DNA of 40,013 bases from Gammaproteobacteria bacterium (GTDB taxonomy: Bacteria > Pseudomonadota > Gammaproteobacteria > DRLM01), in contig JAHFRV010000028.1 in assembly GCA_023266095.1 (NCBI GenBank), forward strand, positions 1-40,013, written 5' to 3'. The number at the start of each line of letters is the position of its first letter. The first letter of the stretch is position 1. The notes below the pieces were generated by a model, which saw only the letters and a list, made by a program, of their open reading frames with translations, did not search any database and was not told where the DNA came from. The position numbers were made by a program, and so were the translations under genes. This document shows, piece by piece, positions 1 to 40,013 of this stretch.

Positions 1-368
1 CCAATTTGGCACCCCGCGCCGGCAACCCCCAACGCTGGAGCGGCTTAACCACCCGCGGGATCAATCTGTGGATAAGTATCCTTGAACTCTTACAGGCCAC
101 CCCCCATTTAACAGGAAGCGCGATATTGGAGCATTGGCGCAACACTAAACAAGAACAGTTGCTTACTGAACTTGCGATGGAAGACCTGGCCATTCCGGCC
201 GACGGTTATGACGCCGAATTTCTAGGTATTGTGCGGTGGTTGGACGGCCAACTGCGGGAACAACGCTGGGCCTATTTGCACGACAAGTGCCAACGGGAAG
301 GTCTTAGCGGCGAGGAAAAACGCGAGTTTCTGACCTTTGGGGAACCTTCACCCAACGCTCCTCACTAA
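1..368 (+). CDS. dnaG: DNA primase, C-terminal part (cut by window start)
   Basis: This is the last ~120 residues of DNA primase, which lays RNA primers at the replication fork. Only the C-terminal helicase-binding domain, the part that contacts DnaB, lies in the window. The reading frame is open from base 3. Recognisable stretches are ILELLQATPHLTG, the helix LLTELAMEDLA, and the end LSGEEKREFL, which parallels the last residues of E. coli DnaG. The following gene is rpoD, as in the classic rpsU-dnaG-rpoD macromolecular synthesis operon. The catalytic TOPRIM and zinc domains lie upstream of the window, so intactness cannot be judged. Confidence 0.88.
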   Translation, partial: NLAPRAGNPQRWSGLTTRGINLWISILELLQATPHLTGSAILEHWRNTKQEQLLTELAMEDLAIPADGYDAEFLGIVRWLDGQLREQRWAYLHDKCQREGLSGEEKREFLTFGEPSPNAPH

Positions 369-392
369 GGGAAAGAATTCGCAGAGGACTTA

Positions 393-422
393 CCAGTCAT
401 GTAGAATGACCGGCTAATTTTT
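393..422 (+). terminator. Hairpin in dnaG-rpoD gap, possible attenuator or processing site
   Basis: CCAGTCAT (393-400) can pair with ATGACCGG (406-413) across a 5-base loop, with one A-C mismatch. A short T run (ATTTTTA) follows. In E. coli this intergenic gap carries an RNA processing site that lowers dnaG mRNA relative to rpoD. This hairpin could serve as a weak terminator or a cleavage site here, but that role is inference. Confidence 0.4.
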
Positions 423-448
423 ACAACTTACCTGGGTTACATTACAAA

Positions 449-2290
449 ATGAACCACGAACAGCAGGAATCACAATTAAAGCTTTTGATCGCCCGCGGCA
501 AAGAGCAAGGCTTTTTGACCTACCGCGAAGTAAATGATCATCTGCCCGATGAGATCGTCGATCCCGAACAAATCGAAGACATCATCGCCATGATTAACGA
601 CATGGGCATCCCCGTGCACGAAATCGCGCCCGATGCCGACGCCTTGCTACTGGCCGAAACCACCGTCACCGACGAAGACGCCGCCGAAGAAGCCGCCGCG
701 GCACTCGCCACCGTCGACAGTGAATTCGGCCGCACCACCGATCCCGTGCGCATGTATATGCGTGAAATGGGCACCGTGGAACTGCTCACCCGCGAAGGCG
801 AAATCCAGATCGCCAAGCGCATCGAAGACGGCGAAAACCAAGTACTGCTGGCCCTCGCCCAATATCCGGAAACCATGGGCGAGTTATTGCGGGTTTATGA
901 GCGGGTGGGCGCCGGTGAAGTACGTCTCAGCGACGTCATCCGCGGCATCATTGACCCCAATGCCGCCGACCAGGAAATCCCCGCGCCCATCAATCCCGCC
1001 TTGGCCAGCAAAGAGGCCGATGACGAGGAAGAAGAGGGCGACGTCGAGACCACCGAAGAAGACGCCGTCGACACCGGCATCGATCCCGAACAAGTGCGGA
1101 TCCGCGTCGTGGCCTTGGGCCAATGCCATGTGCAATGGTCGGCCGCTGCCGATAAACACGGGAAAGACCACGCCAAGACCATCAAGCTGCGCGACGAGCT
1201 CGGTGAAAAATTCCTCGAACTCAAACTTGCGCCGCCCTTCATCGAGAGCCTGGTCGGCAATCTGCGCAACACCGTGGACCGCATCCGCGCCCACGAGCGC
1301 GAGATCATGGACATCTGCGTCAACGACGCCGACATGCCGCGCAAACAATTCATCACCTCGTTCCCAGATCACGAGACCGATCCCACCTGGATCGACAAGC
1401 ACACCAAGGGCAAACAGAACTACGCCACCGGCTTGCTCAAATACGCCGATGACGTGCGCCGCATTCAAGACAAGCTATGCACCATCCAGCAGGATTGTGG
1501 ACTCACCATCCCCGAGATCAAGGACATCAATCGCCGCATCTCCATCGGCGAGGCCAAGGCGCGTCGCGCCAAGAAGGAAATGGTGGAGGCCAATCTGCGC
1601 CTGGTGATCTCGATCGCGAAGAAATACACCAACCGCGGCCTGCAATTCCTTGACCTCATCCAGGAAGGCAACATCGGCCTGATGAAGGCGGTGGACAAAT
1701 TCGAATACCGCCGCGGTTACAAGTTCTCGACCTACGCCACCTGGTGGATACGCCAGGCCATCACCCGCTCCATCGCGGATCAGGCCCGCACCATCCGTAT
1801 TCCGGTACACATGATCGAGACCATCAACAAGCTCAACCGCATCTCGCGTCAAATGCTGCAAGAGATGGGACGCGACCCCACGCCCGAGGAATTAGCCAAG
1901 CGCATGGAAATGCCGGAAGACAAGGTGCGCAAGGTGATGAAGATCGCCAAGGAACCCATCTCCATGGAGACGCCCATCGGCGACGACGAAGACTCGCATT
2001 TGGGCGACTTCATCGAAGACTCCAACGACCTCTCACCGCCCGATGCCGCCACCTTCGAAGGCTTGCGCGAAACCACCGAAATGGTACTGGAAAGCCTCAC
2101 CGCGCGCGAAGCGAAAGTGTTGCGCATGCGTTTCGGCATCGGTATGAACACCGACCACACTCTGGAAGAAGTCGGCAAACAGTTCGACGTTACCCGCGAA
2201 CGCATCCGGCAGATCGAGGCCAAAGCCTTGCGCAAACTGCGGCACCCCAGCCGTTCCGAACAACTGCGCAGCTTCCTCGACTCCGCCTGA
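449..2290 (+). CDS. rpoD: RNA polymerase primary sigma factor (sigma-70)
   Basis: Housekeeping sigma factor that directs RNA polymerase to -10/-35 promoters. The 613 residues equal the length of E. coli RpoD. Region 1.1 covers roughly residues 1-70. Region 1.2 includes [20 protein letters not shown] near residue 100. An acidic non-conserved insert follows (runs of E and D around 190-210). Regions 2.1-2.4 contain [19 protein letters not shown] and [17 protein letters not shown]. Region 4.2, the -35-binding helix-turn-helix, reads [20 protein letters not shown] near the C-terminus. The ATG at 449 gives the family N-terminus ([14 protein letters not shown]) but has no strong Shine-Dalgarno. It lies 80 bases after dnaG, so it is probably co-transcribed, with a possible promoter of its own. 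Confidence 0.98.
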
Positions 2291-2313
2291 GAAAATTCTT
2301 ATTGCTCAATCGA

Positions 2314-2338
2314 GGGAGGCCCGGCCTCCCTTCTTTTT
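2314..2338 (+). terminator. Rho-independent terminator of rpoD
   Basis: GGGAGGC (2314-2320), loop CCG, GCCTCCC (2324-2330), then TTCTTTTT. The GC-rich 7-bp stem and T tract lie 23 bases after the rpoD stop, so this should end the dnaG-rpoD transcript. Confidence 0.88.
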
Positions 2339-2380
2339 GCCTAGCCTTTTAGACTGCTGGATAGGACCACCGCCGCGCGC

Positions 2381-2386
2381 TATACT
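2381..2386 (+). promoter_or_regulatory. Probable -10 element of the tRNA gene
   Basis: TATACT lies 12 bases before the tRNA 5' end, a usual distance for a tRNA promoter. The upstream stretch has no convincing -35 (only a TGGATA-like hexamer at 2358-2363), so only the -10 is supported. Confidence 0.45.
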
Positions 2387-2398
2387 TCCGACCCTTAC

Positions 2399-2475
<77 letters not shown>

Positions 2476-2835
2476 ATCCATACAATGTAAGCCAACAAAT
2501 TTCATTTCTTCAACAAATCCAGTACTGGCTCAGTTACCTGCACTTCATGTCGAAAAATTTTACAAACATATATAGACCCACTCCTGCTACTCCATTAACT
2601 TTTTGACTGGGAGTGATAATCTCAGAGTCGCACGCACATTGCCCGATGTCTATCTGAATAAATCCTTTTCACTCACCATTACAAAAAGACTTATTAAGAG
2701 GCTCCCCATTAGAACACCGTAAACTTAGCTAGCAATACGGTGCATTGGAGCACTCCACTGCGTGGCTTCCTGGCCACGCAGTACAATAAAACTGAATATC
2801 CAAAAAACAATTCTGCTAAGCAAAGTGGATTGATC
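2476..2835. other. AT-rich gap after the tRNA with two inverted repeats
   Basis: No gene is visible. The stretch is clearly more AT-rich than its neighbours. Two inverted repeats sit near its end: CACCGTA (2715-2721) with TACGGTG (2736-2742), and a perfect 10-bp stem ACTGCGTGGC (2757-2766) with GCCACGCAGT (2773-2782), loop TTCCTG. Neither is followed by a T tract. They may be the leader or operator of the haloperoxidase gene or a trace of an inserted element. The tRNA 3' end upstream is a common integration site, but I see no direct repeat of it or integrase gene. Confidence 0.5.
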
Positions 2836-4429
2836 ATGATCCAATCCAGCAGGATTATCGTAGCGCTCGTGGTTATGCTGTTAATCGCGCCCATCAGTGC
2901 TATCCGGGCAGAAGGATTTTCCGACGGTATCCAGGACACGCTCGGGCCCCGCTTTGGAACCGATCCGAGTCAAACCTCTCAGGCTCCGATTGATTCTCGC
3001 CGTCGGCCACGGCCTGCCGTCGATACGGCTGCCATGGTCCAGCACTGGAACGAGGTCGCTATCGATGCGACCGGGCTCGACCACACACCCGTCGCGCCGG
3101 GGGAGAACCGGGTGTTCGGCGAACAAATCGGACCGGGACGATCGAGCCGAGCGATGGCTATCATCCATCTCGCCGTCTTCGATGCGATCAACGCTATTGA
3201 GCACAAGTACAACAGCTACACCGGGCTAGGGTCTGCTCCGGCTGGAACATCGATGAAAGCCGCCATCGCCCAAGCCGCCCACGATACGCTGGTCGCACTC
3301 TACCCCTCGCAAGCCGCGAGCTTCGACGCCCACCTTACGCTGATCTTATCGCCATTCCAAACGGGCAGCCGAAGACCAACGGCATCAGGCTAGGCAGATG
3401 GGCCGCGGCAGCCATTCTGGCGGCGCGAGCCCATGATGGCTCACAACATCCAGAGCCGCACATCGGCATTGACTTTCTCATGAGCAACGAGCCTGGAAAA
3501 TGGCGCCAGGGTCCTATCAGCGCGACCCCGCTGGCCTTAGGGGCCCATTGGTCTGAGGTGAAAACCTTTCGTACTGGAGACCTCCGAACAATTCCGGGTT
3601 CCGCCGCCGCCCAGGATGGACAGACCTGAATACACCATAGCCTTTAACGAAGTGAAGGCGCTGGGAGGAGATGGGGTCGTGACGCCGACCTTACGCACCG
3701 CGGAACAAACCCAGATCGGGATCTACTGGGCATACGATGGAACCCCGAGCTTGTGCGCTCCGCCACGGCTCTACAACCAGATCGCCATGCCTATCGCCCA
3801 CCAGATGGGTACGGACACCAATGCCCTGGAACTCGCACGGCTGCTGGCCCTGGTGAACGTCGCGATGGCGGACACCGGAACCGCCGTGTGGGAGTCCAAA
3901 TACTATTATCAGTACTGGCGGCCAGTAACCGGCATTCGCGAAGCCGATGAACAAACCGGCCCGACCGGCTTCGGCGACGGCAATCCTGCGACGGCCGGAG
4001 ACAAAACTTATTTGCCGCTCGGAGCACCGGCCAGCAATCTCGCTGGGCCGAATATTACACCACCGTTTCCGGCCTACCCGTCCGGGCATGCCGGTTTCGG
4101 AGGCGCACTCTTCGAGATGCTTCGCAATTACTATCGAACCGATCGCATCCCCTTCGCTTTCGTCTCGGACGAGTTCAATGGTGTGACCCGGGACAACACT
4201 GGAACCGTGCGGCCGGTGGTGGAGCGCAGCTTCTCATCTCTCTCAGGCGGAAGAGGAGAATGGGCAGAGCCGCATCTATCTCGGCATCCACTGGGCCTTC
4301 GACAAGACCGAGGGCATCGTACAAGGCCGCCGCGTGGCCGACTACGTGTTCACACATGCCATGCAGCCGCGGCGTCAACGAAGCGATGGACGGCAAGGAA
4401 TACTCTCCCGTCTGTCAAACAGGGTGTAA
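2836..4429 (+). pseudogene. Vanadium-dependent haloperoxidase (PAP2-type), three frameshifts
   Basis: Remnant of a secreted vanadate haloperoxidase, a family that oxidises halides with H2O2. The ATG at 2836 gives a signal peptide ending near ISAIRAEG. Homology then changes frame three times: near 3340 (1 base lost), near 3588 (1 base gained; QFRVPPPPRMDRPEY resumes) and near 4240 (1 gained or 2 lost). Read across the shifts, every known active-site residue remains. K and R occur in KYYYQYWRP, the SGH triad in YPSGHAGFGGA, and R and H six residues apart in SRIYLGIHWAFD. DGTPSLCAPPRLYNQI is also typical. Keeping all of these suggests recent inactivation or base-calling error, but the neighbouring GST is also broken, which favours real decay. 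No intact copy is in the window. Confidence 0.85.
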
Positions 4430-4936
4430 CACTTTCCAGGTTAGGGAGGGGAAACAGCGTCCACGAGTTTCCACCCCGATGCATCACTCTCAGGCGTTTC
4501 AGCCGCCTAAACGCATGACAACTTTATTCCTGGCCTGCACGTCTCCTTCCGGGCATTGAACGGCGAGACATAAAAGTGGCCCGGCAAACCATATACACCT
4601 GGAAGGCGCGGCTGGGATGTGTGCGGCATCGATGCACTGCGTGCCGTCTGAGAGCATTGCCCACGACCGCCCGCAACAAACTCAAGCGCGCTCAAAAACG
4701 CCCTTCGATCATCGCCGCTTGCTGGATGCAGGCTACGCTCTGGTGAGCGTCATAATTTATGGAAGTCTCAATAGACATTTTTCAACGAGCTGTTAGCGCT
4801 CTGTCGGTCCAACCTAGAAGCAGCTATCCCGTTATGAAAAATACAAACAACGCAAAACATAACCACGCCATCAACTCGGACAGCAACGCGCGTAAGGTTC
4901 GACAAACGTCTCACTCATTCACAAGCACCCAGGAAC
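4430..4936. other. Gene-free stretch, possible IS3-type transposase scrap at ~4558-4765
   Basis: No intact gene. Reading from about 4558 on the plus strand gives ...KVARQTIYTWKARLG, which resembles the helix-turn-helix of IS3-family OrfA proteins (SRQTxYxWxxxxG). Later pieces in shifted frames (IDALRAV, NKLKRA, LLDAGYALVS) lie in the order expected for OrfA. Stops and frameshifts interrupt it and no terminal inverted repeats are visible. I call it a degenerate fragment at best. Short open frames across 4759-5025 look random. Confidence 0.35.
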
Positions 4937-5540
4937 TTGATCATACTCAAACTCTAGGACTTCCCAGACTCCGGCAACGGCTACAAAGTGCGTTTGCTTC
5001 TCGCGCAGCTCGGCATAGCCTATGAATTGGTGAAGGTCGACATTCTCAAAGGTGAAAGCCGCAGTCCCGAGTTCCTGACCAAGAATCGCAACGACCGCAT
5101 CCCAGTACTGGAGATAATTATTTGGCCGAGTCCAACGCTATCCTCTTTTATCTTGCCCGCGACAGCACGCTGCTGCCCGATACGCCCTTGACGCAAGTGC
5201 AAATATTGCAGTGGTTGTTTTTCGAGCAATACAGTCACGAGCCTTATATCGCCACCTCCCGTTTTTGGATTGCGCTACTGGGCAAGGAAGAGAAATACCG
5301 CGACGACTTGGAAAAGAAACGCGCGCCTGGCTACGCGGCATTGCGGCTGATCGACTCACATCTCGCTAACATGCTTATTTCGTCACCGGGCGCTACACCA
5401 TCGCCGAGATCGGCCTTTACGCCTACACCCATGTCGCACCCGAAGGCGACTTTGATCTCTCCAGCTTCCCCAATATTCTGAGCTGGATGGAACGGGTGCG
5501 GGCACAAGCCGGATACATCGGCATCGACGCGCACGGATAA
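4937..5540 (+). pseudogene. Glutathione S-transferase, nonsense codon and two frameshifts
   Basis: Degraded GST. The N-terminal thioredoxin-like half reads DFPDSGNGYKVRLLLAQLG then YELVKVDILKGESRSPEFL, and the helical half reads AESNAILFYLARDS, LQWLFFEQYSHEPYIA and YAALRLIDSHLAN. A TAG (4955-4957) sits where the family has Tyr in the first strand (LKLYDFPDSG). One base is missing near 5111 (LE|DNYLAESNA) and one near 5365 (LAN|NAYFVTGRYTIAEIG). The last part continues to GYIGIDAHG and TAA at 5538. A late GTG start at 4988 would remove the glutathione-activating Ser region, so no functional product is expected. It ends 47 bases before uvrD. Confidence 0.9.
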
Positions 5541-5587
5541 AGGTAGATCGCGCCCAGTCCGGCGCGGCCTTCTGTTAAAATGCCGCA

Positions 5588-7753
5588 ATGGATGTTTCCG
5601 ATCTGCTCGACCCCCTCAATGACGCCCAGCGCGACGCGGTGACCAGCCCGGCCGGGCCGGTGCTGGTGATTGCCGGCGCCGGCAGCGGCAAGACCCGCGT
5701 GCTGGTGCACCGCATCGCCTGGTCGATCCGCGTCGAAGGCGCCTCGCCCTACGGCGTGCTGGCGGTGACCTTCACCAACAAGGCCGCCGCCGAGATGCGC
5801 GGCCGCACCGAACAACTGCTGGGCATACCGGTGGGTGGCATGTGGGTGGGCACTTTTCACAGCCTCGCGCACCGTTTGTTGCGCGCCCACTGGCGCGAGG
5901 CCCATCTGCCGCAGACTTTTCAAATCCTCGATTCCGACGATCAATACCGGCTGATCCGCCGTCTGCTGAAGAGCTTGGAGATCGACGAGGCGCAGTGGCC
6001 GCCCAAACAAGTGCAGTGGTTCATCAGCGGCCGCAAGGAGGAGGGCCTGCGCCCGCAGCACATCGACGCCCGCGGCGACCTGTTCACCACCCAGATGCTG
6101 CGCATCTATCAGGCCTACGAGGACAACTGCCGGCGCGCCGGGCTGGTGGATTTCGCCGAACTGCTGCTGCGCGCGCATGAGTTATTGCGTGACAATGCGG
6201 CGCTGCTCGCCCACTACCGCCAACGCTTTCAGCACATTCTGGTCGACGAATTTCAGGACACCAACACTTTGCAATACGCCTGGCTGCGGCTGCTGGCCGG
6301 CGAGCGCGGTTATTTGTTCGCGGTGGGCGACGACGATCAATCGATTTACGGCTGGCGCGGCGCGCGCATCGAAAACATTCAACGCTTCAGCAAGGATTTT
6401 CCCGGCACGCGGGTGCTGCGTCTCGAAGAGAACTACCGCTCGACCCGCACGATACTCGAAGCCGCCAATGCGTTAATCGCCCACAACAGCGGCCGCCTCG
6501 GCAAAGAGCTGTGGACCCGCGGCGAACAAGGCGAGCCCATCCTGCTCTACGCGGCCTTCAATGAATTCGACGAGGCGCGCTTCATCGTCGAGCGTCTGCG
6601 GCGGTGGGCGGAGGAAGGCAATCGCCGCGCCGAGGCGGCGATCCTCTATCGCTCCAACGCGCAATCGCGGGTGCTGGAAGAGGCGTTGCTGGCGGTGGGC
6701 ATGCCGTATCGCGTTTACGGCGGCCTGCGTTTCTTCGAGCGCGCCGAAATCAAGGACGCGCTCGCTTATCTCCGCCTCATCGCCAACCGCGACGACGACG
6801 CCTCGTTCGAGCGGGTGGTGAACACCCCGACCCGCGGCATCGGCGAACGGACGGTGGCGGCGGTGCGCGATCTCGCGCGGCAAAAACAGATTCCGCTGTT
6901 CAGCGCCTGCCGCGCCTTGCTCGCCACCCCCGATCTCACGGGACGGGCCAATTCGGCGCTCAAGGTCTTTGTCGATCTCATCGAACGCCTCGCCGCCGAC
7001 ACCGTGCAACTGGAGTTGGGCGACAAGGCCGAACACGTCATTCATCACAGCGGCCTGCTCGACCACTACCGGAAGGAAAAGGGCGAGATCGGCCAGGCGC
7101 GGGTGGAGAACTTGGAAGAGCTGGTCACCGCCGCGCGGCAATTCCCGGCGCCGGAAGAAAGTGAACTCGATCCGCTCTCCGCCTTCCTCACTCACGCCGC
7201 GCTGGAGGCGGGTGAAGGTCAGGCCAATCAATGGGACGATTGCGTGCAGTTGATGACGCTGCACTCGGCGAAAGGCTTGGAGTTTCCACTGGTGTTCATC
7301 TGCGGCGTGGAAGAAGGCTTGTTCCCGCATCAGATGTCCATCGAGGAACCGGGCCGGCTCGAAGAGGAGCGGCGTTTATGTTACGTGGGCATCACCCGCG
7401 CCGAGCGTGAGCTCTATCTCACCCACGCCGAGAGCCGCCGCCTGCACGGCAGCGAAACCTTTCCGCGTCCTTCGCGTTTCTTGAGCGAGATTCCCGTGGA
7501 ATTGATACGAGAGGTGCGCTCGCACGCACGCATCACGCCTCCAGGCGGTTTAGCGAATTACGCGGCGGCGGTGCCGGAAAACGTGCCAGGCGGTTTACGG
7601 TTGGGCCAACGGGTAGCGCACGCCACCTTCGGCGAAGGCGTCGTCACCAACTATGAAGGCCAAGGCAGCAGCGCGCGGGTCCAGGTGAACTTCGCCGCCG
7701 CGGGCAGCAAGTGGCTGGTGCTGGCTTACGCGAAACTGCAGGCGATGTCTTAA
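5588..7753 (+). CDS. uvrD: DNA helicase II, UvrD
   Basis: Superfamily 1A 3'-5' helicase that removes UvrC and incised fragments in nucleotide excision repair and unwinds nicked DNA in mismatch repair. At 721 residues it nearly equals E. coli UvrD and starts the same way (MDVSDLLDPLNDAQRDAV). Walker A is AGAGSGKT at 29-36, Walker B is VDEFQDT near 219, and QSIYGWRGA, NYRST, YGGLRFFERAEIKDALAYLR, LMTLHSAKGLEFP and VGITRAERELYLT are the other helicase motifs. The C-terminal Tudor-like domain (GQRVAHATFGEGVV ... KWLVLAYAKL) separates it from Rep and binds RNA polymerase in E. coli. Intact, with no strong Shine-Dalgarno. Confidence 0.97.
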   Translation: MDVSDLLDPLNDAQRDAVTSPAGPVLVIAGAGSGKTRVLVHRIAWSIRVEGASPYGVLAVTFTNKAAAEMRGRTEQLLGIPVGGMWVGTFHSLAHRLLRAHWREAHLPQTFQILDSDDQYRLIRRLLKSLEIDEAQWPPKQVQWFISGRKEEGLRPQHIDARGDLFTTQMLRIYQAYEDNCRRAGLVDFAELLLRAHELLRDNAALLAHYRQRFQHILVDEFQDTNTLQYAWLRLLAGERGYLFAVGDDDQSIYGWRGARIENIQRFSKDFPGTRVLRLEENYRSTRTILEAANALIAHNSGRLGKELWTRGEQGEPILLYAAFNEFDEARFIVERLRRWAEEGNRRAEAAILYRSNAQSRVLEEALLAVGMPYRVYGGLRFFERAEIKDALAYLRLIANRDDDASFERVVNTPTRGIGERTVAAVRDLARQKQIPLFSACRALLATPDLTGRANSALKVFVDLIERLAADTVQLELGDKAEHVIHHSGLLDHYRKEKGEIGQARVENLEELVTAARQFPAPEESELDPLSAFLTHAALEAGEGQANQWDDCVQLMTLHSAKGLEFPLVFICGVEEGLFPHQMSIEEPGRLEEERRLCYVGITRAERELYLTHAESRRLHGSETFPRPSRFLSEIPVELIREVRSHARITPPGGLANYAAAVPENVPGGLRLGQRVAHATFGEGVVTNYEGQGSSARVQVNFAAAGSKWLVLAYAKLQAMS

Positions 7754-8112
7754 TTCCGTGCGACCCAGTAATCCCGAGCTAGGCTGACGCGTGCAGGGTT
7801 GCCGTCATGAGTACCGGTGACCGCCAACCGACGAATCAAGCGTACACGCTGTTGTCGATACGTGTGTTTAAACCTCGGGCGGAATTATATTTTCCGCTGA
7901 CCTGCCCCATCCCCAACTGCGAACTATACTTAAGCTAAGGAATCTCTGATTTTCAGTGCCTGCATTGTGCAAACTGCGCCGCCACCCTTCAATCATGGTC
8001 ATGGTGGAATAAACCAAGGAAAGCGAAAATCACCGCTTCGTCTTTCGGCCCTGAGAAAATCCATGGACGGATGTTCAGAAATTGGGCAGTCATTTAACAC
8101 GGACGGACCCCG
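7754..8112. other. Gap between uvrD and propeller gene, with a hairpin shared with 12927-12947
   Basis: No gene is seen. GAACTATACTTAAG near 7920 contains a -10-like TATACT but no clear -35. At 8017-8035 the 19-base string AAGGAAAGCGAAAATCACC occurs; the same 19 bases recur at 12927-12945. Here GAAAGCGAA can pair with TTCGTCTTTC (one bulged T). Role unknown. Confidence 0.4.
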
Positions 8113-9201
8113 ATGGACATTCGCTTCGCGATAGGGCTATGCTGCTTGTGCTTGCTGAATTTCAGCTGTGCGCCGTACGGCGTCGCGAGTCAAGTTAACC
8201 CGCGGTTCCTATACAGCGCCAATCTTTACGACAACAGCATCACCATCTATCTAATTGACGACCGCAGCGGCAATTTAACCGTGCTGGGCGACGTGGCGGC
8301 GGGGGACGGGCCGCGGGCCTTGGCAATACACCCTAGCGGTGATTACCTGTATGTCACCCATCTGCATGCCAATACCGTGGCGCGCTACGTCATCGACAAA
8401 ATCACCGGCGGTCTCACGCATCAACCACCCGATGTCGCCACTCAGGAAATACCCGAGGCGGTGGCGATAACACCGAACGGCCGTTATCTCTATGTCGCCA
8501 ATGCGTATACTGACAGCCTATCCGCCTACCGCGTCAGCCGCGATGGCGGGCTGCACGAGATCGGAGTATACGCCAGCGGCGATTACCCACTCGCCATCGC
8601 TATCGAACCTAGCGGCCGTTACGCCTATGTGGCGAATTATCTATCAGATACGGCCGCGGTATTTGGCATCGACGCCGACAGCGGCGAGTTGACTCTGTTG
8701 AGCAAAGTAGCGACTGGCGCCCAGCCCAGTGCCATCGTAGTGGATAAACACGGCGATAATCTCTACATCGCCAACGGCATTTCCAGCACGATCCACAGCT
8801 TTCGCATCGACACTGACAGCGGTGCTTTGCTGCCGCTCGGTGAGTTTGCCGCGCCACTCTACCCTTACGCCCTGGCGCTCTCGCCGTCCCAAGCTCATTT
8901 GTACAGCGCCAATTTCGGCACCGATGATGTGGCGGCATACGCGCTGAATAAACGCGACGGCGGCTTGCGCCACCTCATGAGTCACGATTCCGACTCCGGG
9001 CCCTTCGCGGTTAGCGTGCATCCCGACGGCCGGTATCTTTACATCGCCAACGTGCGAGCCAACAGCATTTCAATTTATGGGATCGGCACCGACAGTGCCG
9101 TATTGCAACTGAAACGCACGGTGCCAACCCGACCTGGCGTTGCTGCCTTGATCCTGCATGATCCCTCAAGCGATACGTCGCCTACTTGCGCAGCGTTTTA
9201 A
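8113..9201 (+). CDS. Lactonase-like seven-bladed beta-propeller protein, exported
   Basis: A 362-residue protein made of about seven repeats of the type AIHPSGDYLYVTHLHANTVA, AITPNGRYLYVANAYTDSLS, AIEPSGRYAYVANYLSDTAA and SVHPDGRYLYIANVRANSIS, each followed by a 'Y x ID x xSG L' strand. This is the YVTN / 6-phosphogluconolactonase (Lactonase, PF10282-type) propeller pattern. The N-terminus is a signal sequence with Cys at LNFSC; the box is not a canonical lipobox, so lipidation is uncertain. A GGACGGA stretch precedes the ATG. Substrate unknown: such propellers include lactonases and binding proteins, and export argues against a pentose-phosphate role. It stands alone. Confidence 0.8.
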   Translation: MDIRFAIGLCCLCLLNFSCAPYGVASQVNPRFLYSANLYDNSITIYLIDDRSGNLTVLGDVAAGDGPRALAIHPSGDYLYVTHLHANTVARYVIDKITGGLTHQPPDVATQEIPEAVAITPNGRYLYVANAYTDSLSAYRVSRDGGLHEIGVYASGDYPLAIAIEPSGRYAYVANYLSDTAAVFGIDADSGELTLLSKVATGAQPSAIVVDKHGDNLYIANGISSTIHSFRIDTDSGALLPLGEFAAPLYPYALALSPSQAHLYSANFGTDDVAAYALNKRDGGLRHLMSHDSDSGPFAVSVHPDGRYLYIANVRANSISIYGIGTDSAVLQLKRTVPTRPGVAALILHDPSSDTSPTCAAF

Positions 9202-9462
9202 TCGGATGCGTGAACGCATGAAATCAGTGTCCAACCCAATTAGCGGCTTAAATGAACGGCGTGAGGATTTCTCTGAACTGAATAAGCTCGCCATTTTATG
9301 CGGGGTATGGCGATGACATATCGCGCCTCATAAGACCACGATTGAGTGCTTACCCTTTCTCGCTGCTGGTGGATGCGCCGAGCCCAGCTCTCTTCCCGTC
9401 ACGGGCGGCATATCTCATCGCATCCATCCAGCAAATATCGGCATTTTTATGATCTCGACATC

Positions 9463-9573
9463 TTATGACGTCATCGACAGCCACGAACCGAGCATAAGCA
9501 ATAAAACCGTGATGACAGCAAGACCAATGACGAGAGGCGCATCGCTGCTCGTGATCAGGTGTTCCTTGTTCAT
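9463..9573 (-). CDS. Small membrane protein, 36 aa (second of a pair)
   Basis: A 36-residue frame starting MNKEHLITSSDAPLVIGLAV and ending in a hydrophobic helix, ITVLLLMLGSWLSMTS. Residues ~13-33 form one transmembrane span with a short polar N-terminus. The start is supported by a purine-rich Shine-Dalgarno (AGGGGGTG) a few bases before the ATG. It lies 60 bases downstream of the other small gene on the same strand, so the two look co-transcribed. I do not recognise the family. Small single-span proteins often assist a larger membrane complex, but no partner is obvious here. Confidence 0.6.
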   Translation of the reverse strand: MNKEHLITSSDAPLVIGLAVITVLLLMLGSWLSMTS

Positions 9574-9633
9574 AAACTCACCCCCTTTCTTCTCACCACA
9601 GTCACACATCGTAAGCACGACGGCAGACTGTTT

Positions 9634-9765
9634 TCAGACTCCGGCCTTCGGTTTGAAGTGGAAATGATCCTTGATCGCACCGAGCACATCAATCTGCGAG
9701 GCCAGCAGCCCGATAAAGGTCGGCACCAAGGTCCAAACGAGGATTTCATACCAGGTGGCTTCCAT
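9634..9765 (-). CDS. Small membrane protein, 43 aa (first of a pair)
   Basis: A 43-residue frame starting MEATWYEILVWTLVPTFIGL. A hydrophobic span covers residues ~7-23, then an amphipathic stretch and a tail rich in His and Lys (KDHFHFKPKAGV). The Shine-Dalgarno AAGGAGA lies 6-7 bases before the ATG, one of the best ribosome sites in the window, which argues for a real gene despite its length. Family unknown. It forms a tandem with the 36-residue gene. Confidence 0.62.
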   Translation of the reverse strand: MEATWYEILVWTLVPTFIGLLASQIDVLGAIKDHFHFKPKAGV

Positions 9766-10274
9766 GACACATCTCCTTATCTCTTAATTACCTAGCCTTA
9801 TGAAACCAAAATTCATGCGTCAGTACAGTGATAACATCACCTGATCACGGACAAAGTTGCCATCCGTTATTACCACGACCACACTCGCACCGTCCAAACC
9901 GTCGGCGCGGCGCAACAGCAAATTTGGCTTGCGGCTGCACGCGAATAACCGGCGGCTTAAACCGCTACGGTTTGGCGCGGGTAGCATGGGCTGCCATACA
10001 ATGAAAGCCTGCGCTTTTGTCAAGGAATATTCTGACTCTGGGCGTACTAACTAAAACTTTGCTTAAAATCCCAGTCTCCTGTTGCCGACGGCGTCGGGAA
10101 TCCTTAGAATTTGCCCTGCGCAAGACCGAGTCTTGAAGGGACACTCCGCACGACTCACTTCGCGCTCACCGGTAACTCGGGAACCGCGGATATCAACCGC
10201 TGTGCCCGGCGGTGTCAAAGTCTTTGTTTTCGACTCTTACCAACCAACAAGCAAATCCGAAGGGGAATACTGTC
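9766..10274. other. Intergenic region with GTGAT/ATCAC palindrome
   Basis: Divergent region between the small minus-strand genes and the alanine-zipper lipoprotein gene. GTGATAACATCAC (9828-9840) is a perfect inverted repeat with a 3-base centre, followed at once by CTGATCAC, so GTGAT half-sites recur on both strands. It lies 60-75 bases upstream of the 43-residue gene and could be an operator for it. The short open frames here (9820-10023 minus, 9857-10054 plus, 10082-10354 plus) look random. No clear -35/-10 pair is visible for the lipoprotein gene. Confidence 0.4.
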
Positions 10275-10607
10275 ATGTTGAAACGGACTGCCTTAGTGGC
10301 ATTGCCAGTAATCGCGTTATTGGTGGGTGGCTGTGCAAGCAACACCCAACTTAAAGAACAAGTGGACCACGCGCAAAAAACCGCGACCGACGCGCAAAAG
10401 AGTGCCGACGAAGCCAAACGCATGGCCCAAGACGCCAAAGGCTCGGCCGACCGCGCCAACGAAGCTGCCTCCAAGGCTCAGGCCGACGCCAGTGAAGCCA
10501 AACGCATGGCCGGCCAAGCACAGCAGGATGCGGCTGCCGCCAAATCCGCCGCTGATGCTGCCAATGAAAAGGCCGACCGCATGTTCAAGAAGGCCATGAG
10601 CAAGTAA
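10275..10607 (+). CDS. Lpp/OprI-like alanine-zipper outer-membrane lipoprotein
   Basis: A 110-residue lipoprotein. The signal peptide MLKRTALVALPVIALLVGGC ends in a clear lipobox (LVGGC). The rest is a continuous heptad-repeat coiled coil rich in Ala (KSADEAKRMAQDAKGSADRA and similar), ending ANEKADRMFKKAMSK. The end parallels Pseudomonas OprI (ANERALRMLEKASRK), including the terminal Lys that L,D-transpeptidases can link to peptidoglycan in Lpp-type proteins. It is longer than OprI (83 aa), which may mean a deeper periplasm or duplicated heptads. The ATG at 10275 follows AAGGGG. It converges on an L,D-transpeptidase gene, with another beyond it, consistent with covalent anchoring to the wall. 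Confidence 0.85.
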   Translation: MLKRTALVALPVIALLVGGCASNTQLKEQVDHAQKTATDAQKSADEAKRMAQDAKGSADRANEAASKAQADASEAKRMAGQAQQDAAAAKSAADAANEKADRMFKKAMSK

Positions 10608-10642
10608 TTTTGCTCTACGCCGATTGGAGTGCGTGAAGCCCG

Positions 10643-10685
10643 ACCTCCCTCACCGCGGCGTATAGCGCGCCGCGGGCGGGTAGGT
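10643..10685. terminator. Long hairpin between convergent lipoprotein and transpeptidase genes
   Basis: CCGCGGCG (10653-10660) pairs with CGCCGCGG (10668-10675). Flanking CCC/GGG and ACCT/AGGT extend the stem imperfectly to 10643-10685. No T tract follows. The position between two convergent genes suggests a bidirectional terminator. Confidence 0.5.
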
Positions 10686-10760
10686 TTGTAGGCCGACGAA
10701 ATACGCGGCCGGATTTGGCCTGATATCGGGTAAGCTGGTTGATTTGCCAGGAATCGCGCT

Positions 10761-12017
10761 TCAATTAAGCGCGCAGGCTGTCGCTGTGCCGAAACGTGTG
10801 GCAGGCACCAGCAGATTCTCCAGACCGGCATTTTTATATATGCGTTGGCCGGTCACCACCGCTTCTTCCCGAGAAAGGAACGGTCCTACCAAAACCCGAC
10901 ACGAACCGGCTTCATCACGGCTATTCGCCAGCACGGGCAATTCCATGCGCCGCATCAGCTGCGTGACCTGTTTGATCTTGCGGATATCGCGAAACACGCC
11001 CACCTGGACCAGCCAAGATTGATTTGGCGTCTTCAAGGCTGCGGCCTGGGCTGACGACGCCACCTGCGGTGCCGGCACAAAAATCTGGGCGGGAATACCC
11101 GCGCGCCGGCTCGCCAGCTGAGCGGCCAACTGCCAGGCGCGATCATCCAACTTGGCCTCCACCGTACTGGTGATGGCCGCAACCATGGGCGTCAAATTAG
11201 TGGTGGGGCTGTGGCCCGCCTCGGCCATGGGCGGATGCGCCTCGAAATACAGCGCCCCCTGATGCCAGCCGGCCTTGTAAGGCTGATCCACTATCCGCAC
11301 CGGCGTGCCGATGGCAACCTGCGGATAAAACTCTTCGATATTTTCGGGAAACATGCGCAAACAACCGTGGCTGATCCGCATGCCCACGCTGAACGGCCGG
11401 TTGGTGCTGTGAATCAGAAAGCTATTGAAGCCCAGGCGCAGCGCGTATTTACCCAAGGGATTATCCGGCCCCGGCAATACGATCTTGGGTAAAAACTCGC
11501 CTTCCGCGGCGTGTTCCGCCCGGATCGATTCCGGCACCGTCCACAGCGGATCCACTTTCTTTTCGATGATCGTGGTGCTGCCGGAAGGAATGGCGCGCCC
11601 CTCCGAACCGATGCCCAAGGGATAAGTCATCACCACCCGCTGCTCACCGGGCTTGGCCGGCGGATAATAATAAAGGCGCAGCTCCGGCAGATTCACCACG
11701 ATGCCTACCCGCGGCGCGTTGGGCAATACATATTGGGTGGGCACCACGACGCTATGGCCGACCGGCGGCAGCCACGGGTCGACCCCTGGATTGGCATGGG
11801 TCATCTCATCGATGCCGACGCTGTAACGCCGACCGATGTCCAACAGGGTCTCCCCCGCCCGCACCTGGGTTTCCTGTATTTTGCCGATCAAAGCGTCGCC
11901 ATCCGCCGGCAAAGGATACACCGCCGCCTGAGCGCCGGCGCTCAAACCAGCCGCCAGCAGCAAGGTCGCGCAGCAGCGGCGCAGGGAAAACGTATAGTGG
12001 GCAAAACAGGCTGTCAT
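10761..12017 (-). CDS. L,D-transpeptidase with LysM, YkuD and SPOR domains
   Basis: Periplasmic enzyme that forms 3-3 crosslinks in peptidoglycan or attaches Lpp-type lipoproteins (ErfK/YbiS/YcfS group). I place the start at the ATG at 12017 because it gives a compact signal peptide ending LSAGAQA. The frame is open to a GTG at 12062. A LysM-like domain (QVRAGETLLDIGRRYSVGID) spans ~50-96. YkuD spans ~104-243, with catalytic motif H203 ... ISHGCLRM, Cys219. An Ala/Pro linker follows. A SPOR-like domain (SWLVQVGVFRDIRKIKQVTQ) spans ~335-410. SPOR domains bind denuded glycan at division septa, and a SPOR tail on this enzyme class is less usual. It faces the Lpp-like gene. Confidence 0.92.
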   Translation of the reverse strand: MTACFAHYTFSLRRCCATLLLAAGLSAGAQAAVYPLPADGDALIGKIQETQVRAGETLLDIGRRYSVGIDEMTHANPGVDPWLPPVGHSVVVPTQYVLPNAPRVGIVVNLPELRLYYYPPAKPGEQRVVMTYPLGIGSEGRAIPSGSTTIIEKKVDPLWTVPESIRAEHAAEGEFLPKIVLPGPDNPLGKYALRLGFNSFLIHSTNRPFSVGMRISHGCLRMFPENIEEFYPQVAIGTPVRIVDQPYKAGWHQGALYFEAHPPMAEAGHSPTTNLTPMVAAITSTVEAKLDDRAWQLAAQLASRRAGIPAQIFVPAPQVASSAQAAALKTPNQSWLVQVGVFRDIRKIKQVTQLMRRMELPVLANSRDEAGSCRVLVGPFLSREEAVVTGQRIYKNAGLENLLVPATRFGTATACALN

Positions 12018-12278
12018 AGATTTAAAAGCTTGAAGAAGTAAGGATGGGAACGCCGCCGCCACTGCTATGAACGACCTGACTTGCAGGTGTGAAGTTCATC
12101 TCAAAGCAGGGACGACACCCTGCATAATGTATCAAGTATCACGGCCCATTGCCGCTAAAAATTACGACCCTCGTCGGGCGCGGGTGCTTGTAGGACTCTC
12201 CTATTACTGGGTAAGCTGCGTGCCATCATACCCCTGCCGTCCCCACGGCGAGGCTGGCGCCAGGACATTCGGAGTTTG

Positions 12279-12860
12279 ATGCACTTGAATAACAGGATCA
12301 TTAGCATGCAACGGATCCGGGCCTATCTTGCCGCACTGCTGGTCACTGCAAGCTGCCAGATCGTTGCCCAATCCGACCATGGTCCTTGGCTGATGGTGGA
12401 CACCAGCGAACAAACGCTCACCGTCATGGAAGAAGGTCGAGTCAAATACACCTTTAAGAACATCTCCCTCGGCCGCAACGGTTACGACCCGCAACGCACC
12501 GCGGGCGACGGCAGAACCCCGCTCGGCGTATTTCGCGTGGCCTGGATCAACCCCAACAGCCGCTTTCACTTGTTTTTTGGCTTGGACTATCCCAATCACC
12601 AGCGCGCCGAACAGGCTTTTCAGCAAAAACTCATCGACTTCGACACCTATTTCTCCATCCGTCGCGCCTTATACCGCGGCGACGTCCCCCCGCAAAATAC
12701 CCCACTGGGCGGCAACATCGGCATACACGGCATCGGCAACGGCAATCGCCGCGTGCACGAGCAGGCCAACTGGACCGAAGGCTGTATCGCCCTCACCAAT
12801 GAACAAGTGGATAAGTTGGCCCAGTGGGTCAGCCTCGGCACCAGGGTAGTCATCTACTAA
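12279..12860 (+). CDS. Small exported L,D-transpeptidase (YkuD domain)
   Basis: A 193-residue protein with an N-terminal signal sequence (AYLAALLVTASCQIVAQ) and one YkuD domain. The active-site block is GIHGIGNGNRRVHEQ then NWTEGCIALTN, with His150 and Cys169 as likely catalytic residues, and GDGRTPLGVFRV is a usual early motif. GGAG four bases before the ATG at 12279 supports that start; the ATG at 12306 is an alternative. It is divergent from the LysM/SPOR enzyme across a 261-base gap. The substrate (crosslinking, lipoprotein attachment or release) cannot be told from sequence. Confidence 0.88.
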   Translation: MHLNNRIISMQRIRAYLAALLVTASCQIVAQSDHGPWLMVDTSEQTLTVMEEGRVKYTFKNISLGRNGYDPQRTAGDGRTPLGVFRVAWINPNSRFHLFFGLDYPNHQRAEQAFQQKLIDFDTYFSIRRALYRGDVPPQNTPLGGNIGIHGIGNGNRRVHEQANWTEGCIALTNEQVDKLAQWVSLGTRVVIY

Positions 12861-12926
12861 ATCTGGCCGTCACCAAAACGATGGCGGGCGAAAATGGCCT
12901 GGCGCGGCGCCGGCCATCAAAAATGT

Positions 12927-12960
12927 AAGGAAAGCGAAAATCACCTTTTTCGCTTTCCTT
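12927..12960. terminator. Perfect 14-bp inverted repeat, bidirectional terminator
   Basis: AAGGAAAGCGAAAA (12927-12940), loop TCACCT, TTTTCGCTTTCCTT (12947-12960). It lies between the convergent small L,D-transpeptidase and cation exchanger genes. On both strands the stem's 3' half is T-rich. A second GC-rich hairpin (ATGGCC ... GGCCAT, ~12894-12917) is just upstream. The first arm and loop repeat the string at 8017-8035. Confidence 0.7.
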
Positions 12961-13065
12961 TAACCATGAGGCCTCACTCATGATTTCCCCCATGAAAAAA
13001 CCTCGCACGGGCGTAGCTGTCTTTACATCGCGAATCATTAAACCGGGTTGGTGGAGCGCGTAGCG

Positions 13066-14067
13066 TCAACTCAACGCTATCGCCAGATACACGCCATACA
13101 AACCGCCGTTCACCGCCAAATGCCACACCCGCAAACCGCCCCGCGCCAATAACACCCGCAGCCACAGCGCGCCCACCAAAGTAATCAGTACCCCCGCCAA
13201 TACCTCGATACGCGGATCCCACGGCGTGAGCATGATGCCGATGGCGGGCAGTAACGTGCCCTGAAACACCATGGCCCCGGTGAGGTTGCCGAAAGCCAGG
13301 GTGTCTTTGCGCCGACGTATCCACAACACACTGTTGACCTTCTCCGGTAATTCGGTAGCGATGGGCACGATGATCAAAGACAACAACAGAGCCGACATCC
13401 CCAGCCACGCCGCGGTCGCCTCCACGCCGTGGATGAAACCCTTGGCCCCCGCCACCAACAGGGCCAGGCCTAACACCATCTGTACCAGGATAACCGGCAT
13501 CCCCGGCGGGAGACCCAAACGGGTCAGCAACATCGGCTTGCCCGCCTCGGTACCGTGGCCTTCCTCCACCAATTTCGCGGAGGCACGCAGGGTGAGCAGG
13601 ATATAAATGAAATACATCAGCACCAAACCCATGCCGATGGCCAGGCGCACGGCGGGATAATCGTGAGGCACGAACATGGCCAGCGCCGCCAGGGAAAACG
13701 CCGCGAGAAAAAAATTCAAGTCACGGTGGATGCCGGTGGGCTCCGGCGTGAATAATCCACCCATACCGCGGCTACGTAAGGTCACGATGGTCAACAGACC
13801 CATGGCGAAGGTAGCCAGCATCAGGGGCGCACCCAAGATCGCGCCGACGCCGATCTCGTGGTTCAAAGTTTGATTGTCGGTCCCGGCGAAAATGGCCAAC
13901 ACCGGCACCATGGTCTCGGGCATGGCGGTGCCCACCGCGGCGAACAAGGAACCGGTGACCCCCTCGGAGATTTTCAAACGCTCGCCCAAATGTTCCAAGG
14001 CATTCACGAACACCTCGGCGGCGAGCACGATCACCACCAACATCGCCAACATAAACAGAATCAACAT
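13066..14067 (-). CDS. CaCA-family Na+/Ca2+ exchanger-like membrane protein
   Basis: A 333-residue integral membrane protein with about ten hydrophobic segments in two halves, each with one alpha-repeat. The first is SLFAAVGTAMPETMVPVLAI (family GTSLPE). The second is IIVPIATELPEKVNSVLWIR followed by GNLTGAMVFQGTL. The acidic residues of both PE motifs, which coordinate the cation, are present. The second repeat ends GAMVFQ where many members have GSNIFN, so ion preference may differ. A charged central loop (SAKLVEEGHGTEAGK) separates the halves. Likely exports Ca2+ or another divalent cation using Na+ or H+. Same strand as the gsp operon, ~90 bases after gspN, so read-through is possible. 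Confidence 0.85.
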   Translation of the reverse strand: MLILFMLAMLVVIVLAAEVFVNALEHLGERLKISEGVTGSLFAAVGTAMPETMVPVLAIFAGTDNQTLNHEIGVGAILGAPLMLATFAMGLLTIVTLRSRGMGGLFTPEPTGIHRDLNFFLAAFSLAALAMFVPHDYPAVRLAIGMGLVLMYFIYILLTLRASAKLVEEGHGTEAGKPMLLTRLGLPPGMPVILVQMVLGLALLVAGAKGFIHGVEATAAWLGMSALLLSLIIVPIATELPEKVNSVLWIRRRKDTLAFGNLTGAMVFQGTLLPAIGIMLTPWDPRIEVLAGVLITLVGALWLRVLLARGGLRVWHLAVNGGLYGVYLAIALS

Positions 14068-14159
14068 GGTTAAATTACCGTGTCAGTCCGCAACGCGGCC
14101 GCGCCGGGGGCAAATTCGCCGATACTGCCGTGCGCTGTACAAAGCCACATTCCCGCGGC

Positions 14160-14933
14160 TCAACCCGCGCCAGGCAGCAGCAATGGCAGAGCGCCTTGTA
14201 TGCTCAGCTTCACCCGACCATCACCGCCCGGCTGACCGAACAACTGCACACCCTGGGCAATCGCCGGCTGGCGCGGATCACCCGACACCAGGGTACCGGT
14301 GAAATCGTAATTACCGTCCGGCTTGAGATTCAACACGCCGTCGGCCTGCACCGCGCCGCCTTGATCCTTGAGCACACCCTTGATGCCCTCATCCGCGTTG
14401 TCGAGTGTTACGGTGAAACCACCCAAGTCCGCCGTCACCGGTTTCACTACCGCCGCGTTGTTCCAGGCCATCACCCCTTGCGCGGTGGTGATGCGGCCTT
14501 GGTCGATCACCAGCTTGTCGAGCTGCACGTCGAGCACCCCGCTCAACTCCGCGGCGGGTAGACGCAGCCACGACTCCAGCGCGCGGGCGGGCATGCGCAG
14601 GGCCACGTCGCTGAAATGCCAGCGGCCACCGAAGCCGCGACTGACTGACAAGGCGGCGGGCTCATCGCGATAAGCAAATTCCAAATCGGCGCCGAGTCTG
14701 CCGAACAGCAACGCCCAGGGATTCAACTGCCAATGAAATTTTTCCAGACGGGTCTGTCCCAGTTGCGCGGTCACGGCGCGGCCGTCCCACACGCTGCCGC
14801 TCAAACCCGACAAGACCACGCCGCCCAAGCGGGTCTGCGCCCAGCTATAGGCCCAGGGCGCAGGCAAGGTCGTCACCAAAAACACCAGGTACATCCCCAG
14901 TCCGAGACCGAGATAAGCCAAGCCGCGCTTCAT
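14160..14933 (-). CDS. gspN: Type II secretion protein N
   Basis: Inner-membrane accessory protein of the T2SS; some systems lack it. About 257 residues with one N-terminal membrane helix (AYLGLGLGMYLVFLVTTLPA) then a periplasmic beta-rich domain typical of GspN (LSGLSGSVWDGRA ... FHWQLNPWALLFG ... DVQLDKLVIDQGRI). The ATG at 14933 overlaps the gspM stop (TGATG); a GTG one codon earlier is also possible. It is the last gene of the operon. Confidence 0.87.
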   Translation of the reverse strand: MKRGLAYLGLGLGMYLVFLVTTLPAPWAYSWAQTRLGGVVLSGLSGSVWDGRAVTAQLGQTRLEKFHWQLNPWALLFGRLGADLEFAYRDEPAALSVSRGFGGRWHFSDVALRMPARALESWLRLPAAELSGVLDVQLDKLVIDQGRITTAQGVMAWNNAAVVKPVTADLGGFTVTLDNADEGIKGVLKDQGGAVQADGVLNLKPDGNYDFTGTLVSGDPRQPAIAQGVQLFGQPGGDGRVKLSIQGALPLLLPGAG

Positions 14934-15424
14934 CACGACCCCCGTTTCAAGGTGATGCGGGCGTTCACCCGGCCCGGTTCACTTTGTCTGTCCACCGCGA
15001 AATCGACGACGCTGACGCCATGGGTGCGCTGCAAACCACCCAGCCACAACATCACGTCATCGAAAGCCGCCTGTTCCAGAACCACCCGCACGATATTGTC
15101 GCCCTCCGGCTCGATGCGTCTGACCGCCGGTCCCAGCTGGGCGGCCCGCACCGTTTCGTCCGCCGCCGACAACAGCGAGGATGAATTCGCAGTCACCGGC
15201 GAGGCCCCCATACCGTTGCTGCGCAAGCGGAGCGCTTCAACCGAGGCCTGTTCCATCCACTGTTTGAGTAGACGTTGTTCTTGCACCGCCTGTTCGAGAC
15301 GGGCCACGTCCTTAGCCAAGGGTTCCCATAACAGCAAATAACTCAGCGCAAGAAACGACAACAGTGCGGCGGCGATCACCATCACCCGCTCGCGCGGCGC
15401 CAGGGAGGCGAACCAAGCTTTCAT
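14933..15424 (-). CDS. gspM: Type II secretion protein M
   Basis: Bitopic inner-membrane platform protein that partners GspL. It has 163 residues: a short cytoplasmic N-terminus (MKAWFASLAPRERV), a membrane helix (MVIAAALLSFLALSYLLLW), a coiled-coil stretch (ARLEQAVQEQRLLKQWMEQA) and a ferredoxin-like periplasmic domain ending ARITLKRGS. The ATG overlaps the gspL stop by four bases (ATGA), implying translational coupling. Confidence 0.9.
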   Translation of the reverse strand: MKAWFASLAPRERVMVIAAALLSFLALSYLLLWEPLAKDVARLEQAVQEQRLLKQWMEQASVEALRLRSNGMGASPVTANSSSLLSAADETVRAAQLGPAVRRIEPEGDNIVRVVLEQAAFDDVMLWLGGLQRTHGVSVVDFAVDRQSEPGRVNARITLKRGS

Positions 15425-16626
15425 GATGCCTTCCTCGTGATATGCAACTGGGCCTCGACCCGGTCATTGCGCGCGGTGGCGGATTGGATCTCGACGCTCA
15501 AGCCGCCGCTCACCAGCTGGTTCTTATATTGTTCCAGGCGTTGCAAATCACCGATGGTCAAGGCCACGTTCAATTCACCATCTTTATAAGCCACCCGCCG
15601 CAGTTCGACACCGCTGTTGGCCACCTGCGAATCACCCAAGGCCGCCATCAATTCCATGAAGCCGGCGGACTGGCCGCCGCCGCCACGCAAAGCCGCCAGC
15701 CGTTGTTCCATCTGCACGCGGGCGTCCACCACCCGCTTGGCATCGGGAAAGGTGTTCAAATAAATCTGATTCACTTCGGCGCGCAGCCGTTCGTGCTCTG
15801 TGCCGAATGTGTTGTGTTGATATAGCTTCAGGCCGAATTGCGTAATCACCCACAATGCCAGCAGGACCAGCACCGGCCGCCACGGTCGCCATAATTTACC
15901 CAACTGCTCGCGGCGGCTGTAGACGCCTTGCAATAAATTGAGACTGGTTGGCTCGTGATACTGGCCGGCGAACAACGCCAGCGACGAGCCGGGGTCGGCC
16001 TGCGGTTGGATGATTACCCCAGCTTCCGTCATCACCGCCGCCGCGACATCGACCGCGCCGCCGGCGGCATAGAGCCAGACGCTCTCCGGTCGGGGATCGG
16101 CTTCGGCCAAGGTCCGCTCCAAAACAAAAGCCAGATTGTCGGCGTCGAATACGAAACCGCTTTGCGCCGCCGTACGCCCCAGAACCTGTTCCGGTTCGCA
16201 GTATAAGGTCCATGCGCCGGCTTGATAAGGCAGGACCAGCACTTCGGGCACCAGGGCGGCGGGCTGGATACCCGCCTCATGTAATGCCGCCAGCCATGCG
16301 TCGAGACGGGCGCGGGCGATGATAGCCACCGCCAACCGTTCATCCGCCCCGCGTTCGCCGATCGCGAAATGGAGATCCTCCACGTCGTCGGCCAGCAAAT
16401 CTTCCAATAGATAAGGCACGGCCGCCGTCAGCCGGGCACGATTGCGGGTGGGCACCGCCACCTGCCGGAAGGTGATATCCGCCGCCGGGACGAACACCAC
16501 CACCCGCCGCGCGCCGATCTGGGCCGCCGCTTCCTGAAGTGGACCTTCCACGAACTGCCCGCCGGTGTCCAGCCAGCTGACGCGTTGGGTATCGCCGCCG
16601 AGGCGTATGAAAAAGAGTTCCCGCAC
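15421..16626 (-). CDS. gspL: Type II secretion protein L
   Basis: Inner-membrane protein that docks the GspE ATPase to the pseudopilus assembly platform. The first ~240 residues form the actin-like cytoplasmic domain (VVVFVPAADITFRQVAVP, PYLLEDLLADDVEDLHFAIG). One membrane helix follows (WRPVLVLLALWVITQFGLKL), then a periplasmic coiled-coil and ferredoxin-like domain (VELRRVAYKDGELNVALTIG). The start is GTG at 16626, overlapping the gspK TAG (TAGTG). Confidence 0.93.
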   Translation of the reverse strand: MRELFFIRLGGDTQRVSWLDTGGQFVEGPLQEAAAQIGARRVVVFVPAADITFRQVAVPTRNRARLTAAVPYLLEDLLADDVEDLHFAIGERGADERLAVAIIARARLDAWLAALHEAGIQPAALVPEVLVLPYQAGAWTLYCEPEQVLGRTAAQSGFVFDADNLAFVLERTLAEADPRPESVWLYAAGGAVDVAAAVMTEAGVIIQPQADPGSSLALFAGQYHEPTSLNLLQGVYSRREQLGKLWRPWRPVLVLLALWVITQFGLKLYQHNTFGTEHERLRAEVNQIYLNTFPDAKRVVDARVQMEQRLAALRGGGGQSAGFMELMAALGDSQVANSGVELRRVAYKDGELNVALTIGDLQRLEQYKNQLVSGGLSVEIQSATARNDRVEAQLHITRKAS

Positions 16627-17585
16627 TAATATGTCCCCTGTCCTCGCGCCAGCGCCTGCACATCACCGCCGCCGCGCCGCAACACGCTGTACAGACGTAT
16701 CTTAACCCGTCCGAATTGCGTGGCGCCGTCCAATAAAAAATAATCACTGGCCAACGTCAGCCCGGCCGCATCCACCCCGCGACCCGCCAAGGCCGGCTGC
16801 TGCATGAAAGCTGGCATCGCGCCGAACCCGTCCTTCTCACGCACCTCGATCAAGGTTTCCGCATCCGCCTCGCTCACCTGAGGCGCCAAGGCCATCAACA
16901 CCTCCTTGGGCGCGGTATTGACGTTGATGTCAGTGCGGGTCGGCAAGGCGCTGACCAGGGGCGCCAGCTTTTGATAGATATCGGCCGTGACACCTTGCAC
17001 CAACAGCAATTCGCTGGAACTGGCCATCGGTCCGTTGGCGGCGCGGTAAGGCACCGCGCCGCGTAGATATTCGCCGTCCTCGGCACCACCGGGAAAGGTG
17101 ACGTCGGCATCCGGATCAAGCCAATCCAACACCGCGTTGGCCAGGTTGGGATCGACGTTCAATACAGTGAGCAGATTTTGAAAGCGCTGCATGTCGAGCG
17201 GACTGACCTTGTTGTCTTTCACCAGATTATTGAGATTGAAGCGGCCTTGCAGGTCTTCCAGGCGTCCACCGACCACCGCCCCTTCGACCGCGATGGGCGG
17301 CAGCTGCAAGGCCCACGGCTCGCTGAGATGATCGGTCTGATTGTCGCGTTTGTCTTTCGCCAGCACCTGCCGCACCCAACTCTCCACGCCCAGGGCGAAC
17401 ACGTAGGCGCGTTCGCCTTCGATGACATTGGCGGTGCGCCGCACATCGAGCTTTTGCTGCGCCGCCATCGACATCGCGATCACCGCGATCACCGCGGCGA
17501 TCAACACCGCGGTGATCAGCGCGACACCGCCCTGCGCGGCGGGCATTGCGGCGCAGTATCGCATAGTTTTTCGCCGCGCCCTCAT
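16626..17585 (-). CDS. gspK: Type II secretion minor pseudopilin K
   Basis: Large minor pseudopilin that caps the pseudopilus tip with GspI and GspJ. I choose the ATG at 17585 because it overlaps the gspJ stop (ATGA). The longer open frame would bury 39 extra residues in gspJ. The prepilin site is AAQGG|VALITAVLIAAVIAVIAM. As usual for GspK, the Glu at +5 is absent. The globular domain includes LEDLQGRFNLNNLV and a helix-hairpin-helix-like segment (INVNTAPKEVLMALAP). About 319 residues, a normal length. Confidence 0.92.
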   Translation of the reverse strand: MRARRKTMRYCAAMPAAQGGVALITAVLIAAVIAVIAMSMAAQQKLDVRRTANVIEGERAYVFALGVESWVRQVLAKDKRDNQTDHLSEPWALQLPPIAVEGAVVGGRLEDLQGRFNLNNLVKDNKVSPLDMQRFQNLLTVLNVDPNLANAVLDWLDPDADVTFPGGAEDGEYLRGAVPYRAANGPMASSSELLLVQGVTADIYQKLAPLVSALPTRTDINVNTAPKEVLMALAPQVSEADAETLIEVREKDGFGAMPAFMQQPALAGRGVDAAGLTLASDYFLLDGATQFGRVKIRLYSVLRRGGGDVQALARGQGTY

Positions 17586-18184
17586 GGCCCCGGCACCCGA
17601 AACAAACGAGTCACTCGTCCCCAATCGGCGAGGTCGATGGTGATCTCTACCGCGCGCGGTAAAGACGTCTCCTGATTGGGCGGCGGCCAGAATCCCTGCC
17701 ACTGGCGCGTCTGATCGAGAAAACGCAGTTCCACCGCCTTCACGTCCTCCAGCATCACTTCCTCATGCGGCAACACGCCGGGGCCGCGATCCAACACCGC
17801 CCAGCTTTGCCGCACCCATTTATTGTCGGCGAAAACATAGGACACCCGTTGCAAATGACTGCGCGGCAAACCGAGCGGATTGCGCCAGCCGGCGCGGGTC
17901 AAGCTGAGCAGATTGGTGCCGACGCCGCCGCCTTTCATGACCGGTTCGACGTCGCCGAATTCGTCGCGCACTCGGCGGGCGATGCCCTGCTCGATATCGC
18001 GCCCCAACACCGTGAAAACCATTTGCAGTGCGGTGAGCCGTTCAGCCTTGGCCTGCATGTGGGTGCGGGTGCTGGAGACTTGATTGAGCGCGGTATAGGC
18101 GATGGCGGCCAGCACGGCGAAAATGGCCAGCGCCACCAGCAGCTCGAGCAAGGTGAATCCGAACTGAGTGCGGCGGCCCGTCAT
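17582..18184 (-). CDS. gspJ: Type II secretion minor pseudopilin J
   Basis: 200 residues. Short leader MTGRRTQFG, then the methylated pilin helix FTLLELLVALAIFAVLAAIA with Glu at +5. Later blocks (LTALQMVFTVLGRDIEQGIA and AVEITIDLADWG) match GspJ. Start overlaps the gspI stop by four bases. Confidence 0.93.
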   Translation of the reverse strand: MTGRRTQFGFTLLELLVALAIFAVLAAIAYTALNQVSSTRTHMQAKAERLTALQMVFTVLGRDIEQGIARRVRDEFGDVEPVMKGGGVGTNLLSLTRAGWRNPLGLPRSHLQRVSYVFADNKWVRQSWAVLDRGPGVLPHEEVMLEDVKAVELRFLDQTRQWQGFWPPPNQETSLPRAVEITIDLADWGRVTRLFRVPGP

Positions 18185-18576
18185 TCGGACACCGGCTGCG
18201 CGGGTTTGCCGAGGTACGCCACCGCGTCGGCCAGGGCGTTTTCACGGCGTTTGTCCGCATAGGCGGTCACGTCGAGGCGCCGCACATCGGGATCGTCGGT
18301 GGTGGAGACTTTCACCTCCCACGACCAGACGTGATCGGCCATCAGACTTTCACCGTGCAGGACACTGGGATTCGGCCATTCACCGCTCACTTGCAGTTCG
18401 GCAACTTTATTCATCACCACCCAATGGGCGAGCGTGCGGTCGCGCAGATAACCCGCGTTATTGACGAAGGCGCTGACCGCCGCGACCACCGCCGCCACCG
18501 CGGTGGCGATCACCGCCAGCGCCACCAGAATTTCGATGAGGGTGAAACCGCCGACGCGGGACGGCAACTTAGTCAT
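18181..18576 (-). CDS. gspI: Type II secretion minor pseudopilin I
   Basis: 131 residues. Prepilin leader MTKLPSRVGG, then FTLIEILVALAVIATAVAAV with Glu at +5. The segment RTLAHWVVMNKVAELQ is the GspI signature (A x W V A x N x). Its start lies inside the last codons of gspH (8-base overlap). GspI nucleates the tip complex. Confidence 0.93.
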   Translation of the reverse strand: MTKLPSRVGGFTLIEILVALAVIATAVAAVVAAVSAFVNNAGYLRDRTLAHWVVMNKVAELQVSGEWPNPSVLHGESLMADHVWSWEVKVSTTDDPDVRRLDVTAYADKRRENALADAVAYLGKPAQPVSE

Positions 18577-19120
18577 CGGCGGGCGCCTTCACGTGCAAGT
18601 CACCGCGGGCCGTGCCGATGATGTGATAAGCGCCGCCGGTCCCGCTCTTGTGCACAGTGAGATCAAACGGCGACATCTCGCCGCTGGAGAGCAGAAATAG
18701 CCTGGGCAGGGTTGCTTTCTCCTCCTCTTCTTCTTGTGACTGACCGGCGAGCGTGAGGCGCTCGCCTTCCAGTTCGATATCGATCACCAGCGCTTGAGGC
18801 AGGCTGCGCGGCCTCAATAATTCGTCGTCGGCGACCGGTTGCCACTTCTCGCCGTCGAAACTGAGAAAAGCGTAGCCGGTGCTGTCGAACTCCACGGCGA
18901 ATTCCTGGCCTTGCGACACCGCTTCCTGGCCGGCGAGGCGGATCAAAGCAGCGAGACGTTGCGTTTCATCCTGCACCGACGTATCGCCGCGACTGATCGA
19001 CAACACCGCGAAGCTGACCAGCACGCCGATGATGAGCATCACCACCAACACTTCCAGCAAGGTGAAGCCGCGCGCGCGGCGCGGCAGGGAAGAAGACGGG
19101 CAGCGGCTGATCACTGGCAC
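18569..19120 (-). CDS. gspH: Type II secretion minor pseudopilin H
   Basis: 183 residues. Leader ending PRRARG, then FTLLEVLVVMLIIGVLVSFA with Glu at +5, typical of GspH, which links the major pseudopilin shaft to the tip. The C-terminal half is a variable beta domain with an acidic run (QSQEEEEEKATL). Starts 6 bases after gspG. Confidence 0.92.
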   Translation of the reverse strand: MPVISRCPSSSLPRRARGFTLLEVLVVMLIIGVLVSFAVLSISRGDTSVQDETQRLAALIRLAGQEAVSQGQEFAVEFDSTGYAFLSFDGEKWQPVADDELLRPRSLPQALVIDIELEGERLTLAGQSQEEEEEKATLPRLFLLSSGEMSPFDLTVHKSGTGGAYHIIGTARGDLHVKAPADD

Positions 19121-19126
19121 ACGCCG

Positions 19127-19588
19127 TTATTCAAGGCTCCAGTTGCCGATATCGGCGTCCATGCCTTCGCCACCGGTCTGCGCGTCCCGCCCCAGACTGA
19201 AGATATCGACCGCGCCGTGCGCGCCGGGATTGAGATATTGATAAGGATTGCCCCAAGGATCCTTGGGCAGGCGGTCCATGTAACCACCCTCTTTCCAGGC
19301 TTTGGCATCGGCGGGTTTCTCCACCAGCGCCTCGAGACCGGCGTCGGTGCTGGGATAGTCGTGGTTATCCAGCTTGTAGAGATTGAGGGCACTCTCCAGG
19401 GCGCGGATATCGGCGTGGGCCTTGGTGATGCGCGCGGTGTCGGGACGGTCCATGATCCGCGGCACCACGATGGCGGCGAGGATGCTGAGAATCACCACCA
19501 CCACCATCACCTCGATCAAGGTGAAACCGCGCTGCGCCGCGCGCGCCACCGAAAAATGTTTAACACGGGTTGTTTGCTTGTTCATCAT
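19127..19588 (-). CDS. gspG: Type II secretion major pseudopilin G
   Basis: Main subunit of the pseudopilus. I take the ATG at 19588 because AGGTGTG precedes it and it gives a sensible 21-residue leader; the upstream extension has no family match. The cleavage site is AQRG|FTLIEVMVVVVILSILAA with Glu at +5. Family blocks are LYKLDNHDYPSTDAGLEALV and LPKDPWGNPYQYLNPG. The calcium-binding C-terminus is GEGMDADIGNWSLE. An 83-base gap separates it from gspF, room for an mRNA feature that could boost this abundant subunit. Confidence 0.95.
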   Translation of the reverse strand: MMNKQTTRVKHFSVARAAQRGFTLIEVMVVVVILSILAAIVVPRIMDRPDTARITKAHADIRALESALNLYKLDNHDYPSTDAGLEALVEKPADAKAWKEGGYMDRLPKDPWGNPYQYLNPGAHGAVDIFSLGRDAQTGGEGMDADIGNWSLE

Positions 19589-19671
19589 GTCACACCTGTT
19601 GCTTTGCCTCTCTCGGACCGCCGTTGAGCATACCACGGCGACAATGACGCCTGTGTGAAGCCGCCGCCGCA

Positions 19672-20889
19672 CTATTTCACCAGCTGATTGAGATCGAAGA
19701 TCGGCAACAATATCGCCAGCACGATTACCAGCACCATGCCGCCCATGATCAGGATCAGCAGCGGTCCGAACAATTCGGTGATGGTGGTGATCAGCACCTC
19801 CATCTCCCGTTCCTGCGCATCCGACGCCCGCTCCAGCATCTCTTCCAGTTTGCCGCTGGACTCGCCGCTGGCGATGAGGTGGATGGTCATCGGCGGGAAA
19901 TAACCGCTGTGTTCCAGCGCGGCGTGCAGGGCCGCGCCTTCACGCACCCGCCGCGCCGCCTCGTCCACCGCCGCGCGCATCGGAATATTACTCACTACAC
20001 TGGCGGAGATACGCAAGGCCTCCAGCACCGGCACGCCGCTGCCGGTGAGTATGCTGAGCGTGCGCGCGAAGCGCGCGGTGTTGAGCCCGCGCACCAGCCG
20101 CGAAATCATCGGCACGCGCAACAATAATTGGTGATAACGGCGCTTGGGGCCGCCGCGCCGCAACATCATGCGGGTGAGTATCAGCGCCGCGACCAGGGCG
20201 ATCAACACCCACAAACCGTAGGCGCGGGTGAAGTCACTCGCCGCGATCAGCGAGCGGGTCAACAGCGGCAACTTCTGGCCGATGCCTTCGAACACCTGCA
20301 CGATCTGCGGCACCACGAACACCATCAAAAAGGCCACCACCAGCAGCGAAACCGTCAACACCAGCAGCGGATAGATCAAGGCAAGAGTGGTTTTCTGCTG
20401 TAGGGTCTGGCGGGTCTCGGTGTAATCGGCGAGACGCTCCAGCACGCTGTCGAGATAACCCGACTGTTCGCCCGCCGCCACGGTGGCGCGATAGAGGTCG
20501 GGAAACACATGGGGGAAATCTTCGAAGGCCGTTGCCAGGGAATGACCTTCCATGACCCGCGCCCGCACCGCCATCAGCATGCTGCGCAAGCGCGGCTTTT
20601 CGGTTTGGCGCGACAAGGCCTGTAACGCTTCTTCCACCGGCAGACCGGAACGCACCAGAGTGGCGAATTGGCGGGTGATCAGAGCGAGATCGACCGGACT
20701 GATCCGCCGCTGGAAAATCCCGCGCCGCACTTGATTGCGTGCCTCGCGCTGCCGCACTTCCACCACCGCCAGCGGCGACCAGCCCTGTTCGCGCAACTGC
20801 TGACGGATCTGCCGCGGCGTGTCGGCCTCGAGCACACCCTTGCGTTCCTTGCCGGCGGGGTCCAGCGCCGTGTATTCGAACGCGCCCAA
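19672..20889 (-). CDS. gspF: Type II secretion inner-membrane platform protein F
   Basis: 405-residue polytopic platform protein that couples the GspE ATPase to pseudopilin insertion. The duplicated T2SSF domain shows its two signatures, VAAGEQSGYLDSVLERLADY and IASGESSGKLEEMLERASD. Three membrane helices are evident near LALIYPLLVLTVSLLVVAFL, YGLWVLIALVAALILT and the C-terminal LLILIMGGMVLVIVLAILLP. The start is a rare TTG at 20889 (GATTTGGGCGCG), three bases after the gspE stop, giving the usual N-terminus GAFEYTALDPAGK; no ATG or GTG fits. Confidence 0.94.
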   Translation of the reverse strand: MGAFEYTALDPAGKERKGVLEADTPRQIRQQLREQGWSPLAVVEVRQREARNQVRRGIFQRRISPVDLALITRQFATLVRSGLPVEEALQALSRQTEKPRLRSMLMAVRARVMEGHSLATAFEDFPHVFPDLYRATVAAGEQSGYLDSVLERLADYTETRQTLQQKTTLALIYPLLVLTVSLLVVAFLMVFVVPQIVQVFEGIGQKLPLLTRSLIAASDFTRAYGLWVLIALVAALILTRMMLRRGGPKRRYHQLLLRVPMISRLVRGLNTARFARTLSILTGSGVPVLEALRISASVVSNIPMRAAVDEAARRVREGAALHAALEHSGYFPPMTIHLIASGESSGKLEEMLERASDAQEREMEVLITTITELFGPLLILIMGGMVLVIVLAILLPIFDLNQLVK

Positions 20890-20892
20890 ATC

Positions 20893-22422
20893 TTAGTCCT
20901 CGTGGGTGACGCGCAACACTTCTTCGAGCGAGGTGTCGCCGTTCAGCACTCGCCGCATGCCGTCCTGAAATAGATTGCGGTGACGGGCGTGTGAATAGGC
21001 TTCGAGCGCCTGTTCGCCGGCGCCGTCGTGGATCATGCCGCGCATTTTTTCGTCCACTTCCAGCATCTCGTAGATGCCGGTGCGGCCGCTGTAGCCGGAA
21101 TGGCCGCAGGCCTTGCAGCCGCCCGGACTGTACAACGTCGGCGGCGTGGCGGCGGCGAAACCGAAACGCGCACAGTCCACTTCCGTCGCGGTATAAGCCT
21201 GCTTGCAGTGGCGGCACAACAAACGCACCAGCCGCTGCGCCAGCACGCCGATGAGGCTGGACGACAATAGAAACGGTTCCACACCCATGTCGCGCAAACG
21301 GGTCACCGCGCCCACCGCGCTGTTGGTGTGCAGGGTCGAAAGCACGAGGTGACCGGTGAGACTGGCCTGCACCGCGATCTCGGCGGTTTCCAGGTCGCGG
21401 ATTTCACCCACCATCACCACGTCCGGATCCTGACGTAAAATGGCGCGCAAACCGCGGGCGAAGGTCATCTCCACCCGGGTGTTGACGTGGGTCTGGCTGA
21501 CGCCGTCGAGGTAATATTCCACCGGATCTTCCACGGTCATGATGTTGCGGCGCCGGTCGTTCAACCGGGTCAACGCGGCATACAAGGTGGTGGTTTTACC
21601 GGAACCGGTGGGGCCGGTGACCAGCATGATGCCGTGCGGCCGGCGGATGATTTTGTCGATCAGGACCAAGGCATCGGCGGCCATGCCGAGCTGTTCCAAA
21701 TCCAAACGCCCCGCCTGTTTGTCCAATAGGCGCAGCACCACTCGCTCGCCATGGCCGGAAGGCAGAGTGGAAACACGCACGTCCACCGGCCGGCCGGCGA
21801 TGCGCAGGCTGATGCGTCCGTCCTGCGGCAGGCGTTTCTCGGCGATGTCGAGTTTGGCCATCACTTTGATGCGCGAGGTGATCAACGGCGCCAGCACCCG
21901 GCGCGGCTCCAGAACCTCGCGCAGTATGCCGTCGACGCGGTAACGCACCACCAGCCGGTGTTCGTAGGGTTCGATGTGAATATCGGAGGCGTTTTCTTTC
22001 ACCGCCTGGGTGAGCAAGGCGTTGAGCAGGCGGATGATGGGCGCGTCGTCCTCGCTCTCCAGCAGGTCTTCCGGTTCCGGCAATTGCTGGGCGATGCGAT
22101 ACAAATCCATGTCGTCGCCCAGGTCGCCCATGATGTCCATGGCTTCGCTCGAACCTTGTTCGTAGGCCTGGCGTAGCAGGTAATCGAACTTGTCGCTGTC
22201 CAAAGTCAGCAAGCTGACCGGCGCGCCGAGATAACGGCGCACTTCGGCGAGGGCGGCGGCGCTGACATCGGCACGGCACCACACCATGGCGCGGCCGTTG
22301 TCCCACTGATTGACCAGCACGCCGTGACGCTTGGCGAAGGCGAAAGGCAAGCGACGTTGTACCGGCGGCTCGGCGGCGGGGGCGGCGGCGTCAGGAGTGA
22401 TGTCGTCGGGCATCACACTCAT
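20893..22422 (-). CDS. gspE: Type II secretion ATPase E
   Basis: Cytoplasmic hexameric ATPase powering pseudopilus assembly, 509 residues. The N1E domain covers ~40-110. The catalytic part has [20 protein letters not shown] (~146-165), Walker [13 protein letters not shown] (~270-281), the Asp box [12 protein letters not shown], Walker [13 protein letters not shown] and the His box [14 protein letters not shown] four-Cys zinc motif (CRHC ... CKACG) lies around 400-445, as in GspE and unlike PilT. The ATG overlaps the gspD stop (ATGA). Confidence 0.96.
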
Positions 22423-24464
22423 GGTTCATCCCGCGGCCGACGCGGATCCGGCGCGCCTCCCGCAAAAGGCGCCGGCAAATCCATGCGCTCGTCCAAGGTG
22501 GGCATCAACGGTGACTCCTCATCCGGCAGCAAAGCCACGCCCTTCTCGCGGAGTTGCAGTTGTTTGGCGCGCATCAAGTTGTATTTGTTGCCGGAGGACT
22601 GCGCCAGCAGGCTTTCGTCACGCATGATGACCGGATGCAAAAACACCATGAGATTGGTCTTGTCCTTGGAGGTGGATTTATAACGGAACAAGGCGCCCAG
22701 CACCGGCAGATCGCCCAGGCCCGGCACTTTTTGCACGCTCTCGCGGAGATCGTCGGTGATCAAGCCGCCCAGTACCACTACTTCACCGTCGTCCACCAGC
22801 ACCGTAGTGCGGATCGACCGGGTATTAGTGACCAAATCGGCCGCGCCCGCGACACCGGCGGCCAAGCTGTCGACCTTCTGTTCCACTTCCAGACGGATGG
22901 TATTGCCCTCGTTGATCTGCGGTTTAACTTTGAGGGTGAGACCGACATTCTCGCGGTTGATGGTCTGGAAGGGGTTGTTCGGCGCCGAACCCGTGCCGGT
23001 GCTGGTGAAAGAGCCGGTGACGAACGGCACGGTCTGGCCGACCACGATCTCCGCCTCCTGATTGTCGAGAGTCACCAGGGTCGGCGTGGATAAGACATTG
23101 GTGGCGCCGTCGCCCTGCAAGGCCCGCACTATCGCCGCGAAATTGAGACCGCTGTTGAAGCGACCGAGGCCGAAGGTCAAACCTTCGGGCAAACTCGGTT
23201 TACCGGCAATGATACCGCCGGCGATGTCGCTGATGCTGGAACCCGTACCATTACCAAAATTGGTGGCGCCCACCGGGCTGTTGCCGCGCGAGGTACCGTC
23301 GACCGCCCATTGCACGCCCAATTGCGCGGCGCGCTTCACTGAGACTTCGGCGATCACCGACTCCACCAGCACTTGAGCACGCCGCACATCCAACTGACGG
23401 ATCACCGCCTGCAAAGACCGGTAGACTTCCTGCGGCGCGGTGATCACCAGCGCATTGGTACTTTCGTCGGCTTGAACGGTGAAGCCCGCGCCTTTGCCGG
23501 CCGCGGTGGCGGCGGTGGCGCCTTTTTTGGCCTGTTCCTCCTGCTGCACGCTCTGACCGATGCCGGTGAGCACCGGTACCAGCTCCTTAGCGTTGGCATA
23601 ACGCAGATAGACCACGTGGATGTCGCCCTCGCGCTCCAGCGGAATGTCGAGGTGGGAAATGATGGCGCGAATACGCAGGCGGTTGGATTTGCCGCCGCTC
23701 AATAAAATGCTGTTACTGCGTTCGTCGGCCATCAGGGTCGAACGCGAGTCCGGCAGCTCGCCACCCTGGCGCTGCTGGGCGCTTTGCTGATTTTGTTGTT
23801 CGAGGGCGCTAAGGATGCGCACCACTTCGACCGCCGCCGCATAGCGCAGCGAAATGACTTCAATCTCGTTTTCCACGCTGGGCAGGTCGATGCGTTCGAT
23901 GATCTCGGCGATGCGGTCGATGGCGGCGGCGCGATCGGAGACGATGAGTACATTGCTAGGCGGATAGGCCACCATATGCCCCTGCTGGGGAATCAGCGGC
24001 CGCAGAATAGGTACCAACTGGGCGGCGGGCACATTGTTCAGAATCATGACGCGAGTCACCATCTCATCGCCCCGCGGACCATCGCGGCCGCTCGACACCG
24101 GCACGCCCGATTGCTTGGCGTTGACGTCGGGCATGATCTTGATCACCCCGCCGGCGGGCACGGCGGCAAAGCCATGCACCTGCAGCACCGAGAGAAACAC
24201 CTGGTAGATTTCGTCTTTGTTGAGCGGTTTGCCGGAAACGATGGTGACCTTGCTCTTGACCCGCGGATCCACCACGAAATTGCGGCCGGTCTGTTCCGCC
24301 ACCCAACTGATGACCGCGTCCAACTCGGCGTCTTTGAAGTTGAGGGTCACCGACTCGGCACTCGCCGACGGCACCGCCAGCGCCAGCCAAGCCAACAATG
24401 CGCTCCACGCCCAGCCCCGACTCAGAATGCGGAATCGCTTGTTGTTATTGCTGCAACTATCCAT
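22419..24464 (-). CDS. gspD: Type II secretion secretin D
   Basis: Outer-membrane secretin channel, 681 residues. The signal peptide ends LAVPSASA. The N0 domain starts [20 protein letters not shown] and is followed by N1-N3 repeats ([37 protein letters not shown]). The secretin core contains [15 protein letters not shown] and [15 protein letters not shown]. The C-terminal ~60 residues may be the S-domain that binds a pilotin, but no pilotin gene is present. It is separated from gspC by 106 bases. Confidence 0.96.
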
Positions 24465-24570
24465 CTTGTCGATTACCTCTAGCTCTGCAAGCGGCCGTTT
24501 GTCATTTTCTGAACTTTATCGATCGACACGGGAACTGGGGTTTATCCGGCCCCGCGCTCAGGCTATTTAT

Positions 24571-25527
24571 TTATTCGCCTATGGGTATGCTGATTGAAAA
24601 CTGCGCCCCGTTGCGCAATAGCTCGACATTCGCCTGCTCTGCCGAGCCAATGGTACGCATTAATTCCAATCGCCCCTGCGGGTTCACCACACTCACCCCA
24701 TTGAGGGCGGTGATCACATCACCGCTCTGCAAACCGAACTTAGCGAACAGAGCCGCGTCCTGGCCGGGCCGCACTCGGTAACCCACGAAACGTCCACCCT
24801 GGCGGAAGGGTTCCCCCTGTAGCAAGGTGGCCAACGCCTGTGGATCCTGCAAAAACTGGCCGCGCAATTGCTGGAGCGCCGCGCCCGCATCGGGCGCCAC
24901 AGTCGGATTGTCCGGCAGCGAGTCCGGCATGACTTGCGGGTTCAGTACCCCCGCTGGCGGCATCGGTGTGGCACCCATCTGCATCACCGCTTGCGGTAAT
25001 ACCAATGTTTCGAAGCGGCCACCGCGCGATAAAACAATGTGCTGGGGATGGACTTCGTGCAAAACCGCCCCGCCTGGCAATTGATCTCCTATCTGGAAGT
25101 ATTCTTCTTTGCCGGCGGGATCGGCGATGATCGCGCTGGCAGTCTTAGGATTACTGGACGCCACCACCCCCCGCAATTGTAAATTCAGCGCCGTCTCGGG
25201 GATGGGCGCGTTACCGGCCGACACCGCCTCAACTTGCGAACTGCCCAATAAGTGGCGGATCGCAATCCCCTGACTCAAAGCCAGGGCATCCAGCCGCGGC
25301 GCGGTGGTGGGCTGCACCACATCCACCGACACCGTAACCGGGGCCTCCGGCGGGGGCGGGAAAAACAGCCACGTTATACGCGCGGCGCTGTAGGCCAATA
25401 AAGTGACCGCCAGCCCCGTCGCCAATACCGGCAGACGGCTTGCCGCAGCTCCGTTCGCCACGATACTCAAGGCTTGTTTCCAGTCCAGCGCCACCGTGAT
25501 TTTGCCCCCGGCCGATCCTAATTTCAC
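24571..25527 (-). CDS. gspC: Type II secretion protein C
   Basis: Inner-membrane gate linker that contacts the secretin N0 domain, 318 residues. A cytoplasmic N-terminus and one helix (LPVLATGLAVTLLAYSAA) lead to the HR domain (LNLQLRGVVASSNPKTASAI ... FQIGDQLPGGAVLHEVHPQH). A C-terminal PDZ domain follows (GYRVRPGQDAALFAKFGLQS, GDVITALNGVSV). The start is a GTG at 25527. It is the first gene of the operon, with a ~600-base intergenic region upstream. Confidence 0.93.
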   Translation of the reverse strand: MKLGSAGGKITVALDWKQALSIVANGAAASRLPVLATGLAVTLLAYSAARITWLFFPPPPEAPVTVSVDVVQPTTAPRLDALALSQGIAIRHLLGSSQVEAVSAGNAPIPETALNLQLRGVVASSNPKTASAIIADPAGKEEYFQIGDQLPGGAVLHEVHPQHIVLSRGGRFETLVLPQAVMQMGATPMPPAGVLNPQVMPDSLPDNPTVAPDAGAALQQLRGQFLQDPQALATLLQGEPFRQGGRFVGYRVRPGQDAALFAKFGLQSGDVITALNGVSVVNPQGRLELMRTIGSAEQANVELLRNGAQFSISIPIGE

Positions 25528-25849
25528 GCTAAGAAAAACCTGTCCATAATACGCCTTTCACCCTTAGATCGACAAAAAATCAATTTAATTGAATGCCCTC
25601 CGAGCCAAGGCGCAAGTCTACAAGATAAAAGTTACAACACGTCTCGCCCTCAAACGCAATGCGGTGGCGATCAATACATCAAAGAAACCAGGCCCCGACC
25701 AGCGGCCGCCTACCGATCATTTATTGAAAGTTATGTGACTTAGAAATGACGTTCTCATGGCGTACGGGCTTGCTTTACGCACAGTTTTATAGCTCAACTT
25801 TTGAGCAGCCCATCTCATTCAAGAGTTTTATGCTTTGTCATCCTCTCTA

Positions 25850-25889
25850 ATTATAACTATTTGTTTTATTAGCAATTCCATGAATTGCT
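25850..25889 (-). promoter_or_regulatory. TATAAT element with a 19-bp perfect palindrome, possible gsp promoter/operator
   Basis: On the minus strand a consensus -10 TATAAT occupies 25855-25850. The perfect palindrome AGCAATTC-CAT-GAATTGCT (25871-25889) covers the place where the -35 would be (GGAATT, 18-base spacing). A repressor bound there would block the promoter. It would produce a leader of ~310 bases before gspC, which is long. This is inference from layout. Confidence 0.4.
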
Positions 25890-25951
25890 GGAGATTGCGT
25901 CATTTGTTCTAAGCCCAGTATCGGCGGCTATTTCCAGGATTTGGTCGCATT

Positions 25952-25986
25952 TTTTCCACATACTTATCCACAGATATTGTGAATAA
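25952..25986. promoter_or_regulatory. Cluster of DnaA boxes
   Basis: TTATCCACA (25964-25972, plus) is a perfect DnaA box. TTATTCACA on the minus strand (25978-25986) is a second perfect match to TTATNCACA, five bases away and inverted. TTTTCCACA (25952-25960) differs from consensus at one position. Three boxes in 35 bases beside an AT-rich stretch is unlikely by chance. It could titrate DnaA, regulate nearby genes or belong to a replication-related locus; polA lies 1.3 kb away. Confidence 0.55.
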
Positions 25987-26138
25987 TCTAAAAAGATGAA
26001 CAGGGACGGATGATTAATGGCTCCAAATGATATTTCTTAATTAACTTGCGCCTATAACGTCATCCCATACGTAGCCGCGAAATGCCGCGCGCACTTTCAA
26101 AATGGGAAAAGAACGACGAGAAAAAACAGACCGGGTTC

Positions 26139-26441
26139 TCAACGCCAACGGAACAAGACCCAACGCGGGGGGATTACCTCGGGGTCCAGTTCGCGCTCGC
26201 GGGTTTCGAGGTTACCGTCCCCGTCGGTATCGACCAGATAATAGGGGGCACCTTGGGCGGGAGTCACTTTAATCATATAAAGCTGGTTGGCGATGCGGTA
26301 TTCCTCGATGGCCTCGCCACCCCGCTGAATAATCGTCACCTCCGGCTCTAGGTTTTCACCGCCGGGCACGACATCCGGCTCGACGGCATACACCGTCGTC
26401 GAAAACAGCCCGGCCACCACTAGCCAGCGCATTACAGACAT
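26139..26441 (-). CDS. DUF2782 family exported protein
   Basis: A 100-residue protein with a signal peptide (MSVMRWLVVAGLFSTTVYA) and a small conserved domain: EVTIIQRGGEAIEEYRIANQ, LYMIKVTPAQGAPYYLVD, DTDGDGNLETRE and PPRWVLFRW. This pattern is DUF2782, which sits beside polA in several gammaproteobacteria. Its function is unknown. The start at 26441 is supported by AAGGACG 9 bases upstream; a longer frame to 26600 lies inside the LOG gene and is discarded. It follows the LOG gene by 28 bases, probably in one operon. DTDGDGNLE resembles a calcium-binding loop, but one loop is weak evidence. Confidence 0.8.
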   Translation of the reverse strand: MSVMRWLVVAGLFSTTVYAVEPDVVPGGENLEPEVTIIQRGGEAIEEYRIANQLYMIKVTPAQGAPYYLVDTDGDGNLETRERELDPEVIPPRWVLFRWR

Positions 26442-26469
26442 CACGGGAATCGTCCTTAATTGATGTGGA

Positions 26470-27201
26470 TTACAAATCCAGCAGCATCTCTTGCTCTTCC
26501 GCGGAAGGCTCGAAACCACGGCTTTCATAATGATTAAAGATAGCATCCACCACTTCTTCCGGCTTGTCCAACACCTGGATGAGATTGAGATCGGACTCAT
26601 CTATGGTACCTTCCGTTACCAGCGTGGCTTTGAACCAGTTGATCAAACCTTCCCAAAACGGTTTGTGGACCAGAATGATGGGGATGCGGCGGGTCTTACC
26701 GGTTTGCACCAGAGTGAGGATTTCCGCCAGTTCGTCGAGCGTGCCGAAACCGCCGGGCAGCACCACGTAAGCCGAGGCATATTTGACGAACATCACCTTG
26801 CGCGAGAAGAAATGCCGGAAGTGCAATGAGATATCTTGATAGTGATTGGTGCTCTGCTCCATCGGCAATACGATGTTGAGGCCGATGCTGGGCGACTTGC
26901 CGGCGAAACAACCTTTGTTGGCCGCCTCCATCAAACCCGGACCGCCGCCGCTGACCACGCTGAACCCCGCGTCGGACAGAGCGCGGGCGATGTCTTCGGT
27001 GAGTTTGTAATAAGGGTGATCCGGCGGCGTGCGCGCGGAGCCGAAAATACTCACTGAAGGTTTGATCTGCGCCAAGCGCTCGAACCCCTCGACGAATTCC
27101 GCCATGATTTGAAAGATCTTCCAAGATTCCCGGCTCAGCATGCTATCGTTGACAGGCATCATGCTGGGGTGATTCGCTCGGTGTTTGTCGTCCATACTCA
27201 T
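26470..27201 (-). CDS. LOG-family Rossmann-fold protein (TIGR00730 type)
   Basis: 243-residue protein of the 'lysine decarboxylase-like' LOG family. Both signatures are present: GGGPGLMEAANKG (~88-100) and PGGFGTLDE (~148-156), which form the nucleotide-binding and catalytic pocket of nucleoside 5'-monophosphate phosphoribohydrolases. The family includes cytokinin-activating LOG enzymes and bacterial nucleotide nucleosidases. True decarboxylase activity is not expected. It is shorter than E. coli PpnN (YgdH, 454 aa). Divergent from polA across 90 bases. Confidence 0.88.
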   Translation of the reverse strand: MSMDDKHRANHPSMMPVNDSMLSRESWKIFQIMAEFVEGFERLAQIKPSVSIFGSARTPPDHPYYKLTEDIARALSDAGFSVVSGGGPGLMEAANKGCFAGKSPSIGLNIVLPMEQSTNHYQDISLHFRHFFSRKVMFVKYASAYVVLPGGFGTLDELAEILTLVQTGKTRRIPIILVHKPFWEGLINWFKATLVTEGTIDESDLNLIQVLDKPEEVVDAIFNHYESRGFEPSAEEQEMLLDL

Positions 27202-27291
27202 CTCTTATAGTGGTTCCTTGTTACTACTATCGGCGTGGCTAAGGAAGATTTTTAGTACAATCTCCCGTCTCGCCTCAATCAGCAGACCGCC

Positions 27292-30021
27292 ATGACCGCA
27301 CAACAGCCCAAGCCCCTCGTACTCGTTGACGGCTCATCCTACCTGTATCGCGCCTTTTATGCGCTGCCGCCCCTCACTAACAGCCGGGGCGAACCCACCG
27401 GCGCGGTCTACGGCGTGCTCAATATGTTGCGCAAGCTGCTGAGCGATTACGACCCGGATTACGTGGCCGTGGTGTTCGACGCCAAAGGCAAGACCTTCCG
27501 CGACGACCTGTTCGCACAGTATAAAGCACAGCGCCCGCCCATGCCTGATGATCTCAGAAGCCAGATCGAACCGCTGCACGCCGCGGTGCGCGCGAGCGGC
27601 CTGCCGTGTCTCGTGGTGGACGGCGTCGAGGCGGACGATGTGATCGGCACCCTGGCCCTGCGCGCCGGCTCGCAGGGCTTGTCGGTGGTGATCTCCACCG
27701 GCGATAAAGACATGGCGCAACTGGTGAACGAACAGGTCACCTGCATCAACACCATGTCCAACACCGTGCTCGACCGCGAAGGCGTGATCGCCAAATTCGG
27801 TGTCCCGCCCGAGCGTATCGTCGAGTATCTTGCCCTGATCGGCGACAGCTCCGACAACATCCCGGGCATCCCGCAGGTCGGCCCCAAGACCGCGGTGAAG
27901 TGGCTCACCCAGTACGGCAGTCTCGACGCCATCGTCGCCCACGCGGGCGACATCCCCGGTCGCGCCGGCGACAATCTCCGCGCCCATCTCGAACAGCTGC
28001 CGCTGGCCCGTCAATTAGCCACCATCCATTGCGATGTCGCGCTCGACGTCGGCCCCAGCGATCTGCGGCGGACCGCGCCCGATACCGCGGCCTTGAGTGA
28101 GCTATATCAACAACTGGAATTCAAGACCTGGCTGCGTCAATTGCAGGAAGACCAGACAGCGCAAGACGGCGACACCCCCCTTTCGGCGGCGCCCGCCATA
28201 CCTACCGCTAAAACCGCCGATTACGATACGGTACTCACCAACGAGGCGCTGGACGCCTGGCTAGTGAAGCTGCGCGCGGCCGAGTTCTTCGCGTTCGACA
28301 CCGAAACGACCAGCCTCGATTATATGCAGGCCGAGATCGTCGGCGTTTCCTTCGCGGTCACCCCCGGCGAGGCGGCCTATATTCCGCTCGCTCACGACTA
28401 TCCCGGCGCGCCAGAACAACTTCCGCGCGACTCGACCCTCGCCAAACTCAAACCGCTGCTGGAAGACCCGGCCCGCGCCAAGCTCGGCCACAATCTCAAA
28501 TACGACATGAGCGTGCTGGCCAATCACGGCATCTCCCTCAAGGGCATCCGCTATGACACCATGCTGGAGTCCTACGTCCACAACAGTACCGCCAGCCGCC
28601 ACGACATGGATTCGCTGGCCAAAAAATACCTCGACTATGAAACCATCGCTTTCGAGGACATCGCCGGCAAGGGCGCGAAGCAACTCACTTTCAACCAGAT
28701 CGCCCTTGAAGAGGCGGCGCCCTATGCCGCCGAAGATGCCGACATCACCCTACGCTTGCATCACCGATTATGGCCGGAGCTCGAAAAGACCCCGGCGGTA
28801 AAAGCGCTGTTCGAGCAAGTGGAGATGCCGCTGGTGCCGGTGCTGTCACGTATCGAACGTACCGGCGTGCTGGTGGACGTGGCCATGTTGCGCCGACAGA
28901 GCGGCGAACTCGCCACCCAAATGGCCGCTCTGGAAACACAAGCCCACGCCGTCGCCGGCCAACCTTTTAATCTCGGCTCACCGAAACAGATCCAGGAAAT
29001 CCTCTACGACAAATTACAATTGCCGGTGTCTTTCAAAACCCCGACCGGTCAAGCGTCCACCGGCGAAGAGGCGTTACAGGAATTAGCGGAACACCATCCG
29101 CTCGCCCAGCTCATCCTGGATTACCGGGGTTTGAGCAAACTCAAATCGACTTATACCGATCGGCTGCCGGAACAAATCAACCTGCGTACCGGCCGGGTCC
29201 ACACCTCGTATCATCAGGCCGTGGCGGCGACGGGCCGGCTTTCCTCCAGCGACCCCAATCTGCAGAACATCCCGATCCGCAGCGCCGAGGGTCGCCGTAT
29301 CCGCCAGGCCTTCATCGCCCCACCGGGCCATGTGATCATCGCCGCCGACTATTCGCAGATCGAGTTGCGCATCATGGCCCACCTCTCCGGCGACCAACGC
29401 TTACTGCACGCCTTCAGTACCGGCATCGACATCCACACCGCCACCGCCGGTGAGATCTTCGGCGTGCCGCCCGCCGAGGTCAGCGCCGACCAGCGCCGCA
29501 ACGCCAAAGCCATTAATTTCGGCCTGATCTACGGCATGTCGTCTTATGGGCTCGCCCGCCAGCTCGGCACCAGCCGCGAGTCCGCGCAAACCTACATTGA
29601 TCTCTACTTCGCCCGGTATCCCGGCGCCAAGGCCTTCATGGAACGCATGCGAGCCGACGTGCGAGCGCGCGGTTACGTCGAGACCGTGTTCGGCCGCCGC
29701 CTCTATTTACCCGATATCAACGCCCGCCAAGCCCAGCGCCGCCAATACGCCGAACGCGCGGCCATCAACGCCCCCATGCAGGGCACGGCCGCCGACATCA
29801 TCAAACGGGCGATGATCCGCGCCGACGCCTGGCTAGCGGAAAGCGGGGTCGCTGCTAAAATGATAATGCAGGTACATGATGAACTGGTCTTCGAAGTGGC
29901 TGAGGACGACGTTACCCAGGCCAGCACCGCCATACGCGATTGTATGATGGGGGCGGCCTCGTTGGCAGTGCCACTGGTGGTGGATCTCGGGGTGGGCCAG
30001 AATTGGGACGAGGCCCATTAA
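27292..30021 (+). CDS. polA: DNA polymerase I
   Basis: Repair and Okazaki-fragment-maturing polymerase, 909 residues with all three domains intact. The 5'-3' exonuclease (1-~290) has [30 protein letters not shown] and [11 protein letters not shown]. The proofreading domain has the Exo I motif FDTETTSLD (D336, E338), Exo [13 protein letters not shown] and Exo [15 protein letters not shown], so proofreading looks active. The polymerase has motif [17 protein letters not shown], motif [20 protein letters not shown] and motif [10 protein letters not shown] (H862 D863 E864). A TACAAT -10-like element at 27256-27261 lies 31 bases before the ATG, without a good -35. Confidence 0.98.
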
Positions 30022-30075
30022 GGCCCTAGATTCACTGACGATTTTTTTGTTTTAAAAAATTGGGTGGCTAGTAAT

Positions 30076-30249
30076 GAACTTTTTGCATAACCAAGTACTC
30101 TCAGTCTGTGAGTACGGTTTCTAGGTTTCTGGACCGTACTCTACCGCTCGCCTCCCTGAGCGGGAAACCCCTCTAACCTGGCTTCCCCAAGCCGGGTCTC
30201 TTAGGCCCCGGTCCCTCCTCCCTCTTCTTGACCGGGGCCTTTTTTTTTA
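30076..30249 (+). ncRNA. Candidate small RNA downstream of polA
   Basis: The polA-engB gap and the end of engB hold a run of strong stem-loops on the plus strand. These are GTACTC/GAGTAC (30095-30115), a competing perfect 9-bp stem GAGTACGGT/ACCGTACTC (30110-30141), CCGCTC/GAGCGG (30144-30163), ACCTGGCTT/AAGCCGGGT (30176-30197) and a terminator ending in nine T at 30248. TTGTTT (30047-30052) and TAGTAA (30069-30074), 16 bases apart, form a plausible weak promoter. Enterobacterial Spot 42 and Pseudomonas ErsA lie at this same place, between polA and engB and in polA's direction. I see no obvious sequence match to either, so homology is inferred from position. The 5' end is uncertain. Confidence 0.55.
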
Positions 30250-30892
30250 TTTCCAGCCAATGCGAAAATAAATCTCGCGCTTCTTCTTCGCCGCTGCGTT
30301 TCAATGCTGAAAACAATTGGACGCTGACCCGGCCCTCCACCCCATACTCCCGCAGGACCGTGGCGCGCACGCTATGCAAGGTCGCACTGGCGGCGCCCCG
30401 GCTCAGCTTATCGGCCTTGGTGAGCAGGATATGCACGGCGATGCCCCGTTCCACGCACCACGCCACCATATGTCTATCGTAATCGGTCAGCGGATGACGG
30501 CTGTCCATCACCACTATCAATCCGCGCAAGGACCGCCGTCCGCCGAGATAAGCCTCCATCAGGCGCTGCCAGGCCTCTTTCATGGGTGTCGGCACTTTCG
30601 CATAACCATAACCGGGCAAATCGACCAAACGGCGCTGCTCATCCACCCTGAAAAAATTGATTTCGCGGGTGCGGCCCGGTGTCTTGCTGATGCGCGCCAA
30701 ACCACGCAGACCGGCAATCACATTGAGGGCACTGGACTTGCCTGCGTTGGAGCGGCCCGCCAGCGCCACTTCCCAGCCCGCGTCGGCAGGAAACTGGGCG
30801 GGGCGCGCCGCCCCCAAAATGAAGGTGGTCAACCGGAAAGGCGATTCCCGGCGCGGCGCGGCGCGGCGAGACGCCGCTTTTTTATCGGTCAT
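30173..30892 (-). CDS. engB: Ribosome-biogenesis GTPase EngB (YihA/YsxC)
   Basis: TrmE-Era-EngA-EngB family GTPase needed for large-subunit assembly. G1 is AGRSNAGKSS (~45-54), G2 lies in SKTPGRTREINFF, G3 is DLPGYG (91-96), G4 is LTKADKL and G5 SALKRSG. It has 239 residues, longer than the usual ~200-210, owing to a basic tail (KKKAPVKKREEGPGPKRPG). That tail is encoded by the reverse of the plus-strand terminator: its Lys codons read the T tract and its Gly/Pro codons the stem. Two bases separate its ATG from the stop of the upstream cNMP-domain gene. Confidence 0.95.
   Translation of the reverse strand: MTDKKAASRRAAPRRESPFRLTTFILGAARPAQFPADAGWEVALAGRSNAGKSSALNVIAGLRGLARISKTPGRTREINFFRVDEQRRLVDLPGYGYAKVPTPMKEAWQRLMEAYLGGRRSLRGLIVVMDSRHPLTDYDRHMVAWCVERGIAVHILLTKADKLSRGAASATLHSVRATVLREYGVEGRVSVQLFSALKRSGEEEARDLFSHWLEIKKKAPVKKREEGPGPKRPGLGKPG
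30204..30249 (+). terminator. Strong Rho-independent terminator inside the 3' end of engB
   Basis: GGCCCCGGTC (30204-30213), 16-base loop, GACCGGGGCC (30230-30239), then TTTTTTTTT. The T tract follows on the plus strand, so it ends a rightward transcript (polA or the small RNA), not engB. It overlaps engB codons ~215-229. Confidence 0.88.
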
Positions 30893-30894
30893 GA

Positions 30895-31383
30895 TTATTT
30901 CTTACCGGCCCCGTAAATATAGCGGGCCAGGGTGGCCTCGTCCTCGCTCACCCGGCGCACCAGTCGATCGAGGCTAATGATCGCGTGTTCCAGAAGATTC
31001 ACCGCGATATAGGGATGTTCGACGCGCAGGCGCTTATACATGGGCCGCGACAATTTTAGTAATTGGGTGTCGTCGCTCAGCGAACGCATCCGCAGGGAGC
31101 GGGGATGGCGGTCGAAGAACGACATCTCACCCATGAGATCGCCCTCTTTCATACGCCCCACCTCGATCTCACGGCCGCCGTCATCATGCAACAGGGACGC
31201 CTCGCCCTTGATCACGAAAAACAAGGCTTCACCCACATCGCCGATGTCGGCGATCACCGCTCCGTTTTTATAAGAGGCCAGCTCCGTGTAGTCCAAGAGT
31301 GTCTCCACCTCTTTCACGGTGAGGGTTTCACACAAATATTGCTGGTTCAAAAATTGGGTGAGTTTGGCTCGTTTGTCTGCCAT
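30895..31383 (-). CDS. Cyclic-nucleotide-binding-domain protein without effector domain
   Basis: 162 residues. A short helical N-terminus is followed by one cNMP-binding barrel (VIADIGDVGEALFFVIKGEA, VGRMKEGDLMGEMSFFDRHP, RSLRMRSLSDDTQLLKLSRP). The phosphate-binding cassette keeps Gly-Glu and the following Arg (GEMSFFDRHPRS), so ligand binding is plausible. A C-terminal helix follows and there is no HTH, kinase or channel domain, so it is not a CRP-type regulator. It probably acts through a partner. Its stop is two bases from engB, implying co-expression. Confidence 0.82.
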   Translation of the reverse strand: MADKRAKLTQFLNQQYLCETLTVKEVETLLDYTELASYKNGAVIADIGDVGEALFFVIKGEASLLHDDGGREIEVGRMKEGDLMGEMSFFDRHPRSLRMRSLSDDTQLLKLSRPMYKRLRVEHPYIAVNLLEHAIISLDRLVRRVSEDEATLARYIYGAGKK

Positions 31384-31619
31384 GCGTCATGCTCCATTCT
31401 ATGTTTGACCCATCCCGTCGGAGCGGCGCGAGAGTATTGCGCTCCCCCCTCGACTTGCATAGGCTTAGGGGCCGGATTAAGGACGGCGAGCCGTCCAAGT
31501 GCGAGGCATTATCGAGCGTGCGCCGCGGATCGGCAAGTCGTTTGCTCTCTCGCCGAACCAAGCACATTGAAAACTGTCCACCACCCGACCTCTGGTTCAT
31601 GACAAAAACAGGTGATGAA

Positions 31620-32249
31620 ATGCTGAAACTCTCTTTGCGCTGGCTGTTACCCTTGTTGCTGATCCCCGCTCTGGCCCAGGCGGCCGAATTCCAGGAAGGC
31701 CGCAATTACACGCGCATCGTTCCCGCCCAGCCCACCGAGAGCAAAGGCAAGATCGAAGTGGTGGAACTGTTCTGGTACGGCTGCCCGCATTGCCATCGTT
31801 TCCAGCCTTACCTGGAACGCTGGGCAAAACAGTTGCCGGCCGATGTGGAATACCGCCGCATGCCCGCCACCCTGGCGGAACACTGGATCATCCATGCCCG
31901 CGCCTTCTACACCGCCGAAGCCTTGGGGGTGCTCGACAAAATCCACAAACCGCTGTTCGATGCCATCCACGCGCAAAAACGCCGGCTGGACACCGAAGAG
32001 CGCCTGATGGAATTCTTCGCCGAACAGGGCGTCAGCAATGACGACTTCAAAAAGACCTTCAATTCCTTCTCGGTGGAGACCAAGGTGCGGCGCGCCAAAG
32101 AAATGAGCCGCCGTTACATGACCGAGGCCACGCCATCGGTGGTAATCAATGGCAAATACATCCTCAACAGCGGCCAGGTCGAAGGCAACTTCAACACCAT
32201 GATCAAGGCCATGGACTTCCTCATCGACAAGGAACGCAAAGGTTTGTAA
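31620..32249 (+). CDS. dsbA: Thiol:disulfide interchange protein DsbA
   Basis: Periplasmic oxidase that introduces disulfides into exported proteins. The ATG at 31620 is chosen because AGGTGA precedes it and it gives a signal peptide (MLKLSLRWLLPLLLIPALAQA). The frame is open further upstream but without homology. The thioredoxin fold has active site FWYGCPHCHRFQPYLERW and cis-Pro loop EATPSVVINGKYI, with the helical insert between. 209 residues is the normal size. dsbA near polA and engB is a conserved gammaproteobacterial arrangement. T2SS substrates and some components in this genome probably depend on it. Confidence 0.95.
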   Translation: MLKLSLRWLLPLLLIPALAQAAEFQEGRNYTRIVPAQPTESKGKIEVVELFWYGCPHCHRFQPYLERWAKQLPADVEYRRMPATLAEHWIIHARAFYTAEALGVLDKIHKPLFDAIHAQKRRLDTEERLMEFFAEQGVSNDDFKKTFNSFSVETKVRRAKEMSRRYMTEATPSVVINGKYILNSGQVEGNFNTMIKAMDFLIDKERKGL

Positions 32250-32318
32250 CCGGCGGCGCGGGCCGGATCACCCTCTTTCGTGTAGGCTGAGTCGGCCAGA
32301 GTCACTGATAGAGTCACG

Positions 32319-33950
32319 ATGAAAACCGCCAAGCTGTTCATCAAATGCCTTGAAAACGAAGGCGTGGTATATATCTTCGGCATCCCCGGCGAGGAGAACC
32401 TCGCCTTGATGGATGCCTTGCTGGATTCGTCCATCCAATTCATCACTACTCGCCATGAGCAGGGCGCGGCCTTCATGGCCGACGTATACGGCCGCCTCAC
32501 CTCGCGGGCCGGGGTTTGCCTGTCGACCCTCGGGCCCGGCGCCACCAATCTGCTCACCGGCGTCGCCGATGCCAATATGGATCACGCACCGCTGGTGGCC
32601 ATCGCCGGTCAGGCCGACACCAGCCGCCTGCACAAAGAATCGCACCAAGTACTCGATCTGCAGAATATCTTCGCGCCAGTCACCAAATATTCATCCCGTC
32701 TGCTGACACCCAACACCGTGCCCGAGGTGGTGCGCAAGGCCTTCAAACTGGCGCAGACTGAAAAAAGCGGCGCCTGTTTCATCGAGTTTCCCGAAAATAT
32801 CGCCGACATGGAGATCGACGCCGAGCCCCTGCGCGCGCAGCAGCCCACCATGCCCGAGCCCGCCGCCGACCGGGTGGACGCCGCTGCCCGGCTCATCTCC
32901 GAGGCGCGTCATCCCATCATTCTCGCCGGCAACGGCGTGATCCGCGCCCAGGCTTGGCGGGAACTCGCCGACTTCGCCGCCGCGCTCAATATCCCGGTGG
33001 CCAACACCTTCATGGCCAAGGGCGTGGTGCCCTTCAAACACCCCACCGCCCTCGGCAGCGTCGGCTTGCAATCGCAGGATTACGTCAACAGCGGTTTCAA
33101 CCGCGCCGACGTGATCGTCTGCGTCGGTTACGACTTGGTGGAATACCACCCGCGTCTCTGGCACCCGACCCGCGACCGCAAGATCATCCACATCGACGCC
33201 AGCCCCGCCGAGGTCGATGCTCATTACACGGTCGAGGTCGGCGTGGTGGGCGACCTCCGCCACAGCCTGCGCCGCATCGCCGAACGCGCGACGCCACAGC
33301 AAGGCCACCCCCTGCGCCCGTTGCGCGAGGCGCTGATCGAGGATATGAATCAACACCGCGACGACGACGCCTTTCCGCTCAAACCGCAGAAGATCATCTG
33401 GGATTTGCGCACCGCCATGGATCTCGACGACATCGTGATCTGCGACGTCGGCGCCCACAAGATGTGGATGGCGCGGATGTTCCGTTGCGAGTATCCCAAC
33501 ACCTGCATCATCTCCAACGGCTTCGCCAGCATGGGTATCGCCGTGCCCGGCGCCGTCGGCGCGAAACTCGCCTTTCCCGAACGGCGAGTGGTGGCGGTGA
33601 CCGGCGACGCCGGCTTTCTGATGAATTCCCAGGAAATCGAGACCGCGGTGCGACTCAAGCTTCCCATGGTGGTGCTCATCTGGAACGACGGCGGTTACGG
33701 GCTGATCGAATGGAAGCAAATGACTACTTATGGCCGGCCGGCCTATGTACACTTCAATAATCCGGATTTCGTGAAATACGCCGAGTCTTTCGGCGCCAAG
33801 GGCTACCGGGTCAATCACGCGGCGGAGCTGATGCCCAGATTGCGACAAGCGCTGGCAGATGATGGGGTAAATATTATCGACTGCCCGGTCGATTATACGG
33901 AGAACCTGAAATTGACTGCCAAACTCGGCGAGGCGATCTTTCAATTATGA
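32319..33950 (+). CDS. Acetolactate synthase-like thiamine-pyrophosphate enzyme
   Basis: 543-residue TPP enzyme closest in look to catabolic acetolactate synthase (AlsS type): FGIPGEENLALMDALLDS, catalytic Glu in TRHEQGAAFMADVYGR (Glu47), LSTLGPGATNLLTGVADA and HKESHQVLDLQNIFAPVTKY. The Mg-TPP motif runs from TGDAGFLMNSQEIETA to IWNDGGYG. It would join two pyruvates to acetolactate, but related enzymes use other 2-oxo acids. There is no IlvN-like small subunit beside it, which fits a catabolic or stand-alone enzyme. Its stop overlaps the next gene by four bases. Confidence 0.85.
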   Translation: MKTAKLFIKCLENEGVVYIFGIPGEENLALMDALLDSSIQFITTRHEQGAAFMADVYGRLTSRAGVCLSTLGPGATNLLTGVADANMDHAPLVAIAGQADTSRLHKESHQVLDLQNIFAPVTKYSSRLLTPNTVPEVVRKAFKLAQTEKSGACFIEFPENIADMEIDAEPLRAQQPTMPEPAADRVDAAARLISEARHPIILAGNGVIRAQAWRELADFAAALNIPVANTFMAKGVVPFKHPTALGSVGLQSQDYVNSGFNRADVIVCVGYDLVEYHPRLWHPTRDRKIIHIDASPAEVDAHYTVEVGVVGDLRHSLRRIAERATPQQGHPLRPLREALIEDMNQHRDDDAFPLKPQKIIWDLRTAMDLDDIVICDVGAHKMWMARMFRCEYPNTCIISNGFASMGIAVPGAVGAKLAFPERRVVAVTGDAGFLMNSQEIETAVRLKLPMVVLIWNDGGYGLIEWKQMTTYGRPAYVHFNNPDFVKYAESFGAKGYRVNHAAELMPRLRQALADDGVNIIDCPVDYTENLKLTAKLGEAIFQL

Positions 33951-34774
33951 GCCCACCCCTCTCGGCCCTGCGTGAGGAAAACGCGCATCCCGGCAGCATC
34001 AGCGGCCACAGCAAGTCACGACTGCGGCTGCTCACTTACAATATTCAAACCGCGGTGGCCTCGACCCGGCCCCATCACTACTTCACCCGCAGCTGGAAAC
34101 ACGTGCTGCCCCACTATTCCAGTTTCGACAACCTGGACCGCATCGCCCGGCTGGCCTCGCATTACGACGTGGTGGCCATTCAGGAAGCGGACGCCGGCAG
34201 CCTGCGCAGCTACTTCATCAATCAAGTGGAATACCTGGCCCGGCGCGGCCACTTCCCGTTCTGGTGCCATCAGACCAACCGCGACCTCGGCAAATTCGCG
34301 CAACACAGCAACGGGCTGTTGAGCCGGATCCGTCCCAGCATGATCGAACAGCATAAACTGCCGGGCATCATCCCCGGTCGCGGCGCCATGGCCGTGCGCT
34401 TCGGCCACCACGACAACCCCATCATGCTGATCCTGGTCCATCTCGCCCTGGGACGACGCACCCGCGAACGGCAGCTGGATTTTCTGGGCGAGCTGGTCTG
34501 CGATTATGAGCACGCGGTAGTGATGGGCGATTTCAATTGCGCGCCGCAGAGCCGGGAAATGGACCGTTTATTGGCCGTCTCCAATCTCTGCGAACCCACC
34601 CAGATCCTCCACACCTTCCCCAGCTGGCGGCCGATCCGCAACATCGATCACATCCTCACCACGCCGTCGCTGAAGGTCACCAATCTGCAAGTGCTCAATC
34701 ACGCCATCTCCGATCACCTGCCCATCGCGGTGGAGATCGAAGTGCCGGACAACGTCGAGTTGCTGGCCAATTAA
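33947..34774 (+). CDS. Endonuclease/exonuclease/phosphatase (EEP) family protein
   Basis: 275 residues. EEP-fold motifs in order: RLLTYNIQTAV (Asn), VVAIQEADAG (metal Glu), ILVHLALGRRTRERQLDFL, VVMGDFNCAP (Asp/Asn), RNIDHILTT and ISDHLPIAVEIE (Asp-His). All catalytic residues are present, so a metal-dependent phosphodiesterase is expected. Substrate (DNA, RNA or lipid) is unclear. It starts ATGA over the acetolactate-synthase stop. EEP genes beside dsbA are also known in Pseudomonas. Confidence 0.87.
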   Translation: MSPPLSALREENAHPGSISGHSKSRLRLLTYNIQTAVASTRPHHYFTRSWKHVLPHYSSFDNLDRIARLASHYDVVAIQEADAGSLRSYFINQVEYLARRGHFPFWCHQTNRDLGKFAQHSNGLLSRIRPSMIEQHKLPGIIPGRGAMAVRFGHHDNPIMLILVHLALGRRTRERQLDFLGELVCDYEHAVVMGDFNCAPQSREMDRLLAVSNLCEPTQILHTFPSWRPIRNIDHILTTPSLKVTNLQVLNHAISDHLPIAVEIEVPDNVELLAN

Positions 34775-34775
34775 T

Positions 34776-34806
34776 GACGATGGGCGACGTTGCGACGCCC
34801 ATCGTC
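34776..34806. terminator. 11-bp hairpin between convergent genes
   Basis: GACGATGGGCG (34776-34786), loop ACGTTGCGA, CGCCCATCGTC (34796-34806). It directly follows the EEP stop and precedes the end of the minus-strand lipoprotein gene, where ATTATTTTTTAGG gives a T-rich stretch rightward. Likely bidirectional. Confidence 0.7.
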
Positions 34807-34815
34807 CACGGCGGA

Positions 34816-35961
34816 TTATTTTTTAGGGGTGCGGTCCGACACCATGTGCAGAAACGCCATGGGGGTGCCTTGCGGCGTGATGCCCACCCCGGTCAGCAGC
34901 ACGGCGCGTTCATGAATACGCTGCTCGACCACGAAGGCGTCCTGCTCACCGAGAATGCCGGCCGCCACCATCTCGGACAAGGTGCCATTGCTGGCCGCCA
35001 ACTCGTATTCATAATCCAGCTCGGGCGGATAGATCTGATACACATCCACCACGTTGACGATACGAATCTTCTCTAAACGCAGCTTTTCCGCGGCCACCAG
35101 CGCCTGTTGGGCAATATCGCGCCGCCACGCCTCTTTGCGCTGGTTATATCCAGTCAGGTTAAAGTCGCGCCCGAGCTTGATTCCGGAAAAAAACTGCTTC
35201 ACATCCTCCACCACCCCCGCAGTCACCGTGGCGGGCGGATGCAAAATCGTACGGCATCCCAGCACCACTTCGGCAGGAATGGCGATCCGCACAACCTTGC
35301 CGCCGACCGTCGCCTCCCCCGTGCCCGCCCACATCGACTTGCGAAAGGGTTTGCCGTCCACGTGCGGCCAGGTCAGCTCGGTGTCGGCGTGCAACGGATT
35401 GGGATAATCTTTATAGGCCTTGTGAAAGGCAAAGCAGGCCTCGCTTCCCCCCTTACTGGCCAGTTCGATCAAATACCCCATGGCGCGCTGACGCGCCTCG
35501 CCGAGATTCTTCACCACCTCCAAATGCCGTGCGGCGAGATTGTAGGCCGTACGTACCCGCCGCTGATCCGGGGCGGCTTGGGGCCGGGTGTAGTCTGGAA
35601 ATTCCAAGGCGGCGTTCACGCGTCCGAAAAAATCACCGTCCACGCCTATCCAAAAACGCAGAAAGTCCTCTTTGTTGAGGGTGTCTTGCAGATGACGCAA
35701 GGCGACCGAAGCGGCTTCGGCCCGTGCTTCGCCGGCGCCGCCGCGATGGGTGGCGGCGAAATAAACATTATCAGTGAAATAACGGATTTGCTCGGCCGGT
35801 GGCAGCCGCGCCAGTTGCTCCACGCTCATCGGCCCATAGAGCTGGATACCGGGAGTCAGTGCCGCCCCTTTTTTCTGTCCCACCATGGCGCATGCGCTCA
35901 ATAAACACAGCAGCAAAGCCAAGCCTGCCCATCGCCCGGCATGGGTCTTGTCATGAATCAT
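34816..35961 (-). CDS. Lipoprotein of unknown function
   Basis: 381 residues. The ATG at 35961 is chosen because AAGGAGGC sits 6-7 bases upstream. The lipobox is LLCLLSAC, so the mature protein is lipidated, followed by MVGQ, which does not carry the Asp+2 inner-membrane retention signal. The body is mostly helical (VALRHLQDTLNKEDFLRFWI, ARHLEVVKNLGEARQRAMGY) with some beta (ATVGGKVVRIAIPAEVVLG). I do not recognise a family. It is divergent from the 36395 hypothetical gene and stands alone. Confidence 0.8.
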   Translation of the reverse strand: MIHDKTHAGRWAGLALLLCLLSACAMVGQKKGAALTPGIQLYGPMSVEQLARLPPAEQIRYFTDNVYFAATHRGGAGEARAEAASVALRHLQDTLNKEDFLRFWIGVDGDFFGRVNAALEFPDYTRPQAAPDQRRVRTAYNLAARHLEVVKNLGEARQRAMGYLIELASKGGSEACFAFHKAYKDYPNPLHADTELTWPHVDGKPFRKSMWAGTGEATVGGKVVRIAIPAEVVLGCRTILHPPATVTAGVVEDVKQFFSGIKLGRDFNLTGYNQRKEAWRRDIAQQALVAAEKLRLEKIRIVNVVDVYQIYPPELDYEYELAASNGTLSEMVAAGILGEQDAFVVEQRIHERAVLLTGVGITPQGTPMAFLHMVSDRTPKK

Positions 35962-36394
35962 CAACACGCCTCCTTTTTGACCCGCGCGCGGCCGGATGGC
36001 TACGGGTGAGCCTATTGCCTTATCGGTTAGCTTGGCTACACGCTGAAGCACCACGTACCCAAGCGACACGACACGCTGGGGATATCATTGATTACGATCG
36101 CGGGCAGGGAATCCGTCCGTGCTTGCCCGAAAGACAAGCCGGTTTTGAACCATCGGCCCGGCCGGCGGTGCGCCCGCGGAGATTGTAAACTTGGCTTCAA
36201 GCTGGGGCCACGTGTCGCGGCCTATGAATACTACAATAAATATCCCCGGATGAGGGCAAGTCGGTGCAAACTGGCACGCTCGCCACGACTCCGCCGCGCC
36301 CTTCGGCGAAATCATGGACAGGTGCTGAGACCGCCCCGTTGACGGCCCCCGGCTGATCTGATAGGTAGATAGTCTGTAATGCGAGATGATTTCC
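35962..36394. other. Divergent intergenic region
   Basis: 433 bases between the lipoprotein gene and the next plus-strand gene. Apart from the plus-strand promoter-like pair at 36339-36367 I see nothing definite; the minus-strand open frame 36197-36802 looks like a shadow of GC-rich sequence. Confidence 0.4.
36339..36367 (+). promoter_or_regulatory. Sigma-70-like promoter
   Basis: TTGACG (36339-36344), 17-base spacer, TAGGTA (36362-36367). The -35 matches 5 of 6 consensus bases and spacing is ideal; the -10 is weaker. Transcription would start near 36374, about 20 bases before the ATG at 36395. Confidence 0.5.
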
Positions 36395-36739
36395 ATGACG
36401 ATAGTCCCCATCCCCCGCGACGACGCCGGATTGCACCGCCTTCAAGAAAGTAATGCCGCCCGCGCGGCGGGCGCGGTCGCGCCGGTCACCGCCATTCCCA
36501 ACCTGGAAAAACGGCCGGCCGAACCCGCGGCGGCGGACCGGCCACGGGCACGCCAGCCGAACCGCCGCCGCACCGACCGCCGCCATCAACAACGCCGCTG
36601 GGCGCGTCACGCGGTATTGCTGGACACCCGCCTCCAACACGAACGGCGGCGCGGCGAACGGCGCGGAGCTAGCGATGATGCCGGGGTAGCCGATGCAAGT
36701 CGGGCCCGGCCTGCTCGGAGATTGGATGTCCTCGCCTGA
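36395..36739 (+). CDS. Hypothetical basic protein with 'VLLDTR' motif
   Basis: About 114 residues, MTIVPIPRDDAGLHRLQESN onward; ATG at 36386 is an alternative start. The middle is strongly basic: RRRTDRRHQQRRWARHAVLL then DTRLQHERRRGERR. I recall small gammaproteobacterial proteins of unknown function with the same layout, an Arg-rich 'GRR..ERR' stretch, VLLDTR, then 'ERR..RR', and this supports a real gene. The last ~25 residues do not fit that pattern and could reflect a frameshift near 36660. A promoter-like element lies just upstream. Confidence 0.48.
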   Translation: MTIVPIPRDDAGLHRLQESNAARAAGAVAPVTAIPNLEKRPAEPAAADRPRARQPNRRRTDRRHQQRRWARHAVLLDTRLQHERRRGERRGASDDAGVADASRARPARRLDVLA

Positions 36740-36932
36740 TTTGGCCGCGATGGATACATCGCGGCGTGATTCAAACCTACCGCAAACCCATTCCGCCTTC
36801 ACTGACGCACCAAACTGTAAAACAGCATCACCAGCCGACGGATGGCCACGGCGTTATCTCGGGCGATGAATCGGCGGGGATTCCAAGGCTGTTATACTTC
36901 GGCGGCGCCTCGCCACATAGGAATGACACGGC

Positions 36933-37415
36933 ATGATTTGGGGAATGTTCGGGCTGATTTTCACGGTGATACTTCTCGCCGTTCTCATCACCAAAAAAGA
37001 CCTGCGGCGTGCCCTGCCCCTGGCGCTGGTGGTTATCGTCGGCATCATCGCCTTCTTCGCCTGGTACCAAGACCACGAGCTGGCCCAGTCCAAGCAACGG
37101 ATCGCGCCCGCCGAGGTGGAATTGGCCGAGATGCGTTTAACGGATGCGGGGCGCGGCCTGAAAGACCTCTCGGGACGTTTGCGCAATCACTCCCCGCAAT
37201 ACACGCTCATGGAAGTGGTGCTACGTATTTCCGTTGAAGACTGCCTGAACGCCGAACGCTGCGAGGTCGTCGATCAAACCAACGTCACCTTGAAACCGAA
37301 AATCCCGCCCGGCCAGGCACGGGATGTCCGTGAGCGGGCCTACTTCAAATCCACCGTGCAACTGCGCGGTGAACAACGCCTGCGCTTCGACGTGGTCAGC
37401 ACCCGCAGCCAATAA
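36933..37415 (+). CDS. Hypothetical membrane-anchored protein
   Basis: 160 residues. Two closely spaced N-terminal hydrophobic segments (MIWGMFGLIFTVILLAVLI and ALPLALVVIVGIIAFFAWY) form a hairpin or a single anchor. A soluble domain follows (LTDAGRGLKDLSGRLRNHSP, YTLMEVVLRISVEDCLNAER, CEVVDQTNVTLKPKIPPGQA), ending in a beta-rich stretch. The pattern of a segment sensitive to 'polarity' (two Cys, CLNAERC) suggests an exported disulfide. AGGAATG precedes the start, and TATACT at 36893-36898 is a -10-like element. Family not recognised. Confidence 0.75.
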   Translation: MIWGMFGLIFTVILLAVLITKKDLRRALPLALVVIVGIIAFFAWYQDHELAQSKQRIAPAEVELAEMRLTDAGRGLKDLSGRLRNHSPQYTLMEVVLRISVEDCLNAERCEVVDQTNVTLKPKIPPGQARDVRERAYFKSTVQLRGEQRLRFDVVSTRSQ

Positions 37416-37435
37416 AACCGCCTCGCGCGTCCACT

Positions 37436-40013
37436 TCATCGCCCAGCACCGGTCACCACCGGCAAAACCACTCTTCGCCTTGCGGCCAGCAGAGGGAAAG
37501 CACAAATCAGCAGCAGCAATTCCCTAAACAAACCGCCACCCCCCCCACCGGTGACGGCTTGGGCGGACTCGTTGATCAGATACCTCTCGACGCGATCCGG
37601 CTCGGCGTTGCCCGCCTGATCAAACGATAGGAAACGCAGTGTCGTGCTGGCGCTCACCGGAATCATTCCGTTATACCGCGCCGATTGAGGTGTGGGCACA
37701 CTGCCGTCCAAGGTGTAATACGTGGCCGCACAACCGGCGCCGATGTCGTCGCAATGCAGACTCACCCACTGGGTGGAGGTCGCTGCCGCGGCGGTGAGGC
37801 TGGCGGTGGTCACCGGTGCGGCGGTATCCACTCTGACCGTAAAGGAGACCACCGGCGACCACAACCCGTTGGCCCCTCGCTCCTGGATAAAAAGCGTGTG
37901 CATACCATCGGCCAACTTCGTCGGCGGCAGGAAGGCGGTCGCGGTGGTCTCCGTCGCACTGCTGAGATCGGCGTCGTTCAAACGCAAGCGGAAAACACCG
38001 CCCCCGTTCATCGAACCCCACAGCCAGCGTGGCAAAGGATCATTCACCGGCGTCAAGGCCCGCAGCATCGGTGGTAACGGCACTGCGCCGGCGCCGAGTT
38101 GCGGCGAGTCCCATTCCTGCACCGTGATCGTGATACTCATTTGACTGATTGCCGACCATTGTCCTGCCTCATCCCGTTCCTGCACATACAGAATATGCGT
38201 GCCCGGACTCAAGGGCGCACCGGGAATAAAGGCGAGATCGCGGGTTTCCCCGGCGCCGACATTTAAATCAGCATCATTGAGTTTGTAGCGGAAGCTGCCC
38301 ATCCCGTTGCCCGAGGTCCATTCCCAATGCGGCCGCGCGCCTTGCGTGCTGGATTTCACGCTGAGCCGGGGCGCGTCCGGAGGTAAAGTATCCAGTTTCA
38401 CCGTAGCCGACGCCGCCTCACTGATATTGCCGGAGGCGTCACGCAACCAAAGATAAACAGTCTTGTTGCCGTCGCCGGAGGGCAGCGTATACGGCACGCT
38501 AAGGCTCAAGCGGGCCACGGTATCCACGGCGATGAATTGGCTCAAACTCGGCCGCGCCGGATTTTCCGACAGGTAATAACCGGTCACGCCCTGATTGTCA
38601 TATCCCGCCAAAAACACCATGGCTTGTGCCGAGAGGGCATACTCACCGCCTTGATTGACGACCACGTAGCCGCCGCCTGGCGGGACTTGATCCGTCGGCA
38701 TATCGAGACTGTTCACCAGGGCATAGGACTGCACACCTTGCACCCGGCTGCCGATGACCTCCACCCGCCACAACCCGGCCTGAGGCGAGGCGACCAATAC
38801 TTGCTCGAGATTATCGACGGTGTTGGGGCCGAGGGCGGTGGCCGGCGCGGCGGGGTCGCGCAACCCCGCTAGGCTGTAGGGATAGTGCACCGTGCCGGCG
38901 GGGCTAATTAGCCGTATGTCCAAATCATTCACCAGCGCGGCGGCGGCGGCGGGAGAACCCGGCGGATCGGTCCACGCCAAGCTGATTCTCAGGGATCCGG
39001 CGTTGGCGCCGACCTCGATGTCATAATGCTGGGCGATGCCCTGCGCCAGACTGCCGGTGATAAAACGACGGCCTGCGCCGCTGTCGGCGTCGATCACCTT
39101 GAGGGCGGCCTGCGCGTCAAGCAGACCCCAGCCGTAGGCGTAATCCGGTCCCGGCGTGCCGAGATCGGCAGCCGTATTGGCCACCAAGGCGCGGATCAGC
39201 TGAGCCGGCGGCGGCGTCACGCTGCCGGTGACTTTACGATATCTTTCCAGCAGCAGGGCGATAGCGCCGCTGACGGTGGGACTCGCCATCGACGTGCCGT
39301 TCAAGGAGGTATAACCCCCTCCGAGGTAAGTGGAATAGACATCCTGGCCCTTGGCCACCACATCCGGTTTGAGCCGGCCATCGCTGGTGGGACCCCAGGC
39401 GCTGTAGGCCGTCATGGCGCCGGCATGGTCTACCGCGCCCACGGTGATCACGTTCTTGGCGGTGGCGATCTGGCCGATGCTGCGATAATCGCCGTCCGCG
39501 TCGTGGTGATCGTAATACAGCGTCGTGCTGTCGCCATAGTGGCGATGAGCGCGGCCCGCGGCCCCGTCCTCGTTGCGGTCATTCCCCGCCGACTTCACCA
39601 CGACCAGGTCGGTGTCGTACACCAGCCGGTCCCAATTGCGAGTCAGCGAGGAATAACCGCCGAAATCCGGATCGCTTTGGTTGGCGGCGCCGCCGAACCA
39701 TACCCAATAACCGTCGCTGTAATAGTTGGCTTGCCAGCCGGCCAGATAACCCCAGGAGTTATTGGCCACCGCGATTCCGCGGTCCTTGCGGGCGGCGACA
39801 TGCTCCGCCACCGGATCACCGAAGTAATCATAGGACCATACCGCGGCGGCGGGTGCCATGCCCCGCGCGCTGCTATTGCCGGCACCTGAACCGGACAAGG
39901 TGCCCGCCACATGGGTGGCATGGCTCACCACCTGCCCACCTTCGCCGGTGGCCACATGACCCGCCAGATCGGGATGACTGACATCCACCAGACCCTCGTC
40001 CCACATACCGATG
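37436..40013 (-). CDS. Subtilisin-like S8 protease with GlyGly-CTERM-like tail (5' end outside window)
   Basis: At least 858 residues visible; the signal peptide and N-terminus lie beyond the window end. Catalytic Asp is in IGMWDEGLVDVSHPDL, His in SHATHVAGT and Ser in NGTSMASPTVSGAIALLL, with the oxyanion Asn in VVKSAGNDRN. All are intact. A P-domain-like stretch follows (ISLAWTDPPGS, VNDLDIRLISPAG, WRVEVIGSRVQG). Next come Ig-like repeats in which WEWTSGNGMGSFRYKLNDAD and WLWGSMNGGGVFRLRLNDAD are near-copies, and a chitobiase-type segment (YYTLDGSVPT). The end is GGGGGGLFRELLLLICAF then LAARRR, which fits the glycine run, helix and basic stop of GlyGly-CTERM. Probably secreted by the T2SS and released by rhombosortase. 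Confidence 0.9.
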   Translation of the reverse strand, partial: IGMWDEGLVDVSHPDLAGHVATGEGGQVVSHATHVAGTLSGSGAGNSSARGMAPAAAVWSYDYFGDPVAEHVAARKDRGIAVANNSWGYLAGWQANYYSDGYWVWFGGAANQSDPDFGGYSSLTRNWDRLVYDTDLVVVKSAGNDRNEDGAAGRAHRHYGDSTTLYYDHHDADGDYRSIGQIATAKNVITVGAVDHAGAMTAYSAWGPTSDGRLKPDVVAKGQDVYSTYLGGGYTSLNGTSMASPTVSGAIALLLERYRKVTGSVTPPPAQLIRALVANTAADLGTPGPDYAYGWGLLDAQAALKVIDADSGAGRRFITGSLAQGIAQHYDIEVGANAGSLRISLAWTDPPGSPAAAAALVNDLDIRLISPAGTVHYPYSLAGLRDPAAPATALGPNTVDNLEQVLVASPQAGLWRVEVIGSRVQGVQSYALVNSLDMPTDQVPPGGGYVVVNQGGEYALSAQAMVFLAGYDNQGVTGYYLSENPARPSLSQFIAVDTVARLSLSVPYTLPSGDGNKTVYLWLRDASGNISEAASATVKLDTLPPDAPRLSVKSSTQGARPHWEWTSGNGMGSFRYKLNDADLNVGAGETRDLAFIPGAPLSPGTHILYVQERDEAGQWSAISQMSITITVQEWDSPQLGAGAVPLPPMLRALTPVNDPLPRWLWGSMNGGGVFRLRLNDADLSSATETTATAFLPPTKLADGMHTLFIQERGANGLWSPVVSFTVRVDTAAPVTTASLTAAAATSTQWVSLHCDDIGAGCAATYYTLDGSVPTPQSARYNGMIPVSASTTLRFLSFDQAGNAEPDRVERYLINESAQAVTGGGGGGLFRELLLLICAFPLLAARRRVVLPVVTGAGR

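What the first reader, a model, noticed from the sequence alone, without database searches (positions are those of the whole stretch)
9463..9765. Tandem of two tiny membrane-protein genes with strong ribosome sites
Frames of 43 and 36 codons on the minus strand each have a near-consensus Shine-Dalgarno at good spacing, a single hydrophobic span and no overlap with another gene. They are too short for ordinary gene callers and I recognise neither. Paired micro-proteins of this shape often modulate a transporter or oxidase, or act as toxins. An upstream GTGAT/ATCAC palindrome suggests regulation.
Basis: partly seen in the sequence, partly recalled or inferred. Interest (0 to 1): 0.6.

Follow-up and report, generated by a model that had tools for sequence, protein, structure and literature searches.

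The report
Paired membrane micro-proteins, one widespread
Two tiny adjacent genes in an uncultured bacterium make real, conserved membrane micro-proteins, and one of them belongs to a large family of similar tiny genes that we could not find in the public family lists we searched; what they do is still unknown.

Summary
The pair is kept in order in three genomes of one family, including another genus whose flanking genes differ. Third-position changes dominate, and the palindrome is kept with symmetric changes. A fourth genome, of the same genus, carries a decayed copy at the same place, so the pair is dispensable there.

A profile seeded with it recovers 48 short genes in 20 Gammaproteobacteria genomes (10 families), often 2 to 5 per genome. 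They are 28-41 codons long, mostly with strong ribosome sites, and often followed by a terminator. Several sit at the same place in different genera or families. Pfam, NCBIfam and Rfam gave no accepted match. Peptide 1 was found only in the window's family.

Best reading: peptides 1 and 2 insert antiparallel and act as accessory subunits or modulators of a larger membrane protein. That mechanism is inferred; the genes and the family are shown. Toxin and leader-peptide readings fit less well.

The parts
9634..9765 (-). Peptide 1 gene (43 codons plus stop); acidic N-terminus, one helix, basic C-terminal tail with the conserved motif KDHFH[FI]KPKA
   Evidence: found only in G000, G001 and G003
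9463..9573 (-). Peptide 2 gene (36 codons plus stop); member of the multi-copy micro-protein family (basic N-terminus, acidic residue before one helix that runs to the C-terminus)
9773..9778 (-). Ribosome site AAGGAG of peptide 1; a Shine-Dalgarno-like stretch is seen in all three orthologues
9579..9588 (-). Ribosome site AAAGGGGGTG of peptide 2, identical in all three orthologues
9828..9840 (.). Palindrome GTGAY-N3-RTCAC, kept in all three pairs with symmetric changes; putative operator
   Evidence: only exact 17-base match in the genome
9574..9633 (-). Spacer between the two genes, not conserved apart from the ribosome site; consistent with one transcript for both (inference)
   Evidence: alignment; sliding identity

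Best explanation
The two frames form a two-gene operon for two single-span inner-membrane micro-proteins. Shown: the genes are real, under purifying selection at the protein level, kept as a pair in two genera, and preceded by a conserved palindrome. Shown: peptide 2 is one copy of a multi-copy family of tiny genes in Gammaproteobacteria, each usually a stand-alone unit with its own ribosome site and often a terminator. Inferred: by the positive-inside rule peptide 2 sits with its N-terminus in the cytoplasm and peptide 1 with its C-terminus in the cytoplasm, so the two are antiparallel. Inferred: like AcrZ, MgtS, MgrB or CydX they have no catalytic role and act by packing against each other and against a larger membrane protein, stabilising or tuning it. 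Family copies would be versions tuned to different partners or conditions, and in this bacterial family one copy gained a dedicated co-transcribed partner, with a DNA-binding repressor or activator at the palindrome setting expression of the two together.
For: Pair conservation in 3 of 56 genomes, all of the window's family. Codon-position bias; dN/dS 0.04 and 0.06 for the two peptide 1 comparisons where dS is not saturated, and 0.15 for the one such peptide 2 comparison. Flanks differ: beta-propeller and lipoprotein in G000, receiver-domain and Dyp-type peroxidase genes in G001, SulP permease and a GAF/HlyD gene in G003, yet pair and palindrome stay. Palindrome present in 3 of 3 pairs and 0 of the other 45 family members, against about 1 per 36 kb in fetched DNA. 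Family of 48 members: on the 24 found only after the profile was fixed, 23 of 24 have a ribosome site of 4 or more matching bases, against 28% of 3455 control frames and 53% of 49 hydrophobic control frames. Terminator-like hairpins follow 20 of 48 members against 3.7% of 991 control frames. K/R residues: 67 before the span, 4 after it, over 48 members; peptide 1 has an acidic N-terminus and a basic C-terminal tail. Conserved placement: motA-like genes in three families, aspS in two genera, 5S rRNA in three genera, trmO in three genera.
Against: No partner protein is identified; the neighbours are mixed housekeeping genes with no common theme. No promoter above chance and no terminator was found at the pair itself. 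G002 has lost the pair, so the function is dispensable or replaced there. The regulator of the palindrome is unknown and no regulon shows in the genome. Common ancestry of all 48 members rests on a short profile; E-values of weak members are 0.001 to 0.009. Starts were partly chosen by ribosome-site strength.
Confidence: 0.45

Rival explanations
1. Both peptides are constitutive structural subunits of one particular large membrane complex (respiratory or proton-channel type), in the way CydX, CcoQ or the small photosystem subunits are, rather than conditional regulators.
For: Sequences conserved from end to end with little tail. The best, non-significant PDB profile matches of peptide 2 are two Photosystem II subunit J chains (E 0.33 and 0.46). 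One subgroup lies near a MotA/ExbB-like gene in three families.
Against: Copies stand alone, mostly far from any common complex gene, in several versions per genome. The window pair has no complex gene beside it. G002 lacks an intact pair.
Confidence: 0.2
2. The peptides are membrane-acting toxins of type I toxin-antitoxin loci, silenced by an antisense RNA.
For: Size, single span, intergenic position, several copies per genome, and tandem copies in G592, G076, G205 and G590.
Against: Ribosome sites are strong and no more hidden than those of ordinary long genes (median unpaired 0.43 against 0.50, P = 0.41), whereas the toxin ribosome site is often sequestered (passage of PMC4147584). Membrane toxins are described as having the C-terminus mainly in the cytosol with positive residues flanking the span (Introduction of PMC12719787); the peptide 2 family has acidic residues before the span and 4 K/R after it in 48 members. 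Copies keep their place across genera and families, and no plasmid or phage match was found for the one member searched. No test for an antisense RNA was made.
Confidence: 0.12
3. The frames are leader or arrest peptides whose translation controls the gene downstream.
For: Several members lie upstream of a co-oriented gene, some with a terminator between, such as trmO, the M61 peptidase gene and the motA-like gene.
Against: Downstream of the window pair lies a convergent gene, so nothing is led; the same holds in G001. Both peptides are conserved along the whole chain.
Confidence: 0.06
4. Only the pair is a real unit; the wider set is a mix of unrelated membrane micro-proteins drawn together by a profile rich in hydrophobic residues.
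For: Short profile. With the same profile a sample of the phylum gave hits in 52 of 299 genomes, which outside the window's own genome lie in longer frames (65 aa or more, most above 300 aa), mostly one recurring protein of a single family. Weak members score 0.001 to 0.009.
Against: The acidic pair sits at the same place before the span in all 48 members by a loose pattern (DD itself in 25 of 48). Strong members in f37 were recovered at 4e-17 (in the seed) and 1e-6 (not in the seed) with a 7-sequence profile. Subgroups keep synteny between families.
Confidence: 0.12

Closest known systems
AcrZ, MgtS, MgtU and MgrB type regulatory small membrane proteins
   Same: Under 50 residues, one span, no catalytic part expected; act by binding a larger membrane protein (AcrZ: start of the abstract of PMC7267776 in the listing; the others: Introduction of PMC12719787).
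   Different: No sequence match found in the family libraries; no known partner; peptide 2 is multi-copy and predicted N-in with an uncharged C-terminus.
CydX, CcoQ, CcoS and CcmD subunits
   Same: Single-span subunits of about this size (one section of PMC10903887).
   Different: No oxidase or cytochrome gene seen beside the pair; no Pfam or NCBIfam match.
YohP
   Same: Tiny single-span protein without detectable catalytic activity that changes membrane state under stress (abstract and Introduction of PMC12719787).
   Different: 27 residues, mainly N-out and C-in; sequences were not compared here.
Type I toxins (Ldr, TisB, ZorO kinds)
   Same: Size, one span, repeated or tandem copies (passages of PMC4147584; search listing for ZorO).
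   Different: Ribosome site not hidden, acidic residues before the span, stable genomic positions across families.
NicO (NiCoT) nickel/cobalt transporter, one membrane segment
   Same: Peptide 1 aligns with a segment of one NicO protein in G060, 39% identity over 33 positions.
   Different: Only 1 genome of 274 matched at E <= 0.01 outside the family. Three other genomes with NicO genes (G009, G054, G059) are not among the matched genomes. NicO was not found in G000-G005. Treated as chance.

Membership tests
Regulatory small membrane proteins | Translated protein under 50 residues | tested here: met
   Lengths 43 and 36; codon-level selection supports translation; no direct protein evidence
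Regulatory small membrane proteins | Single transmembrane helix | tested here: met
   Hydropathy and AlphaFold2 helix
Regulatory small membrane proteins | Physical partner among larger membrane proteins | not testable with these tools
   Gene context gives no shared partner
Oxidase small subunits (CydX, CcoQ) | Sequence match to the curated family | tested here: not met
   No Pfam or NCBIfam match for the window peptides up to E 1; no accepted match for the 24 aligned members
Oxidase small subunits (CydX, CcoQ) | Encoded with oxidase genes | tested here: not met
   Neighbours annotated include no oxidase
Type I toxin | Hidden ribosome site in the toxin mRNA (often, not always) | tested here: not met
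   Short-range folding: median unpaired 0.43 for 48 members against 0.50 for 26 long frames, P = 0.41; full-length mRNA folding not interpreted
Type I toxin | Antisense RNA antitoxin | not tested
   One weak + strand promoter-like site at 10082-10110, no more than chance; RNA data needed
Type I toxin | Toxic on overproduction | not testable with these tools
   Bench test needed
Peptide 2 micro-protein family (defined here) | Basic N-terminus, acidic residue pair, one span to the C-terminus, 28-41 codons, own ribosome site | tested here: met
   the window copy has Ser-Asp rather than Asp-Asp before the span

The most novel reading that the evidence does not exclude
The peptide 2 family is an overlooked set of paralogous membrane micro-proteins that many Gammaproteobacteria keep at fixed chromosomal places, some beside rRNA, tRNA and tRNA-synthetase genes. 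Each copy would be a plug-in subunit or brake for a different membrane machine or growth state. The window pair would be a derived form in which one copy gained an antiparallel, co-regulated partner with a conserved HxH tail, possibly a metal-sensing one.
Probability: 0.25. Interest if true: 0.75.

Novelty: new member of a known kind. Interest (0 to 1): 0.55.

Why it matters
Small membrane proteins are easy to miss, and those with a known role tend to be regulators or subunits of transporters, oxidases and sensor kinases. A conserved, multi-copy family that Pfam, NCBIfam and Rfam did not recognise would be missing from annotated genomes. This gives a defined list of 48 genes, with synteny groups that allow direct tests in cultured relatives once their species names are known.

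Tried and rejected
Peptide 1 as a piece of a NicO transporter: one hit in 274 genomes, pairwise profile E 3.7e-6; rejected because three other genomes with NicO genes are not among the matched genomes and the window's family lacks NicO.

Palindrome as a regulon site: the pattern with 2 mismatches gave 5 places in the genome against 3 for the reversed control; no regulon seen.

A known RNA element: Rfam gave only rRNA and tRNA in the loci scanned (not every family locus was scanned). Plasmids and phages: no match for the G001 form of peptide 2. Viral contigs: no relative of peptide 1. PADLOC: no match for either peptide. PHROGs: only weak matches, best E 0.01, among 24 members.

A link to rRNA or tRNA genes as a rule: such genes lie near 7 members (L070, L073, L074, L078, L138, L139, L149), so not general.

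A common neighbour gene: none across the whole family; only subgroup synteny.

Rows dropped: when building the 7- and 24-member profiles I kept hits that showed a start and ribosome site and dropped others (L010-L017, L019 and L021; L081). Of 60 rows, I kept 48 and dropped 12 that lay inside long frames or were partial (G208, G158, G224, G245:557085, G111, G646, G084, G232, G172, G562, G606, G639).

Papers: search listings., worded for such a family, returned no paper. This is a thin search of an open-access library and no proof that the family is unpublished.

Organism: the nearest named records are an uncultured Gammaproteobacteria MAG labelled Biocath_Gamma_008 and an uncultured Chromatiaceae MAG. 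A tie to Candidatus Tenderia is my guess and was not tested.

Full report
Observation. On the minus strand the window holds a 43-codon frame (9634-9765) and a 36-codon frame (9463-9573), 60 bases apart, in the gap between a seven-bladed beta-propeller gene ending at 9201 and an Lpp/OprI-type alanine-zipper lipoprotein gene starting near 10278. The first start is preceded by AAGGAG, the second by AAAGGGGGTG. A palindrome, GTGAT-N3-ATCAC, lies at 9828-9840. Neither peptide matches Pfam or NCBIfam up to E 1.

The pair is real. Of 56 genomes searched (own, relatives and the class), 3 carry peptide 1, all of the window's family: G000, G001 of the same genus and G003 of another genus. The same three carry peptide 2 next to it. 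Peptide 1 is 86 and 83% identical, peptide 2 is 66 and 63%. Third codon positions carry 19 of 25, 24 of 33 and 18 of 23 differences in peptide 1, and 21 of 40, 18 of 37 and 23 of 32 in peptide 2. dN/dS is 0.04 and 0.06 for peptide 1 and 0.15 for peptide 2 where dS is not saturated; dS is saturated in one peptide 1 pair and two peptide 2 pairs. In the three-way DNA alignment, identity rises over the two frames and around the ribosome site of peptide 2 and the palindrome, and falls elsewhere. The palindrome lies 263 to 267 bases before the start of peptide 2 in all three, reads GTGATGTTATCAC, GTGACCTTATCAC and GTGATCTTGTCAC, so the changes stay symmetric, and such a site occurs about once in 36 kb of the fetched DNA. 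The wider neighbourhood (uvrD, lipoprotein, L,D-transpeptidase, Na/Ca exchanger) is shared with G001, but the genes directly beside the pair are not. In G003 the pair lies between a SulP permease gene and a GAF/HlyD gene.

Result against essentiality. G002, of the same genus, has the lipoprotein, L,D-transpeptidase and exchanger genes in place, but only a decayed peptide 2 remnant: 72% identity over 83 bases, an in-frame TGA, no ribosome site. No intact peptide 1 was found. G002 is 75% complete.

Peptide 2 belongs to a family. Weak matches in the first search included short frames with good ribosome sites in G004 (two), G003 and G041. A 7-sequence profile searched against 274 genomes of the class then found further short genes, three in the window's own genome. 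A 24-sequence profile searched against 369 genomes of the class gave matches at E <= 0.01 in 31 genomes and 60 rows. I kept 48 rows in 20 genomes and 10 families and dropped 12 rows that were partial or lay in long frames. Twenty-four of the 48 were in the profile; 24 are new. With the same profile, a sample of the phylum gave matches in 52 of 299 genomes, but outside the window's genome these lie in longer frames (65 aa or more), mostly one protein of one family, so I count them as chance.

Family anatomy. Members have 28 to 41 codons. A ribosome site of 4 or more matching bases precedes 47 of 48, and 23 of the 24 new ones, against 28% of 3455 control frames chosen by the same start rule and 53% of 49 hydrophobic control frames. 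Terminator-like hairpins follow 20 of 48, against 3.7% of 991 control frames; the window pair has none. K/R residues number 67 before the span and 4 after it; an acidic residue pair of the form [DNTSQHKE]D precedes or enters the span in all 48, DD in 25 of 48. Copies are mostly single genes. Tandem copies occur in G592, G076, G205 and G590.

Placement. Subgroups keep their place: near a motA-like gene and its partner in G000, G001, G003 (f1), G027, G174 (f23) and, inverted, G183 (f37); near aspS in G000, G001 and G004; after 5S rRNA in G132, G622 and G245, with an M61 peptidase gene downstream in the two where it was matched; before trmO in G132, G245 and G622; near birA in G205, G076 and G590. 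This is what vertical inheritance of old stand-alone genes would give, and it speaks against mobile toxin loci. No neighbour is common to all.

Mechanism. Each peptide is predicted as one helix. By the positive-inside rule peptide 2 (basic N-terminus, uncharged C-terminus) should be N-in, and peptide 1 (acidic N-terminus, tail KDHFH[FI]KPKA) C-in, so the two would lie antiparallel. Small membrane proteins with known roles bind larger membrane proteins (PMC12719787, Introduction read; PMC10903887, abstract and two sections read). I therefore propose accessory subunits or modulators, with the pair as a co-regulated antiparallel partner set. The topology, the partner and the role of the palindrome are inferences. 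Confidence in the genes being real is high (about 0.95), in the family moderate to high (about 0.8), in the mechanism modest (0.45).

Toxin reading. Size and copy number fit. The ribosome sites are not more hidden than those of long genes (median unpaired 0.43 against 0.50, P = 0.41), charges differ from those described for membrane toxins, and positions are stable. It stays possible until tested.

Novelty. No family in Pfam, NCBIfam or Rfam was matched at an accepted level, and three literature searches worded for such a family returned no paper. As a kind, these are small membrane proteins, which are known; as a family I found no earlier description in what was searched.

Noticed in passing
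L063:3692-5517 (G000:C102), with relatives in L064, L069, L076, L150, L151: A MotA/ExbB-like gene (Pfam MotA_ExbB, E 7e-9) with a 277-residue partner that no Pfam family matched at 0.001, conserved across three families next to a family member; weak ZorA and ZorB profile matches.
   Followed up: partly
L078:585-1090, L139:507-1292, L149:1433-2040: In three genera of one family a micro-protein gene of the peptide 2 family lies a few hundred bases after the 5S rRNA gene.
   Followed up: partly
L142:1002-1408: Two family members 314 bases apart on the same strand, both with the motif KTVCSTD, a third in L143 of the same genome.
   Followed up: no
window 24710-24722: Second match to GTGAYNNNRTCAC in the window, inside or near the frame at 24571-25527; likely chance.
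   Followed up: no
window 13066-14067, 22419-24464 and 37436-40006: Na/Ca exchanger gene; type II secretion secretin GspD; a large S8-type protease-like frame with an OmpL47-type domain.
   Followed up: no
L024:650-900 (G002:C99): Decayed copy of peptide 2 at the syntenic place, with an in-frame TGA.
   Followed up: yes

Follow-up and report, generated by a model that had tools for sequence, protein, structure and literature searches.

ErsA (Pseudomon-1, RF01719) depends on sigma-22 (AlgU) and represses the translation of algC and oprD, that of algC with Hfq (PMC8395346). The C-rich loops of sX13 (RF02232) act on G-rich mRNA motifs without the help of Hfq, and this RNA was reported to be exclusive to the Xanthomonadaceae and to show no sequence similarity to Spot 42 (PMC3771888). 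The same 2013 paper pointed to alpha-r7 RNA of Alphaproteobacteria, which also has C-rich loops and also lies at the polA locus, and asked whether polA loci of other bacteria encode similarly acting sRNAs (PMC3771888). Spot 42 has been compared separately with sX13 (PMC3771888) and with ErsA (PMC8395346), and in the literature that we searched no paper was found that names both sX13 and ErsA.

Here we describe a small RNA gene in a window of 40,013 nucleotides, the whole stretch of gammaproteobacterial DNA that was analyzed, which comparative evidence indicates to be real (Table 1). The initial annotation had proposed an RNA spanning 30047-30249; we find that it most likely starts at about 30110, where the GAGTACGG stem begins, as judged from the sequence, and that 30047-30109 consists of spacer and a sigma-E-type promoter. 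The at least four stable stem-loops noted before, ending in a 10-bp GC stem and nine T, were confirmed by sequence and fold, and the folding energy of 30094-30249 is -64.9 kcal/mol (z = -5.85), a stability that none of 200 shuffled sequences equaled. That no protein frame explains the region was borne out as well, as the list of open reading frames holds no plus-strand frame of at least 60 aa that would account for it, and direct reading found neither ATG nor GTG in 30110-30248.

Table 1. Predicted RNA, promoter elements and flanking genes (positions in the window)
Feature	Position	Strand	Basis or remarks
polA (DNA polymerase I)	27292..30021	+	909-aa ORF; C-terminus matches polA of named genomes; upstream neighbor
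-35 element GAACTT	30076..30081	+	Kept in all six family members
-10 element TCTCA, spacer 17	30099..30103	+	Similar spacing and distance to RNA start in relatives
Predicted small RNA, ~139 nt	30110..30248	+	Covariance-model limits 30110-30246, fold, promoter distance, terminator
P1 hairpin, GAGTACGG (30110-30117) / CCGTACTC (30134-30141)	30110..30141	+	Variable sequence, pairing conserved
P2 hairpin CCGCTC/GAGCGG, loop GCCTCCCT at 30150-30157	30144..30163	+	
P3 hairpin, loop CCCC at 30185-30188	30176..30197	+	
P4 hairpin (terminator), stem GGCCCCGGTC/GACCGGGGCC, pyrimidine loop CCTCCTCCCTCTTCTT at 30214-30229	30204..30239	+	
Terminator tract, nine T	30240..30248	+	Read from sequence
engB (GTP-binding protein)	30173..30892	-	ORF list and engB protein homology; converges on the RNA

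In the window species, the last 20 or so codons of the engB frame are complementary to P3 and P4 (30173-30248, minus strand), and homology to engB proteins stops near the T tract. Among the six family members, the overlap is present in the window species and in L002, smaller in L003 and absent from L004, L005 and L006. An RNA that acts as an antisense to engB through this shared 3' end would make use of the overlap, but the RNA is conserved in the three species that lack it, and we regard such a role as highly improbable.

Because MAFFT put the stems out of place when 16 distant relatives were aligned, we examined covariation on a model-fitted alignment of 43 sequences in which pairing partners slid by one to three columns served as controls. 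Standard pairs make up 95.2% of the cells in this alignment, compared with 26-51% for the slid partners, and the covariation score is 0.472 versus at most 0.097. A lack of stem covariation among relatives, which the initial annotation had held would speak against the RNA, is not what we observed, since changes on both sides were found in 31 of the 37 pairs. This holds for each hairpin: 97.7% of cells are paired in P1, 98.4% in P2, 91.5% in P3 and 95.2% in P4, with double-sided changes in 8/8, 6/6, 9/9 and 7/10 pairs, respectively. While a model-fitted alignment is biased towards its own structure, P1 has the lowest sequence conservation of the stems (mean column identity, 62%), and its level of pairing at this identity would be hard to get from fitting alone. 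The hairpin loops, on the other hand, remain C-rich across the family (CCTCCC, CCCC and CTCCTCCC); the P2 loop reads CCTCCC or CCCTCC in 38 of 43 sequences, the P3 loop CCCC in 37 of 43, and the P4 loop is a pyrimidine stretch rich in CTCC/CCC. Fixed C-rich loops on variable stems are the pattern that would be expected of an RNA that acts via its loops.

The initial annotation had also suggested a switch between two mutually exclusive pairings, namely, GTACTC (30095-30100) with GAGTAC (30110-30115) and GAGTACGG (30110-30117) with CCGTACTC (30134-30141). Both are present as letters, and GTACTC is indeed able to pair with the 5' arm of P1, but the switch itself is unsupported. The GTACTC arm overlaps the -10 box and precedes the predicted start, so that it should not be transcribed, and its counterparts in the sister species, GCACTC (L002) and CGCTC (L003), pair with GAGTAC imperfectly or not at all. 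The 30110-30141 hairpin is conserved and covaries. Moreover, since engB converges on the RNA, no plus-strand gene is placed downstream for control. We therefore rejected the GTACTC arm as part of a switch, and a cis-acting RNA with mutually exclusive stems is barely credible.

An alignment of the gap with the five same-family relatives revealed a conserved GAACTT-N16/17-TCTNA box directly upstream of the first conserved hairpin. Its -35 hexamer, spacing and -10 element fit the sigma-E/AlgU type, and on this ground the RNA is expected to start near 30110. In the 40-kb window, GAACTT-N15-17-TCTNA matches once, versus 0.04 matches expected, and across the genome there are four full boxes, compared with five for a reversed control; because it is no commoner than the control, the case for the promoter is built on conservation and placement rather than on the match alone. 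We scored ten specified positions in the 90 nt upstream of, and the first 10 nt inside, each of 149 family matches, and a score of at least 9/10 was reached by 89 of the 149 (a count that includes near-duplicates and does not equal independent events) as opposed to 1.0% of 4000 stretches of 100 nt drawn at random from the same loci. Of the 89 boxes, 86 have a 16- or 17-nt spacer, and most end 5-9 nt upstream of the RNA. About 40% of the copies have no strong sigma-E-type box, and for sX13 of Stenotrophomonas and for Spot 42 a different promoter seems to be in use. A search of the plus strand from 29900 to 30400 found no sigma-70 promoter, and the only candidate CRP operator was a match with three mismatches at 30107-30122, of a kind that is not above chance in the window. 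Genes for RpoE (334 bits, a score exceeding the curated cut-off) and Hfq (105 bits) are present in the window's genome. At its rpoE locus (L235), GAACTA-N16-TCTAG lies upstream of rpoE and is conserved in three sister species, which suggests rpoE autoregulation; the same element type thus seems to be in use. We infer that the RNA is transcribed and that its transcription would depend on sigma-E in the cell.

A blastn-level search recovered the sequence from all five relatives of the same family and pieces of it from more remote genomes of the class. We also used a covariance model (R1) seeded with four close sequences. Among 274 genomes sampled evenly from Gammaproteobacteria, 111 contained R1 matches at E <= 0.01. 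From these scans, 90 loci with flanks were chosen without conditioning on polA, and in 67 of them polA lies upstream on the same strand and/or engB converges on the RNA. In four of the 90 the RNA is inverted, and the remaining 19 lack both genes in their vicinity; several of these 19 adjoin a cytochrome c4-like gene, and the cytochrome c4 gene is a common engB neighbor. Two or three tandem copies occur in L121, L122, L033, L221, L222, L205 and L216, with three in L122. In a further genome (G175; L185, 1650-2401), the polA-engB gap holds four tandem copies, and every copy has its own box or a box-like element. Two paralogous copies lie apart from polA, flanked by methyltransferase-like and pseudouridine-synthase-like frames (G026; L174, 1669-2046), and a perfect sigma-E-type box precedes each of them; in L213 and L217 an RNA with a perfect box sits beside hslU-like and rimO-like frames instead of polA and engB. 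In the window's own genome, two additional weak matches (L170 and L171; 24.6 and 20.5 bits) appear to start in the 3' ends of open reading frames and to end in the terminators of these, and we took them as chance.

These observations bear on whether the RNA is no gene of its own and instead the 3' untranslated region of polA, with a processed or read-through terminator and without its own promoter. Its start lies 88 nt past the polA stop codon on the same strand, and a strong terminator stands at its end, just as such a region would have it. Against this reading, the promoter box precedes the RNA by a nearly constant distance in most relatives, the three hairpins that are not terminators covary and keep their loops, and copies exist in tandem (L185), away from polA (L174) or inverted relative to it, all of which make a polA 3' untranslated region quite unlikely and favor a free-standing gene.

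Rfam models at gathering scores recognized only a tRNA in the whole window, and the RNA was missed. Below these thresholds, its best match is anti-hemB (RF02837, Burkholderia RNA 7), at 35.4 bits and an E value of 1.2e-6 over P2-P4, which falls short of the gathering cut-off of 49.5 despite an E value of 1.9e-6 genome-wide; the anti-hemB model comprises 81 positions and lacks P1. The ErsA and Spot 42 models, which the initial annotation had put forward as a check, gave sub-threshold matches of 22.5 and 13.6 bits, respectively, against cut-offs of 50 and 80, and the sX13 model gave 13 bits against 50. The ar14 RNA of Alphaproteobacteria has similar C-rich loops, and its model scores the window RNA at 19.8 against a cut-off of 58.8.

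We then searched in the opposite direction with a second model (R2) built from 43 sequences, from which loci reaching the Rfam cut-offs for ErsA, sX13, anti-hemB or Spot 42 had been left out. R2 detected Stenotrophomonas sX13 (38.7 bits, E = 4e-7), a bona fide ErsA (L143; 30.7 bits, E = 3.5e-5), anti-hemB loci (38-87 bits) and Spot 42 (22-26 bits, E = 5e-4 to 3e-3), and the first off-locus match within the first 297 kb searched scored 14.8 bits. The earlier surmise that the RNA might share no sequence with ErsA thus did not hold, as the family model finds both ErsA and sX13. Conversely, the Rfam models for ErsA and anti-hemB match many of the loci found by R1. The window RNA combines the model match, position, promoter box and C-rich loops that define the family; its own scores of 169 bits with R1 and 118.7 bits with R2 follow by construction, its sequence being in both seeds, and relatives outside the seeds were found by both models.

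Beyond model scores, the likeness to ErsA includes the location downstream of polA on the same strand, a box (GAACTT-N17-TCATA in L143) at the same place as that of the window RNA, C-rich loops, a long terminator hairpin and weak reciprocal matches, while ErsA differs in that its single-sequence fold lacks neat P1 and P2 hairpins. sX13 always lies downstream of polA and has three stem-loops with C-rich loops, as the window RNA has C-rich apical loops on P2, P3 and P4 downstream of polA; it was found by R1 as well as R2 though excluded from both, and its relatives, such as that in Rudaea (L037), have a sigma-E-type box, which is not clear in Stenotrophomonas sX13. The anti-hemB RNA owes its name to its position at hemB, and in many genomes its matches coincide with loci found by R1; close to one anti-hemB-type copy lies a c-di-GMP-I riboswitch (L166, 2037-2121, minus strand). 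Spot 42 (RF00021; Enterobacterales and Vibrionaceae), which is under CRP control, shares the gap and strand but lacks C-rich loops and a sigma-E box at that place, and its match to R2 may be carried by the terminator.

On whole genomes, R2 gave second matches of about 30-39 bits, some of them in another class, so that homology with ErsA could not be established from its score by itself; it is position, strand, promoter and hairpin order taken jointly that make such homology likely. Family-model matches of 29-39 bits in G516, G343, G377, G391 and G342, which belong to the same phylum and another class, are perhaps other C-rich RNAs. Alternatively, ErsA, sX13, anti-hemB and the window RNA might be mere analogues, C-rich hairpin RNAs of separate origin that arose convergently at a shared locus. 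Several distant RNAs are known to carry C-rich loops on terminator-like hairpins, and the 30-39 bit matches in alphaproteobacterial-type genomes and the second matches in some genomes fit such convergence. However, locus, strand, hairpin order, loop motifs and promoter placement are all shared, independently built models detect each other's members, and graded intermediates exist (L133, L037 and L097), which leads us to consider convergence unlikely, if still the most serious of the alternatives. Position, covariation, promoter and reciprocal matches all lend good support to the proposal that an RNA in the same gap and direction as Spot 42 and ErsA is a divergent member of a positionally conserved class, although its boundaries differ from those first proposed.

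By analogy with these RNAs, the window RNA most likely acts in trans and under sigma-E control in the manner of ErsA; its C-rich loops are similar to the anti-Shine-Dalgarno sequence and would pair with G-rich ribosome-binding sites. RpoE (sigma-E/AlgU) would transcribe it from the box at 30076-30103, from a start near 30110 to the P4 terminator; its rigid, covarying stems would display the C-rich loops, and these would reduce the translation of several mRNAs by pairing with their ribosome-binding sites, as for ErsA and sX13. The RNA would thereby form a repressing arm of the envelope-stress response. The gene itself, its structure, conservation, promoter element and terminator, and the presence of RpoE and Hfq are read from the DNA; for pairing with mRNAs, the targets and any part played by Hfq, we infer from the described systems, and as sX13 works without Hfq, its use by the window RNA cannot be assumed. 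The one candidate target considered was the rpoE leader, given that CTTCCCC of P3 faces GGGGAAG near the start codon, and it was set aside as weak, since 3.4% of random windows pair equally well with the P3 loop. Taken as a whole, a free-standing sigma-E-driven sRNA gene whose C-rich loops repress mRNAs as an arm of the envelope-stress response seems to us the probable reading.

ErsA, sX13, anti-hemB and the window RNA appear to be united, on sequence comparison, in one polA-engB family of C-loop RNAs, and the window RNA is best called an ErsA-like member of it. We would give an even chance to the view that the ancestor of a large part of the Gammaproteobacteria, the beta lineage among them, already had one sigma-E-driven sRNA at the polA-engB junction, its C-rich loops resembling an anti-Shine-Dalgarno sequence. 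On this view, ErsA, sX13, anti-hemB and possibly Spot 42 would descend from it, Spot 42 with promoter and loops swapped. What will be new to specialists is the wide spread of the family and the apparent union of ErsA, sX13 and anti-hemB. The first part of the question raised with sX13 in 2013 can now be answered, in that RNAs at polA loci are widespread and share a common structure and loops and, mostly, an envelope-stress-type promoter. A single covariance model serves for RNAs that now go under several names or none, and findings made with ErsA and sX13 could transfer to many uncultured and poorly studied groups.
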